From: Kiritimatiellia bacterium
GTDB lineage: Bacteria; Verrucomicrobiota; Kiritimatiellia; CAIVKH01
Direction of reading: 5' to 3'
Length of the DNA: 64,000 nucleotides
Assembly: GCA_027493775.1 (NCBI GenBank)
Contig: JAOSKE010000001.1
Coordinates: 1,258,917 to 1,322,916 of the forward strand
Positions 1-64,000 of the stretch are shown here, piece after piece. Under the pieces are notes generated by a model. It saw nothing but the letters and a program-made list of their open reading frames with translations, did not search any database and was not told the DNA's origin. Both the position numbers and the translations under genes were made by a program. The number at the start of each line of letters is the position of its first letter. Positions within the stretch are counted from its first letter, which is position 1.

Positions 1-2
1 AC

Positions 3-2888
3 GGAAGCTGCGCGCCCGCCCGCGTACTCGATGAAAACTTCGACGCAGGCGCGGGCGTCCCGGCAGGCTGGTCGAACAACTTGACCGCGAACGACACGGC
101 TTCGGCACACTATAGCAGCGGCCCCAACTGCCGCGCCTTCGGGACCGGCGCATATCTCATCACGCCCGCTGTGGATTCGCCGACGCAACTCATGTTCTAT
201 GTGGATGCCAGCAGTGGCGGAAACGGAAAAACAGGAACCGTTGAATACTCCACCAATGGCAGCACCTTCGTCTCGCTCGGCTCGTTCACGGCGAGCACCG
301 CCGGAAGCGTGAAGACCTTTGCGCTCACGAGCTCACCCGACCTCTCCGCAGCACAGCAGGTGCGCTTCCGCTTCAGCTCCAGCTTCAATACGTGGTATCT
401 CGACGACGTGATTGTGGATTCCGGTTGCGGCGGCGCGCCTCCGGTCAACACGCCACCCACCATCAGCGTGGCGGGCGGCACCAATCAAGGTGCGTTGGTC
501 GGCCAGGCCTTGACCTTTGATGTCACGGCCGATGATGTGGACGGCGACACGGTCTTGCTGGAGATGCTCTCCGGCCCCGCCGGCGCAACCTTTGCCGACG
601 ACGTCGGACCCGCTCCGCTACAGATCGGCTTTTCATGGACCCCCGCAGCGACCGGAACCTTCACCGCGGTCTTTGCGGCTGAAGACGACAGTTCCGGTGT
701 TACACAGGGCGTCACCATCGTCGTCACCGAGCCCGTTGCGCCGCTCGACGCGCCCGTCATTCAGGCGGGCAGCGCCATCCAGACGAAGCAGTTTAATGCC
801 AACTGGCTCGCGGTCTCCAATGCCACCGGCTACGTCCTCGATGTCTCCACCAACAGCTCCTTCGCAAGTGGCGGCGGCACGACGAATATCTCGGAAGACT
901 TCTCGCTCTTTGTCACCGCCAACGGCTCGGTGGATCGCAGCGGCTCGCTGAACACCTATATGCACACCGCGGGCTGGACCGGCGAGAAGGTCTATGAAGA
1001 CGCCGGCCGCGCCAAGTTGGGCAGCGCCTCGGCTCGCGGCGTGCTCACGACGCCCACGATCGATCTCTCCGGGAATGGCGGCACCGCGACACTGCTCTTC
1101 GATCTCGGTAAGTACGGATCGGACGAGGGCCCGGTTCAAGTCCGCCATGCCCCGGATGGCGTCACGTTCGCGCAAGTCGGCGCGGACATCGCCCCGCCCG
1201 CGGCCATGACGCAGCAGAGCATTGAAATCACCGGCGGCACCGCATCCTCCAAGCTGCAACTGTATGCCAAGGGCTTGTCCAAGCATCGCTTCTACCTCGA
1301 CAACCTCGCCGTGGTGCAGGGCGGCGGCGCCGGAGACTACGTCCCTGGCTATGAACAACGCGACGTCGCCAATGTCACCACCTTCGCCGTCACCGGACTG
1401 ACGGAGGCCGTGACCTATCACTATCGCGTGAAGGCCTACAACAATGACACCAACAGCGCTTACTCCGCCGTGACCAACGTCACTACAGCGGCCGATGAAA
1501 ACGCGCCCTCGATCACCGTAACCACCGCGCCGCAATCCGTCGCTAATGTCGTCACGTCGTTCGATGTCGGCGGAACGGCGAATTCCAATGTGGTCGGTCA
1601 ACTCGCATGGACCAACGCGCTCAATGGCGCCAACGGCTCCATCGCTGCTGCCGCGAATTGGCTCATCAGCAGTATCCCGCTGGACGTCGGCGCAAACACA
1701 ATCACTGTGTCCGGCACCAACGCACTCGGCGACGCCGCCAGCGGTAGCGTCATCATCACGCGCCTCTCCGGCGGAGGCGGCGGCGCTGGAGAATGCACCA
1801 ACATCCTCTTCCAGGGCTTTGAACCAGGCGATGCCTGGGGCATTGTCACTGGCGCGGCGCAGGTTGCCAACACGACCGGATCCGGCGATACACCGCCCAA
1901 CGCGCGAATCCGAACCGGCTCCTATTCCTGGCAATCCGTCGGCAGCGCAACGCGCACCGTGGAACTGGTACGCGCCAGCATCGCCGACTACACGAATCGC
2001 CAGCTCTCCGTCCGCATCGCCGCCACGTCCACAACGGCAGCCAATGGCGTGGACAGCACGGACACTGTGCAGCTCTATGTCGCACTCGACGGCGCCGCAT
2101 TCCCCGCTTTGCCAGATATCACACTCAACGGCGGAGCGACAACAACGAATAACGCGCGGTGGGGATACTGGGCCACGAACATTGTCTCAACCACAGCCGG
2201 AACCCCAGTCACTGCATCCGCGCCCACGGCGGGAACGAGTACAAACCACTACGCCAACTTCTTCATCACCATCCCTGACGCCGCCACCTCCATTGCAGTG
2301 CGGGTGATAACCAAAGCAAACAGCGCATCCGAAGCATGGCATCTCGATGACATTGCGCTCGACGGCTGCGGAATCGGCGGTGGAGGCGGAGGTGGTACCC
2401 CGCCCACGCTCAACCCGCTTCTGGCACAAAATGTGTTCCTTGGCGAACGACTCGAATTTGCCGTCACTGCGACACCGTCCGACGGCGATCCCGTCACGCT
2501 CACCGCGAGCAATCTGCCCTCCGGCTCGGTCTTCAATCCCACCAATGAAGCCGGCACCTTCCTGTGGAGCAGCGCCTCGCCGCTTGGCAACTACAGCGTC
2601 AGCTTCCGCGCAACCGATAAAGACGGCTACGACGAACAATCCGTCGGCATCACCGTCCACCCGCTCCCCGACATTGGCAGCTTGGTCATCAGCAACGGCA
2701 ACGATGCCTCGGCCACATTCCTGTCGGTAAGCGGACGCGTGTATCAAATGCAATACACCGAAGACCTGGCCGAAAACCCCGTGCTGTGGAGTCCGCTGCA
2801 AACCATCACCGGCATGGGTTCCATCGTGACCCTCAGCGACACCAACAGCATAGACCCGATCCGCATGTATCGAATCGTCGCGCCGTAA
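3..2888 (+). CDS. Large secreted/surface protein, 5'-truncated by window edge; FN3/Ig-like (He_PIG-like) modules and repeated Y/H-LDD/LDN beta-sandwich modules with Gly-rich linkers
   Basis: Open frame from base 3 (..VLDENFDAGAGVPAGWSNNLTANDTASAHY..); the track start at 81 is an internal TTG. Repeated 'TWYLDDVIVDSGCGG', 'FYLDNLAVVQGGG', 'AWHLDDIALDGCGIGGGGGGG' module ends. Confidence 0.8.
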   Translation, partial: GSCAPARVLDENFDAGAGVPAGWSNNLTANDTASAHYSSGPNCRAFGTGAYLITPAVDSPTQLMFYVDASSGGNGKTGTVEYSTNGSTFVSLGSFTASTAGSVKTFALTSSPDLSAAQQVRFRFSSSFNTWYLDDVIVDSGCGGAPPVNTPPTISVAGGTNQGALVGQALTFDVTADDVDGDTVLLEMLSGPAGATFADDVGPAPLQIGFSWTPAATGTFTAVFAAEDDSSGVTQGVTIVVTEPVAPLDAPVIQAGSAIQTKQFNANWLAVSNATGYVLDVSTNSSFASGGGTTNISEDFSLFVTANGSVDRSGSLNTYMHTAGWTGEKVYEDAGRAKLGSASARGVLTTPTIDLSGNGGTATLLFDLGKYGSDEGPVQVRHAPDGVTFAQVGADIAPPAAMTQQSIEITGGTASSKLQLYAKGLSKHRFYLDNLAVVQGGGAGDYVPGYEQRDVANVTTFAVTGLTEAVTYHYRVKAYNNDTNSAYSAVTNVTTAADENAPSITVTTAPQSVANVVTSFDVGGTANSNVVGQLAWTNALNGANGSIAAAANWLISSIPLDVGANTITVSGTNALGDAASGSVIITRLSGGGGGAGECTNILFQGFEPGDAWGIVTGAAQVANTTGSGDTPPNARIRTGSYSWQSVGSATRTVELVRASIADYTNRQLSVRIAATSTTAANGVDSTDTVQLYVALDGAAFPALPDITLNGGATTTNNARWGYWATNIVSTTAGTPVTASAPTAGTSTNHYANFFITIPDAATSIAVRVITKANSASEAWHLDDIALDGCGIGGGGGGGTPPTLNPLLAQNVFLGERLEFAVTATPSDGDPVTLTASNLPSGSVFNPTNEAGTFLWSSASPLGNYSVSFRATDKDGYDEQSVGITVHPLPDIGSLVISNGNDASATFLSVSGRVYQMQYTEDLAENPVLWSPLQTITGMGSIVTLSDTNSIDPIRMYRIVAP

Positions 2889-2912
2889 ATCCGCGCACGT
2901 GTGTAAAAGATG

Positions 2913-2938
2913 GGGCTGCGGCGAAGTCGCCGCAGCCC
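2913..2938 (+). terminator. Rho-independent terminator
   Basis: GGGCTGCGGCgaagtcGCCGCAGCCC followed by ttccttttaat, right after the stop at 2888. Confidence 0.8.
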
Positions 2939-3032
2939 TTCCTTTTAATGCCGCGCAAAACTTGAAAAAAGAAAAGGGGTTGCGCCTCTTTCGCTCCAGT
3001 CGCATACTGGAATTAATCTGGAGGAAGAAACT

Positions 3033-4303
3033 ATGTCAACCGACCCCACGCTCGCAGAAGGCGCAAAACGCGTCGTTGCGGACCTCAAGGAACTCGCCGC
3101 ACTCACCTCGGACAAAAATGGCGCACAGCGCGTCGCCTGAAGGCCCGTTTTTCGCAAAACGCGCGAATGGTTTGGCGCAAAAGTCAAAAATGAACTTGGC
3201 CTGAAGGTCGAAGTGGATTCAGCGGGAAATCAATGGGTAACCGTTCCCGGCGATTCCGACGCAGCGGTACTCGTCGCAGGTCACCTCGATTCCGTCCCGA
3301 ATGGCGGCTGGCTGGATGGTTGTCTGGGTACCCTCTCCGCACTCGAAGCCCTCCGTCGCTACGCAAAACAATCGAACAAACCCGTCACGCTAAAATTGGT
3401 GGATTGGGCGGACGAAGAAGGCGCACGTTTCGGCCGCAGCCTTGTAGGATCTTCCGCCGCTGGCGGCTCACTCGACATTGAGGACATCCGCAACCTCAAA
3501 GATCGCGACGGCATTAAACAGTCCGATGCGCTGAAAGAGTGCGGCGTGGACATTGATAAAATGATGAATGCGCACAAGGAGCTAAAAAGATCAACGCGAA
3601 GGCCTACGTTGAATTGCACATCGAGCAAGGCCCCGTGCTTGAATCCATGAACAAGCCCACCGGCGTAGTGCTCGGCACCTTCGGCGTCGAACGCCACATG
3701 CTCAAGTTCACCGGTCAGGCGGCACACTCGGGCTCAACCCCGATCCCGATGCGTCGCGACGCCTTTCTTGCCGCCGCGCAATTCGCGCTGGAAGTTCGCA
3801 AGATCGGACTCAAATACAGCAAGCCCGGCGCGAACGTCGTCTGCACCTGCGGCATCGTCAAAGTAGAGCCCTGCATCGTCACCGCCTGCCCCGGTGTCTG
3901 CGAAATCTCGATTGACCAACGCGCACTCGACGCCGACATCCTTGCAAAAATGAACAAAGAAGCGCGTGAGGCGGCTGCACAGGCAGCGAAGGACAACAAT
4001 GTCGAACTCGAGTGGCACAAAATCTGGACCATTGAGCCGCGTCCGTTCGATCCGGAGTTGATGGCCCTTGCGGAAGAGTCCGTGCGTGAGATCACCGGCG
4101 ACGCACCCAAGCTCCCCTCCGGCCCACTGCACGACAGCGCCGAAATGGTGCCGCACATGCCGGTCATTATGATATTCGCCTATTCCGCGCGTGGTCTGAG
4201 CCACTGCAAAGAAGAGGACACACCAATCGAATACTTGGACAAGACCATCCAAGCCACCCTCTTACTCGTGGACAAGGTAATCGCAAAAACGGCTGCGGGG
4301 TGA
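3033..4303 (+). pseudogene. Zn-dependent amidase/hydantoinase/carbamoylase-type (M20/M28 superfamily) hydrolase, interrupted by in-frame TGA (3138) and a -1 frameshift (~3584-3588)
   Basis: ATG with upstream GGAGG; fragments MSTDPTLAEGAKRVVADLKELAALTSDKNGAQRVA*, ..VLVAGHLDSVPNGGWLDG..DWADEEGARFGRSLVGSSA.. and MHIEQGPVLESMNKPTGVVLGTFGVERHMLKFTGQAAHSGSTPIPMRRDAF join with one extra A. Confidence 0.8.
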
Positions 4304-4320
4304 GGCGCCGCGCAAACAAA

Positions 4321-4347
4321 AACGCCACGGCATTTGCCGTGGCGTTT
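4321..4347. terminator. Bidirectional Rho-independent terminator between convergent genes
   Basis: Perfect 11-bp stem AACGCCACGGC-ATTT-GCCGTGGCGTT, A-rich before, T-rich after. Confidence 0.88.
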
Positions 4348-4368
4348 CTGTTTTAATCTTGGATCGGT

Positions 4369-4710
4369 TTAGTAGCGATCGCGGCGTCCGCCGCCAAAGC
4401 CACCACGACCACCGCGATCACCGCGGTCGCCACCACCGAAGCCACCGCCGCGTGGGCGGTCTTCGCGGGGGCGCGCTTCGTTGACCGTAAGCGCGCGACC
4501 ATCAAGCTCCTGGCCGTTCAAGGCCGAGATCGCTTTCTGGGCGTCTGCGGGGGAGGCCATCTCAACAAAGGCAAATCCGCGGGACTTGCCCGTGAATTTG
4601 TCCATGATCAGGCTGCAGCTGGTGACGCTGCCTTGTCCCTCGAACAACTGGCGAAGGTCGCCTTCGCTTGTGCCATAGGACAGGTTTCCAACGTATAGTT
4701 TCGTTGCCAT
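4369..4710 (-). CDS. RRM-type RNA-binding protein with Gly/Arg-rich (RGG-like) tail
   Basis: MATKLYVGNLSYGTSEGDLRQLFEGQGSV..KSRGFAFVEM (RNP1/RNP2); tail GGGFGGGDRGDRGGRGGFGGGRRDRY. Confidence 0.93.
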   Translation of the reverse strand: MATKLYVGNLSYGTSEGDLRQLFEGQGSVTSCSLIMDKFTGKSRGFAFVEMASPADAQKAISALNGQELDGRALTVNEARPREDRPRGGGFGGGDRGDRGGRGGFGGGRRDRY

Positions 4711-4904
4711 ACTTCTACTTCTCTTTTCTTTATCTAACTACCGGGGAGGTTTTCGTGACTGTCCCGACTAATTCGGGCTAAGGCCCATCACCCACCAACA
4801 GAAGCGGCGACAACAACCTGCCAATTCACTGCGACTCTCGCACAACGGACAAGCGCGGGGTGTACCAAATGGCTGGCTGACTTCAACATTATTCGACAAG
4901 TTTT

Positions 4905-6515
4905 TTAAGCCCTAGGCGGGATCAGGCGTTGGTGGACCTCGGCAAGATGGGCCGCTTCCACCTCTCGCTGTTCAGGGGACCAGCCCAGCAAACGGCCCAT
5001 TTCATCGCCAACCGCGCGAACGACCTCACGGCTCGGAACGTGAAGTGTGCCGAGGTCTGTGCGGCGCAATATCACGTCCGTCAATCGAAGCGCCTGCTCC
5101 TTTTTCACCGCATGCCGAATTTCCGCGCGCAAATACAAGGGCGCTCCCCCAAGTGACGCCGCTCCGTCCGCGCGGGCTTCATCCAACACTTCGCCGACCG
5201 ACGACCCATAGAGTCCGGTCAATCGCGCACAAAGTTCGTCTGACAAGTTCAACCCGCGCACCTTCGCTTCCGCGCACACGTCAACGTGTGCCGGAACGGG
5301 GTCTGTTGGAAGTTTTGAACCTCCCGCAACAACACGCGCGGCCGCCTCCCCCACCATCAGGCCCGTGGTGAACTTGACGCCTTTGACCGAAAATAATCCA
5401 CGCGTGCCTTCTTCGACCACCGCAGAGTGTTTATCCGGCTCCGGCGAGCCGCCACGCGGCGATGCCGGTTGTGCGCCAACGTGCATCATCGAAATTTGAT
5501 CCACGCTCAGTTTTGCGCCGGGCAATACGCCATTAATTTCCGCAACAAACAGTTCAACCGCAGTGCGCGATGGCCGATAGGCTTCCGGATCGCCCTCGTA
5601 CGGCTCATACACCGTCCCAATCATCGTCCCTCCGCGCCAGGGCACAAAAAACAGATTGCGATGACCGCGCTTCACCAGCGCTTCCGCATCGTCATGGGAT
5701 TGCCGACTCTCCAGCCCCACCCCATAACGACCGAACCACTGTGCGTCCACGATCACATCCCACGCGCCGACCAACGGCGAGCGCCCCGTGTCCACGCCCT
5801 TCCATTGTCGCCACCACGGCCCGGCAGCGTTGATCACCGAGCGCGCCTTGATCGAAAATTGCTCGCCCTTCAAAACATCGCGGACCTCAACCCCCGCGAC
5901 CGCGCCGCCCTCAACAATCAATCGCTCCGCAGCGACGTAGTTTGCGGTCACGGCCCCCGCATCGTTCGCCGCGCGGACGAAGAAAAGAGTCATTCGTTCG
6001 GTGTTGTGGCAAAGCCCGTCATACCAAACCGCGCCGCCGTCATACGCTTCGCGCGGGAGCATCGGCCAGATTGCGCCCGCTTCCGATGCGGATAAAATCC
6101 GGCCCGCCGGCAAATGCTGTTCTTGTGGCATCCCGCGATTTCTATCCCACGAGACAAGATCATTCAGCGCAAGCGCCACGCGCAACGCGGCCTTGCTGCG
6201 CATCCCCGAGCCGCTCGTAGGTATCGCAAAGGGCTGCGGCCGCACGAGGTGCGGCGCAAGCGCAAGGAACCGACGTCGTGCGCGAATGGACTCGCGCATC
6301 CGGCTCAAGTTTCCGTGTTGGAGATAACGCAACCCGCCGTGCATCACCTTCAAACTATTGGCCGACGCGCCGGAACCGAAATCGTCGCGATCAATCAGCG
6401 CCGTTTTCAACCCCAACCGACTCGCCGTCCATGCCGCGCTTACGCCATGAATTCCCGCGCCCACGACCAGCAGATCGAAGGTTTCATTCGCCAGTGATTT
6501 TAGTTGTTCACGCAT
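4905..6515 (-). CDS. glpD: FAD-dependent glycerol-3-phosphate dehydrogenase
   Basis: FDLLVVGAGIHGVSAAW..DDFGSGASANSLKVMHGGLRYLQHGN. Confidence 0.88.
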   Translation of the reverse strand: MREQLKSLANETFDLLVVGAGIHGVSAAWTASRLGLKTALIDRDDFGSGASANSLKVMHGGLRYLQHGNLSRMRESIRARRRFLALAPHLVRPQPFAIPTSGSGMRSKAALRVALALNDLVSWDRNRGMPQEQHLPAGRILSASEAGAIWPMLPREAYDGGAVWYDGLCHNTERMTLFFVRAANDAGAVTANYVAAERLIVEGGAVAGVEVRDVLKGEQFSIKARSVINAAGPWWRQWKGVDTGRSPLVGAWDVIVDAQWFGRYGVGLESRQSHDDAEALVKRGHRNLFFVPWRGGTMIGTVYEPYEGDPEAYRPSRTAVELFVAEINGVLPGAKLSVDQISMMHVGAQPASPRGGSPEPDKHSAVVEEGTRGLFSVKGVKFTTGLMVGEAAARVVAGGSKLPTDPVPAHVDVCAEAKVRGLNLSDELCARLTGLYGSSVGEVLDEARADGAASLGGAPLYLRAEIRHAVKKEQALRLTDVILRRTDLGTLHVPSREVVRAVGDEMGRLLGWSPEQREVEAAHLAEVHQRLIPPRA

Positions 6516-7669
6516 GGGTCACGCGGGCCAGATGATCGTAGGCGCCGAGCAATGCTGCACGGTAGGCCGTGCGGCTGTGGCGGATACGCGCGATCTCTTT
6601 GGCTTTTTCGCCGAGCTGACTTCGCAGCGCTGCGTCGGCAGCAAGCTCTTTTAGCACGTGACCCATTGCTGCGGGGGTGGGTTCAACGAGGCGCGCAAAC
6701 GAGTCGTCGAGCACCTGGGTGTGGGACTCAATACGCGTCGCGATGATGGCGCGGCCAGCGAGGAGGTAGGAGTAAATCTTCATCGGCGTGTTCACGCCGC
6801 GCAGTCGCGGAGAAATCAACATATCGGCCTGTTCCAAATAGTAACTGAGCCGATTGAGCGAGCGCGGGCCGAGCAGGTGTGCCCGACCGACCAGGCCAAG
6901 CTCTTTCACACGCGCTTGATACTTCGCGACGTCGCCTTCTTTTCCGCCGACCACAACCAGGGTCAACTCCGGCGACGCAGCGGCTGCGAGGCCTTCGAGC
7001 AGGAGATCAATGCCTTGGTAGTGTTCGAGGTTGCCGATATAGAGCGCCATCGGGCCGGAAATGCCAAGCGAGGCGCGGAGATTTTCTGTATCGGCGGGAA
7101 TGGCGGGAAATTCCATCGCCATATCGTGAAGCAGAACATAGCGTTTGCCGGGCGCAAACTTTTCGATCTTATCGGCAAGACTCTGGCAGACGGGCAGCAC
7201 CAGATCGGCGGAACGCATCGCACCCTTCTCGAAGCCTTCGAGGAGAAACCGGAACAGCTTGAGCCATCCCCATTTTTCCATCATCTGGTCAGCCATCGAA
7301 GAGTCCATATCATAGACCAGTTGCGCGTTTGCGCGACGCGCGAGACTTCGCGCGAAGAAGACGGATTCTTCGCACGCGTGAACAACATCGTATTTCTTTT
7401 CGCGCAACAATTTTTTTCGCCGCGCCATACAGCTTCACATCGCACAAAACTTTCTGCGGCGAGAATCCGATCGGCACGCGCGATACGCCAGCGGGCTTCG
7501 GCGCACGAATGATGCGAACACCGGGCATCTCGACGTCTGTCCCAAAGGGAAATGTAAGAAGATCAACGGAGTGCCCCGCTTCACCAAGTGTTTCCGCCAC
7601 CCACTTTACGGCGATCGGCGTGCCACGCTCCTCGTAGAACGGTTGCGGCGCGAGCAGCAATATATTCAT
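6508..7669 (-). CDS. Group 1/GT4-family glycosyltransferase, one frameshift
   Basis: MNILLLAPQPFYEERGTPIAVKWVAETL.. joins MARRKKLLREKKYDVVHACEESVFFA..ALYIGNLEHYQGIDLLLEGLA; removing one T from the T7 at 7411-7417 restores the frame. Confidence 0.85.
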
Positions 7670-7674
7670 ACCGC

Positions 7675-8973
7675 TCAGCGCGCCTCCGCGGTGGTGCGCT
7701 TCTTGATTCCCCACGCGCCGAACTGATCCCGCTTCGCCTCGTTCTCAAGTTGTTTCAACAGGCGCTGTTTCTGGTTTCCATACCCGTTGTCTATTCGCAT
7801 TCCATACACACGAACAAGCCCTTCCGAAGCAAGCAGCTCATCCAAATCGCCATCTTGCGTGACGACAAATGCATAATTGCGGGGCAGGCGGCTGTTGCCG
7901 CGCGCATCCGTCCATTGCGTGACAACGGTGAAGGGTGCGCGGGAGAGAACGCGGTCGGTGAAACGCGCGGCTTCCTTGCCGAGGCGCACGGTGTCTTCCG
8001 TGCTGATTCCAAAGTATCGGGCCTGGTCGCGAACGCGGTCGGGATAGGTCATGCTCTCTTCGGGGGTATCCACGTAGTAAAGCCGGAAGATGTATTCCTT
8101 TCCGTTGTGCATGACGTGAAAGGAATCGCCGTCGTTTCCGGCGCGCCGCAAAAGACGGCAATCCTCAAGAACATCCCAGCCCTTGGCGCGTCCGACCTTG
8201 AGTCCGATGGAATCGCGATTGCCGCGCACTCCGGCGGTGGCGCGAGTTCGTGCGCGGATCGGCGCGGCAAGTCCGGTCAACTGCCGGACGAGCGCCTGAT
8301 CCTCCTGCGACAGTTGCGGCAGGGCAATACGCACCAGATTTCCGTCGCGCTTCCGCAGCGTGACCGAATCCAGAATGTTTTGCAAAAACTCCGCCTCGAT
8401 TTTCGCGCCCGCGCGGCTGGTCCAAACACGAAAATTCGCGCCGGTCAACAGGGTGACTTGCGGAATATCAATTTCCGTAATGGGCACGTCCGGCGGCGGC
8501 GCGACCGCAGTGGATGGAGCCAACGATTTGAGGTAGTTCGCGACATCTGTTTTGCCCATGAACCGCGCGACCTGCTCGGGGATCAGCCCGGACTCGTCCA
8601 GCGCATTGATGTTTGCGCCGTGCTCAACAAGGATGCGCGCGGCCAGCAATTTGCCCTCGCGGGCGGCGGCGTGGAGCGGGGTGAATCCGGCGACATCCGT
8701 CGCGTTGACCTGCGCACCGGCCTCAAGCAAAAGATTGAGCACATCCACATGCCCGCCATACGCAGCCGCGTGCAGCGCAGTCGCGTTTTCAGCGCCCGGC
8801 TCATTAACCTTTGCGCCCGAGACAAGAAGGTTGCGCACACCCTCGATATCGCCGCGCGCCGCAGCGTTATACAGCGTATCACGCACGGCGGGAGGCGCAG
8901 CGCGTTGCGGAACTTCGCAACCGGCAATCACAAGCGCCAGCGCGAATAAGAAAATGTTTCTAGAAAATTTCAG
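7675..8973 (-). CDS. Lipoprotein: ankyrin repeats + SHD1-like domain + thermonuclease (SNase-like) domain
   Basis: Lipobox-like ..FLFALALVIAGC (if initiated upstream of the GTG at 8931); ANK 'ATALHAAAYGGHVDVLNLLLEAGAQVNATDVAGFTPLHAAAREG'; SHD1-like 'FRVWTSRAGAKIEAEFLQ..DSVTLRKRDGNLVRIALPQLSQEDQ'; SNase 'NDGDSFHV..FRLYYVDTPEES'. Confidence 0.8.
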   Translation of the reverse strand: MKFSRNIFLFALALVIAGCEVPQRAAPPAVRDTLYNAAARGDIEGVRNLLVSGAKVNEPGAENATALHAAAYGGHVDVLNLLLEAGAQVNATDVAGFTPLHAAAREGKLLAARILVEHGANINALDESGLIPEQVARFMGKTDVANYLKSLAPSTAVAPPPDVPITEIDIPQVTLLTGANFRVWTSRAGAKIEAEFLQNILDSVTLRKRDGNLVRIALPQLSQEDQALVRQLTGLAAPIRARTRATAGVRGNRDSIGLKVGRAKGWDVLEDCRLLRRAGNDGDSFHVMHNGKEYIFRLYYVDTPEESMTYPDRVRDQARYFGISTEDTVRLGKEAARFTDRVLSRAPFTVVTQWTDARGNSRLPRNYAFVVTQDGDLDELLASEGLVRVYGMRIDNGYGNQKQRLLKQLENEAKRDQFGAWGIKKRTTAEAR

Positions 8974-10984
8974 AGCGCCTTCTCCAGCCGGGCAAGAATC
9001 AGATTCACCATCGGCTGTGGCAGATACAAGATCGCGCGGGCGATTGCCCGGTTGGGGCCGGATATTTCCGAATCCACCATTTCGCTCTCCAGTGCCACAA
9101 CATTATTTCTCACAACGACGCGGTGCCCGACATGACGCGTCGCAGCGGTGGTTCCCTTGACCTGTACAAAATCGAGCATCTGCCAGTCTTTGCGATACAT
9201 GGACAAATCGAGCACAGCGGGACCGGGCGACTCACGGCTCAACTGTAGTGCGGCAACGCGGCCATCGCCATCCGCAACCAGAACGGCAATATCAAATCCA
9301 CCCCCGAAGTCGCCTTGCAGCACATAATAGTCGAAGCTGTTTTGCGGAAAGCCCGGCGCATGCACCGGACGCTCTTCTCCAAGTTTTGCGTTCAGGGCTT
9401 TTGCCGCGTCTTCGACGAGCATTCTGTACGAAATTTGTCCGATAATCGGCAAATCCGCCGTCTCGCCCGACTGCGTATCCGTCGGACGCGAGTAAGGCAG
9501 CAATAGCTCCTGCAGCTCCTGCCACGCCGGACTCATCGCCACGGGCTTGTTCGCCCACTCCGGCGCGAGTGCGAGTCGCGACGCCTCTGCAACGGTCGCC
9601 TGCGGAGAAAGACCAGTCTTCGGCTCTTCGAAGGCCATTGGTTCATCCATCTCAGATTCTGCGCCGCGATGAATAATCGCGACACTCGGCGCAGCAGCAA
9701 CAACCGGCGCTGATTGCGCGGGCACAGACTCGCCCTCGGTGGCGGTCGCTTCGTCAAATTCGCCCGACTCTGTGGCGCTCTCCTCTTTCGCCACCTGAAA
9801 ACTTGCGGGAGCGGCAACAGCGGGGGCTGCAACGGCCCTGCCATTGGCGCTTCCGCAACCGATGGCTCCGCAGTCGGCTCCTCGTGACGGTCGGCAAGGA
9901 CGACGAAGAAAACAACATACAAAACAATCGCCACGCCAAGCAGCGCCAGCAGTTGGATCAGCGCTCGCGCCAACTCTGAAGGAGGCTGCTTCGGAGGCGG
10001 CACATAGGTAGTCTGCACGCTTGCAACAGCAACGAGGCGTTTGCGCGGAGGCGTCTTGATTGCTCCGGGCTTCGTGGCCTTCGCGGGCGCGACGCGACGC
10101 TCGCTCCGCATCACGGTGCTTCTGCCCGGTTCGGGCAGCGGATCCTTTGGCGGATCACCATCCAGCACGGCGGCGATATCCTCCTGGACCGCGCTCCAGA
10201 ACATCGGGCGAAATGCGCGATCCTTGACCATCATTTTTTCGATCAACCACGCGCCGTTTTGTGAAAGCGACGGCTCCACATCAATCGGATCGGCAAGAAA
10301 CTCGTTGATGTGCCGCTCCATCGCGCTGCTTCCGACGCTATTCGCAAACGGGAGTCGGCCGGTAACCATGTGATACAGCGTCGCGCCCAGCGAATAAATA
10401 TCCGCCCGGCAATCAAGGTCCGGCAAGCCCTCCGCCTGTTCCGGCGCGGTATAGTTCGGTGTGCCGACGATCGTGTCCCCGCCCGGCGCGGCGCGGCGGC
10501 GCAGCCCGATGAAGCGCGCGAGGCCGAGGTCTGTAATTTTCACTTCGCCGTTCTTTGAAATCAGCAGATTGTCCGGCTTGATGTCGCAATGGATGATGCA
10601 GTCCTTCTGCCACGCATATCCCAGCGCCTCGGCGACAGCCTGCGCCATGCGCAGCGCCTTCTCCTCCGGAAGCTTGCCGTCTTTTTCGAGCACATCGCCC
10701 AGGGATTGGCCGTCAACAAACTCCATCACAATAAACGGCACGTCGCCCACAACACCCGCGTCATAAACCTGCACAATGCCGGGGTGACTCAAGCGCGCGG
10801 CAGCGCGGGCCTCCTGCTGAAAACGCTCGCGGGCGACCGCATCGGGAAGATATTCCGCCGCGAGGGTCTTAATCGCCACAAGCCGATCTAGCGAAAGCTG
10901 GCGCGCCTTCCACACCGTGGACATTCCGCCCTGCCCCAACTTCCCCAGCATCTCATATCCGGCCAATTGGAAGGACTCGTTCAT
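8970..10984 (-). CDS. Membrane serine/threonine protein kinase with extracytoplasmic C-terminal domain, one frameshift
   Basis: GYEMLGKLGQGGMSTVWKARQ..VAIKTL..HCDIKPDNLLI..DLGLARF..GTPNYTAPEQ; TM 'LIQLLALLGVAIVLYVVFFVVLA'; shift at ~9820-9840 joins the downstream frame 8970-9794. Confidence 0.88.
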
Positions 10985-11128
10985 ATCTGAAAACAGTAGT
11001 CTGCGCGTACAGATGAAGCAAGCCGCCACACGGTGCGCCGGGGAGTTATGCCAAAAAACCGACGTCCGCGAAGTCCCCTGTTTTTAACCTTCTTATCCTC
11101 TGGCGCATTTTGCATCCTGACCACTTTT

Positions 11129-11920
11129 ATGAGCGAGCATGTCATTGCCTTCATCATGGGGATCGTCGAGGGACTCACCGAGTTCCTGCCAGTCTCCTCG
11201 ACCGGTCACCTGATCCTCGTCGGGCATTTGCTTGGATTCGACGGCGACACGGCAAAAGTGTTCGACGTCTTTATCCAGCTCGGCGCAATCCTCGCTGTCG
11301 TCGCCTATTACTTTCGAACCTTCGCAGAGCTTTTCAGCGCACCATCCCAGAAGGGATTCAGCGGCTATCACGGACTCGTGCTGCTCGCGATCACCACTCT
11401 CCCCGCGCTGATTGTTGGCAAGCTTTCGCATCAATTCATCAAGGCCCGCCTCTTCAGCCCCGACACCGTGGCCATCGGGCTCGCCATTGGAGCGCTTTGG
11501 ATTCTTGCGGTTGAATTCACGCGCAAAGACGGGCCGCGCAAAGACCTCTCCGGACTGACTTGGAAAACCGCGCTGGGCATCGGACTCTTCCAGTGCATCG
11601 CGCTCTGGCCCGGTATGTCACGCTCCGCCAGCACCATTCTCGGCGCAATGATGCTCGGTCTCGACCGCGCCTCCGCCACGCGCTACTCCTTTTTTGCCGC
11701 CGTGCCGATCATGATTCTCGCCGTCGCCTACGACCTTCTGCAGAACGCCTCGCTTCTGACCGCCGGCGCCATCCCCTGGTTCCTGATCGGCTTCGTCGTC
11801 TCCTTCCTCGCCGCGCTCGCCGCAATTCGGTTTTTCATCCACTTCGTCACCCGCCACGGTCTCGGCGTATTCGCGTGGTACCGGCTATTGCTTGCGGCGG
11901 CGGTGTGGTATTGGATTTAG
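11129..11920 (+). CDS. uppP: Undecaprenyl-diphosphatase
   Basis: IMGIVEGLTEFLPVSSTGHLILVGHLLGF; ..LWPGMSRSASTILGAMMLGLDR. Confidence 0.95.
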   Translation: MSEHVIAFIMGIVEGLTEFLPVSSTGHLILVGHLLGFDGDTAKVFDVFIQLGAILAVVAYYFRTFAELFSAPSQKGFSGYHGLVLLAITTLPALIVGKLSHQFIKARLFSPDTVAIGLAIGALWILAVEFTRKDGPRKDLSGLTWKTALGIGLFQCIALWPGMSRSASTILGAMMLGLDRASATRYSFFAAVPIMILAVAYDLLQNASLLTAGAIPWFLIGFVVSFLAALAAIRFFIHFVTRHGLGVFAWYRLLLAAAVWYWI

Positions 11921-11959
11921 ACAACCGCTATCATTCCCTCTCAAGGGTCGAAATTCGCG

Positions 11960-12361
11960 ATGACACCGAAACTGAAATCGCTCGTGGTTCAAGCGCGCGC
12001 CCGAATTATTTGGGGCGAGTCGCAAGACGCCGTAAAAAACTCCCTGATCGAAGCCGGACTCCCGCCCGACACGGCGCAACTGATCGTGGACAAGGCGACA
12101 GAAGAATATGCGCGTGAAGTGCGACGCATCGGCCTCCGCAATTTTGTCTTTGGAACAGCCTCCATACTCGGAGGCGGCGCTTTAAGCGGCTTCGCCTCGC
12201 ACTATGGAAGGATTTTTCGGGAACACTCGATGGTACAGGATCGAATACACGCCGCCGGAATCGTCGTCATTGGCTACGGCATTTGGCTTCTCGCCAAAGG
12301 CATCTATCGGATCATCTTGGGCGGCCGCGCGCGCGAATCAATCCCGGACATAGAAAGCTAG
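11960..12361 (+). CDS. Hypothetical small membrane protein
   Basis: 133-aa ORF with hydrophobic segments, co-directional after uppP. Confidence 0.65.
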   Translation: MTPKLKSLVVQARARIIWGESQDAVKNSLIEAGLPPDTAQLIVDKATEEYAREVRRIGLRNFVFGTASILGGGALSGFASHYGRIFREHSMVQDRIHAAGIVVIGYGIWLLAKGIYRIILGGRARESIPDIES

Positions 12362-12388
12362 ACCGCGCGAGACGGCTCATCTTTTGAG

Positions 12389-13181
12389 TCACGGAACTAA
12401 TGACGCATCCGCAGTGCGTCGCCACGCGGTGCCTTCCGCGATGATCAACTCGAATTTGCGGGCGTGTTCGCGGATCAGAAGAGGCATATCTATTCGAGTC
12501 AGCATCCCGAACGATGGCGAAAGCGCCTCGGTCAATCCGTCAAGGGTGCAAACAGGTGCATGCTCGCTCTCAAAGCCACCGAGCCAATTTTCGCGTGGCG
12601 TAAAAATATGATTCCATGTGGACGGCGTTGTTATCGCCAGCAATCCGCCGGGGCGAACGTGGGACATCAGTTTGGCCAACAGCTTCTTCGGCTCGCTCAC
12701 GCGGCAAAGAATATTTGCCGCCAGCACGACATCAAAAGAACCGAGATCGGCGCGCAGGTGCAATGCGTCGCCCTGCTCAAAACGAATTTTTTCCCGGCGC
12801 GGCTCCATTCGGCGCCGTTGCAACAAAGTGTTCTTTCAGGTCACCCTCAATCGGCAGTGAATAGTCCACCGCCTCGCCGCGCTGAACCCGGGTTGCGGTC
12901 GCAATGAAGAGGGCGGATGAATCTATCCCCACAACCTCATCCATCTCGCGTGAAAGATCGAAGCTTGCGCGCCCGACCGCGCAGCCCAGGTCAAGAGCGC
13001 GCCCGGTTTTATGCGAATACGGCGCAATCAAATCGCTGACGCAACGCGACGGAAAATCGCGCGCAAACTCAAACAGGCTGCCGGAACGAAGCGCCTCCGC
13101 TTCGGTTGAATAGTGCAACCATAGGTACTGGGCGAGCGCCCCGTCGGATTCGTAAAATGCCATGCCCCCTTGCATCACCAT
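12389..13181 (-). CDS. Stand-alone putative 4-mercaptohistidine N1-methyltransferase (OvoA C-terminal-like SAM methyltransferase), one frameshift
   Basis: MAFYESDGALAQYLWLHY..RALDLGCAVGRASFDLSREMDEVVGID.. and ..VLAANILCRVSEPKKLL..RPGGLLAITTPSTWNHIFTPRENWLGGF..LLIREHARKFELIIAEGTAWRR; shift at ~12800-12815. Confidence 0.8.
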
Positions 13182-13340
13182 AACAACTCACCCTCTCAGC
13201 GCCACCACCACGACCAATGTAGCAAGTTCTCCGCCCTTCATCAAGAAGCACCAGCCCCTCACAGAGCAACATATCCCACCGGCGGGCAAATGGCAATATC
13301 GGGATATTTCCTGATGCGGCAAATGCGCGCGCAACCGGCC

Positions 13341-14762
13341 TTAGTCCATCCATTCTGTGTGGAAGAACTCGCCGCGCGGCTTGTCCACGCGCTCATAGGT
13401 GTGGGCGCCAAAGAAGTCGCGCTGGGCCTGCAATAGATTGGCCGGCAACACCTCCGCGCGATAGCTGTCGTAATACGCGAGGGCAGCGCTGAAGCACGGA
13501 GTTGGGATTCCGAGCTTCACGGCCTGCTGAATCACGCGACGCAAGCTGCCCTGTCCGCGCACAACGATTTTCTTAAAATAAGGATCGAGCAAGAGGTTCA
13601 TCGGCGGCTTGCGGCGGCTGAACGCATCGCGAATGTCCGTGAGGAACGCGGCGCGAATGATGCAGCCGCCTCGCCACAGCATCGCGAGCTGGCCGAGATT
13701 CAATTTCCAGTTGTATTTCTCGGACGCCACGCGGAGCAGCGCAAAGCCTTGCGCGTAAGAGCAAATTTTGGAAACGAACAGCGCCTGGCGAATCGCCTCG
13801 ATGAACTTTCCGCGGTCACCCTTGTAGGCGCTTTTCGGCCCGCGCAATTTCTTCGACGCGGCAACACGCTCTTCTTTTTGTGACGACATAATACGCGCAA
13901 AAACGGATTCCGTGATCAGTGTGACAGGCACGCCCAAATCAAGCGCGATGGAGCTGGTCCACTTGCCCGTCCCCTTCTGTCCTGCGGCATCGAGAATGAC
14001 GTCCACCATCGGCTTTCCGGTTTCGGAGTCCGTTCGCGTGAAGACCTTCGACGTAATCTCGATCAGGTAGGAATCCAGCTCGCCCTTGTTCCAAATAGAA
14101 AAGATATCGTGCAGCTCCTGTGCGCTCATTCCCAGGCCGCGTTTGAGGAGGTCGTAGGCCTCACAAATAAGCTGCATATCGCCGTATTCAATGCCGTTGT
14201 GAACCATCTTCACAAAATGGCCAGCGCCATCGGCGCCAATCCAATCGCAGCACGGCTCGTCGCCGACCTTCGCGGCAATCGCCTGCAAAATCGGCTTCAC
14301 GTGTGCCCATGCAGCGGCTGAACCACCGGGCATAATGCTCGGGCCGCGCAGGGCGCCCTCTTCGCCACCGGAGACTCCGGTTCCAATATAGAGCAGCCCC
14401 TTCGCCTCGACTTCTTTTTGGCGACGCTGCGTGTCCTCAAACCAAGAGTTGCCACCGTCAATAATGATATCGCCCGGCTCCAACAGCGGAATCAACTGGC
14501 CGATCAGCGAATCCACCGCCGCGCCTGCTTTGACCATCATCATTACCCGACGCGGGCGCTTCAGCGAGGCGACCAACTCCTCCAGCGAGTGCGCTCCTGA
14601 GATCGTTTTTCCCGCAGCGCGCGTACTTGTAAAATCATCCACCTTGCTCGTCGTACGGTTGAAGACCGCGACCGAAAATCCGTGGTTGGCCATGTTGAGG
14701 ACGAGGTTTTCCCCCATTACCGCGAGGCCGATTAGTCCGATATCTGCTTGTGAATCTGTCAT
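13341..14762 (-). CDS. gnd: 6-phosphogluconate dehydrogenase (decarboxylating)
   Basis: [39 protein letters not shown]; start taken at MTDSQADIG. Confidence 0.95.
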
Positions 14763-14923
14763 TTCATTCTCCCGTGCCTCCGCGACTTCCCCCTGTGAGG
14801 CAAACAAATGTGTATAACACACCCCCGCCGGCTCCGCAATCCGCCCGCCACAATTTCCCGCCCCCCGTCTCGGAAAGGTCGTGTGCTTCATCTAGGCCCT
14901 CGCCCCTTTGCTGCGGCTTGCGA

Positions 14924-15922
14924 ATGGGCTCGGGCTGTGCCATCTTTCGGGCCGTGCGCAACTTTTTCATAGCTCTAGTGGGTCTGGTGACGGCAACCAC
15001 GGTGTTCGCGGCGGACCTTCGCGAATTGCCGGCCGACGGTTATGCAGCGATCGTGAATGACCGCGTCATCACGGTCGGCGATGTCTTGGAGTTCATTCAG
15101 GCGGATGCGCTGCAAATGCGCGATGAATTTTCCGGCGAGGAACTCGCGCGCCGCCAAATGCAGGCCTATGAAAAGGCACGCGAGCTGCTGATTGAGAACG
15201 CATTGATCGTCGAAGAGTTCAAAGCCCTCAAAGGCAACCTTCCCGACCGCATCGTGGATGACCGTGTAAAAGAGTTTATCTTCGACCAATTCCAAAATGA
15301 CCGCGCACGTTTTCTCGAAGCCCTCGCCGCCGACCAAATCACTCTCGAAGAATGGCGCGAGCGCGTGCGCGAACGGCTCATCGTCTCCATTTTGCGCCGA
15401 CAGGAGGTCACGGAACGTGTCGAGGTTTCGCCCGGCGCCCTTCAGTCCGCGTACACCAATCAGATGGACAAATGGAAGGTTCCCGCCAGCGTAAAGCTGC
15501 GCTTGATTGTTCTCCGACTCAACGACAATGACGATTTACAAAACGAGGAACAACGCGCCCTCGCAATTCGTGCGCGGGGCCGCATTCTCGCAGGCGAGGA
15601 CTTCGCGGAACTCGCGCGCGAAATCTCGCAGGACAGCAAGGCGGATAGCGGCGGAGACTGGGGCTGGCGCACGCTGTCGGACTTTAGCGCCGAACTTCAA
15701 AAAGCCATCAAGCCTCTCAAGAACGGCGAGATCAGCGACGTCATCGAAACGCCCGGCGTGATCTATCTCGCCCTCGTCGAAGACCGCAAGCCCGCCCACA
15801 CCCGCACCCTCGACGAAGTGCGCCCGGAGATCGAACAGGCTCTGCGTCAGGCCGAGGGGGAACGCCTTTACAACCGTTGGATTGATCGTCTGAAAAAGAA
15901 ATTTTTCGTTCAGGTCTTCTAA
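14924..15922 (+). CDS. SurA/PpiC-type peptidyl-prolyl isomerase/chaperone
   Basis: Signal peptide, 'AAIVNDRVITVGDVLE', PpiC-like 'ARGRILAGEDFAELAREISQDSKADSGGDWGW..LKNGEISDVIETPGVIYLALVEDRKP'. Confidence 0.85.
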   Translation: MGSGCAIFRAVRNFFIALVGLVTATTVFAADLRELPADGYAAIVNDRVITVGDVLEFIQADALQMRDEFSGEELARRQMQAYEKARELLIENALIVEEFKALKGNLPDRIVDDRVKEFIFDQFQNDRARFLEALAADQITLEEWRERVRERLIVSILRRQEVTERVEVSPGALQSAYTNQMDKWKVPASVKLRLIVLRLNDNDDLQNEEQRALAIRARGRILAGEDFAELAREISQDSKADSGGDWGWRTLSDFSAELQKAIKPLKNGEISDVIETPGVIYLALVEDRKPAHTRTLDEVRPEIEQALRQAEGERLYNRWIDRLKKKFFVQVF

Positions 15923-15924
15923 AT

Positions 15925-16003
15925 TTCCAAGACTTGGAAGTGCCTTTCGCAAAAACTTCCAACCCTTGGAAGTCCGACCTAAAATGACTTCCAACCCTTG
16001 GAA
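15925..16003 (+). repeat. Tandem palindromic repeat, 3 units at exact 32-bp period (TTCCAA-N3-TTGGAA at 15925, 15957, 15989), directly upstream of pdxA
   Basis: TTCCAAgacTTGGAA / TTCCAAcccTTGGAA / TTCCAAcccTTGGAA read directly; last arm is 5 bp from the ATG. Confidence 0.95.
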
Positions 16004-16008
16004 CTTTT

Positions 16009-17016
16009 ATGGCGAAGAAAAAACCACTACGAATCGGAATCACCCTCGGCGACGTCAACGGCATCGGGCCAGAGGTGGCATTGAAGGCCGCGCGGCGTTT
16101 GCGGCGCGTCAACGCGCAACTCGTGTTCATCGGCAACGCGGCGAACCTCGAACAACAGGCCATCGCACTAAAACTTTCGGCGCTCAGAATGGGATCCCCG
16201 ACAACCCGCCCGCCGCGCGCGCGTATTGCTGGTCACCCGACGAACAAAAATTGCGCTGGCAGCCCGGCAAGCTGGACCCCGCCGCATCCTCAGCGGCGGC
16301 AAGCTGGATTCTCGCCGGTGTTGATGCCTGCCTGCACGGAGAACTGGATGCAATTGTCACTGCGCCGATTTCCAAGGAGGGCTTTGATCGCGCGGGAATT
16401 GATGTGCCCGGCCACACGGAACTGCTGGCCGATTTATGCGGCGCAACGCGCGTGGGAATGATGCTGTTCGGCGGCCCGCTCCGCGTCGTGCTCGCAACGC
16501 GACACATTCCGATTTCTGCGGTCCCCAGCGCCCTCACCCGTCGTGTAATCGAGGATGCCATTGCATTGACCAACGACGCGCTTCCGTGGATGGGTGTCAA
16601 ACGCGCCAAAATTGCGGTGTGCGGACTCAACCCGCACGCAGGCGACGGAGGAAAACTCGGAACAGAAGACGATGCAATTGTGCGCCCGGCAGTTGAGCGG
16701 CGCGCAGCGACGCGGTGTAAACGTTTTCGGACCGCTCTCTGGAGACGCGGTCTTTTATCACGCCGCAAACGGGAGCTACGATGCGGTGATTGCGATGTAT
16801 CACGATCAGGGTCTCGCGCCACTGAAGCTGGCCGCGTTCGATACCGGCGTGAACCTGACCCTCGGCCTTCCCATCGTCCGCACCTCGCCCGACCATGGGA
16901 CCGCGTTCGACATCGCCGGAAAGAACAAGGCAAACCCGTCGAGCATGATGGCCGCGATTTCATGGGCCGCAACGCTTGCGGCCCGAAAAAACCCATGGAA
17001 GCGGGCGCGTTCTTGA
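16009..17016 (+). CDS. pdxA: 4-hydroxythreonine-4-phosphate dehydrogenase, two frameshifts
   Basis: [27 protein letters not shown]..; ..[30 protein letters not shown]..; ..[51 protein letters not shown] spread over three frames. Confidence 0.93.
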
Positions 17017-17834
17017 TTTTCCCCGCCGTGAATCCGACCCGCTCTTCCGAAGTTCGCGCACTCTTGGAGCATCTCGACTTCAAGCCCAGCCGGGTGCTCG
17101 GCCAGAACTTTCTCGTGGATGCAAACATCCTCCGCATCATGCTCGACGCGGCAGAGCTTTCGCGCACAGACGCGGTTCTTGAAATAGGCCCCGGTCTTGG
17201 CGTTTTGACCGGGCCTCTTGCGGAAAGGGCGGGCCGGGTCGTTGCAATTGAAAAAGACGATGTGCTTTACGAACATCTTCGCACCACATTTAGCGACGCG
17301 CCGAATTTAGCGCTCATTCACTCTGACGCGCTGGATGTTGACCTCGCCGGATTGCTCGAAAATGGAATAAACAAGGTTGTCGCCAATCTCCCCTACTCCG
17401 TCGGAACGCGGGTTTTCGTGGAACTTTGTCACGCCCCCGCCCGCCCCGAACGGATGATCGTCACGGTGCAGCGCGAGGTTGCGGACCGCATGATCGCCAA
17501 GCCCGGCACGAAAGATTACGGAGTGTTGAGCGTCTTCGCGCAAACCGACTATGCCGCCTCGCTCCACAAGGCCGTTGCGCGCACCTGTTTTTGGCCCGCC
17601 CCGCAGATTGAGTCTGCCATTGTGTTGCTTGTGAAACAGCGCCGCGCTATCGCTCCGAAAGACCCACCCGCTTACCGCGCGTTGGTGAAGCGCTGCTTCG
17701 AACAGCGCCGGAAACAACTCGGTTCACTCATCCGAGACCACGCCGCAATCGTCGCAATCGGAGCCGACCCCAAACAACGCCCCGAAACCGTTCCCGTCGG
17801 CACTTGGATCGAACTCGCGAACAAACTGGCCTGA
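16995..17834 (+). CDS. ksgA: 16S rRNA (adenine(1518)-N(6)/adenine(1519)-N(6))-dimethyltransferase
   Basis: [64 protein letters not shown]. Confidence 0.95.
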
Positions 17835-17936
17835 GAAACCGGCCCGCCCACCCTGTTTTCGCCGTTTTTCTGAGCAGTTATCTTTTAAAGCAAAAGGGCC
17901 GTTGACAGATTCGCGGCGGGAAATCAAACTACCGCC

Positions 17937-19308
17937 ATGAACCTGGGGCTAGAAATAGATGGTTGGTCGCGGCGACGGTTTGTCGGGGCGCTAACGATGA
18001 CGGTCGCCGCCTTCGCTTTGCGGGCAAGAGGCGATACCCTCGAACCCCAGCCTAAGGGAGGAACAGAAATGGGCGACACCAATAGCGGCTTGGAGCGGGG
18101 ACTGACGCGCGTGAAGGGATTCGACAGCGCAGAAATGGATTTCCAGCTCATTCGTCAACTGGGCGCAACGCGCTATGGCGGCGCATCTGTGGGTGAGTGC
18201 CTCGCGCTGGCTCGTGAAATTGAAGATGCCGTCCCGGCGAGCTGGGTTGCCGCATTTTCTGCCGCCGCCGTGCGCACAGAAAAAGACGCAAAAGCGCGCG
18301 CATCGCGTGGCCATGCATGGAGCGCTCGCGATCAATACATGGTGGCAAGCAATAGTTACCGCGCGGCGGAATACTACACCTCTGTCACGGACCCGCGACA
18401 CAGAGAATACGGATTGAAGAGTCGCGAATGTTTTCTTGCAGCAATGCGTTTATCCGGGCGGCACTGCGAAGAAGTGTGGTTGCCGTTCGATGGCATGAAG
18501 CTGCCCGCGTACTACTTGCGACCTTCGGACGCCGCAGGCACTCCGGGGAAAACACTGATGATTATCAGCGGTTTTGATGGGACGCTGGAAGAAACCTATA
18601 TGGCATACGGACTTCCCGCACTGGAGCGTGGGTACAATGTCTTCATCTTTGCGGGGCCAGGTCAGATGGATTCGATGCGTTTTCATCCTGAACAACCGTT
18701 TATCCCTGAATTTGAAAAAAATTGGTCGCGTCGCAATTGATCACGTCCTCGACCGACCGCACACCGATCCGAAACGCGTGGCGTTGATGGGAATAAGCTA
18801 TGGCGGATACTTCGCTATTCGCATCGCGGCAAACGACGCGCGAGTCAAGGCGCTCATTCCCAATTCGCCAATTCTGGATTTGCACTCCTATATGACATCG
18901 TTTGCAGGACTGGACGCCGCTGAAATGCCGGACGAGAACGATTTTCGGTTGGCGGACCTTGAGCATATTCCAGACGAAGTGATGCCGCCACAGTTGCGTG
19001 AAATGGCAGGAAATTTAATGCGGCGTATGGGGCGGGATAGCTTCAAACAAACCTATATCCGGCTGCGCGAATATCGGGTGAGCGAATCAGACTTAAAGCG
19101 CATCGTGTGCCCGGCACTGGCATTGGTTGGCGCGGGCGAGGGCGAGGAGCCAATTGCACAAGCGAAGCGTTTTCGCGCCGGCGTTGGCGGACCAGTTGCC
19201 GCACACATATTCACTCCCGAAGAAGGCGCAGACGGACACTGCCAAACCGCCAATTTGGCCTATTCCGCCGCAGTCTCAATGGACTGGCTGGACGAAACCT
19301 TTGCTTAG
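17937..19308 (+). CDS. Alpha/beta hydrolase with Tat-like signal, one frameshift
   Basis: SRRRFVGALTMTVAAFALRA; ..KTLMIISGFDGTLEETYMAYGLPALERGYNVFIFAGPGQ..; ..KRVALMGISYGGYFAIRIAA; A7 run 18715-18721 needs one A removed. Confidence 0.85.
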
Positions 19309-19611
19309 CCCATCCCCGACAAACAGCGAACAGTTCCTTTTCCCAGCATTGAACGTCACCGACTTCATTCACAGAACAGCCCCGTCAGGGGCGCCTATTC
19401 CTCCGCAAATTCGAGCGTGAAGCAATTGATTCCCCTTGGAGACTCAACACCCGCTTTATTTTGAGTTTGCGTCATCTCACACGCCGTTCCACCTCCAACG
19501 AAAGGTCGAGCACCCATTTGTCGTTCTTTGTGGAGCGTTTGATGAACCAGCGGCAGCGCACGCCGAACAAGCGCTGATTCTGCGGTTGCCTCTTGTACTG
19601 TACCGGTAATA

Positions 19612-21030
19612 ATGGCGGGTATGTGGAAGAGCGTTGTCGTGCTATCTCTGGGATTGGTTCTGATGGCTCGCGCCGAGCCGGAGCAATACGATCTAGACCT
19701 ACAGCGCGCGATAAACATGGCGTTGGCGCAGAATCGAGATTTGGCGCAACGGGCACGTTCTGTGAATAGCGCCGGACTTGGCATCGCTTCGGCAAACGCC
19801 GATTTCGGTTTCAGCCTCAGGCCCAGCGGAACCGCGCAGCAAACACAGGACACGGACACCTACGGCTACGGGATTTCGCTCGGCAAAAAAATTTGCTCCG
19901 GGCACGGAGATCGAAGTCGGACCGCGAGTCACGCAAACAGAAACGGACGACACATCGAATCGACGCACAAGCTGGCAGGTGGATTTCCGCCAACCGCTCT
20001 TCCGAAACTTCGGTCCGCTGGTTCAAACGGAGTCACTGGTTCAGGCGCGGCAGCGTATCCGCACCGCGCAGCGCGAATACGAACAACAAAAAAGGCCGCG
20101 CTGCTGCTGCGGGTGGTCGAAATGTTCGAATCGCTGATTCAGTTGGAGCGGTCAATCACCTCCGATGAAGCGTCGTTGCAGCGGTTGGACAAACTCTACC
20201 GCCTCACCCGCGCGAGAGAGCGACAGGGCCGCGCAACTCGTGTGGATACCCTCCGCGTTGGCCTGCGCGTGGGTGAAGCGACATCCCGCCTGGAAACCAG
20301 TCGTGAACGCCTGTCTTCGCAACGCCGCGATTTTGCAGAGCTGCTCGGCCAGCCGCCGGATGTCGTGTTCACCCTTGTCCCTCCGCCTCTGCTCGATCTG
20401 GATATTCCATCGGCCGAAGAGGCTGTTGCCGTCGCGCTCTCCAACCGCCTCGACTACGCACAGGTGTTGCAAGACTATACGGACACGGTGCGCGGCGAAA
20501 AAATCGCGCGGCGAGGACTGTGGCCGGATTTATCATTCGTTGCCCGCTATGAGTCGTATGAAAATTCAGATGTGCGAATGAACGGAGACAAAAAAGGCGA
20601 CCTCTGGTCGGTTGGCCTCGGCGGCGACACGGATATGAACCAGACTCGCGAACGGGCGCGGCTCGGACAGGCCGTTCTCGTGCGCGAGTCGGCGCGGGAG
20701 TCCGTGCGCATCCGCGAGTTCGCGATTACGCGCGAGGTGCAGCAGCAAACCTCCGCGTATAAACGTGCGCTCGATGAGCTGCAAATAGCGGAGCGCAATC
20801 GGCAACTGGCAGCGCAACGCGCAAAACTCGCGCGGCGCCTTTTTGAAGTCGGGCGAGGTGACAACTTTTCAGTGACTGACGCGGAGGAGGCCCTGACGGA
20901 CGCGGAGGGTCGCAGTCTCGGCGCACGCGCGGATGCTTCGGTCGCGGGCTACAGCTATTTGAACACCATCGGAACGCTGCTCGCTGCGCCGGAGGAGTTG
21001 CGTCCGAAATTAAGTGAGGCGCCCTTGTGA
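19612..21030 (+). CDS. TolC-like outer-membrane efflux protein, two compensating frameshifts
   Basis: QYDLDLQRAINMALAQNRDLAQRARSV..; middle piece FAPGTEIEVGPRVTQTETDDTSNRRTSWQVDFRQPLFRNFGPLVQTE in another frame; A7 at 19885-19891 and A6 at 20088-20093. Confidence 0.83.
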   Translation: MAGMWKSVVVLSLGLVLMARAEPEQYDLDLQRAINMALAQNRDLAQRARSVNSAGLGIASANADFGFSLRPSGTAQQTQDTDTYGYGISLGKKICSGHGDRSRTASHANRNGRHIESTHKLAGGFPPTALPKLRSAGSNGVTGSGAAAYPHRAARIRTTKKAALLLRVVEMFESLIQLERSITSDEASLQRLDKLYRLTRARERQGRATRVDTLRVGLRVGEATSRLETSRERLSSQRRDFAELLGQPPDVVFTLVPPPLLDLDIPSAEEAVAVALSNRLDYAQVLQDYTDTVRGEKIARRGLWPDLSFVARYESYENSDVRMNGDKKGDLWSVGLGGDTDMNQTRERARLGQAVLVRESARESVRIREFAITREVQQQTSAYKRALDELQIAERNRQLAAQRAKLARRLFEVGRGDNFSVTDAEEALTDAEGRSLGARADASVAGYSYLNTIGTLLAAPEELRPKLSEAPL

Positions 21031-22223
21031 AGTATTTCCTTAAACATCTCCCAATTCTTGCCGCCCTCGCGCTTTCCGCCTGTACGCGCTCCGCAAACGC
21101 GCCAGCAAAACACACGGTTGAAGCAGGACCGCTTCAAGTGTGGACGGTGTATCCCGGCAAGCTTGAGGCGCGGCAGGTCAAGGTCATCATGTCGAAGTTC
21201 AACGGCAGCGCAACCATTGTTGAGCTGGCGCCGGAGGGAATGCCGGTTCACGCGGGTGACTTGCTTGTGAAATTCGACAGCTCGCAGTTGGAGCGCGATC
21301 TGCTGAAGCTGCAACGCGATTACCAGTTGGCAAAATCCGATCTGGAGCGCACGGAAAAAGCGGAGCTTCCCTTGGAATTGCGCGATATCGAGGCACAGCG
21401 GCTTGAGGCGCAGATGAACTATGAGGCCGAAAAACAGTTTCTCGAAGACACGCGGGAGCTGATGAAGGAAGACCTCGTCTCCGGGCAGGAAGTGGATCAA
21501 CAGAAGCTGAAGGTCGAGCAATTGTTGTCGCAAGTGCAAAAGCTCGATCAGAAAATTGAACTCACGCGCGACTTTCTCCATCCCGCTGCAATGGAGCGCG
21601 CGCGCGCAACGCTCTCCTCGGCAGAGCAAGAGCTGTCACTTGCAAGGGCACAACTGGAAAGCTGCACGGTGACTTCGCCGGCCGATGGTGTGGTGGTGTA
21701 CCGCCCGCTTCACATCAGCGGAGAGTTCAGAACCGTTCGCGTCGGCGACAGTCTCTTCAAAAACCAACCGTTTATGATCATCCCCGATATGCGCGACTTG
21801 ATCGTCGAGGTGCAGATTCCCGAAGCGGAGCTGTCTCGAATTGAAGCTGGACGCGATGTCCGCGTAACCCCGCTTTCCTATCCCGATTTGAAAATCCCCG
21901 GCTCGGTCGAGAACGTCGGCTCCATGGCAACGATCCTGGCGGACCGCCCCGGCTGGCAACGCTTTTTCCGCGCAGTGATCGGATTGACACAAAGCGACGG
22001 ACGGCTGCGTTCCGGAATGTCGGTGCAGGCGGAAATTTTATCCTATTCCACCGAGCAGGCGGTTCTCATCCCGCGCAATTACGTACACATGGATGGAGCC
22101 CAGCCGTTCGTCCGGCTCGCTGGGGCGTCTGCAAAAAAACATCCCCTAAAGCTCGGATGGGCGGACGTGAGCAACTTCGAGGTCCTCGACGGGCTGAAGC
22201 CGGGCGATGTTGTGACCCCCTGA
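21027..22223 (+). CDS. Lipoprotein membrane-fusion (HlyD/MacA-like) efflux subunit
   Basis: Lipobox ALALSAC; coiled-coil HlyD hairpin; 'ESCTVTSPADGVVVYR'; overlaps TolC-like ORF by 4 nt. Confidence 0.88.
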   Translation: MKYFLKHLPILAALALSACTRSANAPAKHTVEAGPLQVWTVYPGKLEARQVKVIMSKFNGSATIVELAPEGMPVHAGDLLVKFDSSQLERDLLKLQRDYQLAKSDLERTEKAELPLELRDIEAQRLEAQMNYEAEKQFLEDTRELMKEDLVSGQEVDQQKLKVEQLLSQVQKLDQKIELTRDFLHPAAMERARATLSSAEQELSLARAQLESCTVTSPADGVVVYRPLHISGEFRTVRVGDSLFKNQPFMIIPDMRDLIVEVQIPEAELSRIEAGRDVRVTPLSYPDLKIPGSVENVGSMATILADRPGWQRFFRAVIGLTQSDGRLRSGMSVQAEILSYSTEQAVLIPRNYVHMDGAQPFVRLAGASAKKHPLKLGWADVSNFEVLDGLKPGDVVTP

Positions 22224-22918
22224 TGCGCAACGATGCGTCAGCCGGGCCGGTGCTATCCATGCGGGGTGTATGGAAAAGCTTCGCCACGCCGCGCGGGCCT
22301 GTCCATGTTTTACGCGGCGTGGACCTAGAAATTGAACCGGGCAGTTTCGTCGTCATCACCGGACCATCCGGCTCGGGCAAATCAACCTTCCTCAATCTCG
22401 CGTCCCTGCTCGATACGCCAACTCAGGGCGTAGTCCAGTTTGCGGGGCGCGTGACCTCCACGCTCAACGAGAAAGAATTGTGCGAGCTGCGAAAAGAGCG
22501 ACTCGGAATGGTCTTTCAAAAGTTTTGTCTGCTCACCCACCGCAGCGCGCTCGAAAATGTCTTGTTCCGCTTCCGCTACCTCGCGGTGCCGCACACAGAG
22601 GCGCAAAAATCTTCGGAACGCGCCCTCGCGCGAGTAGGCCTTGCCGCGCAGGCGGATCAACCAACCCGCCTGATGTCGGGCGGCGAGATGCAGCGCGTAG
22701 CCATCGCGCGCGCGGTGGCGCAGCGGCCCGATCTGCTTGTTGCGGACGAGCCGACGGGAAATCTTGATCGCGCGGCGGCGGAGAGCGTTATGGAGGTCTT
22801 TCGCGACTTGAACGCGGACGGAATCACCATCCTCCTCGTCACGCACAACGAATCGCTGCTGCGCTTTGCCACGCGCCACCTCGTTTGCGCGGATGGCCGG
22901 CTGAAGGATCGCGCATGA
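22223..22918 (+). CDS. ABC transporter ATP-binding protein (MacB/LolD-like)
   Basis: Walker A GPSGSGKST, signature LMSGGEMQRVAIARAVAQRPDLLVADEPTGNLD. Confidence 0.93.
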   Translation: MRNDASAGPVLSMRGVWKSFATPRGPVHVLRGVDLEIEPGSFVVITGPSGSGKSTFLNLASLLDTPTQGVVQFAGRVTSTLNEKELCELRKERLGMVFQKFCLLTHRSALENVLFRFRYLAVPHTEAQKSSERALARVGLAAQADQPTRLMSGGEMQRVAIARAVAQRPDLLVADEPTGNLDRAAAESVMEVFRDLNADGITILLVTHNESLLRFATRHLVCADGRLKDRA

Positions 22919-24126
22919 GCGAACAACTCCAGGGCGCGTTGCGCGATATTGCCGACGACATTCGTGCGCGGCCGGGCCGCGCCGGGTTGGCCTTTCTCGC
23001 GCTCGGCGTTGGAATGACCGCGCTCACCGTCCTGCTTGCCGTGCTCGGCGGACTGGAGGCGCGCGCAAAACGAATTGTCGAAGAGCTCGGTGCGCAGGTC
23101 TTCGCCATCACGCAGGCATCCGCCAGCAATCCGCAGCAGAACTCGACCCGCCTCAACGCTTCGCGCGCGGAGCTGCTGGCGACACATCTGGGCAGCGACG
23201 CGGTCTCCGGGATCCAGTTTTTTGAAAATGTCTCCGCCGGCGGCGACCGCCAGGTCCGCGTCATTGCAACGGATGAAAATCTGCTCAATATCCGCCCGTG
23301 GGTCATCTCGGAAGGACGCTTCATTGATAAACACGATATGCACAACCGCGAGCGCGTTGCCGTGGTGGATGCAATGATCGCGCGGGAGTGGAACTGGCGC
23401 GTGGGCGACACCGTGCAGCTTCGCGAAATACCATTTCGGCTGATCGGGCTTTTGAGCATCGGCGCGGATGCGTTGGAATCGGAATCCACCGAGCGCGCGT
23501 TATCACCGGGCGAACGGGCCGTCTTCGTCCCGCGCTCGCTCCCGCCCTATTGGCAGTTCACCACGCCCGCGCCCGACTTGCCGCTCGACGCCCTCTACGT
23601 TCGGGCGCCCGCCGGACAACCCATGGAACGCGCAGTTGCGTTGGCGCGCGAATTATTAAGCCAGCCGGATCAACGCCTGGAACAACTATCGTTCCTCACG
23701 CCGGACGTGCTCCTGCAACGTTTGCGCAAACTACAGGACACCATCCGCTTCACCGCCGGAAGCATTGCGCTGCTCTGCCTCATCCTTGGCGGCACAACGC
23801 TAATGAGTCTGCTCGTTGCAAACGTGCGCGAGCGGGTGACGGAAATAGGGTTGCGTCGCGCCCTCGGCGCAACGGCGCGCGATATTGCGGGATTGTTTGT
23901 TTTGGAGGCCATTTTGCTAACTGGCGCGGCCGCACTGGTTGGAGCGCTCGGCGCTGGCGCAATCCTGTGGCTCGCGCGCGGGCGATTTCCAATTGATCTC
24001 CGGCTCGATGCCTCTGTTCTGTTCACGCCCCTGCTGGTCGCCACTCTGCTCGGCGCGGCCTTCTCCTTCTGGCCCGCCCGCGCCGCGGCCCGCATTTCTC
24101 CCGCAGAAGCGCTCCGCAACGAATAA
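22915..24126 (+). CDS. MacB/FtsX-type ABC transporter permease
   Basis: N-terminal TM, periplasmic domain, C-terminal TMs with 'LMSLLVANVRERVTEIGLRRALGATARDIAGLFVLEAILLT'. Confidence 0.93.
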   Translation: MSEQLQGALRDIADDIRARPGRAGLAFLALGVGMTALTVLLAVLGGLEARAKRIVEELGAQVFAITQASASNPQQNSTRLNASRAELLATHLGSDAVSGIQFFENVSAGGDRQVRVIATDENLLNIRPWVISEGRFIDKHDMHNRERVAVVDAMIAREWNWRVGDTVQLREIPFRLIGLLSIGADALESESTERALSPGERAVFVPRSLPPYWQFTTPAPDLPLDALYVRAPAGQPMERAVALARELLSQPDQRLEQLSFLTPDVLLQRLRKLQDTIRFTAGSIALLCLILGGTTLMSLLVANVRERVTEIGLRRALGATARDIAGLFVLEAILLTGAAALVGALGAGAILWLARGRFPIDLRLDASVLFTPLLVATLLGAAFSFWPARAAARISPAEALRNE

Positions 24127-24254
24127 TCACCCTCCCCGGACGAAACCAATCCTGGCCCCGAAGCCGCCGCTGTCCGGATCGGTGGCGGCATTATTGTCGT
24201 GCATCGGAAAAAAACTCCGCTTTAATGGCGGAATACATCCGGAGGTATTTAATT

Positions 24255-24677
24255 ATGTGGAGTTATGAAACAACCCTTCAGTGGACCGGCGCCAACATCG
24301 GTGTCGAACGAACAACATCACGGCCAGACATTATCGTTTGCCCTCCCGCCGAGTTTGGCGGAAAAGAAGACACTTGGAATCCTGAGCTGATGCTCGTCGC
24401 GGCGATTGAGTCGTGCATGCTTCTCACCTCGCTCAGCGTGGCGAGTCGCCAGAGCATCATCTTCAAGGGCTACACCAGCAAGGCGGTCGGACGGATGGCC
24501 AAAACCCCCGAGGGCTTGCGCTTTCAAGACGCCGTGATTGATGTCACGCTGACTGTTGCGGCGGGCACGGACGAGGCAAAGGCGGCACAGATTGTAAAAA
24601 CTGCCGAGAAATATTGCCCCGTTTCTAACGCGGTGAACTTCCCAGTCACGGTGAATGTCCACGTTCAAATCGAATAA
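24255..24677 (+). CDS. OsmC/Ohr family protein
   Basis: GGAGG SD; PELMLVAAIESCMLLTSLSVA..AEKYCPVSNAV. Confidence 0.88.
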   Translation: MWSYETTLQWTGANIGVERTTSRPDIIVCPPAEFGGKEDTWNPELMLVAAIESCMLLTSLSVASRQSIIFKGYTSKAVGRMAKTPEGLRFQDAVIDVTLTVAAGTDEAKAAQIVKTAEKYCPVSNAVNFPVTVNVHVQIE

Positions 24678-24683
24678 ACAGGA

Positions 24684-25292
24684 ATGGCAGACTCGCCTCC
24701 AGCAAAGCGAATTACACTTGCGAGCAAGGTCACGCTGGCGCGGATTCTGTTCATCCCGGTGTTCATAGCGCTCGTAATCAACTATCTGCTCGGCATTCAA
24801 GCGGGCGCCCCCGATTCAACGCTTCGGTGGTGGGCCTTTGGTCTCTTTCTGGCCATCGCCACCACCGACGCGCTGGACGGCTATCTCGCCCGCGCAAGAA
24901 ACGAAGTGTCCGCGCTGGGCCGAATGCTCGACCCGCTCGCGGACAAATTTCTTCTTCTCTCCGCGATCATTCTGCTGACGCGCCCCGAGCTTCCGGAGCT
25001 GTCGCCGCAAATCCCCGTCTGGTTCGCAGCGCTGGTTATTGTCCGCGATGTCCTTCTGGCGCTCGGCTACATTGTGGTGCGCCGGCTCGCGGGCGATGCG
25101 CACATTCAACCACGCTGGACCGGAAAATTTGCGACCGTTTTACAGATGGCCGCCGTCCTCTGGGTGCTCGCACAATTCAAGGAGGCCAACTTTATCTGGC
25201 TTCTCTACCTCACCGGATTCTTCACCGTCCTCGCCGGGCTACAATATGCCTGGGACGGTCGTCGCCAAGTAACCGATTCGCGCGGTCACTGA
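24684..25292 (+). CDS. pgsA: CDP-diacylglycerol-glycerol-3-phosphate 3-phosphatidyltransferase family
   Basis: LASKVTLARILFIPVFI; CDP-alcohol phosphotransferase motif DALDGYLARARNEVSALGRMLDPLADKF. Confidence 0.9.
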   Translation: MADSPPAKRITLASKVTLARILFIPVFIALVINYLLGIQAGAPDSTLRWWAFGLFLAIATTDALDGYLARARNEVSALGRMLDPLADKFLLLSAIILLTRPELPELSPQIPVWFAALVIVRDVLLALGYIVVRRLAGDAHIQPRWTGKFATVLQMAAVLWVLAQFKEANFIWLLYLTGFFTVLAGLQYAWDGRRQVTDSRGH

Positions 25293-25293
25293 T

Positions 25294-26346
25294 TCATTGT
25301 TCCGGTTCCCGAAGAATTTGGCGCAATTTCTTCAGCGAAGAATCCTGGATTTGCTTGATTCGTGCGCGGGTGAGTTTCAGCAGTGCCCCCGTCTCCTCCA
25401 GCGTACGCCCCTCAACGAACCGCAGCTTCATAATATGGCGCGCGCGCTCGGGCAACTGCTCCATGGCGCGCCAGATTTCCGCAACCTCGGCGCCCTCCGA
25501 CGCCGGGCGCGCGGAGGGATCTTCGATGCTTTCGTGGAGGCTGTTGCCATCCTCAACATACATCGCGTCCAGCGAGACCGGCGGCGCGGGCATACGCCCC
25601 CACTGGTTCACATAGACGCGCAGTTTCGCGGCGCGCTCAACCGGCAGGTCCGCAATTTTCGCGATGGACTCATCGCTCGGCTCCTCGCCGAAATCGCGCT
25701 TCCACGTATCAATGATGCTTTTGACATTCTGCATCTCGCGGCTCGGGCGCAGCCCGAAGCTTCCCGCGCGCGCGTGGTCGCGGAAAAAATTCCGGAGCCG
25801 ATTCTGCACCGCCTTCTGCGAATAGGAATAAAAGGGCGTTCCGCGCGTGTAATCAAATTTACGCACGGCGTTGGCCAGCGCCTTCGAGCCTTCCTGCAGA
25901 AAATCGGCCAACCAGACGGGGCCGATCCAAAAATACGGCTTGATGCAATTCACAACCATCCGCCGGTTCGCAATAAACAGCTCTTCCTCCGCCGCCTCAA
26001 TTCGCGAGACCAGCCGCCGCGCACTCACTAGCGCCTCGTACGCATCGGCGGACGTTTTGAAGCGACGCCGACAAAGACGGCGGATGCGCGAACAACAGCA
26101 GTGAATCTCCGTGAACAACTGGAGTGTGAGTTCGGAACCCAGCAGTTCCACGGTGCCGCGCTCGATCAGGAAGCGACCGACGGCCTGTGTGGATGAGTCG
26201 GGCTGAACGTAATTTCGTTCTTGGCGTACGCGCGGTGGATCAAAGGACTCTTCGCTAAACTCCGGCAACTCAATCTGCGGAAAGGGCAAGCTCTCTGCGA
26301 GCGCTCGCAGCTCCTTCTGGTAGTCTTGAATCGTCTTCTCGGTCAC
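25294..26346 (-). CDS. Divergent sigma-70 family RNA polymerase sigma factor
   Basis: Region 2-like 'ELFIANRRMVVNCIKPYF..DFLQEGSKALANAVRKFDYTRGTPFYSYSQKAVQNRLRNFFRDHAR'; region 4-like 'LPERARHIMKLRFVEGRTLEETGALLKLTRARIKQIQDSSLKKLRQ'. Confidence 0.85.
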   Translation of the reverse strand: MTEKTIQDYQKELRALAESLPFPQIELPEFSEESFDPPRVRQERNYVQPDSSTQAVGRFLIERGTVELLGSELTLQLFTEIHCCCSRIRRLCRRRFKTSADAYEALVSARRLVSRIEAAEEELFIANRRMVVNCIKPYFWIGPVWLADFLQEGSKALANAVRKFDYTRGTPFYSYSQKAVQNRLRNFFRDHARAGSFGLRPSREMQNVKSIIDTWKRDFGEEPSDESIAKIADLPVERAAKLRVYVNQWGRMPAPPVSLDAMYVEDGNSLHESIEDPSARPASEGAEVAEIWRAMEQLPERARHIMKLRFVEGRTLEETGALLKLTRARIKQIQDSSLKKLRQILREPEQ

Positions 26347-26399
26347 AAAAATCCTTGTCGTGTACGTTCAGTCGCGCAACGACAGCCGAGCTTGCGCAA

Positions 26400-27086
26400 T
26401 CACTGCGACGAATACTCGGAGAGCGACAGTCCTTCTGCGCTAAAACGTACCCACAAATCCATTCGCTGTGCACGCGCGAGTGCGCTGGCATCTTTATCCA
26501 CATCAAACACCCACGTCGCCTTGCGCACATCGTGCGAATCTGCATTCGTCTCTAAAATATCCGTCGGCGTTTCCATCGTCAGCGTAGCGCGAAAGCCCGC
26601 AAGCGCTTCTCGCATCAACTCCGTCGTTTCCGACGGCATATCTTCCGTCGGCATACCCCTTTGGCGAAGTTCGTACGCCTCGTTTGAGATGCGCTTCAGA
26701 CTCACGCTTCGATCCGAGAAAAATTCGGTTTGCATCACGCCCGACAGCGACGTGAAACGAATGGAGAGGCGGATATATTTACTTTCCGCGTCTTCCCACG
26801 AACGCGCATCCGTCAGCGTGATTCCGAGCGGCTCGTACTCCTTGAAATCCTCGCGGACCTCCGCTTCATCAAACGAAAACGGCGCGGCCTCCGCCGCCTC
26901 GCCGCCCTCCGCTTTCGCGCGCGCCTCAAGGTCGGCCAGCGCCTTCTTCGACATCGCGTATTGAATCGTCAACGTCCCACCGCCTTTTTCGTCAAGCGAC
27001 AGCGTTTGCTCGACCTGCACGCAACCGGCGAGCGCGAACAACAACAGGAGCGGAACAAGTTTTCGGAGCATACGAATCAAGAGCAT
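26400..27086 (-). CDS. Hypothetical lipoprotein
   Basis: MLLIRMLRKLVPLLLLFALAGCVQ lipobox. Confidence 0.75.
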   Translation of the reverse strand: MLLIRMLRKLVPLLLLFALAGCVQVEQTLSLDEKGGGTLTIQYAMSKKALADLEARAKAEGGEAAEAAPFSFDEAEVREDFKEYEPLGITLTDARSWEDAESKYIRLSIRFTSLSGVMQTEFFSDRSVSLKRISNEAYELRQRGMPTEDMPSETTELMREALAGFRATLTMETPTDILETNADSHDVRKATWVFDVDKDASALARAQRMDLWVRFSAEGLSLSEYSSQ

Positions 27087-27186
27087 GAAACCACCATCGC
27101 ACGCACAATGCCTCAATTCGAGACAAAAACGGCGGGTCGTGCGCCTTCGACAGCGCACAGCCCGCCGCAAAACAAACGGTTTATAT

Positions 27187-27588
27187 TCAGTCCACTTTTT
27201 CAGCCGGCGATTCATTCGCAGGCTTACCCTCGATCTTCCACTTTGGCCGGAACGCTTTCTTCACGAAGCCATCACCGGATTGGCTTAGCGTTTCACGCCA
27301 GCCGTTGTTCCATGTGATCACGACTTGGTTGTCCACGGCTTCCCATGTGCCTTCCTGGCCACGCCGCGCATTTTCCTCGCCTTCCCACGAGGAGACCGCT
27401 TCGCCGCCCGGCTTAATCGTGATATAGAACGACTCGCCTTTGTTGTCCTTCACCATCCACTTCCCGACATACGTGGACTCGACGCTGGCTGGGGCGGCGG
27501 ATTCTTCATCAGCAACCCCGGCGATGGGCGCAACAAGGGCGCCCATCAAACACGCGCCCAAAAGAGCGCACGCGAACTGATTTTTCAT
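27187..27588 (-). CDS. Hypothetical secreted protein
   Basis: Signal peptide MKNQFACALLGACLMGALVAPIAGVADE; 133 aa. Confidence 0.65.
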   Translation of the reverse strand: MKNQFACALLGACLMGALVAPIAGVADEESAAPASVESTYVGKWMVKDNKGESFYITIKPGGEAVSSWEGEENARRGQEGTWEAVDNQVVITWNNGWRETLSQSGDGFVKKAFRPKWKIEGKPANESPAEKVD

Positions 27589-27691
27589 ATCCCTAGCTTA
27601 TGCCAATCGGGCTTAACACTCAAGCAGTCAGTTTAAGCCACCAAATAAAAAACAAGTTGTCCCGGCCACCCGACAGGCTACCATCCTCACT

Positions 27692-28075
27692 ATGCGCACT
27701 TGTCCAAATTGCGAGAAACAGATGCTCGCGCTCGAGTACGAAAATATTGAGGTGGATTGGTGTCCGCTGTGCAAGGGACTCTGGCTCGACCAGGGCGAGC
27801 TGGGCTTGCTGATGAACGGCGACCCCGCCATTGACGCCAAGCTCGACCTGAAGAAACTCGCGCGCGGAAAGCGACGCTGTCCACGCTGCGGACACCGCAT
27901 GGACGAGGTTGAGTCCGCCGAAGGTCGCATCACGCTGGATCGCTGTCCATACAACCACGGGCTGTGGTTCGATGCCGGAGAAGTGCAAACGCTCGTCAGC
28001 GCGATTGACCCGGCGGGGTTTGTAAAGTTTTCGGATTTCTGTGCAAGTTTGTTCGGGGCCGCATCATCCAGTTAA
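27692..28075 (+). CDS. zf-TFIIB family zinc-ribbon protein (two ribbons)
   Basis: CPNCEKQM..WCPLCKGLWLDQGEL and CPRCGHRMDEV..DRCPYNHGLWFDAGE. Confidence 0.85.
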   Translation: MRTCPNCEKQMLALEYENIEVDWCPLCKGLWLDQGELGLLMNGDPAIDAKLDLKKLARGKRRCPRCGHRMDEVESAEGRITLDRCPYNHGLWFDAGEVQTLVSAIDPAGFVKFSDFCASLFGAASSS

Positions 28076-28088
28076 GGAGAAAACAAAA

Positions 28089-28649
28089 ATGACCGGATTA
28101 ATTATCTTGGGCGCAATCGTCCTGCTCATCCTCGTGTTCGTCGGGATGTACAACAATCTCGTCCGCATGCGGAACGAGGTGAAGAATGCCTGGGCGCAAA
28201 TTGACGTTCAATTGAAGCGCCGCCACGACCTGATTCCCAATCTCATCGAAACCGTGAAGGGCTATATGACGCATGAACGCGAGACGTTCGAGGCCATCAC
28301 GCGCGCCCGCGCCGGTGCCGTCAGTGCACAGGCAAGTGGTCAAGTCGGGCAGATCGCACAGGCGGAAGGACAACTGATGACCGCAATGCGCGGGTTCTAT
28401 GCCGTCGCTGAAAACTATCCACAGCTCAAGGCCGACGCCAATTTTCGCTCGCTCCAGGAAGAGTTGACCTCGACCGAAAATAAGATCGGCTTTGCGCGGC
28501 AGTTCTACAATGACTCCGTTCTGAAGTTTAACACCGCGTGCGAGACAATTCCTTCCAACATTGTCGCGAATATCGGCGGATTCAAAAAGGCCGAGTTCTT
28601 TGAGATCAAGGACGAGGGCGAACGCGAAGTTCCACAAGTTAAGTTCTAA
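28089..28649 (+). CDS. lemA: LemA family protein
   Basis: YNNLVRMRNEVKNAWAQIDVQLKRRHDLIPNLIETVKGYMTHERETFE. Confidence 0.95.
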   Translation: MTGLIILGAIVLLILVFVGMYNNLVRMRNEVKNAWAQIDVQLKRRHDLIPNLIETVKGYMTHERETFEAITRARAGAVSAQASGQVGQIAQAEGQLMTAMRGFYAVAENYPQLKADANFRSLQEELTSTENKIGFARQFYNDSVLKFNTACETIPSNIVANIGGFKKAEFFEIKDEGEREVPQVKF

Positions 28650-28721
28650 TTATCGCGCAACGGCCAGCGGTTGACGGGGCTGCTCCGCACCCCGCCAGCC
28701 GCCCCCGCCCACCACTCGCCC

Positions 28722-29914
28722 ATGTTCTCGCTCATCCGATCCAATCAGCGCAAATCGGCGATTCTCATCGTCTTGATGGGTGTTCTCTTTCTTATGATCG
28801 GGTTCGGACTTGGCGGCTGGATTGATCCGCGTGCGGGTCTATCTGGCTTGGGCATCGCCTTTGTCCTCTGGCTGATTTTGCTTCTGATTTCTTACGCGGG
28901 CGGCGAGAGCATGTTGATGGCGCAGGCGGGCGGACGCGAGATTGTGAAGCAGGACGCGCCGCAGCTCTTCAACGTTGTTGAAGAAATGACGATCGCTGCG
29001 GGACTCGCGCAGCCGCCAAAGATTTTCATTATTGATTCGACCGTGCCAAATGCGTTTGCGGTGGGCCGAAATGATCAGCGCGCGGCGGTTGCGGTAACCA
29101 CCGGACTCCTGGCGCGACTCAATCGCGACGAGCTGCAGGGCGTCATCGCGCACGAAATCGCGCACATCAAACATCGCGACACTCTTTTTATGACCATCGC
29201 GGGAACCACGCTCGGCGCAGTCATCATCATCGCCGACCTCTTTCTGCGCGGCCTTCGCTTTCAGGCCGCGACGTCCCGAAGGAACTCGAAGGATAGCGCA
29301 GGCGGCCTTGCGCTTATGCTTATCCTTGCGCTGCTCTTCGCGGTCATCGCCCCTCTTCTCGCGCGGCTCCTCTACTTCGCGTGTTCGCGCCGACGGGAAT
29401 ACCTTGCCGACGCCGGTTCCGCGCAGTTCACCCGCTATCCCGAAGGCCTCGCATCCGCGCTCGAAAAAATTTCCGGCGCACAGGTGAATGACGGCCACAT
29501 CAACCGCGTACTAGAACCGATGTATATCATCAGCCCACAAGCCGCACGCGGAAAAAGCAGTGGCCTGTTCAGCACACATCCGTCCACGGAAGAGCGCGTT
29601 CGGATTTTGCGCGGAATGAGCGGCGACTCATCGCTGCTTGCGTATGAAAAAGCGTTCAGCAAACTCAACGCGGGGAAGACGATCCTAAAGGACGTTCCGG
29701 AAGACACGCCGGAGCAACCGACGCGCCCCCAACACTCGCGAATCAAATCCCAATTCCACTCCCCGTCGGCTGGCGCACAGCGCGCGGTCTGATTCATCAG
29801 GCAGATAACGCGCAAACGGTGGACTGCCCCTGCGGACTGAAAATTCGTATCCCGCCCGCGTGGCAAAACACCACCATCACATGCCCGCGCTGTGGTCGGA
29901 CGCATCAGACCTAA
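28722..29914 (+). CDS. M48 family metallopeptidase with C-terminal zinc ribbon reached through a frameshift
   Basis: GVIAHEIAHIKHRDT; frame after C5 (29726-29730) reads APPTLANQIPIPLPVGW..TVDCPCGLKIRIPPAWQNTTITCPRCGRTHQT*. Confidence 0.85.
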
Positions 29915-29953
29915 TTGCGCAAGCGCAAGAAACCGGGCATCCCCGCTCTTCCC

Positions 29954-30547
29954 CTATTTCTGCGCGGACTTTTTTCCGATTTCTGTGGCCGCCGGAACTT
30001 CCACCAAGGCTCCCGTTTTCACATCGAAGATATAGCCGTACACAGCGATGTCCTTGGGAACCAAGGGATGGTTTCGAATTCGCGCCACATCCTCGACTAC
30101 GCTGCCCGCCAAGTCGGAAAACTCAAGCCAGTTAATATATTTCCCCTCCCCGGAACCTCCACCGGGGGCGCCGGAGTTTTTCCACCCGTTCTCGTCAATA
30201 ACTGCTGCATCTAGGTTTTCTGCAAGCAACTTGCTCAACACGTCGCCCGTAAAGGTCAGCATTCCGCAATCTGAATGATGGACGACGAACCATTCGCGCG
30301 TCCCAAGCAGTTTATACGAAATCACCAAAGAGCGGATTGCATCGTCACTCGCCCGTCCGCCAGCATTCCGGATCACGTGGGCATCCCCTTCGACGAATCC
30401 TGCAAACTTGGCCGGATCCAACCGGGCGTCCATGCACGTCAGAACTGCAAAATGCCGTCCTGGCGGCATCGGCAATGATCCCTTATCTCCAAACGTCGCC
30501 ACGTATTGCGTATTCGCGGCCAAAACTTCACTCAGAATTTTACTCAT
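29954..30547 (-). CDS. Beta-class carbonic anhydrase
   Basis: [50 protein letters not shown]. Confidence 0.88.
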
Positions 30548-30579
30548 CCACACATCTCCATTTAAGTTGGTGCCAGCAA

Positions 30580-30607
30580 TTCATACCACTTCTATAGGTG
30601 TAGTCAA
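30580..30607 (-). promoter_or_regulatory. Candidate sigma70-type promoter for carbonic anhydrase gene
   Basis: TTGACT-N16-TATGAA on the minus strand, ~33 nt upstream of the start codon. Confidence 0.5.
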
Positions 30608-30770
30608 GTTTTAGTTTCTTGGGGGGCGAATTTCAACAAATCTGGGCTAAATTGCCGCAAAAAGAAATTTTCGCGGGGGGCGTTCTCCCTGCTTCAAAAT
30701 TATGAAGAGGCAATACGGGGGGCTTATTCTTCCGGCCACAGAACTCTCGCTCCTGCTGGACAAGCTGACA

Positions 30771-30805
30771 GAGGGCGGAACGATACCCGCCCTCCCGCGT
30801 TTTTA
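30771..30805 (+). terminator. Candidate plus-strand terminator
   Basis: GAGGGCGG-aacgatac-CCGCCCTC followed by ccgcgTTTTTa; no annotated plus-strand gene upstream. Confidence 0.5.
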
Positions 30806-32154
30806 TTCTTTTTGCCCGTCTCGGTCGTGGCTGGAACGATAATCCACGACGATGGGCGCACCCTCTAGGCCTGCGGCGGAGCGCAGTGTATTGATCAAAT
30901 ACGTCTGATACGAAGGGGTGCACAGTTTGGGTTGGTTCACAAAAAAGCGGAACCGAAGTGGGCGTTCCCCCACTTGTGTGGCGTAATAGAACTTCAATTT
31001 CTTGCCGGTTACTCGCGGTGGCGCGACGCGTTTTACTGCATCGTGGAGGATGCGATTTAGCGTACTGGTGGGCAGATTCGTGGAAATTTGCGCGGCGACG
31101 TAGTCAATGCTCTCGATCGCCTTGCGAATGTTCGTTCCTTCGCGCGCGGAAACAAAAACAATCGGCACGTAGGACAAAAAGTACATTTCGCGCCGGAACG
31201 CTTTCTCGTATTCCTTCTGCGTCACCGTCTCCTCGCCTTCCGCAAGGTCCCACTTGTTAATCAACACCACGCAGCCCTTGCGCGCTTCGAGAACCAACCC
31301 CGCAATTTTTTTGTCCTGCTCGGTCGGCCCCTGCTCTGCATCAATCATCATCACGACAACATCCGCGTCTTCGATACTCTTTTGCGCCCGCATCACGCTC
31401 CAGCGCTCGACGGCATCTTCGGCCCGACGCAACTTTCGCAGCCCCGCCGTATCAATCAGCTTGTAATGCCGCGCCTGTGGGCCGCTTCCGATGGTGAACG
31501 GAACTTCGATGCTGTCGCGCGTAGTGCCGGGGATGTCGGAAACAATCACTCGATCACTCTTGAGGACACGGTTCACAAAGGACGATTTTCCGGCGTTGGG
31601 CTTCCCGACGATCGCCACGCGCAACGGGTTTTGTTCCGTGTCGGATTCATACGGCGGCAACTGCTTCACGACGGCTTCCAGCAGCGCGTCGAATCCCCGG
31701 TTGTGAAGCGCAGCGATGGGAAACACCGGATATCCAAATTTTTGGAACTCGGACGCCTGCGCATCCAGTCCCTCGTTATCGGCTTTGTTCGCCGCGATGA
31801 CCACCGCGCGGCCGGATTGTCTCAACAAACCCGCGACCTCTCGGTCGAGCGGCGTAATTCCCGCCGTGATGTCGGTGACAAAAATGATGACATTCGCATC
31901 CGCGATGGCGATTTCGGCCTGCGACCGCGTTCCTACAGAAAAAACATCCTGCGCCGCCTTGTTGTCCAAAAGCCCAACCCGCCGGTATCAATCAGCTCAA
32001 AGCGCTCGTCGCGCCAGCGCGCCTCAGCAGAAAGACGGTCGCGGGTGACGCCCGGTTGATCGTGTACAATGGCGATGCGGCGGCGAACAATCCGGTTGAA
32101 GACAGCGGATTTGCCGACATTGGGGCGGCCGACAATGGCTACGATGCGGTTCAT
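30803..32154 (-). CDS. der: GTPase Der (EngA), one frameshift
   Basis: [40 protein letters not shown]..; second G domain [38 protein letters not shown]4 at 31968-31971 needs one extra base. Confidence 0.95.
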
Positions 32155-32270
32155 TTCGAGCGCGTTATGCCTATAAATTCAGTTTGCGACAAGCTCTGCC
32201 TCGACAAATGCGGCGCTTTGGCGTAATTATCTTACCCATGCTCATTCTCGGTGGGGAGTAAATCGGCGGC

Positions 32271-32534
32271 GTGACATCTATTTACATAGGCAATTTGGCA
32301 TTTGGCGCACGCGAGGAAGACCTGCGCGCCTCATTCGAAAAATTCGGCGAAGTCGCCTCCGTCCGAATTGCAGCCAACCGGATCACCGGACGCGCGTTGG
32401 GCTTCGCTTTTTTGGAAATGCCGGATGGCGATGCCGCGCGGCGCGCAACCAAACAACTACACAACACGGAAGTATCCGGGCGCCCGATCCGCGTCAGCGA
32501 AGCGCGGCCATCGGACCGCGTCATAAGAATTTAG
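32271..32534 (+). CDS. RRM-type RNA-binding protein (short)
   Basis: TSIYIGNLAFGAREEDLRASFEKFGEV..GRALGFAFLEMPD; GTG start. Confidence 0.88.
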   Translation: MTSIYIGNLAFGAREEDLRASFEKFGEVASVRIAANRITGRALGFAFLEMPDGDAARRATKQLHNTEVSGRPIRVSEARPSDRVIRI

Positions 32535-32541
32535 AACATCA

Positions 32542-32805
32542 ATGAGCTTTTTTGATTATTTTCGCCCCAAACGCCACACGCAGGACGAAGAGGACGAAGA
32601 ATCCTATCCCGCAGAAAAAACCGCGCCGGGCGTGCGTTCGATTCGCGACCTTTGGCAGATTGAAAACAAACAACCCGCTGCGCCGATTGAGGGCGCGGTT
32701 CCAACAGATATTTACAGCACGCAGCGGCCGAACGGCGTGCCTCATCGAAAAAATCCACGTCGCCGCACACGTTCGGGCGGCGGAGAGTTCAATCCACCCT
32801 TTTGA
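32542..32805 (+). CDS. Hypothetical small charged protein
   Basis: 87-aa ORF directly after the RRM gene. Confidence 0.5.
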   Translation: MSFFDYFRPKRHTQDEEDEESYPAEKTAPGVRSIRDLWQIENKQPAAPIEGAVPTDIYSTQRPNGVPHRKNPRRRTRSGGGEFNPPF

Positions 32806-32841
32806 TGTCGTTGTCCGCGCTTGTGCGCAATCGCAAACGGG

Positions 32842-35703
32842 TTAATTCGCCGGATATTTCGTAATCAGATTTTTATCTCCGTGCGAATTGTCCACTCGCG
32901 CGGTCGCGGGCCAAAACTTGCGTGCGCGAAGGCCGGGCACGGGATAGGCCCCCTGCTCCCGCCCGTAGGCGTGGCTCCACTCATCGCTGGCAATCTGCGT
33001 CATGGGGTGCGGCGCATTTTTTAGCATGTTGTCTCGCCGATCGGCCCTCCCATCAATCACGGCCTGAATCTCCGCGTGAATGGAAATCATCGCATCGCAG
33101 AAGCGATCCAACTCTTCCTTCGGTTCGCTCTCCGTCGGCTCAACCATCATCGTGCCGGGAACCGGCCAGGAAACCGTTGGCGCGTGGAAGCCATAATCCA
33201 TCAGGCGTTTCGCAACATCTGTTTCATCAATGCCGCTCTGCTCCTTCATCGGGCGCAGATCAAAAATCAATTCGTGGGCGACGCGACCGCGACTGCCGAC
33301 GTAATGAACAGGGAAATAGGATTCAAGACGGGCCTTGATGTAGTTCGCATTCAGAATCGCAACGCGCGTCGCCTGCGTCAGGCCATCGGCACCGAGCATA
33401 CGGATGTAGGCGTACGAAATTAATAGGATGCTCGCGCTGCCCCAGGGCGCCGCGGAGACCGCCGAGATGCCCTGCTCTCCGCCAACGGGAACAATGGTGT
33501 GACGCGGCAAAAATGGCGCGAGATGCTTTGCGACGGCAATGGGGCCCATCCCCGGCCCACCGCCGCCGTGTGGAATGGCAAACGTCTTGTGCAGGTTCAT
33601 GTGACACACATCCGCACCGATTGCGGCAAAGGACGTCAGCCCGATCTGCGCGTTGAGATTCGCGCCATCCATATAGATCTGCCCGCCGTGTTTATGAATG
33701 AGGGCACACACTTCACGGACGTTGTCCTCGAAAACGCCATAGGTCGAAGGATACGTGATCATCAAGGCAGCGACGCGGCCCGCATTTTCCTGCGCCTTCT
33801 TCTTCAGGTCATCGAAGTCAATGTGGCCCTGCTTGTTGCACTCGACCACAACAACCTCCAAGCCCGCCGTCGCGGCAGAGGCTGGATTCGTTCCATGCGC
33901 CGAAGCGGGAATCAACACCACGTTCCGTTGCGCATCTCCGCGCGAGCGGTGGTACGCGCGAATGGTCATCAGCCCGGCGAACTCTCCTTGTGATCCCGCG
34001 TTGGGTTGCAGCGACACGGCGCTGAATCCCGTAATTTCGGACAGCGCTTTTTCCAGCTCCTTGAATATCTGCGCATAGCCGCGTGCCTGATCTTCCGGAA
34101 CAAAGGGATGCAGAGCGCCGAACTCCGACCAGGTAACGGGCATGATCTGCGCCGCACCGGTAAGCTTCATGGTGCAGGAGCCGAGTGGAATCATCGCCTG
34201 ATCCAAGCCTAGGTCTTTTTGCTCCAGCCCCTTGAGATAGCGCATCATCGCCGTTTCAGACCGATGTGCGCCAAAAATGTTGTGTTGCAAGAACGGCGTG
34301 GTTCGCGTGATTTCTTCGTGAAATTCGAGATCGTCTGAAACCGTCATTGTCGCAACATTCGGCGCAACCCTGCCGGAGGCGGCGGCAAGAATATCAACGA
34401 CGTCCTGCAAATCCGCCGTTGCGACCGTTTCATCCAGCGCAATTCCGACAGCGCCGTCTGCATAATAATGGAAATTTATTTTCTTTCGCAGCGCCTCCTC
34501 GCGCACGCGCTCCGCAGTCACGCCATCGGGCGGAATAAGTTTCAACGAGTCGAAGAAGTAGGCGGAGGAATTGCTATAATCGAGCGAGAGAGCGGCGGCT
34601 TTCAAAAGGCGAGCCGACCGATGTACGCGGTGTGCAAGGGCACGAAGGCCATCGGCCCCATGATACGTCGCATAGAACCCGGAAAGATTTGCAAGCAGCG
34701 CCTGAGCGGTGCAGATGTTGGACTTCGCTTTTTCGCGGCGGATGTGCTGCTCGCGCGTTTGAAGCGCCATGCGATAGGCCTTGTTTCCCGCGGCATCAAC
34801 GGACAACCCAATGATTCGTCCGGGAAGTTCACGCACAAATTCCTGCCGGGTTGCAAAGAATGCCGCGTGAGGCCCCCCATAACCCATCGGAACGCCAAAC
34901 CGTTGCGCATTTCCGAGCGCAATATCCGCGCCCATTTCGCCGGGCGGCGTGAGCATGGTGATCGCAAGAAGATCGGTCGCAACTGCGACGAGCAGATCGT
35001 TGGCGTGGGCGCGCTCAATAAATCCGCGCATATCGCTGATATTCCCATCCGCATCGGGATACTGGAGGAGCGCACCGAAAACGCTTTCATCCAGCATCGT
35101 GCTTCTGAATGAGCCGACGCGAAGCTCAATTCCGATCGGCTCGGCCCGCGTGCGCAACACATCCAGCGTCTGCGGAAACACCTTGTCGGAAACAAAGAAG
35201 ACGTTTCGCTTCTCACCTTTGCTCTTCCGTTCCTGAATGCGGTGCAGCATCGCCATCGCCTCGGCTGCGGCGGTCGCTTCATCGAGAAGCGACGCATTGG
35301 CGACTTCGAGTCCGGTCAGGTCGCTAATCATCGTCTGGAAGTTGAACAACGCCTCGAGTCGGCCCTGCGAAATTTCAGCCTGGTACGGAGTGTAGGGCGT
35401 GTACCAGCTTGGGTTTTCAAACACGCACCGCTGAATAACGGGCGGCATGATTGTTCCGTAGTAGCCCTGGCCGATGTAGGATCGGAAGAGTTTGTTTTTT
35501 GCGGCGATCCCGCGAAGCCGGGCGAGATAGGCCGTTTCGGACTCTGCAGCGGGCAGGCGCAGCGATTTTTTTCGGCGAATCGCTGCGGGAACCGTTTCAT
35601 CAATGAGTTGATCCAGCGAGCTGACACCGATCACATTGAGCATAGCTGGGATTTCGTCTGGACGCGGTCCGAGATGGCGAGTCGAAAAAGAAGCGGATGG
35701 CAT
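32842..35703 (-). CDS. gcvP: Glycine dehydrogenase (decarboxylating), single-chain P-protein
   Basis: 953 aa; STRHLGPRPDEI.., ..DGANLNAQIGLTSFAAIGADVCHMNLHKTFAIPHGGGGPGMGPIAV. Confidence 0.97.
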   Translation of the reverse strand: MPSASFSTRHLGPRPDEIPAMLNVIGVSSLDQLIDETVPAAIRRKKSLRLPAAESETAYLARLRGIAAKNKLFRSYIGQGYYGTIMPPVIQRCVFENPSWYTPYTPYQAEISQGRLEALFNFQTMISDLTGLEVANASLLDEATAAAEAMAMLHRIQERKSKGEKRNVFFVSDKVFPQTLDVLRTRAEPIGIELRVGSFRSTMLDESVFGALLQYPDADGNISDMRGFIERAHANDLLVAVATDLLAITMLTPPGEMGADIALGNAQRFGVPMGYGGPHAAFFATRQEFVRELPGRIIGLSVDAAGNKAYRMALQTREQHIRREKAKSNICTAQALLANLSGFYATYHGADGLRALAHRVHRSARLLKAAALSLDYSNSSAYFFDSLKLIPPDGVTAERVREEALRKKINFHYYADGAVGIALDETVATADLQDVVDILAAASGRVAPNVATMTVSDDLEFHEEITRTTPFLQHNIFGAHRSETAMMRYLKGLEQKDLGLDQAMIPLGSCTMKLTGAAQIMPVTWSEFGALHPFVPEDQARGYAQIFKELEKALSEITGFSAVSLQPNAGSQGEFAGLMTIRAYHRSRGDAQRNVVLIPASAHGTNPASAATAGLEVVVVECNKQGHIDFDDLKKKAQENAGRVAALMITYPSTYGVFEDNVREVCALIHKHGGQIYMDGANLNAQIGLTSFAAIGADVCHMNLHKTFAIPHGGGGPGMGPIAVAKHLAPFLPRHTIVPVGGEQGISAVSAAPWGSASILLISYAYIRMLGADGLTQATRVAILNANYIKARLESYFPVHYVGSRGRVAHELIFDLRPMKEQSGIDETDVAKRLMDYGFHAPTVSWPVPGTMMVEPTESEPKEELDRFCDAMISIHAEIQAVIDGRADRRDNMLKNAPHPMTQIASDEWSHAYGREQGAYPVPGLRARKFWPATARVDNSHGDKNLITKYPAN

Positions 35704-35813
35704 GATGTTTTCCTGAAAGCTGAAAGCGGCGCACTATAAGCCGATGGAAACGAAAAGCAAAGCGCTGCGATTTCTGGTCGCATCGCGCCCGGGCTTTCGG
35801 CATCCTTGCAACC

Positions 35814-36563
35814 ATGCAAATCGTGGCCGACACGCACGTGCATCTTTATCCGTTTTACGACCTGGGCGCTCAACTCGACGCGGCAGTCGCGAATCTGCGC
35901 CGCGCCGCCCCGAGCGCCGAGGTTCTCGCGCTCTGTCTGGCAGAGCGCAGCGGACAGGCCGCCTATCGGTCGCTGAAGCGCGGCGAGATGAGGCCGGAAA
36001 ACTGGGAAATTTCACGCACCGAAGACGAAAACGCGTTGCTCGCAAAATCGGGCCGTGCGCAACTTTGGCTGCTTGCCGGTCGCCAAATTGTCACGGCGGA
36101 GCGCATCGAAGTCCTTGCGTTGGGCCGGGATATTGAAGGCCCGGATGGCGAGCCTCTCGGCGACACGCTGACGCGCGTTGCGCAAACCGACGCGGTTGCC
36201 GTTCTGCCGTGGGGTCTTGGAAAGTGGCTCGGGCGGCGCGGCGCAATCATTCGGGATTGCCTTGACAAACACGGGCCCAGTGACCTAGTGTTAGCGGATA
36301 CATGTTTGCGGCCGGCTTGGTTTCCTACCCCGGCGCTACTTCGCAAGGCGCGTTCGCGCGGTTTTTCGATTCTTTACGGTACCGATCCTCTGCCCCGACC
36401 TCACGAAGAGACTATCACCGGTCAATGGGCTACCCTGTGGGAAGCCGACTGGGACGCATCACATCCTGCTGCCGCGTGGCGGCGGATCATCCGTGACCGT
36501 ACCCCCTCCACATCCGTGGGCCGTCGCTGCAATACATTCGAGGCGCTCAAGCGTCTCCGATAG
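35814..36563 (+). CDS. Putative PHP/amidohydrolase-like protein
   Basis: N-terminal ADTHVHLYPFYDLG; C-terminal ILYGTDPLPRPHEE. Confidence 0.55.
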   Translation: MQIVADTHVHLYPFYDLGAQLDAAVANLRRAAPSAEVLALCLAERSGQAAYRSLKRGEMRPENWEISRTEDENALLAKSGRAQLWLLAGRQIVTAERIEVLALGRDIEGPDGEPLGDTLTRVAQTDAVAVLPWGLGKWLGRRGAIIRDCLDKHGPSDLVLADTCLRPAWFPTPALLRKARSRGFSILYGTDPLPRPHEETITGQWATLWEADWDASHPAAAWRRIIRDRTPSTSVGRRCNTFEALKRLR

Positions 36564-36574
36564 GAAAATACAAA

Positions 36575-37403
36575 ATGAATAAATCACCTGAAACAGCGAA
36601 TCTCGCCGTCTTCTGCGACTTTGAAAACATCGCACTCGGCGCTCGTGACGCGAATATCGAAAAGTTCGATATCCGACTGGTGCTCGAACGCTTGTTGCTC
36701 AAGGGCAGCATCGTCGTGAAAAAAGCCTACTGCGACTGGGCTTCGCTACAAAGACTTCAAACCGGCCATGCACGAGGCGGCGTTCGAGCTAATCGAAATT
36801 CCGCACGTCCGCCAGTCCGGCAAGAACTCCGCCGACATCCGGCTCGTTGTTGACGCGCTGGACCTCTGCTACACGAAGACGCACGTGGACACGTTCGTCA
36901 TCGTCAGCGGCGATTCCGATTTTTCGCCACTCGTCAGCAAGCTGCGGGAGAACAACAAGGTTGTGATCGGTGTGGGCGTAAAAAATTCCAGCTCCGATCT
37001 GTTGATCGCGAACTGCGACGAGTTCATCTACTACGACGACCTCGCCCGCGTCCGCCCGCCCCGGCGCACCCGAACGACAGCGGCAAAGAAAACGGCGGCG
37101 GGCGCAGCAGGCGCCGCTTCAGAGAAAACAGCGGCGAAGGCAACAGAGTCGGACAAGACTCACGAGGCGATTGATCTCGTGATGGAAACGATCGAGGCCA
37201 TCGCCGAAGAGCGCGGCTCGGAAGAGAAGATTTGGGGTTCGATGGTCAAGCAAACGCTTCGTCGCCGACGCCCCGGCTTCAATGAATCCTTCTACGGCTT
37301 CCGCTCGTTCAACAAATTGTTGGAAGAGGCGGCAAATCGCGGACTGTTGGAGCTGGAGCCGGATGAAAAATCCGGCGGCGTGATTATTCGAAGAATCGGC
37401 TAA
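36575..37403 (+). CDS. NYN-domain (LabA/DUF88-like) protein with C-terminal OST-HTH/LOTUS-like domain, one frameshift
   Basis: NLAVFCDFENIALGARD..; ..SGKNSADIRLVVDALDLCYTKTHVDTFVIVSGDSDFSPLVSKLRENNKVVIGVGVKNSSSDLLIANCDEFIYYDD; C-term 'WGSMVKQTLRRRRPGFNESFYGFRSFNKLLEEAANRGLLEL'; extra T at 36742-36743. Confidence 0.88.
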
Positions 37404-37419
37404 ACGCCGCGTTCGCCCA

Positions 37420-38166
37420 TCAGGCCTTGCGAAGCATCTTCAGTGCATCGCGAAGCGTTGCGGCGCGCTCGTAGTTTTCCGTGGCAATGGCGCGGGATAG
37501 CTCGTCTTGCAATAAATCCGTCTGCGAACGCGGGCGCGAGCCGCGCAAGTCGCTGAGCAAATCGGTCAGCAATTCGATCTCGCGCGATTCTTCCTCGTCT
37601 TCTTCATCGCCCTGATCCCGCCAAAAACTGCGGATGTCCTCGATCCCCTCTTCCAGCGCGGCGATCGCCTCGTCGTAGGCATGGGCCTCGGCCGATTTTT
37701 CGGCCAGGGCGCGTGCATTCATCATCCGGATGTAAGGATAAAATTGCAAAAGCTGCCAGACCAGATCGTCGTCCTCAACGTGACGGGAAACAACGTCGAG
37801 AATCCCAAGGTTGTGGTCGGTGTCCGCAATCACTCCATCTAGGTCGCGCAACGCATACAGCGAAATGTAGCGATAATAAAATTGCGCGGCTTCCTGCTGC
37901 AATTCGGCACAGGCGGATGCGTCAATTTCAAACGCGGCCATGTCCAGCCCTTCGGTATCCTCGCGCTCCAAGAAGTGCTCCAACAGCGAGCCGTGTCCGT
38001 GCGGACGTTGACCGTCCGGGCGACCCTCGGTCTCCATTTGCAAAACGCCGAGATCCAAACGAAGCTGGATGAGACGTTTCCCACCACGCCCAATCACCCA
38101 GCGTGCGTTAATGGAGGCCGGATTGTACGGCCAATCTCCGAGAATGGAATTTAAGTCGGCACTCAT
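37420..38166 (-). CDS. UvrB/UvrC-motif (UVR) protein
   Basis: C-terminal LLQDELSRAIATENYERAATLRDALKML. Confidence 0.7.
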   Translation of the reverse strand: MSADLNSILGDWPYNPASINARWVIGRGGKRLIQLRLDLGVLQMETEGRPDGQRPHGHGSLLEHFLEREDTEGLDMAAFEIDASACAELQQEAAQFYYRYISLYALRDLDGVIADTDHNLGILDVVSRHVEDDDLVWQLLQFYPYIRMMNARALAEKSAEAHAYDEAIAALEEGIEDIRSFWRDQGDEEDEEESREIELLTDLLSDLRGSRPRSQTDLLQDELSRAIATENYERAATLRDALKMLRKA

Positions 38167-38248
38167 TCGCTTTTTCTACCCTTATCCTTCACCATAGTTC
38201 CTCGACTTGTCCAACGCAAATCGTACAGAAATTTTTGGGCTGTCCCGC

Positions 38249-39142
38249 TTATTTTGCGGTCGGCGTGTTCCATGCTTGAATACATTCTTCTATGCTGAGT
38301 TCGTAGCACTCGCGGCAAAACTGACAACTCACCACGACCGGCTCATTCTTTCGCACAATGTCCATCCGGTCGGCATAGGGGAGTGCGCGCAAAATCGCAC
38401 CCATCTTTTCGCGATTGCACGAGCAGCGAAAGAAAGGCGCCGGCGCTTGCCGCAGGCGAATTTTAAGAGACGGCGCCTCGTCCTGCACAATGGCGCGTAA
38501 AATATTCTCAACCAAGCTATCGCTCTCCTCACGCCGCGCCATCAAGGCCCTCGGCTGTGGCGTGTACAGACGATCACGCAGCCGTTGAAACCGCAGTAAG
38601 TCGCAGCCCGGCAGCGCTTGAAGCAACACGCCGCGACAAACGGAGACCGGATTTGTCGGATCGGATGAGAACGCAATCGTCACCGCCATCGCCGACTCAA
38701 CCTGGTCGCTGATGCATAGGAAGTGATTCACGTCTTCGACTACATCGAGCAGGTCTGCCTTGATTGTACCGTGCGCAACTACGGCGCCTTTTCGGCTGCG
38801 CACCACCTGTACATTCCCCGTCGCGCCATAGAGGCCTGCCTCGTCTTCGGCCTCGGCAAGATGAGGTGGCGAAATAAACGCGCGTGTCGCGCCATCCGGC
38901 CCCGTATCCACGACGAGCGTGCGCAACAGCCCTTCGTAAGCCCACCGCAGATTCAACCGCTGCGCATCGCCCAACGAAGCGGCGGACAGAATTCCAGCGG
39001 TCATTGCACGGCCAAGCGCATGGGCCGCAACAGGGTCGCAATCGTGTCGTTGCACCGCCTCTGCGACAGTATTTGCAGTCAGCGCATATGCCACCGCAAC
39101 ATCAAGATCTTCCAGTTGTCCCAACAAACATTGATCAGCCAT
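38249..39142 (-). CDS. hslO: Hsp33 redox-regulated chaperone
   Basis: Zn motif CSCNREKM..CQFCRECYEL and Hsp33 fold segments (LGRAMTAGILSAASL). Confidence 0.88.
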   Translation of the reverse strand: MADQCLLGQLEDLDVAVAYALTANTVAEAVQRHDCDPVAAHALGRAMTAGILSAASLGDAQRLNLRWAYEGLLRTLVVDTGPDGATRAFISPPHLAEAEDEAGLYGATGNVQVVRSRKGAVVAHGTIKADLLDVVEDVNHFLCISDQVESAMAVTIAFSSDPTNPVSVCRGVLLQALPGCDLLRFQRLRDRLYTPQPRALMARREESDSLVENILRAIVQDEAPSLKIRLRQAPAPFFRCSCNREKMGAILRALPYADRMDIVRKNEPVVVSCQFCRECYELSIEECIQAWNTPTAK

Positions 39143-39572
39143 CCGGCTCTTGTATCACTTTTGTCATTTTTATTGGGAGAACGATCTTCGGTAGGCCAAA
39201 TATCCGTTGCTGGCGAACCCACAAACCGTCGGGCGCATATTCAAGCCGATACAAGGACGACAATGAATAGCCGACAAGTGTTGCGTTTCGGCTTTTCCAG
39301 AGAATTAACATCCTCCGAGTCACAACCCCATTCGTCGTCGAAAACTGTATCTTGTTTCCCGTGAACACCATGGGCTGCGAATTGAACACGTGATGTAGCG
39401 CCCCCTCCACGGTTTCTTCCGCAAAGCCAAGCTGTCGGTTCCACTCTGGGTAAGTCGAGGGAACATCAGGGACGTATTCGCCGACAAGGCGATCATCTGA
39501 CCGTTGCCACAACAGCGCAACACCCACAACAAAGACAACGAGCGCCCCTGCGATTATTTTCGCTAATTTCAC
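39135..39572 (-). CDS. Hypothetical membrane-anchored protein
   Basis: N-terminal TM MKLAKIIAGALVVFVVGVALLW; overlaps hslO start. Confidence 0.6.
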   Translation of the reverse strand: MKLAKIIAGALVVFVVGVALLWQRSDDRLVGEYVPDVPSTYPEWNRQLGFAEETVEGALHHVFNSQPMVFTGNKIQFSTTNGVVTRRMLILWKSRNATLVGYSLSSLYRLEYAPDGLWVRQQRIFGLPKIVLPIKMTKVIQEPDG

Positions 39573-39654
39573 TACTTACTACTCAATACGAAGTTCGTCT
39601 TCGTTCGCGCCATCATCAGCCGCGCCCTTCATGGCATAAAGCGCAGGGTTCTCC

Positions 39655-40174
39655 CTAAAAAACAATCGGAGCAAAAATGGGCTGTGGCGCTAATTTTGCG
39701 CGGCCGTTTAAAAACGCCAACTCGATCAGAAAATCTATTTCGATCACGTGCGCCTAGCTTTTCGATCAGTTGTACTGCGGCCTGCGCGGTGCCACCGGTC
39801 GCAAGCAAATCGTCTATCAAAAGAACGGACTCGCCCGGTGTGAAGGCATCGCTGTGAACTTCAATCGTCGCAGTGCCGTATTCCAGATCGAAGCTCTGTT
39901 CAATTCGATCATAAGGCAATTTTCCCTTCTTGCGGATTGGAACCAGCCCGACTCCCAGCTCGTAGGCAAGCGCCGCGCCGAACAAGAACCCGCGCGCTTC
40001 AATCGCCGCGATTTTTTGTACGGACCGACCGCGTTGGCGGTCGGCAAAAATCTTTACTGCCGCGCGGAAGAGTTCGGGGTCGTGCAACACCGGGGTAATG
40101 TCCTTAAACAAAATCCCGGGTTTGGGAAAATCCGGGACATCGCGAATGGCTGCTTTAATTTTATCAAGACTCAT
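39655..40174 (-). CDS. apt: Adenine phosphoribosyltransferase, one frameshift near C-terminus
   Basis: [67 protein letters not shown]; shifted frame reads [31 protein letters not shown]. Confidence 0.93.
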
Positions 40175-41020
40175 ACGCCCACGCCTTCCGGTTCCTTAAC
40201 TTGTTCGTTTGCTTCCATCATCAGCCTCAGCTTTTCGACGGCCTCATTCTGAATCTGCCGTACGCGCTCGCGTGTGATTTTGAAACGCTGCCCGACCGAC
40301 TCCAATGTTTCCACCCGCGCGCCACGCAAGCCGTACCGATACTTTAATATATCCCGTTCACGACGGTCTAGTTTATCCAAAAATATATCCACTTCGTCTC
40401 GAAGTTGCTGATCGTTAATCTCGTCGTATGGATTACGGGCCCGTTCGTCACCGATCAGGTCACCAAATGTCGCGGCATCGCTCTCGCCGCCAATCGGCGC
40501 ATCCAGCGAAGTGGGCTTCAATGACACGACCTGCCAATGCTGAATCACCTTCGGCTCAAGGTGCATCTCAATCGCAATTTCGTCCACGGATGGCTCGCGC
40601 CCATAGCGTTCGGTCAACTGGTGTTCGACCCTGCGCATTCGCGCAATTTTATCAACGAGGTGGGCGGGCAGACGGATGGTCTTGCTCTGGTTCGCCAACG
40701 CGCGCTTGATCGCTTGTTTGATCCACCACGCGGCGTAGGTGCTCAATTTCCCGCCCTTTTTCGGATCAAACCGCTCGACCGCCTTCATCAGGCCGATATT
40801 TCCTTCAGAAATCAGGGCCCAACAATGGCAGGCCATATCGTGAATAATCGTGGGCAATTTTCACGACAAGGCGCAGGTTTGCGCGGATCATCAGGCTCTT
40901 CGCTTCCTCATCGCCTTTTTTGATCTTCGCAGCCAGCTCGATTTCCTGTTCAGGCGTCAACAAGGGCGTCTGCCCGATTTCGCGCAGGTAAATCTTAATT
41001 GTTTTGTCGGAGTCTATCAT
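40171..41020 (-). CDS. RpoD/SigA-like sigma factor lacking region 1.1, one frameshift
   Basis: [63 protein letters not shown].. / [39 protein letters not shown]..; shift at ~40815-40822. Confidence 0.92.
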
Positions 41021-41112
41021 AACGCCGCATCCACAGTCGCTTTGACCTCGGAGCAGCCATTTCGTTCGTTCCTCCTCGGTACAAAGGTTTAACGCCGGTG
41101 GCGCTTAATTCC

Positions 41113-42728
41113 TTACATATCTTCCGGAATTGTGACGTGAACCCTGGCGGGGGCGGATGTTGTGGTATAGCCTTCGGAGTCCACAACCGTTGCCACCCAG
41201 GTGCACAAACCGGTCTCAAGCGCACGCCAGGCATAGCTGAACGCTAGGCCATTTGTGGCGGCGATCTCCACCCCGTCGAGGTTCAAGCGTATCAAAAACG
41301 GCCCACGTTCCACCGAAACAACCTCCGCGCCGATACTCAGCGTCTCTCCAAGCGCAAGCGCAGTGCCGTCATCCGGTTCGGTCAAAACAACGGCCGGGTC
41401 TTTCCGGCCCTTGATTTGAACCCAGACCGGCACACGCGCCGAACGACGGACACGCCCTCGGTGTTCACAACCGTGGCGACGAGATGATGCGCGCCCGGCG
41501 CCGCCGCTTTCCACTCCAACCGGTACGGCGCGTTGGTTGCGAAACCGAGCGCCACGCCACCGGAGAAAAAGGTGACGCGCCGTACACGTTGATCGGGGAC
41601 ATCCACGTTCGCCTCAATCGTGATCGAATCTCCTTCGGAGTAGCGCGCGTCGGAGCGCGGCTCAACAATTTGAATTTGCGGACGCTCCGCCGTGCCAGCG
41701 GCGCGCGGTTCCAGCAACACCGCGCGTTCCTCCTCGCCAAGCAGCGCATATCCGGCGATCGCGCCGGTGTCATTAATTCCGCGCGCTTCGACAATCAACC
41801 ACGGCTTGTCTGCCTCCACCAATTCATTCAAATCCGCCATGCCGCCATCGCGCGCCACAAACGCGCGGTCATCGTCTTCGTGACTGCTCACAAAAAGTCC
41901 GACGACAACGCCGTCTTTGTTCACGCCATGCGCAACGCTATACACATTCGCCAACGTATCGAGATCATCCACGTCCGCTATTTTTGAAAAACGCGCGGCG
42001 TGGGTCGCGTTGCTCTGCTCGGCATAGCCGACGGCAACGCCATCGGCAGACAATGCCAGCGCCGCGCTGCTCCAATCGGGCGACAGCGGCGCGGTCATTG
42101 AAAAACTTCCGTCTGAATGAAGAATAAACGCGCGACTGACATAATCATCGTCCGGTCGGGGTTCGACCTGTCCCGCAATATCGCCCACATCATTCACGGC
42201 GCGCGCCAGACTTGCGCCATGATCGCGCAACGCTTCGGGAACAGACACGCCGTCCACCGTCCAAACCAACGCGCGCGTTCCCTCTTCGCTTTCTCCGCCC
42301 CCCACGAGCGCCCCGAAATTATTTAGTCCGAAAACAAACCCTTCCCGGAAACCATCGGGCAGCGGCAGCTCTTCCATCCCATGCTCCCCGCTCCACCGAA
42401 ACGGGCGCAACCGCTCCTCGTCATCTTCCGCCTCGCCCGCAACCTGACCGCGGTCATTGATTGCATACGCGCGGCTGATATTTCCGCCACGCGTTCCGAG
42501 ATCGCGCATCCCTTCTTCCGGAGTCCATAAAAAGGCGCGCAGGTTCCCCTCCTTTGTCTCCGCCTCTCCAACCACCCAGCCACGCTGATTGATCGCATAG
42601 GCGCGGCTGTTCGCGCCACCCAGGGTCCCCAGATCGCGGACATCATACGTCGCTTCCTCGCCGTGTACGTCCGCAAGCGCAAGCGGAAGGAGGAACAACG
42701 CCATCAAGAATGAATGAACGCGAAACAT
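41113..42728 (-). CDS. Extracellular HAF-repeat protein with Ig-like C-terminus, one frameshift
   Basis: Repeats YDVRDLGTLGGANSRAYAINQRGWVVGEA / MRDLGTRGGNISRAYAINDRGQVAGEA; missing T near 41442-41443. Confidence 0.82.
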
Positions 42729-42746
42729 GGAGGAAGAGCGGACGAA

Positions 42747-43493
42747 TCAAAACGAATAGGCGAGCGTAACACCAAACGAGGTGTCTTGCTTGTCTTTTCC
42801 TTCCGCCGGGCGGCTGTCATGGTCGCTCTCCAGCCTCAACTTCACCGACACCTGTTCATCCAAATCCATTTTCAACTCCAAAAATGCCTTTACGAGAACC
42901 CGTCCGTCCTCCTCCTGCAACTCAGGCACCCACTCGATTCCCTGCTTGAGTTGTGAAACAGCCGTGAGCTTGCACTCGTAGTATTCCGCAAGCCGCAGCG
43001 CGGGATAAGCATCGCGCTCTCCCGCCTTCTTCTCCCACACCCCCGCCGGGCCGATTTCCGCGCGAAGCTCTTGCGCCGTTTCGCGTATCAGAAAATAGCC
43101 GTAGGCTGGGCCCAACACGACTCTGTAGTCCAGTTCGGCAATGCCGTCATAAAGAAATTCACCGTTCAGCGAAAGATAACTCCGGAAGTTCAACTCCCTG
43201 AGGTGGGAAGCCTCAGCCCTCACCCGTTCGCGCGTCCGCTCGCTATCTGTCTCGCCGATTTCACCGCGCAACTTGAGCACCGTCTCATTTTTCTCGCGCT
43301 TGTTCTTCACCTCAATCTGGGCGCGGGTCTGGATGGAGTCCTTGTTCCCTTCCGTCAGATTCACTCCTGCTTCAATTTTCCGCGTCCAGGCGCCCTTCTT
43401 TTTCTTCGCCTTCGGTGCACCCATCGCATCTGTGGACAGCGCAACACACAGCGCGAAAATCAAAAGTTGGAGAAACCGAACAGAGCGACTCAT
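42747..43493 (-). CDS. DUF481-like outer-membrane beta-barrel protein
   Basis: Signal peptide; 'WTRKIEAGVNLTEGNKDSIQTRAQIEVKNKR'; C-terminal aromatic ..SFGVTLAYSF. Confidence 0.78.
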   Translation of the reverse strand: MSRSVRFLQLLIFALCVALSTDAMGAPKAKKKKGAWTRKIEAGVNLTEGNKDSIQTRAQIEVKNKREKNETVLKLRGEIGETDSERTRERVRAEASHLRELNFRSYLSLNGEFLYDGIAELDYRVVLGPAYGYFLIRETAQELRAEIGPAGVWEKKAGERDAYPALRLAEYYECKLTAVSQLKQGIEWVPELQEEDGRVLVKAFLELKMDLDEQVSVKLRLESDHDSRPAEGKDKQDTSFGVTLAYSF

Positions 43494-43500
43494 TGACGTT

Positions 43501-44004
43501 TTATTTTTGAGAATCGTCCTCGGCCACCGTTTCCTCAGCAATCGCCTGAATTTGCGGCATCATCTTTGCTATCACGCGTTGACTCATCTCCATGGAACGT
43601 CTGGTCAACTCAGGCTGTTTTGCCGTATAGGCGCGCCCCGCCTCGGAACTATAAAACGCAGTAAGCGCCTTCAATTCCTCTTCATTAAAGGTTTCCGCAT
43701 AGAGCGCAATATAATCGTCCTTCAACTTGTCCCAACTCATTGCTTCGGACATCAAATCCATCATCTTCGAGATCGTCCGAGTGCCCGCCTCTATTTCTTT
43801 TGGAGAGGCGGAAGGCGGGCTTTGCGTAGCCATTTGCATTGCGACACTTTCTTTCACGGACCCGAATGTGTTCTCGATGACGAGTTTCATATCCATCGCA
43901 TCGAGCAGTTTTTCTGCCAGCGCACGGCGCTCTGCCGATGCAGCGGGCGCCATCGTCGCACCCGCAAATAACACAACGAACATCAGACTCAGTAACTTTT
44001 TCAC
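43501..44004 (-). CDS. DUF2059-like secreted protein
   Basis: Signal peptide; 'DDYIALYAETFNEEELKALTAFYSSEAGRAYTAKQPEL'. Confidence 0.8.
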   Translation of the reverse strand: MKKLLSLMFVVLFAGATMAPAASAERRALAEKLLDAMDMKLVIENTFGSVKESVAMQMATQSPPSASPKEIEAGTRTISKMMDLMSEAMSWDKLKDDYIALYAETFNEEELKALTAFYSSEAGRAYTAKQPELTRRSMEMSQRVIAKMMPQIQAIAEETVAEDDSQK

Positions 44005-44242
44005 TTGCCTACCCTCTCCTTTGGATGTGGTCTGTCTTCAAGAACGTCGCTCCGCCGCTCGGAAAGCGCATGATCGGGGATACAGTGAAAAAGGTGTCTT
44101 TTCTGTCCGACCTCATCAATCGCGCGAAGTCGGAGCAACCTACGTGCTCCGCTTCGACTGCCCCGGCATGGCGTATGAATGAAATTCGCATAGCCACCTG
44201 ACTTGACTTTCGCGGCGTATCCGCCTAATTCTGACACCCGAT

Positions 44243-44316
44243 TGCCCGATGGTGTAACGGTAGCACAGCAGATTCTGGATCTGTTTGTCTAGGTTCAAAT
44301 CCTAGTCGGGCAACCA
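44243..44316 (+). tRNA. tRNA-Gln (anticodon CTG), encoded CCA
   Basis: Acceptor TGCCCGA/TCGGGCA, anticodon loop TTCTGGA, T arm CTAGG-TTCAAAT-CCTAG, ends ACCA. Confidence 0.93.
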
Positions 44317-44335
44317 TCCCCCGAAACAATCGCGC

Positions 44336-45433
44336 CTACTTCACACGCATCGGCATCAGCACGTAGAGGAACGGCTGATCATTGCGAAGCACACCGGGGC
44401 TCAAATCGTCACTGACATCAAGCGTCACTTCATCGCTCGCAAGGTTGCGCAGCGGCTCCATCAAAAAGTCGGGGTTGAACGCAACCGTGATCTCTTTCCC
44501 AGAATACTTGATCGCCACCTTTTCCTTCGCCTCTCCAACATCGTTCACAATGGCGGAGACTTCGAGATGGCCCTTGGTAAAGCGAAGGGTCACAGGTGTG
44601 TTGCGATCCGTCAGCAGCAGAGCCACGCGGCGAACGGCGTTCATCACCAATTCGCGCTCCAGCGTAATCCGCTCGTCAGAGCCTTGCGGAATGACCTGAC
44701 GGAAATTCGGGTAGCTGTGATCCACCAGCTTTGAAATCAAGTGCATGTTGTCGAATTCCAGCGAAATCTGGTTGTCAGAAATCTGAATTCGCACGTCCCC
44801 TTCCGGCTTCAACGACTTCAAGAGCTCCTGAACCGTCTTGGTCGGCACAATCCACTCGCCTTCCATCGCAGGAGAAATGGACTCCTCCTCCTGCTCCCAC
44901 ATCGCCATGCGCCGCCCATCCGTGGCGACGACATTGAGCTTGCCGTCCTTGAAGCTCAACAGCACCCCGTTCAACATCGGGCGGGACTCATCGCTCGACG
45001 CGGCGTAATGCGTGGACTGAAGCATGTTTTTGAAGAGCTTCTGGCTGATGGAATACACCTTGTCGCCCGAAAATTTGGGCATCGGCGGAAATTCATCCTC
45101 CGAGATGCCGAAAATTTTGTAGTACGCGGAGCCGGACTGAATCGTCGCCGCGTCCTTGTCGTCCACGTCCAGCTCGATCTCATTCGTCGGCAGCTCTTTG
45201 AAAATCTGGAAAACCCGTTTCGCCGGGAGCGTCGTGCCGCCGCTGCGCGCGATTTTCGCCTCCACAGACGTGCGGATCGTCACCTCCAGGTCCGTCGCCG
45301 TCAGCCACAGGCGATCCTGGTCGGCCTTCAAATAGACATTGTACAACACCGGTAGCGTGGAACGTGTGGATACAATGGCTTGCACCTTTTGCAGGCCTTC
45401 GAGCAAGGCGTCTTTATTGACGGACAGCTTCAT
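44336..45433 (-). CDS. dnaN: DNA polymerase III beta subunit (sliding clamp)
   Basis: MKLSVNKDALLEGLQKVQAIVSTRSTLPVLYNVYLKA..; C-term VLMPMRVK. Confidence 0.97.
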   Translation of the reverse strand: MKLSVNKDALLEGLQKVQAIVSTRSTLPVLYNVYLKADQDRLWLTATDLEVTIRTSVEAKIARSGGTTLPAKRVFQIFKELPTNEIELDVDDKDAATIQSGSAYYKIFGISEDEFPPMPKFSGDKVYSISQKLFKNMLQSTHYAASSDESRPMLNGVLLSFKDGKLNVVATDGRRMAMWEQEEESISPAMEGEWIVPTKTVQELLKSLKPEGDVRIQISDNQISLEFDNMHLISKLVDHSYPNFRQVIPQGSDERITLERELVMNAVRRVALLLTDRNTPVTLRFTKGHLEVSAIVNDVGEAKEKVAIKYSGKEITVAFNPDFLMEPLRNLASDEVTLDVSDDLSPGVLRNDQPFLYVLMPMRVK

Positions 45434-45709
45434 GTGGTCTTCCCTCGTGTACTTTTACCAACACCGAATATGAATTCTGATTAAATAAAATTTAACAAAT
45501 AATCTTCTTATTATGCCTGATGATAACCTCGACAACAAGCCTTCCGTGGCGATGAATCAGGGGTTTCCCGGCTGTTTCGATCTGTGAATAATGACGGGAT
45601 AACCCGCCCGCGCACTGTCGTTGCTGTGGAGACTTTCATCTTGTTCACATTTGGAAACAGGTCGTTCACAAAATTGCCAATTTTTTCAACAGGTTATCAA
45701 AAGCCCCAT
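45434..45709. other. Candidate replication origin (dnaA-dnaN spacer)
   Basis: AT-rich stretch ~45473-45520 (attaaataaaatttaacaaataatcttcttattat); TGTGAATAA (=TTATTCACA) at 45583-45591, TTGTTCACA at 45641-45649, TCGTTCACA at 45662-45670. Confidence 0.6.
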
Positions 45710-47059
45710 TCACGTGCGTTTGCCGAGGCGCTGTTGCAAAACCAGCATGTTCTGTCGGAACATTGAATCTTGTTTCAAGCGATTGGCCACCAGCCGATAA
45801 GCATGAAGCACCGTCGCGTGGTTGCGCCCGAATGCCGCGCCGATGGTCGGGAGGGAGTTCTGCGTCATCTCCCGGCAGAAATACATCGCCACCTGCCTCG
45901 GGAACGCGATGGACTTCGGGCGACGATTGCTCGTCATATCCGCCATGCGCAGATCGAAATGATCCGCGACGACCTTCTGAATCTCCTCCATCGTCAGCGT
46001 TTCCTGCTTTTCCTGATCCAACATTGCGCGTAGCAGATATTCCAACACTTCCAGCGTCAGCGTGCGCCCGGTTAAGGAGGAATAAGAAACGGCGCGAATC
46101 AACGCGCCTTCCAGGCGCCGAATGTTGGAGCGGATTTTCTCGGCGAGATAGTTGATGATTTCATCCGGAAGATTCAGGCGCAGTTGCTCCTGCTTCTTCC
46201 GCAAAATCGCAATCCGCGTTTCCAAATCCGGCAACTCAAGCTCCGTCACCAGCCCCCACTCGAAACGGGACACGAGACGGTGTTCAAGGCCCGGAATTTC
46301 GCTCGCGGGCCGGTCGCACGTCAGCACAATCTGTTTGCGGCTGTCATACAGCGCGTTGAACGTGTGAAAAAACTCCTCCTGCATTCGCTCCTTGCCGCCG
46401 AGAAATTGAATGTCGTCAATCAGCAGCACATCCACGCCGCGATATTTTTTGCGGAACTGCACCAGCGCCTTGCGTTGCAGCGCGTCAATGTACTCGTTCG
46501 TGAACGCCTCGCACGTCACGTAGGAAACGGTTGCCTTTGTCTGCGCGTTCACCGAGTGGCCGATCGCCTGCATCAAATGCGTTTTGCCCAAGCCCACCCC
46601 GCCATACAAGAACAGCGGATTGTAGGCGCGGCCCGGCGATTGGGCGACGGCAAGGGAGGCGGCGTGCGGGAAATTGTTTGAAGGTCCGACGATGAAGGAA
46701 TCAAACGTGTACTGCTGATTGAGCGTTGGCTTCTGTTGCTGTGCGGGCTTTTCGCGCTCGGGCGCGCGGGGCGGCTCAGGCTTGACCGGCTTGGTCGGCG
46801 CCGGTTCGGAAATGGAGCGCGAGACCGTGAACGCAATCGCCAGTTGTGAACCGTGCGAGAGCGTGACCGCGTCTTGAATCAACGGAAGATAATTTTCCTC
46901 CAACCAGCTTTGATAAAAATTGTTTTGCACCGAAAGAACGAGCTTGTCGTTCTCCATGGACGCGGCCTCAATTACCGCAATCCAACGATCGAAAACATCT
47001 TTCGACAACGTGGACTTTAAATGTTTACAGGCTCCCGCCCATACCGCTTCTGCGTTCAT
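45710..47059 (-). CDS. dnaA: Chromosomal replication initiator DnaA
   Basis: LFLYGGVGLGKTHLMQAIGH..VLLIDDIQFLGGKERMQEEFFHTFN..; start taken at MNAEAVWAGACKHL. Confidence 0.97.
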   Translation of the reverse strand: MNAEAVWAGACKHLKSTLSKDVFDRWIAVIEAASMENDKLVLSVQNNFYQSWLEENYLPLIQDAVTLSHGSQLAIAFTVSRSISEPAPTKPVKPEPPRAPEREKPAQQQKPTLNQQYTFDSFIVGPSNNFPHAASLAVAQSPGRAYNPLFLYGGVGLGKTHLMQAIGHSVNAQTKATVSYVTCEAFTNEYIDALQRKALVQFRKKYRGVDVLLIDDIQFLGGKERMQEEFFHTFNALYDSRKQIVLTCDRPASEIPGLEHRLVSRFEWGLVTELELPDLETRIAILRKKQEQLRLNLPDEIINYLAEKIRSNIRRLEGALIRAVSYSSLTGRTLTLEVLEYLLRAMLDQEKQETLTMEEIQKVVADHFDLRMADMTSNRRPKSIAFPRQVAMYFCREMTQNSLPTIGAAFGRNHATVLHAYRLVANRLKQDSMFRQNMLVLQQRLGKRT

Positions 47060-47172
47060 CGAAAACAAATTCCTTGCGCCACCCACCCCTATGGTGGGCG
47101 GCATACGTCACAAACCGCAGAAACAGCGGAAAATCAACGGACTAAAGCAAACGGAACTCGTTGCAAAAGCCA

Positions 47173-47194
47173 CTTATTAACAACTTATTAACAG
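47173..47194. promoter_or_regulatory. Direct repeat CTTATTAACA(A/G) x2 (11-bp period), DnaA-box-like, upstream of dnaA
   Basis: TTATTAACA at 47174 and 47185; further near-box TGTGGATAC at 47309. Confidence 0.45.
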
Positions 47195-47450
47195 CCGTGT
47201 ACACCCCTGTCTCTTGCCTGTGACAGCTTGAAGCTAGGGTGAGGCAATTGATTGAACAAGGGAAATCCCAAAAAGATTGAAACTATTTGCTGATACACAA
47301 GGTTTAGTTGTGGATACTTTAAAAACCGCAATATGTAGATTGAACGCGCGGTGTGTCGTTAGCGCTGAAATGATAGGAAGTTGCGAAGATCGAAAATATT
47401 AAAAGCGCAAAATTATTGCGGAAATCGCACACTTTTGTGAACGCCATAAA

Positions 47451-48590
47451 ATGAAAACAGCAAAAAATAGAAAACAGTCAACAGCCCGGCTCATTGCCGC
47501 CGGCTCCGAAAATTCCGCCGATCTGCGCTATGCCTGTGGCTTTCAACCGACGGATCCGGTGGTGTTGTTGCATACGGCAAGGGAGCGACATCTTGTTGTT
47601 CCCATGCTGGAGCTGGGTCGTGCGCGCAATGAAGCGCCCACCGCAACCGTGCATACGCCGGGCGATCTTGGTTTGTCTCCCAGCGACCGCCGCTCGCTCG
47701 CGGCATGGACTGTCGCCATTACGAAAAAAACAAAGACCCAACGCGTGCGCGTTGATTCCTTTTTTCCCGCCGGCATTATGCGTGCGCTCGAAGCTGCGAA
47801 CGTGCGCGTTGAAATTGCGGACGATGCGCTGTATCCGGAGCGCGAAATAAAAAGCGCAAAAGAAATTGAGTTCATTGCGCAATCGCAACGCGCCGCAGCG
47901 CAGGCCATGCGCGCAGCAGTTGAAGAAATCCGCGCGGCACACGTCAATCGCGCGGGCGAATTAGTCAGCGGCAAAAAAACGCTCAGCTCCGAGCGCTTGC
48001 GGCAACTGATTCAAATCGTTTTGTTGAAAAACGATTGCGACGGCAAAGAAACCATCGCCGCTTGTGGTCGTCATGCGGCGGATCCGCATCATCGCGGCGA
48101 AGGCCCGTTGCGCGCCGGGGAAACCATCGTCCTCGATATTTTTCCGCAACACCTCAAGACCGGCTACTGGGGCGATATTACGCGGACTGTCGTGAAGGGG
48201 CCGGCGAGCGCAGCGTTGAAGCGACTTTATCGCGCCGTGCTGAACGCGCAGCGAGTTGCGCGCGAAATGATTAAGCCCGGGATTCGTGCCGACCAAGTGC
48301 ACCAGAACGTTGCGAGGACGCTATCGTCCGCCGGGTATCAAACGAAAATGCGCGATGGGGTTCCCGTTGGATTCTTTCACGGAACGGGGCACGGCGTGGG
48401 GTTGAGCATCCACGAGAATCCGCGTGTTGCGCTGGCATCCGACGTTCTTCGTGTCGGCCACGTCGTCACGGTTGAACCCGGACTTTATTATCCCGAACTC
48501 GGTGGCGTACGAATTGAAGACACCGTTGCGGTGACAAAGAGCGGCGCAAAAATTCTGGCCGCGTGTCCCTATACGTTCGAGATCAAATGA
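47451..48590 (+). CDS. M24 family (Xaa-Pro) aminopeptidase
   Basis: Metal-ligand motifs VLDIFPQHLKTGYWGDITRTV, FFHGTGHGVGLSIHE, VEPGLYYPELGGVRIEDTV. Confidence 0.9.
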   Translation: MKTAKNRKQSTARLIAAGSENSADLRYACGFQPTDPVVLLHTARERHLVVPMLELGRARNEAPTATVHTPGDLGLSPSDRRSLAAWTVAITKKTKTQRVRVDSFFPAGIMRALEAANVRVEIADDALYPEREIKSAKEIEFIAQSQRAAAQAMRAAVEEIRAAHVNRAGELVSGKKTLSSERLRQLIQIVLLKNDCDGKETIAACGRHAADPHHRGEGPLRAGETIVLDIFPQHLKTGYWGDITRTVVKGPASAALKRLYRAVLNAQRVAREMIKPGIRADQVHQNVARTLSSAGYQTKMRDGVPVGFFHGTGHGVGLSIHENPRVALASDVLRVGHVVTVEPGLYYPELGGVRIEDTVAVTKSGAKILAACPYTFEIK

Positions 48591-49416
48591 TGCGCCTCAT
48601 TGTGAATATCCTGGTTGGGTGCGGCGCGCTTTGGCTGCTCGCGCGTTGGTTCGAATGGAAGAACGTGTACGCGCCGACGAGCGAAATTGAGGCGACGCCG
48701 GAATCGGTCGGACTGGAGTTCGAGGAGATTGAGTTCATTGCAGAGGACGGCGTCCGCCTGCACGGGTGGTGGATTTCCCACCCGGAGGCGCGCGGCACCA
48801 TTCTTTACTGTCACGGGAATGGCTCAAATATCGGCAACCGCGTGAATCTATGTCGCGATCTGCACGCGCTGGGTGTGAACATTTTTATTTTTGACTATCG
48901 CGGCTATGGGCGCAGTCGCGGATGGAGCACAGAACAGGGAACCTACCGCGACGCCCGCGCGGCGTATGAAGTGATTCGCGCGAAGTATGACGACATGGAG
49001 AGCCCGCCTGTTCTCGTGTACGGCGCCTCGCTCGGCGCCTGTATCGCGGCGCAGTTGGCGCTGGATAAACCCGTCGTCGGCGCGGTGTTCGAGGCGGGCT
49101 TTAGCAGCGTCGTGGATGTGGGCAAACACCTCTTTCCCAACTTGCCCGTGAGTCTTATTTCGCGCTTTCGCTATGAAGCCGACCGGCGTGTCGCGCAAAT
49201 TCGCGCCCCGAAACTGTTTGCCTCCTCACGCGACGACCAGTTGATCCCTTTAATCTCGGGCAAAAGCTGTATGACGCCGCCGCAGAGCCGAAAGCCTTTT
49301 TTGAACTGCGCGGGCCGCATGGCGAGACCGGCTGGAACGAAACCCCCGCCTTTTGGCCGGCCCTCGCGGCCTTTGTTGACCAGGCCCTTCCGCGCTCGAC
49401 GGAAAACACAAAATAG
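48587..49416 (+). CDS. Alpha/beta hydrolase (BEM46-like), one frameshift
   Basis: RGTILYCHGNGSNIGNRVNLCRDLHALGVNIFIFDYRGYGRS..VYGASLGACIAAQLA; missing T at 49249-49251 restores FNLGQKLYDAAAEPKAFFELRGPHGETGWNET.. Confidence 0.87.
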
Positions 49417-49475
49417 CGTACAAAATATACGTGTTCTGTGCTTGGACTGTCACTAGGTGAAGACAACAGGAGTGT

Positions 49476-50009
49476 ATGCCGATGAATGCGTGGAAGACTG
49501 TACTGGCTATTTTGTGCGCAACCGCGATCACGGCTGTCGCACAAGTCCCCGAACACGACGGCGCTGCGGACGCTGCGCGTGTTCGCCCGGATCGCATGCA
49601 CCGGGGAATGGAGTTGAGCAGGTTGCTCGACGACGAGGCGGCGGTAAAAAAACTCGGCCTCACCGCAGAACAGGTTGCGGCCGTTCACGAGCGCACGGCC
49701 GAGACGCAGGAAAAAATCGTGATGCTTCGCTCGTCCGTGGAGCTGGCGGAGCGAAACCTGCGCCAGCTCATGCGCGCGGATGCGTTGAATCGCGACGAAG
49801 TTCTGAAGGCTGTTGATGCGGCGAATAAGGCGAGCGCAAAACTGCGAACGGCGATGATCGAGGAACAGCTCGCATTTGCCGACATCGTCGGCCCGGAGGC
49901 CCTGAGAAAGGCGCGGCGGATGATGCAGAAGCAGGCGCAAAAACCGGAGGAGGAAAAAGCCCCGCGAAAGAAACGCGCTCCGAAGACGCCGCCCAACGCA
50001 AACAAATAG
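49476..50009 (+). CDS. Spy/CpxP-like periplasmic protein
   Basis: Signal peptide; helical 'KKLGLTAEQVAAVHERTAETQEKI..'. Confidence 0.6.
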   Translation: MPMNAWKTVLAILCATAITAVAQVPEHDGAADAARVRPDRMHRGMELSRLLDDEAAVKKLGLTAEQVAAVHERTAETQEKIVMLRSSVELAERNLRQLMRADALNRDEVLKAVDAANKASAKLRTAMIEEQLAFADIVGPEALRKARRMMQKQAQKPEEEKAPRKKRAPKTPPNANK

Positions 50010-50017
50010 AAACGCGC

Positions 50018-51298
50018 TTATTCTTCGCGTTCGATATCAGCGCCGAGATCGCGCAGGCGTTCGTCCACCTGTTCGTAGCCACGGTCTATAACTTCAGCGC
50101 TTTCGATGACGCTTGTTCCACGCGCACAGAGCGCGGCGATGAGCATCGCCATCCCGGCGCGAATATCCGGCGAGCTCATGTGAATCGCTCGCAGCCGCGC
50201 GGGGCCTTCGACCACGACGCGGTGCGGGTCGCACTGCACGAGTCGAGCGCCCATTTCAATGAGGCGATCAACGAAGTACATTCGACTCTCAAACAGCTTT
50301 TCGAAGAACAGCACGCTTCCGCGAGCCTGTGTTGCGAGTACAATCAGCACGCTCATCAAATCGGACGGGAACATCGGCCAGACCCCGTCTTCAATCTTCG
50401 AAATCGCTCCGCCAAAATCGCGCTTTATCCGAAAGAAACGATGTGCTGGTTGAAGAAGCGAATCGCCGTCGCCTTTCCATGTCAAACCGAGCCGCGCGAA
50501 AGGGCGACCGATCACCGCGCGAACTTCATTGTCTGGCAATCCAGTCACACTCAGTTCCCCGCCCGTCACCGCAGCCGCTGCGAGATAGCTCCCGGCTTCG
50601 ATATAATCGGGGCCAATCGTGTGTTCCGTGCCGCCCAACCGGTCAACGCCGGCAATCGTGATGCGATTTGTTCCAACCCCTTCAATGTGCGCGCCCATTT
50701 TGATGAGCAGGGCGCAGAGGTCTTGCACATGCGGCTCACAAGCCGCGTTGTAGATGCACGTTTCGCCGTCCGCCGTCGCTGCGGCCATGATCAGATTTTC
50801 CGTAGCGGTGACGCTCGCTTCTTCCAGAAGAATGGAGGCCCCCCGCAGACGTTTCTTTGCGCTGAAACCGAAAAAATCGCCGCCTTCGAGCTTCACCCCC
50901 ATTGCGCGGAGGCCCGCGAGGTGCGTGTCCACGCGTCGCCGCCCGATCACGTCGCCGCCCGGCGGATAAATACTCGCCCGGCCCAAACGCGCGATCATCG
51001 GCCCAGCAAAAAGAATCGAAGCGCGGACGCGCATACAGAGTTCACGGTCGAGTTTGGTTTTTCTAATCCGCTCCGCGCGCAGCGTGACACTGCGTCCCCG
51101 CAAGTTCGTTTCCACGCCCAGTCCGGCGAGGAGTTCGAGCAGCACGCGGACGTCATTGATCAGCGGAAGATTGTGCAGCGTCACCGGTTGATCGGTCAGC
51201 AGGCACGCGGCGAGCATCGGCAGCGCGGCGTTTTTGTTTCCAACCGGCGTGAACGTCCCGGAAATCCGGCGCTGTCCTTTGATAATGAGGCGACTCAC
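50018..51298 (-). CDS. murA: UDP-N-acetylglucosamine 1-carboxyvinyltransferase, Asp at catalytic Cys position
   Basis: GTFTPVGNKNAALPMLAACLLTDQPVTLHNLP; RASILFAGPMIARLGRASIYPPGGDVIGRRRVDTHLAGL. Confidence 0.93.
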   Translation of the reverse strand: MSRLIIKGQRRISGTFTPVGNKNAALPMLAACLLTDQPVTLHNLPLINDVRVLLELLAGLGVETNLRGRSVTLRAERIRKTKLDRELCMRVRASILFAGPMIARLGRASIYPPGGDVIGRRRVDTHLAGLRAMGVKLEGGDFFGFSAKKRLRGASILLEEASVTATENLIMAAATADGETCIYNAACEPHVQDLCALLIKMGAHIEGVGTNRITIAGVDRLGGTEHTIGPDYIEAGSYLAAAAVTGGELSVTGLPDNEVRAVIGRPFARLGLTWKGDGDSLLQPAHRFFRIKRDFGGAISKIEDGVWPMFPSDLMSVLIVLATQARGSVLFFEKLFESRMYFVDRLIEMGARLVQCDPHRVVVEGPARLRAIHMSSPDIRAGMAMLIAALCARGTSVIESAEVIDRGYEQVDERLRDLGADIEREE

Positions 51299-51336
51299 CG
51301 TTCCGCCCTTCGCTCGCGCGCGGCGTGAATTAAAAG

Positions 51337-51383
51337 TTCCAAGGCTTGGAAGTGATGTCGAAAAGGACTTCCAAGGGTTGGAA
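51337..51383 (-). repeat. Tandem palindromic repeat, 2 units at 32-bp period, upstream of murA
   Basis: TTCCAAggcTTGGAA (51337) and TTCCAAgggTTGGAA (51369); toward murA reads ..TTGGAActtttaatt. Confidence 0.95.
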
Positions 51384-51414
51384 CTTTTTTGTTTTCAGGA
51401 GTTCGCACTACGGT

Positions 51415-53241
<1,827 letters not shown>

Positions 53242-53248
53242 TCGCGTT

Positions 53249-53318
53249 GTCCTTCTTCAAAAAGGCCACGGTGAGACGACGCATCGGGATGCGATGGGTC
53301 TGCCGTGGCTTGAAGGAC
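53249..53318 (-). promoter_or_regulatory. Structured glmS 5' leader, candidate cis-regulatory RNA
   Basis: Minus strand GTCCTTC-aa-GCCACGG-cagacccat-CGCATccCGATGCG-tcgtctca-CCGTGGC-cttttTGAA-GAAGGAC, then aacgcga-ATG; 3' arm holds the SD, inner stem is followed by CTTTTT. Confidence 0.6.
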
Positions 53319-53330
53319 GCATTAAGCAAC

Positions 53331-53363
53331 GCGCCGCGGTCTCCGTCAAGAGAACCGCGGCGC
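53331..53363 (-). terminator. Candidate terminator/hairpin downstream of pseudopilin gene
   Basis: GCGCCGCGGT..ACCGCGGCGC inverted repeat, weak T-tract. Confidence 0.5.
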
Positions 53364-53385
53364 ACAAGCTGCTAAATTTTTAGCG

Positions 53386-54027
53386 TTATTCCGGGCGAAG
53401 AACCGTGATGTTCGTTGCGCCAGTGTAGAAGTTCGCGTTTAGAGTTTCCGGTTTGAAGATCAAGCCGCTTCCGCCCTTCATGATTGTCGGAAGACCCTTG
53501 CGCCCGAACGGAGGGTTTTCCGTAAGACTGCCGGAATAGTCAGTGTTCGCCGTGAGAGTCGCAACATCAAGATTTTTGGTGAAGAGGAGCGGAGTCATAT
53601 CAATGGTCGAATCACTCAAGTTTGCCGAAACGCTCCAAGCGTTGTTTTCTGCCTTGAAGTCGGCCATATTCGTCGATACAGGTGGCGGGACGCCGGGGGC
53701 GCTGAAGAACGAGGTGTTCACGCGCATAACAGCCGCCGTGACAACGTACTTCCAGAAGTCTGTGGAGTTCTGGTAGATCGGCAACGCGCCGGTGTTGCGA
53801 GGATAGGCGGAGCCGGATTGGAAGATCGGGTCTTCGATGTCCTTTGCAAACAGCGCTTGGAAGATGCTGCGCCCGTTGGAAAGGGTACCCGTCATCTTGC
53901 CGCGCGTAAGCGCATCGGTTACTGTGGGGGTTAGTACGGCGGCCAGAATTGCGATAATGGCGATAACGACTAGCAACTCAATAAGGGTGAACCCCTTGGC
54001 TTTGAATCTACGCATCAACTTTGTCAT
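53386..54027 (-). CDS. Type II secretion/type IV pilin-like protein (prepilin N-terminus)
   Basis: KGFTLIELLVVIAIIAILAAVLTPTV. Confidence 0.88.
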   Translation of the reverse strand: MTKLMRRFKAKGFTLIELLVVIAIIAILAAVLTPTVTDALTRGKMTGTLSNGRSIFQALFAKDIEDPIFQSGSAYPRNTGALPIYQNSTDFWKYVVTAAVMRVNTSFFSAPGVPPPVSTNMADFKAENNAWSVSANLSDSTIDMTPLLFTKNLDVATLTANTDYSGSLTENPPFGRKGLPTIMKGGSGLIFKPETLNANFYTGATNITVLRPE

Positions 54028-54122
54028 GTCCAGCTCCTGTGATATTGTGCGGTCAGCGCTTCCAAGCGAACTACCACACGCAGTAAAATAGTACGCCTCA
54101 CGCGCTTGGTCGTCAATATCCT

Positions 54123-55175
54123 GTGAAAACTTCTGATTTCGATTTTATTTTACCACCCGAACTTATCGCCCAGAACCCGACCATGCGCCGGGACGGGGCG
54201 CGAATGATGGTGCTGCACCGCGCGGAACGACGTTGGGAACACCGCAATTTCGCGGATTTGCCTTCTTTTTTACGCTCTGGCGACCTTTTAACCCTCAATA
54301 ATACGCGGGTGATCCCGGCGCGTCTTTTCGCGAAAAAGCCCGGATCGGGTGGTCGGGCCGAAGTCTTTTTGCTCGAAGAGATGACCCCGTCTGTCTGGAA
54401 AATTCTTTTGCGGTGTCGCCGCCGTCCTGCCCCTAGAGGACGCTTGGAGCTTGTTGGCGGAGGCGAGGTGGAGATTCTCGAATACGGAGAACAAGGCGAA
54501 GCGACGGCTCGCTTTAGCGTTCAAGGTTCGGTTTTGGACTTTGCGCGAGACCACGGCCACACCCCCCTCCCCCCTTATATTAAGAGGGCGAGCGAGGCTG
54601 GCGAGCTGGTGGAGGACGAGCGCGTAGACCAGGAGCGATATCAGACGGTCTATGCGCATGCCCCCGGCGCGGTGGCGGCGCCAACTGCCGGGCTTCACTT
54701 TTCGCCGGAAATGTTCACCCGCCTTGAAGCCCAGGGCGTTCAGCGCACGGAGCTTACGCTGCACGTTGGGCTCGGCACTTTTCGTCCGGTCAGCGCGGAT
54801 CGCGTCGAAGACCACATTATGCACGACGAGCGTTACGAGGTTCCACCTGCGACGGCGCAGGCGGTTCAGTCGGCGAAAAAAGAAGGGCGCCGCGTGGTTG
54901 CGGTGGGAACGACGACCGTCCGGACGCTGGAATCGGTCGCGGCCAAGCACGAAGCAGTTGTTGCGGGGAGTGGGCGCACCGATATTTTTATCTATCCGCC
55001 CTATTCGTTTCGTGTGGTGGATGCGCTGCTGACCAACTTCCACCTCCCGCAATCCACGCTTTTGATGATGGTTTCCGCCTTCGCCGGTCGTGAATTTGTC
55101 CTCGAAGCCTATGCCGAGGCGGTGCGGGAGAAGTATCGCTTCTTCAGCTACGGCGACTGCATGTTGATCGTTTAG
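54123..55175 (+). CDS. queA: S-adenosylmethionine:tRNA ribosyltransferase-isomerase
   Basis: DFDFILPPELIAQNPTMRRDGARMMVL..LLTLNNTRVIPARLFA; GTG start. Confidence 0.95.
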   Translation: MKTSDFDFILPPELIAQNPTMRRDGARMMVLHRAERRWEHRNFADLPSFLRSGDLLTLNNTRVIPARLFAKKPGSGGRAEVFLLEEMTPSVWKILLRCRRRPAPRGRLELVGGGEVEILEYGEQGEATARFSVQGSVLDFARDHGHTPLPPYIKRASEAGELVEDERVDQERYQTVYAHAPGAVAAPTAGLHFSPEMFTRLEAQGVQRTELTLHVGLGTFRPVSADRVEDHIMHDERYEVPPATAQAVQSAKKEGRRVVAVGTTTVRTLESVAAKHEAVVAGSGRTDIFIYPPYSFRVVDALLTNFHLPQSTLLMMVSAFAGREFVLEAYAEAVREKYRFFSYGDCMLIV

Positions 55176-55197
55176 CGGCGGCGATTATTTATCGCGG

Positions 55198-56448
55198 TTA
55201 CCAGGTCGGCGTTCGCTCGCCGCGCACCAAGTCTTCCAGCGCCTCGCGTTCGCGAATTAGCTCGTGTCGCGTTCCGCTGACCATCACCTCCGCGAGGAGT
55301 GGACGGCTGTTGTAGTTCGACGCCATTGCAAAGGCGTAAGCGCCAGCGCTCATCACTGCCAGCAAGTCGCCCTGTTTGGCGGCGGGAATCTCGCGATCCT
55401 GCGCAAAGAAATCGCCGGACTCGCAGACAGGTCCGACAACATCGCCCAGCAGTGGTTCTGTCGTTTCGCGAACGGGCTGAATGTGGTGATAGGCCTGATA
55501 GAGCGCGGGCCGAATAAGGTCGTTCATTGCCGCGTCCACGATCACAAATTTTTTGAATGGATTCTCTTTTACGTACTGGACGCGCGTGACGAGGATGCCC
55601 GCGTTGCCGACGAGAAAGCGACCCGGCTCCATACTGACGGTCAGTCCAAGCTCTTTGAGTGGCGGAATGACGGCCTTTGCAAATGCGTGTAGATCAAACG
55701 GGTTATCGGTTGGGCGATATGCAATGCCCAGTCCACCGCCGATATCAATGTGGCGGAATGTAGGGAAGCGCGCCTTCAGGTTGAGACACAACTCCTTCAC
55801 CTTCGCCAATGCCTCTGAATAAGGGTCGCTGGTCATAATCGGCGAACCGAGGTGCATGTGCAGCGAAGTAAGTTCCAGATTCGGCAGCCGCGCGGCGAGT
55901 TCATACGCTTCAAATGCGCGTTCGAGGTTAACTCCGAACTTATTTTCTTTCTTTCCGGTGCTGGTGTATTTGTGCGTTTTCGGATCCACGTCGGGATTAA
56001 CGCGAATGGCGATTCGCCCCACGGTTCCGAGTTTTTTTGCGCACGCGGAGATGCGCTCCAGCTCTGGCTCCGACTCGACCGTGAAGTAGAGAATTCCCTC
56101 TTTCAGTGCGTACTCAATTTCGGATTCGGTTTTTCCGACACCCGCAAAGACAATTTTGTTCGCCGATACCCCCGCTCGCCGCGCACGATACAGCTCGCCG
56201 CCCGAAACCACATCCGCCCCCGCCCCCAGCTCTGCGAATGTGGAAATAATTGCCGCAGATGAACTGGCTTTCACAGCATAACAAATCAGCGGGTTCACCT
56301 CCGCCATTGCGGATTGAAGCGCCTGGAACTGGCTCCGCAAATGACCGCGGCTGTATATGTAAAGCGGCGTCCCATAGCGCTCCGCTAATTCTGAAACCGC
56401 CACCCCCTCCGCAAACAGCTCCCCGTTACGATAAAGAAAAGACTCCAT
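55198..56448 (-). CDS. lysA: Diaminopimelate decarboxylase
   Basis: GTPLYIYSRGHLRSQFQALQSA..YAVKASSSAAI..; HIDIGGGLGI..; CESGDFFAQDREIP. Confidence 0.95.
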   Translation of the reverse strand: MESFLYRNGELFAEGVAVSELAERYGTPLYIYSRGHLRSQFQALQSAMAEVNPLICYAVKASSSAAIISTFAELGAGADVVSGGELYRARRAGVSANKIVFAGVGKTESEIEYALKEGILYFTVESEPELERISACAKKLGTVGRIAIRVNPDVDPKTHKYTSTGKKENKFGVNLERAFEAYELAARLPNLELTSLHMHLGSPIMTSDPYSEALAKVKELCLNLKARFPTFRHIDIGGGLGIAYRPTDNPFDLHAFAKAVIPPLKELGLTVSMEPGRFLVGNAGILVTRVQYVKENPFKKFVIVDAAMNDLIRPALYQAYHHIQPVRETTEPLLGDVVGPVCESGDFFAQDREIPAAKQGDLLAVMSAGAYAFAMASNYNSRPLLAEVMVSGTRHELIREREALEDLVRGERTPTW

Positions 56449-56492
56449 GGATTTATTAAACTCCGCGTGCTAATTCGCGTCAATTCGCGGAG

Positions 56493-57696
56493 TTATTTCT
56501 TCCCCTGCTTCGCTCGCACCCGCAGGCGGAGGGCGTTGAGTTTAATGAATCCACTTGCGTCGCCCTGGTCGTAGCCGCCCGCGCCTTCGAAGCTGGCCAT
56601 GTGTGGATCGTAGAGCGACTTCGCGGCTTTGCGTCCGGCGACGGTGGCGGAGCCTTTGTAGAGCTTGATCCGCGCAACGCCGGTGACGGTGGATGCGGCG
56701 TCATCCATCGCAGCTTGCAACATTTCGCGTTCCGGCGCGAACCAGAAGCCGTTATACACCAGCTTCGCATACTGCGGAACGAGGCTGTTGCGCAGGTGCA
56801 ACACTTCACGATCCATTGTGAGCTGCTCCACCGCCTCGCGTGCGCGATACAAAATCGTGCCGCCGGGGGTCTCATAGACGCCGCGACTCTTCATGCCCAC
56901 GAAGCGATTTTCAACAAGATCAATGCGACCGACGCCGTGTTTGCCGCCGAGTTTGTTTTAAGACCTGCATCACGCCGAGCGGAGACAGTTTTTTGCCATT
57001 CACCGCAACCGCGTCGCCGCCCTTGAACTCGATCTCGACGTATTCCGGTTTCGCCGGCGCGCGTTCGGGGCTGACGCTCAACTTGAACATATCCGCAGGC
57101 GGCTCGTTCCACGGGTCTTCCAAAATCCCGCCTTCAAAGCTGATGTGAAGCAGGTTGCGGTCCATCGAATAGGGCTTCTTTGCGGAGGCCTCGACCGGAA
57201 TGCCGTGTTTTTCGCAATACGCGAGCATGTCGTTTCGACCGGTGAATTGTTTGCGATAGCGCTCCTCGCGCCAGGGCGCAATGACCTTGATTCCGGGCCG
57301 CAGTGCGTAGGCGGTCAGTTCGAACCGAACCTGATCGTTGCCCTTGCCCGTCGCGCCGTGAGCAATCGCGTCCGCGCCTTCCTTCACTGCAATCTCAACC
57401 ATCCGCTTTGCGATCAGCGGACGCGCGATGGAGGTGCCGAGCAAGTATCCACTCTCATACACCGCGCCTGCGCGAATCATCGGAAAAACAAAATCGCGCG
57501 CGAACTCTTCGCGGAGATCGTCCACATAGCACTTGAGTGCGCCACTTTTGCGCGCCTTTGCTTTGAGACCCTTAAGCTCTTCTTCCTGTCCGACGTCCGC
57601 CGCGAAGCAGATCACTTCCGCGTTGTACGTCTCCTTGACCCACTGCAAAATTACCGAAGTGTCCAACCCGCCCGAATACGCTAAAACAACTTTCAT
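56493..57696 (-). CDS. argG: Argininosuccinate synthase, one frameshift
   Basis: [37 protein letters not shown]..; C-terminal part [21 protein letters not shown].. in another frame; extra base in T4 at 56956-56959. Confidence 0.95.
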
Positions 57697-57838
57697 TGGT
57701 AGTTCTCCCGAAAGCCTCGAACAGTTCGCCAAATTGCGGAATAAATCAATCTTCAACTGTCGTGCGCAGGGGTGTATATGAGGACGTCTGTTGCACAAAA
57801 AAGGAGCGCCGGCAAATTGGGCTTCCAAAAGGCAAAAG

Positions 57839-57885
57839 TTCCAAGCCTTGGAAGTCCGTTTGAACAAGAGTTCCAAGCCTTGGAA
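57839..57885 (+). repeat. Tandem palindromic repeat, 2 units at 32-bp period, in argG-nth divergent region
   Basis: TTCCAAgccTTGGAA at 57839 and 57871; last arm followed by gttttATG of nth. Confidence 0.95.
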
Positions 57886-57890
57886 GTTTT

Positions 57891-58535
57891 ATGAAAAAGA
57901 GTGAACGCGCACAGCTTGTTGGGAAGCGATTGGACACGTTTTTCCCCGAAGTGGACCCCAGCCCGCCGCTGAGCAAGAATCCCTATCAACTGTTGATCGC
58001 CGTCATTCTCTCCGCCCAGTGTACGGACAAGCGCGTGGACGCGACGACGCCACATTTGTTCGCCGTCGCGGATACGCCGGAGAAAATGGCCGCGCTGCCC
58101 CGGCGGGTGATTGAGAAAATCATTCGCCCTTGCGGGCTTGCCCCCGGCAAGTCGAAAAATATCCGCGAGACCTCCCGAATAATCGTTGAGAAGCATGGCG
58201 GCAAGGTGCCGCGTACGTTCGAAGAGCTGGAGGCGCTTCCCGGTGTCGGCCACAAAACCGCATCCATCGTGATGGGCCGCGCGTTTGGCGCACCGGCGTT
58301 TGCTGTGGATACGCATATTCATCGCCTCGCGACGCGGTGGAAGCTGACGAGCGGCAAAAACGTGGTTCAAACCGAGCGCGACCTGAAAGAACTCTTTCCG
58401 CAGCCCCTCTGGCACAAGCGACACCTGCAAATTATTTTCTACGGCCGCAACTACTGCACCGCGCGCGGTTGTGACGGAACGACGTGTCCGATTTGCGCCG
58501 AACTGAAGGCCCTTGACGTCCGGAAAAAGAAGTAA
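57891..58535 (+). CDS. nth: Endonuclease III
   Basis: NPYQLLIAVILSAQCTDKRVDATTPHLF..LPGVGHKTASIVMG..; Fe-S CTARGCDGTTCPIC. Confidence 0.95.
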   Translation: MKKSERAQLVGKRLDTFFPEVDPSPPLSKNPYQLLIAVILSAQCTDKRVDATTPHLFAVADTPEKMAALPRRVIEKIIRPCGLAPGKSKNIRETSRIIVEKHGGKVPRTFEELEALPGVGHKTASIVMGRAFGAPAFAVDTHIHRLATRWKLTSGKNVVQTERDLKELFPQPLWHKRHLQIIFYGRNYCTARGCDGTTCPICAELKALDVRKKK

Positions 58536-58538
58536 GTT

Positions 58539-60291
58539 TTACTCTGCTGTTTCTTTTTCTGCTTCTGGTTCGCGCTCGTGTTTGTGGGTGTGTTTCCTGG
58601 AGGCTCGCTTTCGGCTGGAGTCGGATAGAGAAAAATTCTCTTTGTTGAACGAGACGGTGCAATTGCCGATGCGGGCGCGGGTGATGCGGACGAGTTCCGC
58701 GCCGTCGAGCCATTCCTTGTCGAGTGCGAAGGCCGGCTCCGCCTGATCTGAGTCTTCCGCGCCGGTAGAGAAGCGGAGGTAGAGGGATTTGACCGACAGG
58801 CGGCGGATGGCGCCCATGATGTTGCCGACACCGAAATTCGAGTCCTGATCGGGAATGACGACTTCCCCGCGACTGCTGTTGCGCAGCACACATAGAATAT
58901 TTCGGCATTTTGCAGGACTTCCGCTGCGTACATATTCCAATTGTCCGGATGGCGGGCATAGTGCCGGTTCAACGACGAGCGGCGCAGCGCGACGAGGGCG
59001 CCGCCGGGGACGGAACGCACCTCGCCGATGGTCTCTTCAGTCGCGCCGTCCTTAAAGCGGCTGCCCCGTTCCAGCGAAAAGACGTGGCCGGTGCTCAAGC
59101 CCATGATCGCGATTTCCGCCTCGCCTTCCAGGAGACCGGGGGTGTTCATTACCTCCATATACTCGCTGACGGGAAGCGCCAATATGCGTTCTGACGAATA
59201 GTAGAAGACATCTTTTCCAATGACGCGCATTTCGGGGAAAAGCGCCTGAATTTGGCGCTTTGCCCAACGGGAAGAGCTATAGGAAGAGAAACTGCGATTT
59301 GTTTCTGCGCCGACCATTTTATCGGCGATCGTGAACCGCCCCTCTACGCGGGTAATTCGTCCTTCAAGCGTGGGGGAAGGCCCGTGATTTCCATGTGCGC
59401 CGAAATGATCTGTTCCGGTTCCCGGCCGCGCCTTCGTCCGGAAGAGGATACGCGACTTGAGGTGTCGCCGACTTCGATGGATAGCGTGGCGCAGTCCACC
59501 GCGTTTTGCGGCGGCGCTTCCTGGGGCAGCTTCATAAAGTCAACCGGCCAGTATGACCCGACAAGCATCATTCCGATTACCCCAAGCCCGACCAATGCAT
59601 AACTCACTCCGGTTCGCCGGGTGAGGTATTGAACCGCAACGACCATCGCGCCGGTGACGATTATTACGCCGCCTGAAACCATGCTTCTTGAAAGCGCCAA
59701 GGTCTGTGACTGCACTGCGGTTTCCTCCACACCGCGGAAATACAAACCGAGGAGATAGATCGCGAGATAGAGCACGGACAATCCGATGTAGAGCGCGACG
59801 CCGGTGATTGCAAAACGTGCGAAGTTCAGCGTGAGCGCCGCGAGGGCAAAAACAGGAACGATCACCTGCAGCGAGCCGTACAGAATCTCCGGCGCGATGC
59901 CGACAAGATCGTGAAGCGGCGCTTTGTTCGCCGCCATGACGGTCAGCTCCACGACGGCGGGAAAGATAATAAGGGCGATGCCGATGAACAGTGTTTTGGA
60001 CCACAATAAGAAGGATCGCGAAATCGGGCGCGTGTACCAGAAGGCCGTGGTTCCAACCAGGGGTTCATCGTGGATCAAGACGGGAATAATCACGATCAGC
60101 AAAACCGCCTGCAAAAATGGCAGCATCATCGTGATCGCTTGATACGCGAATTGGGCGGCGAGGTCGTCCGGTTCCGCGCGGCTCCCCATGCCGACCAGAA
60201 CGAACTGCGCAAGCACCAGAAGCGCCCACAGTCCAAGCAGCCAGCGAACGTGACGAATATCCTTTTTAATATGATGGGCAAGCAGGCTCAT
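58539..60291 (-). CDS. ABC-2-type permease with long hydrophilic C-terminal domain, two frameshifts
   Basis: TM region in ORF 59344-60291; continuity through RITRVEGRFTIADKMVGAETNRSF..; shifts at G5 59372-59376 and ~58885-58892. Confidence 0.75.
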
Positions 60292-61217
60292 TTTGCACCT
60301 CCGCCTTCCACCAGTCGAAATTGTCGGGCGAGCGCCAGAAAAATTTCGCGCAAACTCATCGGAGTTGCCGTCATTCGAACATCCGACGGAAACAGCCGTC
60401 GCAGCGCGTCCTCGCGCTCGTGCGCTGTGGCGGCGCTGTCAATGAAGCGAACGGTGCGCCCGCTGACTTCCGGGAGCAGACAATCCGATGGGAGGGCCTG
60501 ATGCGTCGCCGTGGAATCGCCGGCGAGTACCACCTCGACACGGCGGAAGCGTGACTGTAGGCCGACGACAGATTCGCAAAGCTCCAGTCTTCCGTTGTTG
60601 ATGATGCCCACCCAGTTTGCGAAGCGTTCCACTTCGTCAATATCGTGCGACGAAACAAAGATCGTCCATTGCTCCTGCTCGGTCAGCTCAAGCACGCCGC
60701 GAATGAATTCATCGCGCACCAGCGGATCGAGGCCGCTGAACGGTTCATCGAGCATCAGGAGTTTGGGGCGGAACGCGAGTACGGACAATAGTTCCGCTTT
60801 CGTTTTCATCCCGCGCGAGAGGTGTTTTAGTTTGCGGTCGAGCGGAAGATCAAACTGTCTGAGAAGGCGTTCGCATAGCGCGTCGTCCCATGTTGGATAC
60901 CACGGCTTGCAGTAATTCAGCAGCCCGCCCACGGTCATCCAGTCCGGCATCTTTTGGTTTTCGGAAACGTAGCCGATTTGCGCCACTATGTCGGGACGCA
61001 ATTTTTGGATATTGCCGCCGAGCACCGTGCCCGAACCGGACGATGCGCGCAGAATGCTCATCAGCATTTTGATTGTCGTCGTCTTTCCTGCGCCATTCGG
61101 GCCGAGAAACGCAAAGACGCTCCCCGTGGGCACACGGAGAGTCAGATTCTGCACCGCGTTTTTTCGACGAAATCGCCGCGAGAGCTCATGGGTCTCGATT
61201 GCACTATCGCTAGACAT
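60288..61217 (-). CDS. ABC transporter ATP-binding protein
   Basis: GPNGAGKTTTIKMLMSIL, KHLSRGMKTKAELLSVLAFRPKLLMLDEPFSGLDP. Confidence 0.95.
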   Translation of the reverse strand: MSSDSAIETHELSRRFRRKNAVQNLTLRVPTGSVFAFLGPNGAGKTTTIKMLMSILRASSGSGTVLGGNIQKLRPDIVAQIGYVSENQKMPDWMTVGGLLNYCKPWYPTWDDALCERLLRQFDLPLDRKLKHLSRGMKTKAELLSVLAFRPKLLMLDEPFSGLDPLVRDEFIRGVLELTEQEQWTIFVSSHDIDEVERFANWVGIINNGRLELCESVVGLQSRFRRVEVVLAGDSTATHQALPSDCLLPEVSGRTVRFIDSAATAHEREDALRRLFPSDVRMTATPMSLREIFLALARQFRLVEGGGAK

Positions 61218-61584
61218 CTCCGCCCTCCTCCTTCAGCGCCACGCGTACCTGCTCGATGGACACGTTTAATACGCGCGCCTCGGCATAGAGCGCTCGCGCC
61301 CGATCACGCACAAGCTTCAGGCGCACCCGTTCGACGCGCTCTGTATTCGGCAGCGCCGTTCGCAACTGCCCGCTATCGTCGTTGAGCCAGCCATCATTCT
61401 GTAGCGAATCAAAGACGCGGCGCACGGCATCGGGGTGCATCCGCAAATCGGCCGAAACAACGCGCCATTCCGGCATCTTTGATCCCGGCGGGAGCTGACC
61501 CGATAAGACGGCGCGTTGTACCGCCAGCTCCACCTGGGGCTCCGGCGGTTCACCCGCAATAAATTCAACAGAAAACGGCAACAT
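61210..61584 (-). CDS. GntR/YtrA-family transcriptional regulator
   Basis: Short wHTH 'QVELAVQRAVLSGQLPPGSKMPEWRVVSADLRMHPDAVRRVFDSLQNDGWL', first gene of the ABC operon. Confidence 0.8.
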   Translation of the reverse strand: MLPFSVEFIAGEPPEPQVELAVQRAVLSGQLPPGSKMPEWRVVSADLRMHPDAVRRVFDSLQNDGWLNDDSGQLRTALPNTERVERVRLKLVRDRARALYAEARVLNVSIEQVRVALKEEGGDV

Positions 61585-61713
61585 CCCACATCTCCCTCAT
61601 GCTGTGCAGTACTGTGTCGTATCCTGACCTTTCGGCCACCCTGCGTCGAGCGAATTTCCCTGGGCTGCGGCGGAGTTTTTTGCGGCGTCGGCTTTGTTCC
61701 GTGAGATTGAAAT

Positions 61714-64000
<2,287 letters not shown>

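Follow-up and report, generated by a model that had tools for sequence, protein, structure and literature searches.

Helically phased arrays of a short inverted repeat behind genes of Kiritimatiellia as candidate binding sites of a dimeric protein

A repeat array between a surA-like gene and pdxA

The DNA analyzed here (hereafter, the window) was a stretch of 64,000 nucleotides from a Kiritimatiellia bacterium, whose genome is denoted G000 below. On the + strand of the window, a gene for a surA-like peptidylprolyl isomerase (14924..15922; NCBIfam match below the curated cut-off) was followed by pdxA (16009..17016), and the gap between them was filled by three copies of the 15-bp inverted repeat TTCCAA-N3-TTGGAA. 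The units, to which no strand was assigned, were located at 15925..15939 (TTCCAAGACTTGGAA), 15957..15971 (TTCCAACCCTTGGAA), and 15989..16003 (TTCCAACCCTTGGAA again). Direct matching bore out both the pattern and the exact 32-bp spacing that an earlier note on this DNA had described: all three units were exact, and each began 32 bp after the one before. The two 17-bp linkers between them (15940-15956, GTGCCTTTCGCAAAAAC, and 15972-15988, GTCCGACCTAAAATGAC, likewise without strand) were free sequence bounded by GT and AC. The surA-like stop at 15922 was 2 bp upstream of the array, and the third unit ended 5 bp 5' of the pdxA start, being followed by CTTTT and then the ATG at 16009. Rfam gave no match in positions 15800-16200 of the window up to E=1. 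The pdxA gene itself was named from the earlier reading and from its sequence character, without a family match; two apparent single-base frameshifts divided it among three reading frames, and the broken frame reflected either a pseudogene or assembly indel errors.

A search of the whole window that allowed up to one mismatch found seven units, every one of them exact, compared with 0.17 expected from shuffled sequence. The four units beyond the three already noticed formed two additional 32-bp pairs (51337/51369 and 57839/57871), both common to the congeneric genome G074. The pair TTCCAAGGCTTGGAA and TTCCAAGGGTTGGAA (51337..51383) was placed between the stop of glmS (51415) and the start of murA (51298), both genes being on the - strand. 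In the other pair (57839..57885), TTCCAAGCCTTGGAA occurred twice, and 5 bp separated the array from the ATG of nth (57891), with argG upstream on the - strand. This array was kept in G074 despite a different gene upstream of nth. The profile match of argG (56920-57696) ended after about 250 of 400 positions, suggesting another possible frameshift, which in addition to those of pdxA speaks for assembly indels.

Copy number, spacing and exactness of the units

Exact units numbered 186 in the genome of the window (3.2 Mb), with 87 pairs spaced exactly 32 bp apart, and the reversed-pattern control gave zero in both cases. Enrichment at 32 bp, on which the earlier note had staked its reading, was therefore strong. 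Near-identical arrays numbered about 90 across this genome, or approximately one per 35 kb. In a 667-kb sample of it, 88 units fell into 42 arrays of 1-4 units each, and 42 of the 46 steps between consecutive units measured 32 bp, with 31 bp in three and 33 bp in one. Each of the six apparently single units had a partner that carried 1-2 mismatches.

The units were also exact in an almost all-or-none manner. Counting per unit, so that both members of a pair contributed, partners at a distance of 32 bp were exact as well for 84 of 89 exact units in G000, 62 of 65 in G074, and 586 of 613 in other genomes. Partners with 3-4 mismatches were practically absent, and there was no decaying tail. The sites of ordinary transcription factors show much greater degeneracy. 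Another genome of the class, G065, was looser, with 41 exact units that lacked an exact partner, 18 of which lacked any partner. Taken together, the arrays combined helical phasing, symmetric sites, and conserved arms, as is expected of a protein-binding array.

Two minor features of the bases in and next to the unit were also seen. The first base after TTGGAA was almost never T (0-3%) in the first three sets (G000, G074, and L016-L133). The first and third N of the unit were complementary less often than by chance (25 vs. 42, 11 vs. 21, and 6 vs. 17), as if perfect palindromes were avoided.

Distribution and dialects within the class

The earlier note had recorded a faint impression that similar repeats recur in Kiritimatiellota genomes, and three scans substantiated it. 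Among 295 genomes sampled across the phylum, 25 had the exact TTCCAA pair, and every one of these came from the class of the window, Kiritimatiellia. Three-unit arrays, sought in GTDB contigs, were found in MAGs labelled Kiritimatiellae, Lentisphaerae, or Verrucomicrobia, and in several labelled only "uncultured bacterium". One further match, on a 5-kb contig with the label Bacteroidales, may reflect misbinning. When the pattern was relaxed to TTCCA-N5-TGGAA pairs with a linker of 15-18 bp, which limits steps to 30-33 bp, 64 of 147 class genomes gave matches, with a control of zero and up to 1362 pairs per genome. The maximum belonged to G316, a 6.7-Mb genome of the same family. In the open-access literature searched, we found no description of the motif or of such repeats in Kiritimatiellota, although absence there is not proof.

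Lineages used different dialects of the motif, with A, T, or C at position 6, and their spacing was quantized. At one locus in each of 28 genomes, consecutive steps measured 16 bp (1 case), 22 bp (12), 30 bp (4), 31 bp (28), 32 bp (14), and 51 bp (1). Across the class, steps of 22 and 30-32 bp prevailed and steps of 16, 33, 51, and 62-64 bp were rare; the 22-bp steps came from inspection without the 30-33 bp limit. One family (f10) had runs that stepped both 22 and 30-31 bp. Steps near two and three helical turns would be predicted if proteins bound on the same face of the DNA.

Arrays are concentrated behind stop codons

The arrays were mainly intergenic, with only 2 of 42 in G000 being coding, and their landmark was the end of the gene. 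The nearest array edge was 0-30 bp behind a stop codon for 19 of 42 arrays in G000, 10 of 29 in G074, 11 of 24 in G177, and 52 of 90 in G065. Genes were called with a simple home-made codon-usage caller, so that starts were less reliable than stops. In these four genomes, arrays were about 2-3 times as frequent in convergent gaps as in tandem or divergent ones; the excess per base was smaller since convergent gaps are longer. The neighbors were assorted (tsf/queF, murF/mraY, pgi, guaB, accA, aconitase, lpxB, uvrD, and a tolB-like gene), and no common function or regulon was seen among them.

Where arrays filled short gaps, some came to lie within a few bp upstream of a start codon, and pdxA was such a case. 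The expectation in the earlier note that placement would not be random with respect to starts was borne out in an unexpected way, the landmark being stops. GGAA was indeed the sole SD-like sequence 5' of pdxA, but that position was not general for the element. A reading as a promoter or ribosome-binding device specific to pdxA did not hold, as the arrays flanked assorted housekeeping genes. At the few start codons 5-7 bp away, TTGGAA may act in translation, but only as a side effect.

Conservation, motif replacement and origin of the arrays

The congeners G000 and G074, whose orthologues were about 76% identical, were compared at four array sites that both possess. At these sites 96 of 96 arm positions were identical, compared with 15 of 24 positions in the central NNN and 28 of 68 in the linkers. 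The arms remained identical while the linkers diverged, so that arms and spacing are under selection. Counted by gene sides, six had an array in both genomes, one and four in one genome only, and 104 in neither, which greatly exceeds the sharing expected by chance (p=5e-7). Some of these sides shared one gap, so that the independent common sites were glmS-murA, nth, tolB-like, and tsf-queF, together with the interdomain linker of NadE. In this last case the array was within the coding sequence in G000, G074, and G177, and the linker was shorter in G274, a genome without the array there. Beyond the genus, no excess sharing of array sites was seen except for NadE.

G274, another congener, had no exact TTCCAA pair. 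Its tsf-queF gap carried TTTCCATGCGCTGTAAATTACAGCGCATGGAAA and another copy 31 bp further, which belonged to a family TTCCATGCTCTGTAA with 38-40 pairs at exactly 31 bp (up to two mismatches). This family was non-palindromic and had been missed by the 6-3-6 palindrome screen; a related form was present in G047. Where a called stop was nearby, the G274 arrays were 21-80 bp behind it. Units of an intermediate form (TTCCAANNTCTGTAA) were present in both G000 and G074. At tsf-queF, the slot was kept while the motif was swapped, an observation that comes from a single gap. Pairs of TTCCATGCTCTGTAA were located in G274 at L304 (about 2351-2410) and L209-L215, some of them with identical linkers.

The placement and patchiness of the arrays bring to mind the REP/BIME sequences of Enterobacteria, which are repetitive extragenic palindromes close to stop codons (PMC12306157). 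On such a reading, the arrays would be repeats that spread by copying and gather at safe places behind genes, with a host function that is nil or secondary. Their position 3' of genes, the enrichment in convergent gaps, and the copy number ranging from 0 to 1362 pairs all fit, as does the presence of arrays in tolerant protein regions, of which the NadE interdomain linker is an example. Sites behind stop codons do gather harmless repeats, which counts against reading the arrays as binding sites. Moreover, the identical linker in 4 of the 27 listed G274 pairs suggests copying in that genome. Elsewhere the linkers of different copies were unrelated (one near-identical pair in 820 comparisons in G000), and at orthologous sites it was the linkers that decayed while the arms stayed exact; decaying copies were absent in G000 and G074. 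Within the final 110 bp of a G065 gene, a pair aligned gap-free to an orthologue without the pair, and several single G065 units likewise aligned gap-free to orthologues that lacked them. Gap-free alignment was seen in four coding cases of this genome. These alignments argue for an origin of units by substitution, and the identical G274 linkers against it. Spread by RAYT transposases was rejected, because Y1_Tnp (PF01797) did not track the arrays: there were no matches in G153 (88 pairs) or G053 (16 pairs) and ten in G274, which has no TTCCAA pairs. The arrays therefore lacked two features of REP/BIME, the RAYT link and related linkers, with G274 as the exception for linkers. They also differed in their short unit, a 15-mer that hardly varies, and in its helically fixed pairing and lineage dialects. 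We consider a repeat of this kind unlikely, although it is the most probable of the rival readings.

An element of DNA or of the transcript

The earlier note had offered a phased DNA-binding site and an attenuation hairpin as alternatives, and the evidence favored the former. Spacing was strict (42 of 46 steps) and quantized, units were exact or nearly absent, and the NNN had no polarity along transcription (25:22), so that NNN polarity as an RNA-level signal was rejected. The two units of a pair tended to share their NNN in the same orientation (19 vs. 7.3 expected in G000 and 9 vs. 2.9 in G074) and not as reverse complements. Linker ends and outer flanks showed no excess complementarity, and neither did most of the NNN, apart from one position in G065 and one in G177; other positions often showed a deficit. 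No compensatory pairing or long-hairpin covariation was found.

A hairpin formed by the pair in mRNA, which would terminate transcription or protect the 3' end, is suggested by the location behind stop codons and by the predicted fold of the pair as RNA (-24 to -28 kcal/mol). The T-runs that flank the array in G000 and G177 point the same way. However, the flanks differed among lineages, namely V-TTTT outside the array in G000, CTTTTT in G177, and A-rich in G065, where the base following the unit was A in about 90% of cases. A U-tract was therefore not the common function, and a U-tract terminator was rejected, as was the attenuation hairpin as a general explanation. Each unit offers two G-C pairs and no G+C-rich stem, terminator scans did not flag the arrays, and a hairpin loop would not need helically strict spacing. 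The absence of compensatory changes, with complementary pairs sometimes below chance, also speaks against an RNA stem, as do arrays inside apparent operons (murF-mraY) and 5 bp before the starts of pdxA, nth, and queF. This weakens a transcript role without removing it, since invariant arms cannot covary and the pair could fold as RNA; we regard such a role as improbable.

The dimer-like symmetry and the phased pairs would also be accounted for if the arrays were classical operators, through which a global transcription regulator controls targets that include pdxA, murA, and nth. The arrays directly before the pdxA and nth starts, the latter retained in G074 beside a different upstream gene, could be cited in favor of this reading. 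Nevertheless, the landmark of the arrays was stops and not starts, they were enriched in convergent gaps, their neighbors had no common function, and their exactness exceeded that of ordinary operators, all of which made an operator very improbable.

Even less credible was a motif maintained by biased DNA uptake and recombination. The uptake sequences of Neisseria and Haemophilus are likewise exact, differ in dialect among lineages, originate by substitution, and have AT-rich flanks, but obligate helical pairing, the palindromic unit, and the low density with few coding copies do not fit them. DNA uptake sequences are frequent, mostly coding, and consist of a non-palindromic single motif, and by form the arrays did not belong to them. 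ComEC was present in genomes with or without arrays and was uninformative on uptake. A CRISPR array was rejected as well, because the repeats were 15 bp long and stood at about 90 places, with 2-7 of them in a run, and Pfam searches of the flanking genes revealed no cas genes.

A putative dimeric protein acting at gene 3' ends

We propose that the arrays are probably, although by no means securely, cooperative binding sites for a putative dimeric protein that would act at the 3' ends of genes, either architecturally or as a boundary. The first half of this proposal, a DNA-level and helically phased array, is the better supported one; the role is suggested by the location and by the lack of a regulon. 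In such a system, the approximately 90 arrays of G000 would serve one sequence-specific protein, with each 15-bp inverted repeat, and its 12 nearly invariant arm bases, binding one dimer. Adjacent dimers may cooperate along a single helical face, and the bound complex would mark or insulate gene 3' ends rather than steer a regulon. The acting protein could shape nucleoid architecture or, as a roadblock, form a transcription boundary. Sites would turn over at about the scale of a genus, with the protein and the motif dialect changing together. The pairs in G177 and part of those in G074 were asymmetric, and a simple symmetric complex of two dimers is thus too simple. It is doubtful that the system extends to the whole class as a dedicated DNA-binding protein acting as a roadblock or insulator, which would coevolve with its dialect while the slot outlives the sequence.

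Although the arrays are placed like REP/BIME, they may work most like the dispersed site sets of chromosome-organizing proteins. The sites of MatP (matS) and Noc are tens to hundreds of near-exact palindromes per chromosome that are read by one dimeric protein. They resemble the arrays in this dispersal, but are single sites without obligate phased pairs or a tie to stop codons. HIP1 of cyanobacteria is a highly iterated exact palindrome that is kept at orthologous positions, like the arrays, and arises without insertion; unlike them, it is a far denser 8-mer that is also common in genes and does not occur in phased pairs. Rickettsia palindromic elements may also sit in frame in proteins, but they are inserted homologous copies of 100-150 bp, whereas several coding cases of the arrays showed no insertion. 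Eukaryotic roadblock terminators (Reb1 and TTF-I), where a site-bound protein at gene ends stops or insulates the polymerase, offer a functional analogy only.

If one protein reads the arrays, then close to half of the genomes sampled from Kiritimatiellia, an almost uncultured bacterial class, contain a chromosome-wide layer of organization overlooked by annotation. The dialects would then be a natural experiment on the joint change of a protein and hundreds of its sites. Should that protein act by halting or insulating RNA polymerase, bacteria would have their own counterpart to the roadblock termination of eukaryotes. Should the arrays turn out to be a mere repeat family, their exact arms, helical spacing, and apparent origin in situ would still be at odds with current REP-type models.

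Several minor observations were made outside these main sets. In G177 (L269:496 and 1929), a unit together with about 40 bp of downstream sequence was present twice, 1.4 kb apart. G007 (L221-L224), a class genome without these arrays, had a different repeated intergenic word, GGGGACAGGCAC. The viral scan matched one phage contig, IMGVR_UViG_3300035670_001097, with a single exact pair (L238:7669-7715) inside a 2549-aa ORF, probably in a disordered stretch of it.

Follow-up and report, generated by a model that had tools for sequence, protein, structure and literature searches.

The gap between glmS and murA in the genome of a Kiritimatiellia bacterium (G000; 3.2 Mb in five contigs) carries two short palindromic units that belong to a genome-wide family of helically phased arrays. 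We propose that these arrays are probably operator-like platforms at gene boundaries, bound by a putative oligomeric (dimeric or tetrameric) DNA-binding protein. The general form of the family is a pair of 15-bp sites, TTNCA-N5-TGNAA, set 31 or 32 bp (three helical turns) apart. We compared G000 with two congeners, G001 and G002 (the latter sampled around its arrays, with proteins a median 75% identical to those of G000), with G003 from the same family as G001, and with further genomes; the compared genomes include metagenome assemblies. The window, meaning the whole 64,000-nucleotide stretch analysed (G000:C1:1258917-1322916), contains the following features, in window coordinates:

51337..51351, no strand: unit 1 of the glmS-murA array, TTCCAAGGCTTGGAA, from sequence and motif scan
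51352..51368, no strand: 17-bp linker, GTGATGTCGAAAAGGAC on the + strand, free sequence except for its GT..AC ends
51369..51383, no strand: unit 2 of the array, TTCCAAGGGTTGGAA, starting 32 bp from the start of unit 1
51331..51390, no strand: the entire array with its symmetric flanks, an A-tract on the left and a T-tract on the right
50018..51298, - strand: murA, the gene downstream of the array, with a GTG start 38 bp from it
51415..53241, - strand: glmS, the gene upstream of the array, ending 31 bp from it
15925..16003, no strand: three-unit array of the same family in the gap between a SurA-like gene and pdxA, with units at 15925, 15957 and 15989
57839..57885, no strand: two-unit array of the same family in the gap between argG (-) and nth (+), kept at nth in G002

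The window thus holds seven units where 0.17 would be expected with at most one mismatch, and none of 100 shuffles reached seven, which is far beyond chance. The pdxA frame that follows the array at 15925 is frameshifted (window 16009-17100): a 150-aa ORF from the ATG ends early, and pdxA-like sequence picks up in different frames and leads into a KsgA-like ORF. This break is either a sequencing error or a pseudogene.

The original prediction had described TTCCAA-N3-TTGGAA units at 51337-51351 and 51369-51383, 32 bp apart, and these are exact in the sequence. Its reading of the array on the murA strand, TTCCAACCCTTGGAA-GTCCTTTTCGACATCAC-TTCCAAGCCTTGGAA-CTTTTAATTC, and its 38-bp distance to the murA start codon are likewise correct. 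The interpretation built on them survived in part. This is a real second array of one family with the same 32-bp spacing, in a gap where G002 also has a two-unit array, but the claim that the element is directional despite its palindromic cores was not supported. When copies in G000 were aligned and oriented by the downstream gene, the outcome was against a conserved polarity: the two flanks, like the two ends of the linker, are reverse complements of each other, and the loops show no bias by gene direction. The left flank of the glmS-murA array, TTAAAAG, is the mirror of the 'terminal TTTTA' that had been taken as a directional end. Over 1.4 Mb of G000 the flanks mirror each other (A at 0.84-0.88 in positions -4 to -2 on the left, T at 0.84-0.94 on the right), and linkers start with GT about as often as they end with AC, giving the mirror-symmetric composite AAAA-S-unit-GT(C/G)...(C/G)AC-unit-S-TTTT. 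Oriented by downstream gene, (C/G)TTTT followed 14 of 24 arrays and its mirror preceded 13 of 24; GTCC began seven of 25 linkers and its mirror GGAC ended two. Loops along tandem genes were evenly split (22 C-rich vs 22 G-rich). G002 gave a weak hint of flank polarity, with a downstream T-tract excess of 8 vs 1 among 31, and the asymmetric units of G001 in tandem cases lay with the gene seven times and against it three times (p = 0.34). The original prediction had compared the downstream ends of two arrays and overlooked the mirrored upstream end.

Across the whole G000 genome, 186 exact units form about 95 arrays, while a reversed control pattern gave 0. We worked out the detailed anatomy on 1.4 Mb of contig C1, calling genes with a home-made coding model. 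This stretch contains 76 exact units in 36 arrays (30 pairs, three triples and three quadruples), spaced by 32 bp in 41 cases, 31 bp in three and 33 bp in one, and it has no lone-unit arrays when near-matches are counted. Against the 76 exact copies there were only eight with one mismatch, indicating that the cores do not decay. Arrays lay outside called genes in 29 of 36 cases, while non-coding sequence makes up only 14% of C1; most of the others touch ORF ends, and coding copies are nearly absent. The gene contexts in C1 were tandem (15), convergent (9) and divergent (5), and convergent gene pairs were over-represented at arrays in G000 and G002 (odds ratio 2.6, p = 0.003). Arrays also occur inside operons of C1 (murF-mraY, a nuoC-nuoD-like pair and a gspF-gspG-like pair). 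Some sit a few base pairs upstream of start codons, as at nth, and many directly past a stop codon. Their neighbours in C1 are ordinary, unrelated housekeeping genes with no functional theme among them. Rfam had no match at the arrays, and we found no description of TTCCAA/TTGGAA pairs in the open-access literature. Spread of whole arrays as a unit was considered and rejected, given that neither linkers nor outer flanks are shared between copies in G000; a degree of excess similarity was seen in both G002 and CAIVKH, a high-copy genome. One array lies inside an NAD-synthetase-like ORF in both G000 (C1:44829-44875, L171) and G002 (L250:9769), about 780-830 nt from the ORF start and near the expected nitrilase/synthetase domain boundary.

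Array positions are conserved between congeners. Among 12 syntenic gaps with both flanking genes adjacent, a script scored eight as carrying an array in G002, compared with about 3% of gaps expected, and inspection raised this to 10 of 12 by adding the G000 arrays at 44829 and 98054; the glmS-murA gap is among the shared ones. At shared sites both cores are identical, the loops differ, the linkers are 39% identical (31% between non-orthologous copies), and the number of units varies (4 vs 2, 2 vs 3). Intact cores combined with diverged linkers and loops and a varying unit number are the pattern expected from selection on the units alone. The hydA-prpB gap has arrays of the TTCCAA dialect in G000, G002 and a third genome (L067) and of another dialect in G001, and an array in the rfbA-rfbC gap is common to G001 and G002. 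Some G001 positions, for example before mutS, are not shared, so array turnover exists.

The spelling of the units changes between lineages, with TTCCAA/TTGGAA in G000 and G002, TTACAG/ATGGAA in G001 and TTCCAT/ATGGAA in G003. The unit TTCCAANNNTTGGAA occurs 186 times in G000, 170 times in G002, twice in G001 and never in G003. TTACAGNNNATGGAA is absent from G000, G002 and G004 and has 160 copies in G001 and 38 in G003; TTCCATNNNATGGAA is absent from G000 and G002 and has 10 copies in G001 and 150 in G003. Pair numbers, with TTNCA-N5-TGNAA pairs at 31 and at 32 bp added together, are near 100 (99 in G000, 99 in G002, 94 in G001 and 124 in G003). The generalised pair was present at 31 bp in 60 and at 32 bp in 56 of 146 Kiritimatiellia genomes, a count in which genomes that lack a match to this pattern may carry another spelling. 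About 190 genomes from other classes of the phylum yielded just one with a single match. In a scan of GTDB contigs, the labels among the matches listed were Kiritimatiellia, Lentisphaerae, Verrucomicrobia, PVC or unnamed. Unit copy number spans about 15 to over 3000 among related genomes. One viral contig in IMG/VR (IMGVR_UViG_3300035670_001097, L289:7669-7715) holds an exact array pair, which is either a prophage flank or phage-borne.

The G001 unit is asymmetric, which makes its direction readable. Pairs at 31 or 32 bp in G001 had the same orientation in 42 of 42 cases, and a spacing of 16 bp (one and a half turns) or 47 bp (four and a half) went with inversion in nine of nine. Such a coupling of orientation to helical phase characterizes double-stranded DNA in contact with protein, rather than RNA or single-strand hairpins. 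The longer arrays of other genomes combine 31- and 32-bp steps. Some pairs are accompanied by an additional unit at a distance of about 16-18 bp, or one and a half turns; such units were seen at L236 near 9704 and at G000:C1:1142502, are kept in the tsf-queF gap of G000 and G002 and recur in G001; further such sites are L269:1564, L278:9022 and L287:5285.

We considered whether the arrays instead act in RNA, as bidirectional intrinsic terminators or as hairpins that process or stabilize mRNA between genes. The G000 arrays do fold (about -23 kcal/mol, z = -5.6, on both strands) between A- and T-tract flanks, and the enrichment at convergent genes and the many arrays just past a stop codon would suit such a role. 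In G001, however, the geometry is kept and the units are incapable of pairing (single-unit MFE 0.0, mean array z = +0.2). A hairpin followed by a U tract, as in an intrinsic terminator, is accordingly not conserved, being present in the G000/G002 dialect and lost in G001. Since the G001 arrays are unfolded and those of G000 folded, we take the RNA hairpin to be a by-product of the palindromic dialect. Arrays also lie in divergent regions, and a few base pairs before starts within operons (murF-mraY) and before nth, and neither the 31/32-bp phasing nor the phase-locked orientation has an RNA rationale. We therefore consider an RNA-level element unlikely; a terminator effect in the G000-type dialect is possible as a secondary property.

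Another reading is that the arrays are selfish or mobile palindromes of the REP type, multiplied by a RAYT (Y1 tyrosine transposase) or an enzyme like it, in which case their positions would be insertion accidents. G000 does have many extragenic, clustered, palindromic copies, copy number is very variable, and Y1_Tnp genes are found in G000 (five) and most of its relatives. REPs carry a one-sided GTAG/CGTC tetranucleotide tag beside the palindrome (PMC3733652), whereas the units described here are symmetric, have no one-sided GTAG or CGTC tag and lie in flanks of mirror-symmetric composition. Nor do the repeats go along with a Y1 transposase: across 38 genomes the number of Y1_Tnp genes and that of arrays were uncorrelated (Spearman 0.22, p = 0.18), and G021 has 79 pairs and zero Y1 hits. 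Linkers and flanks that are unrelated between copies, undecayed cores, positions kept in a congener and the non-palindromic units of G001 all speak against copying of this kind. The absence of the tag and of a Y1 correlation, together with the conserved positions, makes this origin improbable in our view. Separately, the Kiritimatiellia genome G035 shows a large expansion to 86 Y1_Tnp hits, many of those listed being partial, and this expansion does not follow the arrays. Finally, high copy number, near-perfect cores and species-specific spelling resemble known uptake dialects, but the obligatory 31/32-bp pairing, the near absence of lone units and the almost complete lack of coding copies make it very unlikely that the arrays are DNA uptake sequences maintained by biased uptake and recombination.

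Recognition of the arrays at the DNA level by a protein is favoured because decayed copies are few, positions are conserved despite diverged linkers, spelling forms dialects, RNA folding is lost in G001 and orientation is locked to helical phase. On the platform model, two (sometimes three or four) sites TTNCA-N5-TGNAA phased at three helical turns would let one dimeric or tetrameric protein contact both sites from a single face of the DNA. One trans-acting protein family may recognize the sites and co-evolve with them. Because the neighbouring genes have no theme and arrays occur in every gene context, the role would not be the control of one regulon but the structuring of the chromosome or the insulation of transcription at the borders between genes; a repressor role inside essential operons is unlikely. 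Several findings count against the platform: our search turned up no binding protein, a range of about 15 to more than 3000 units suits a repeat that spreads better than it suits a fixed regulon, the neighbours share no theme, the RNA hairpins of G000 are stable and convergent pairs are enriched.

More tentatively, the arrays might be a class-specific genome-organizing system, in which an oligomeric protein occupies phased arrays between genes, at about one hundred to more than a thousand boundaries in each genome, and protein and sites all switch spelling together within a genus. If this is right, a whole bacterial class has an unrecognized genome-wide DNA-binding system whose specificity and sites all changed between species of one genus, and the coordinated evolution of a protein with about 100 sites becomes directly testable. 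It would also explain a Kiritimatiellia repeat otherwise filed as REP or terminator noise.

The fixed geometry of the arrays gives a handle with which to fish for the binding protein. Our own search, which covered a candidate HTH gene, the NrdR profile and flanking-gene clusters across genomes, found no array-binding protein, and no recurrent regulator stood out beside arrays among the flanking-gene clusters. The candidate, a MerR-like HTH gene (G000:C1:12595-13137, L169), was rejected as it is absent from G001, G002 and G003; relatives of it occur in 45 of 146 class genomes and do not track arrays. In the array beside this gene (C1:12410), the second unit uses the half-site of the other dialect, TTCCAAGGTCTGTAA. 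NrdR was rejected as the binder on its phylogenetic profile, being found in 139 of 146 class genomes with arrays present or absent.

Compared with known systems, the arrays share with REP/BIME elements short palindromic units that are clustered, extragenic and high in copy, and differ in their exact helical phasing, their conserved positions and their lineage dialects, one of them non-palindromic. Many near-perfect copies and species-specific spelling recall uptake dialects of the Neisseriaceae type; known uptake sequences, however, are short single words that are also common in genes, whereas the arrays are paired, phased and intergenic. A reading of the arrays as NrdR boxes fits less well. 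NrdR boxes govern ribonucleotide reductase operons, whereas arrays lie at unrelated genes, and a genome has about 100 to more than 1000 pairs; we found neither a reductase-operon location, the C1 neighbours being unrelated housekeeping genes, nor a dependence on NrdR, which occurs independently of arrays. The TTCCAA-N3-TTGGAA core also differs from the NrdR consensus, and the two boxes of C1 that loosely resemble NrdR boxes both lie away from arrays. In geometry, however, the NrdR box pair is the closest known system. Each of its two palindromes is 16 bp long, a spacer of 15-16 bp lies between them, and their centres are three helical turns apart; both boxes are needed for tight binding of the tetramer (PMC12051234). 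The arrays reproduce this arrangement with units one base shorter (15 bp), linkers of 16-17 bp and steps of 31 or 32 bp.
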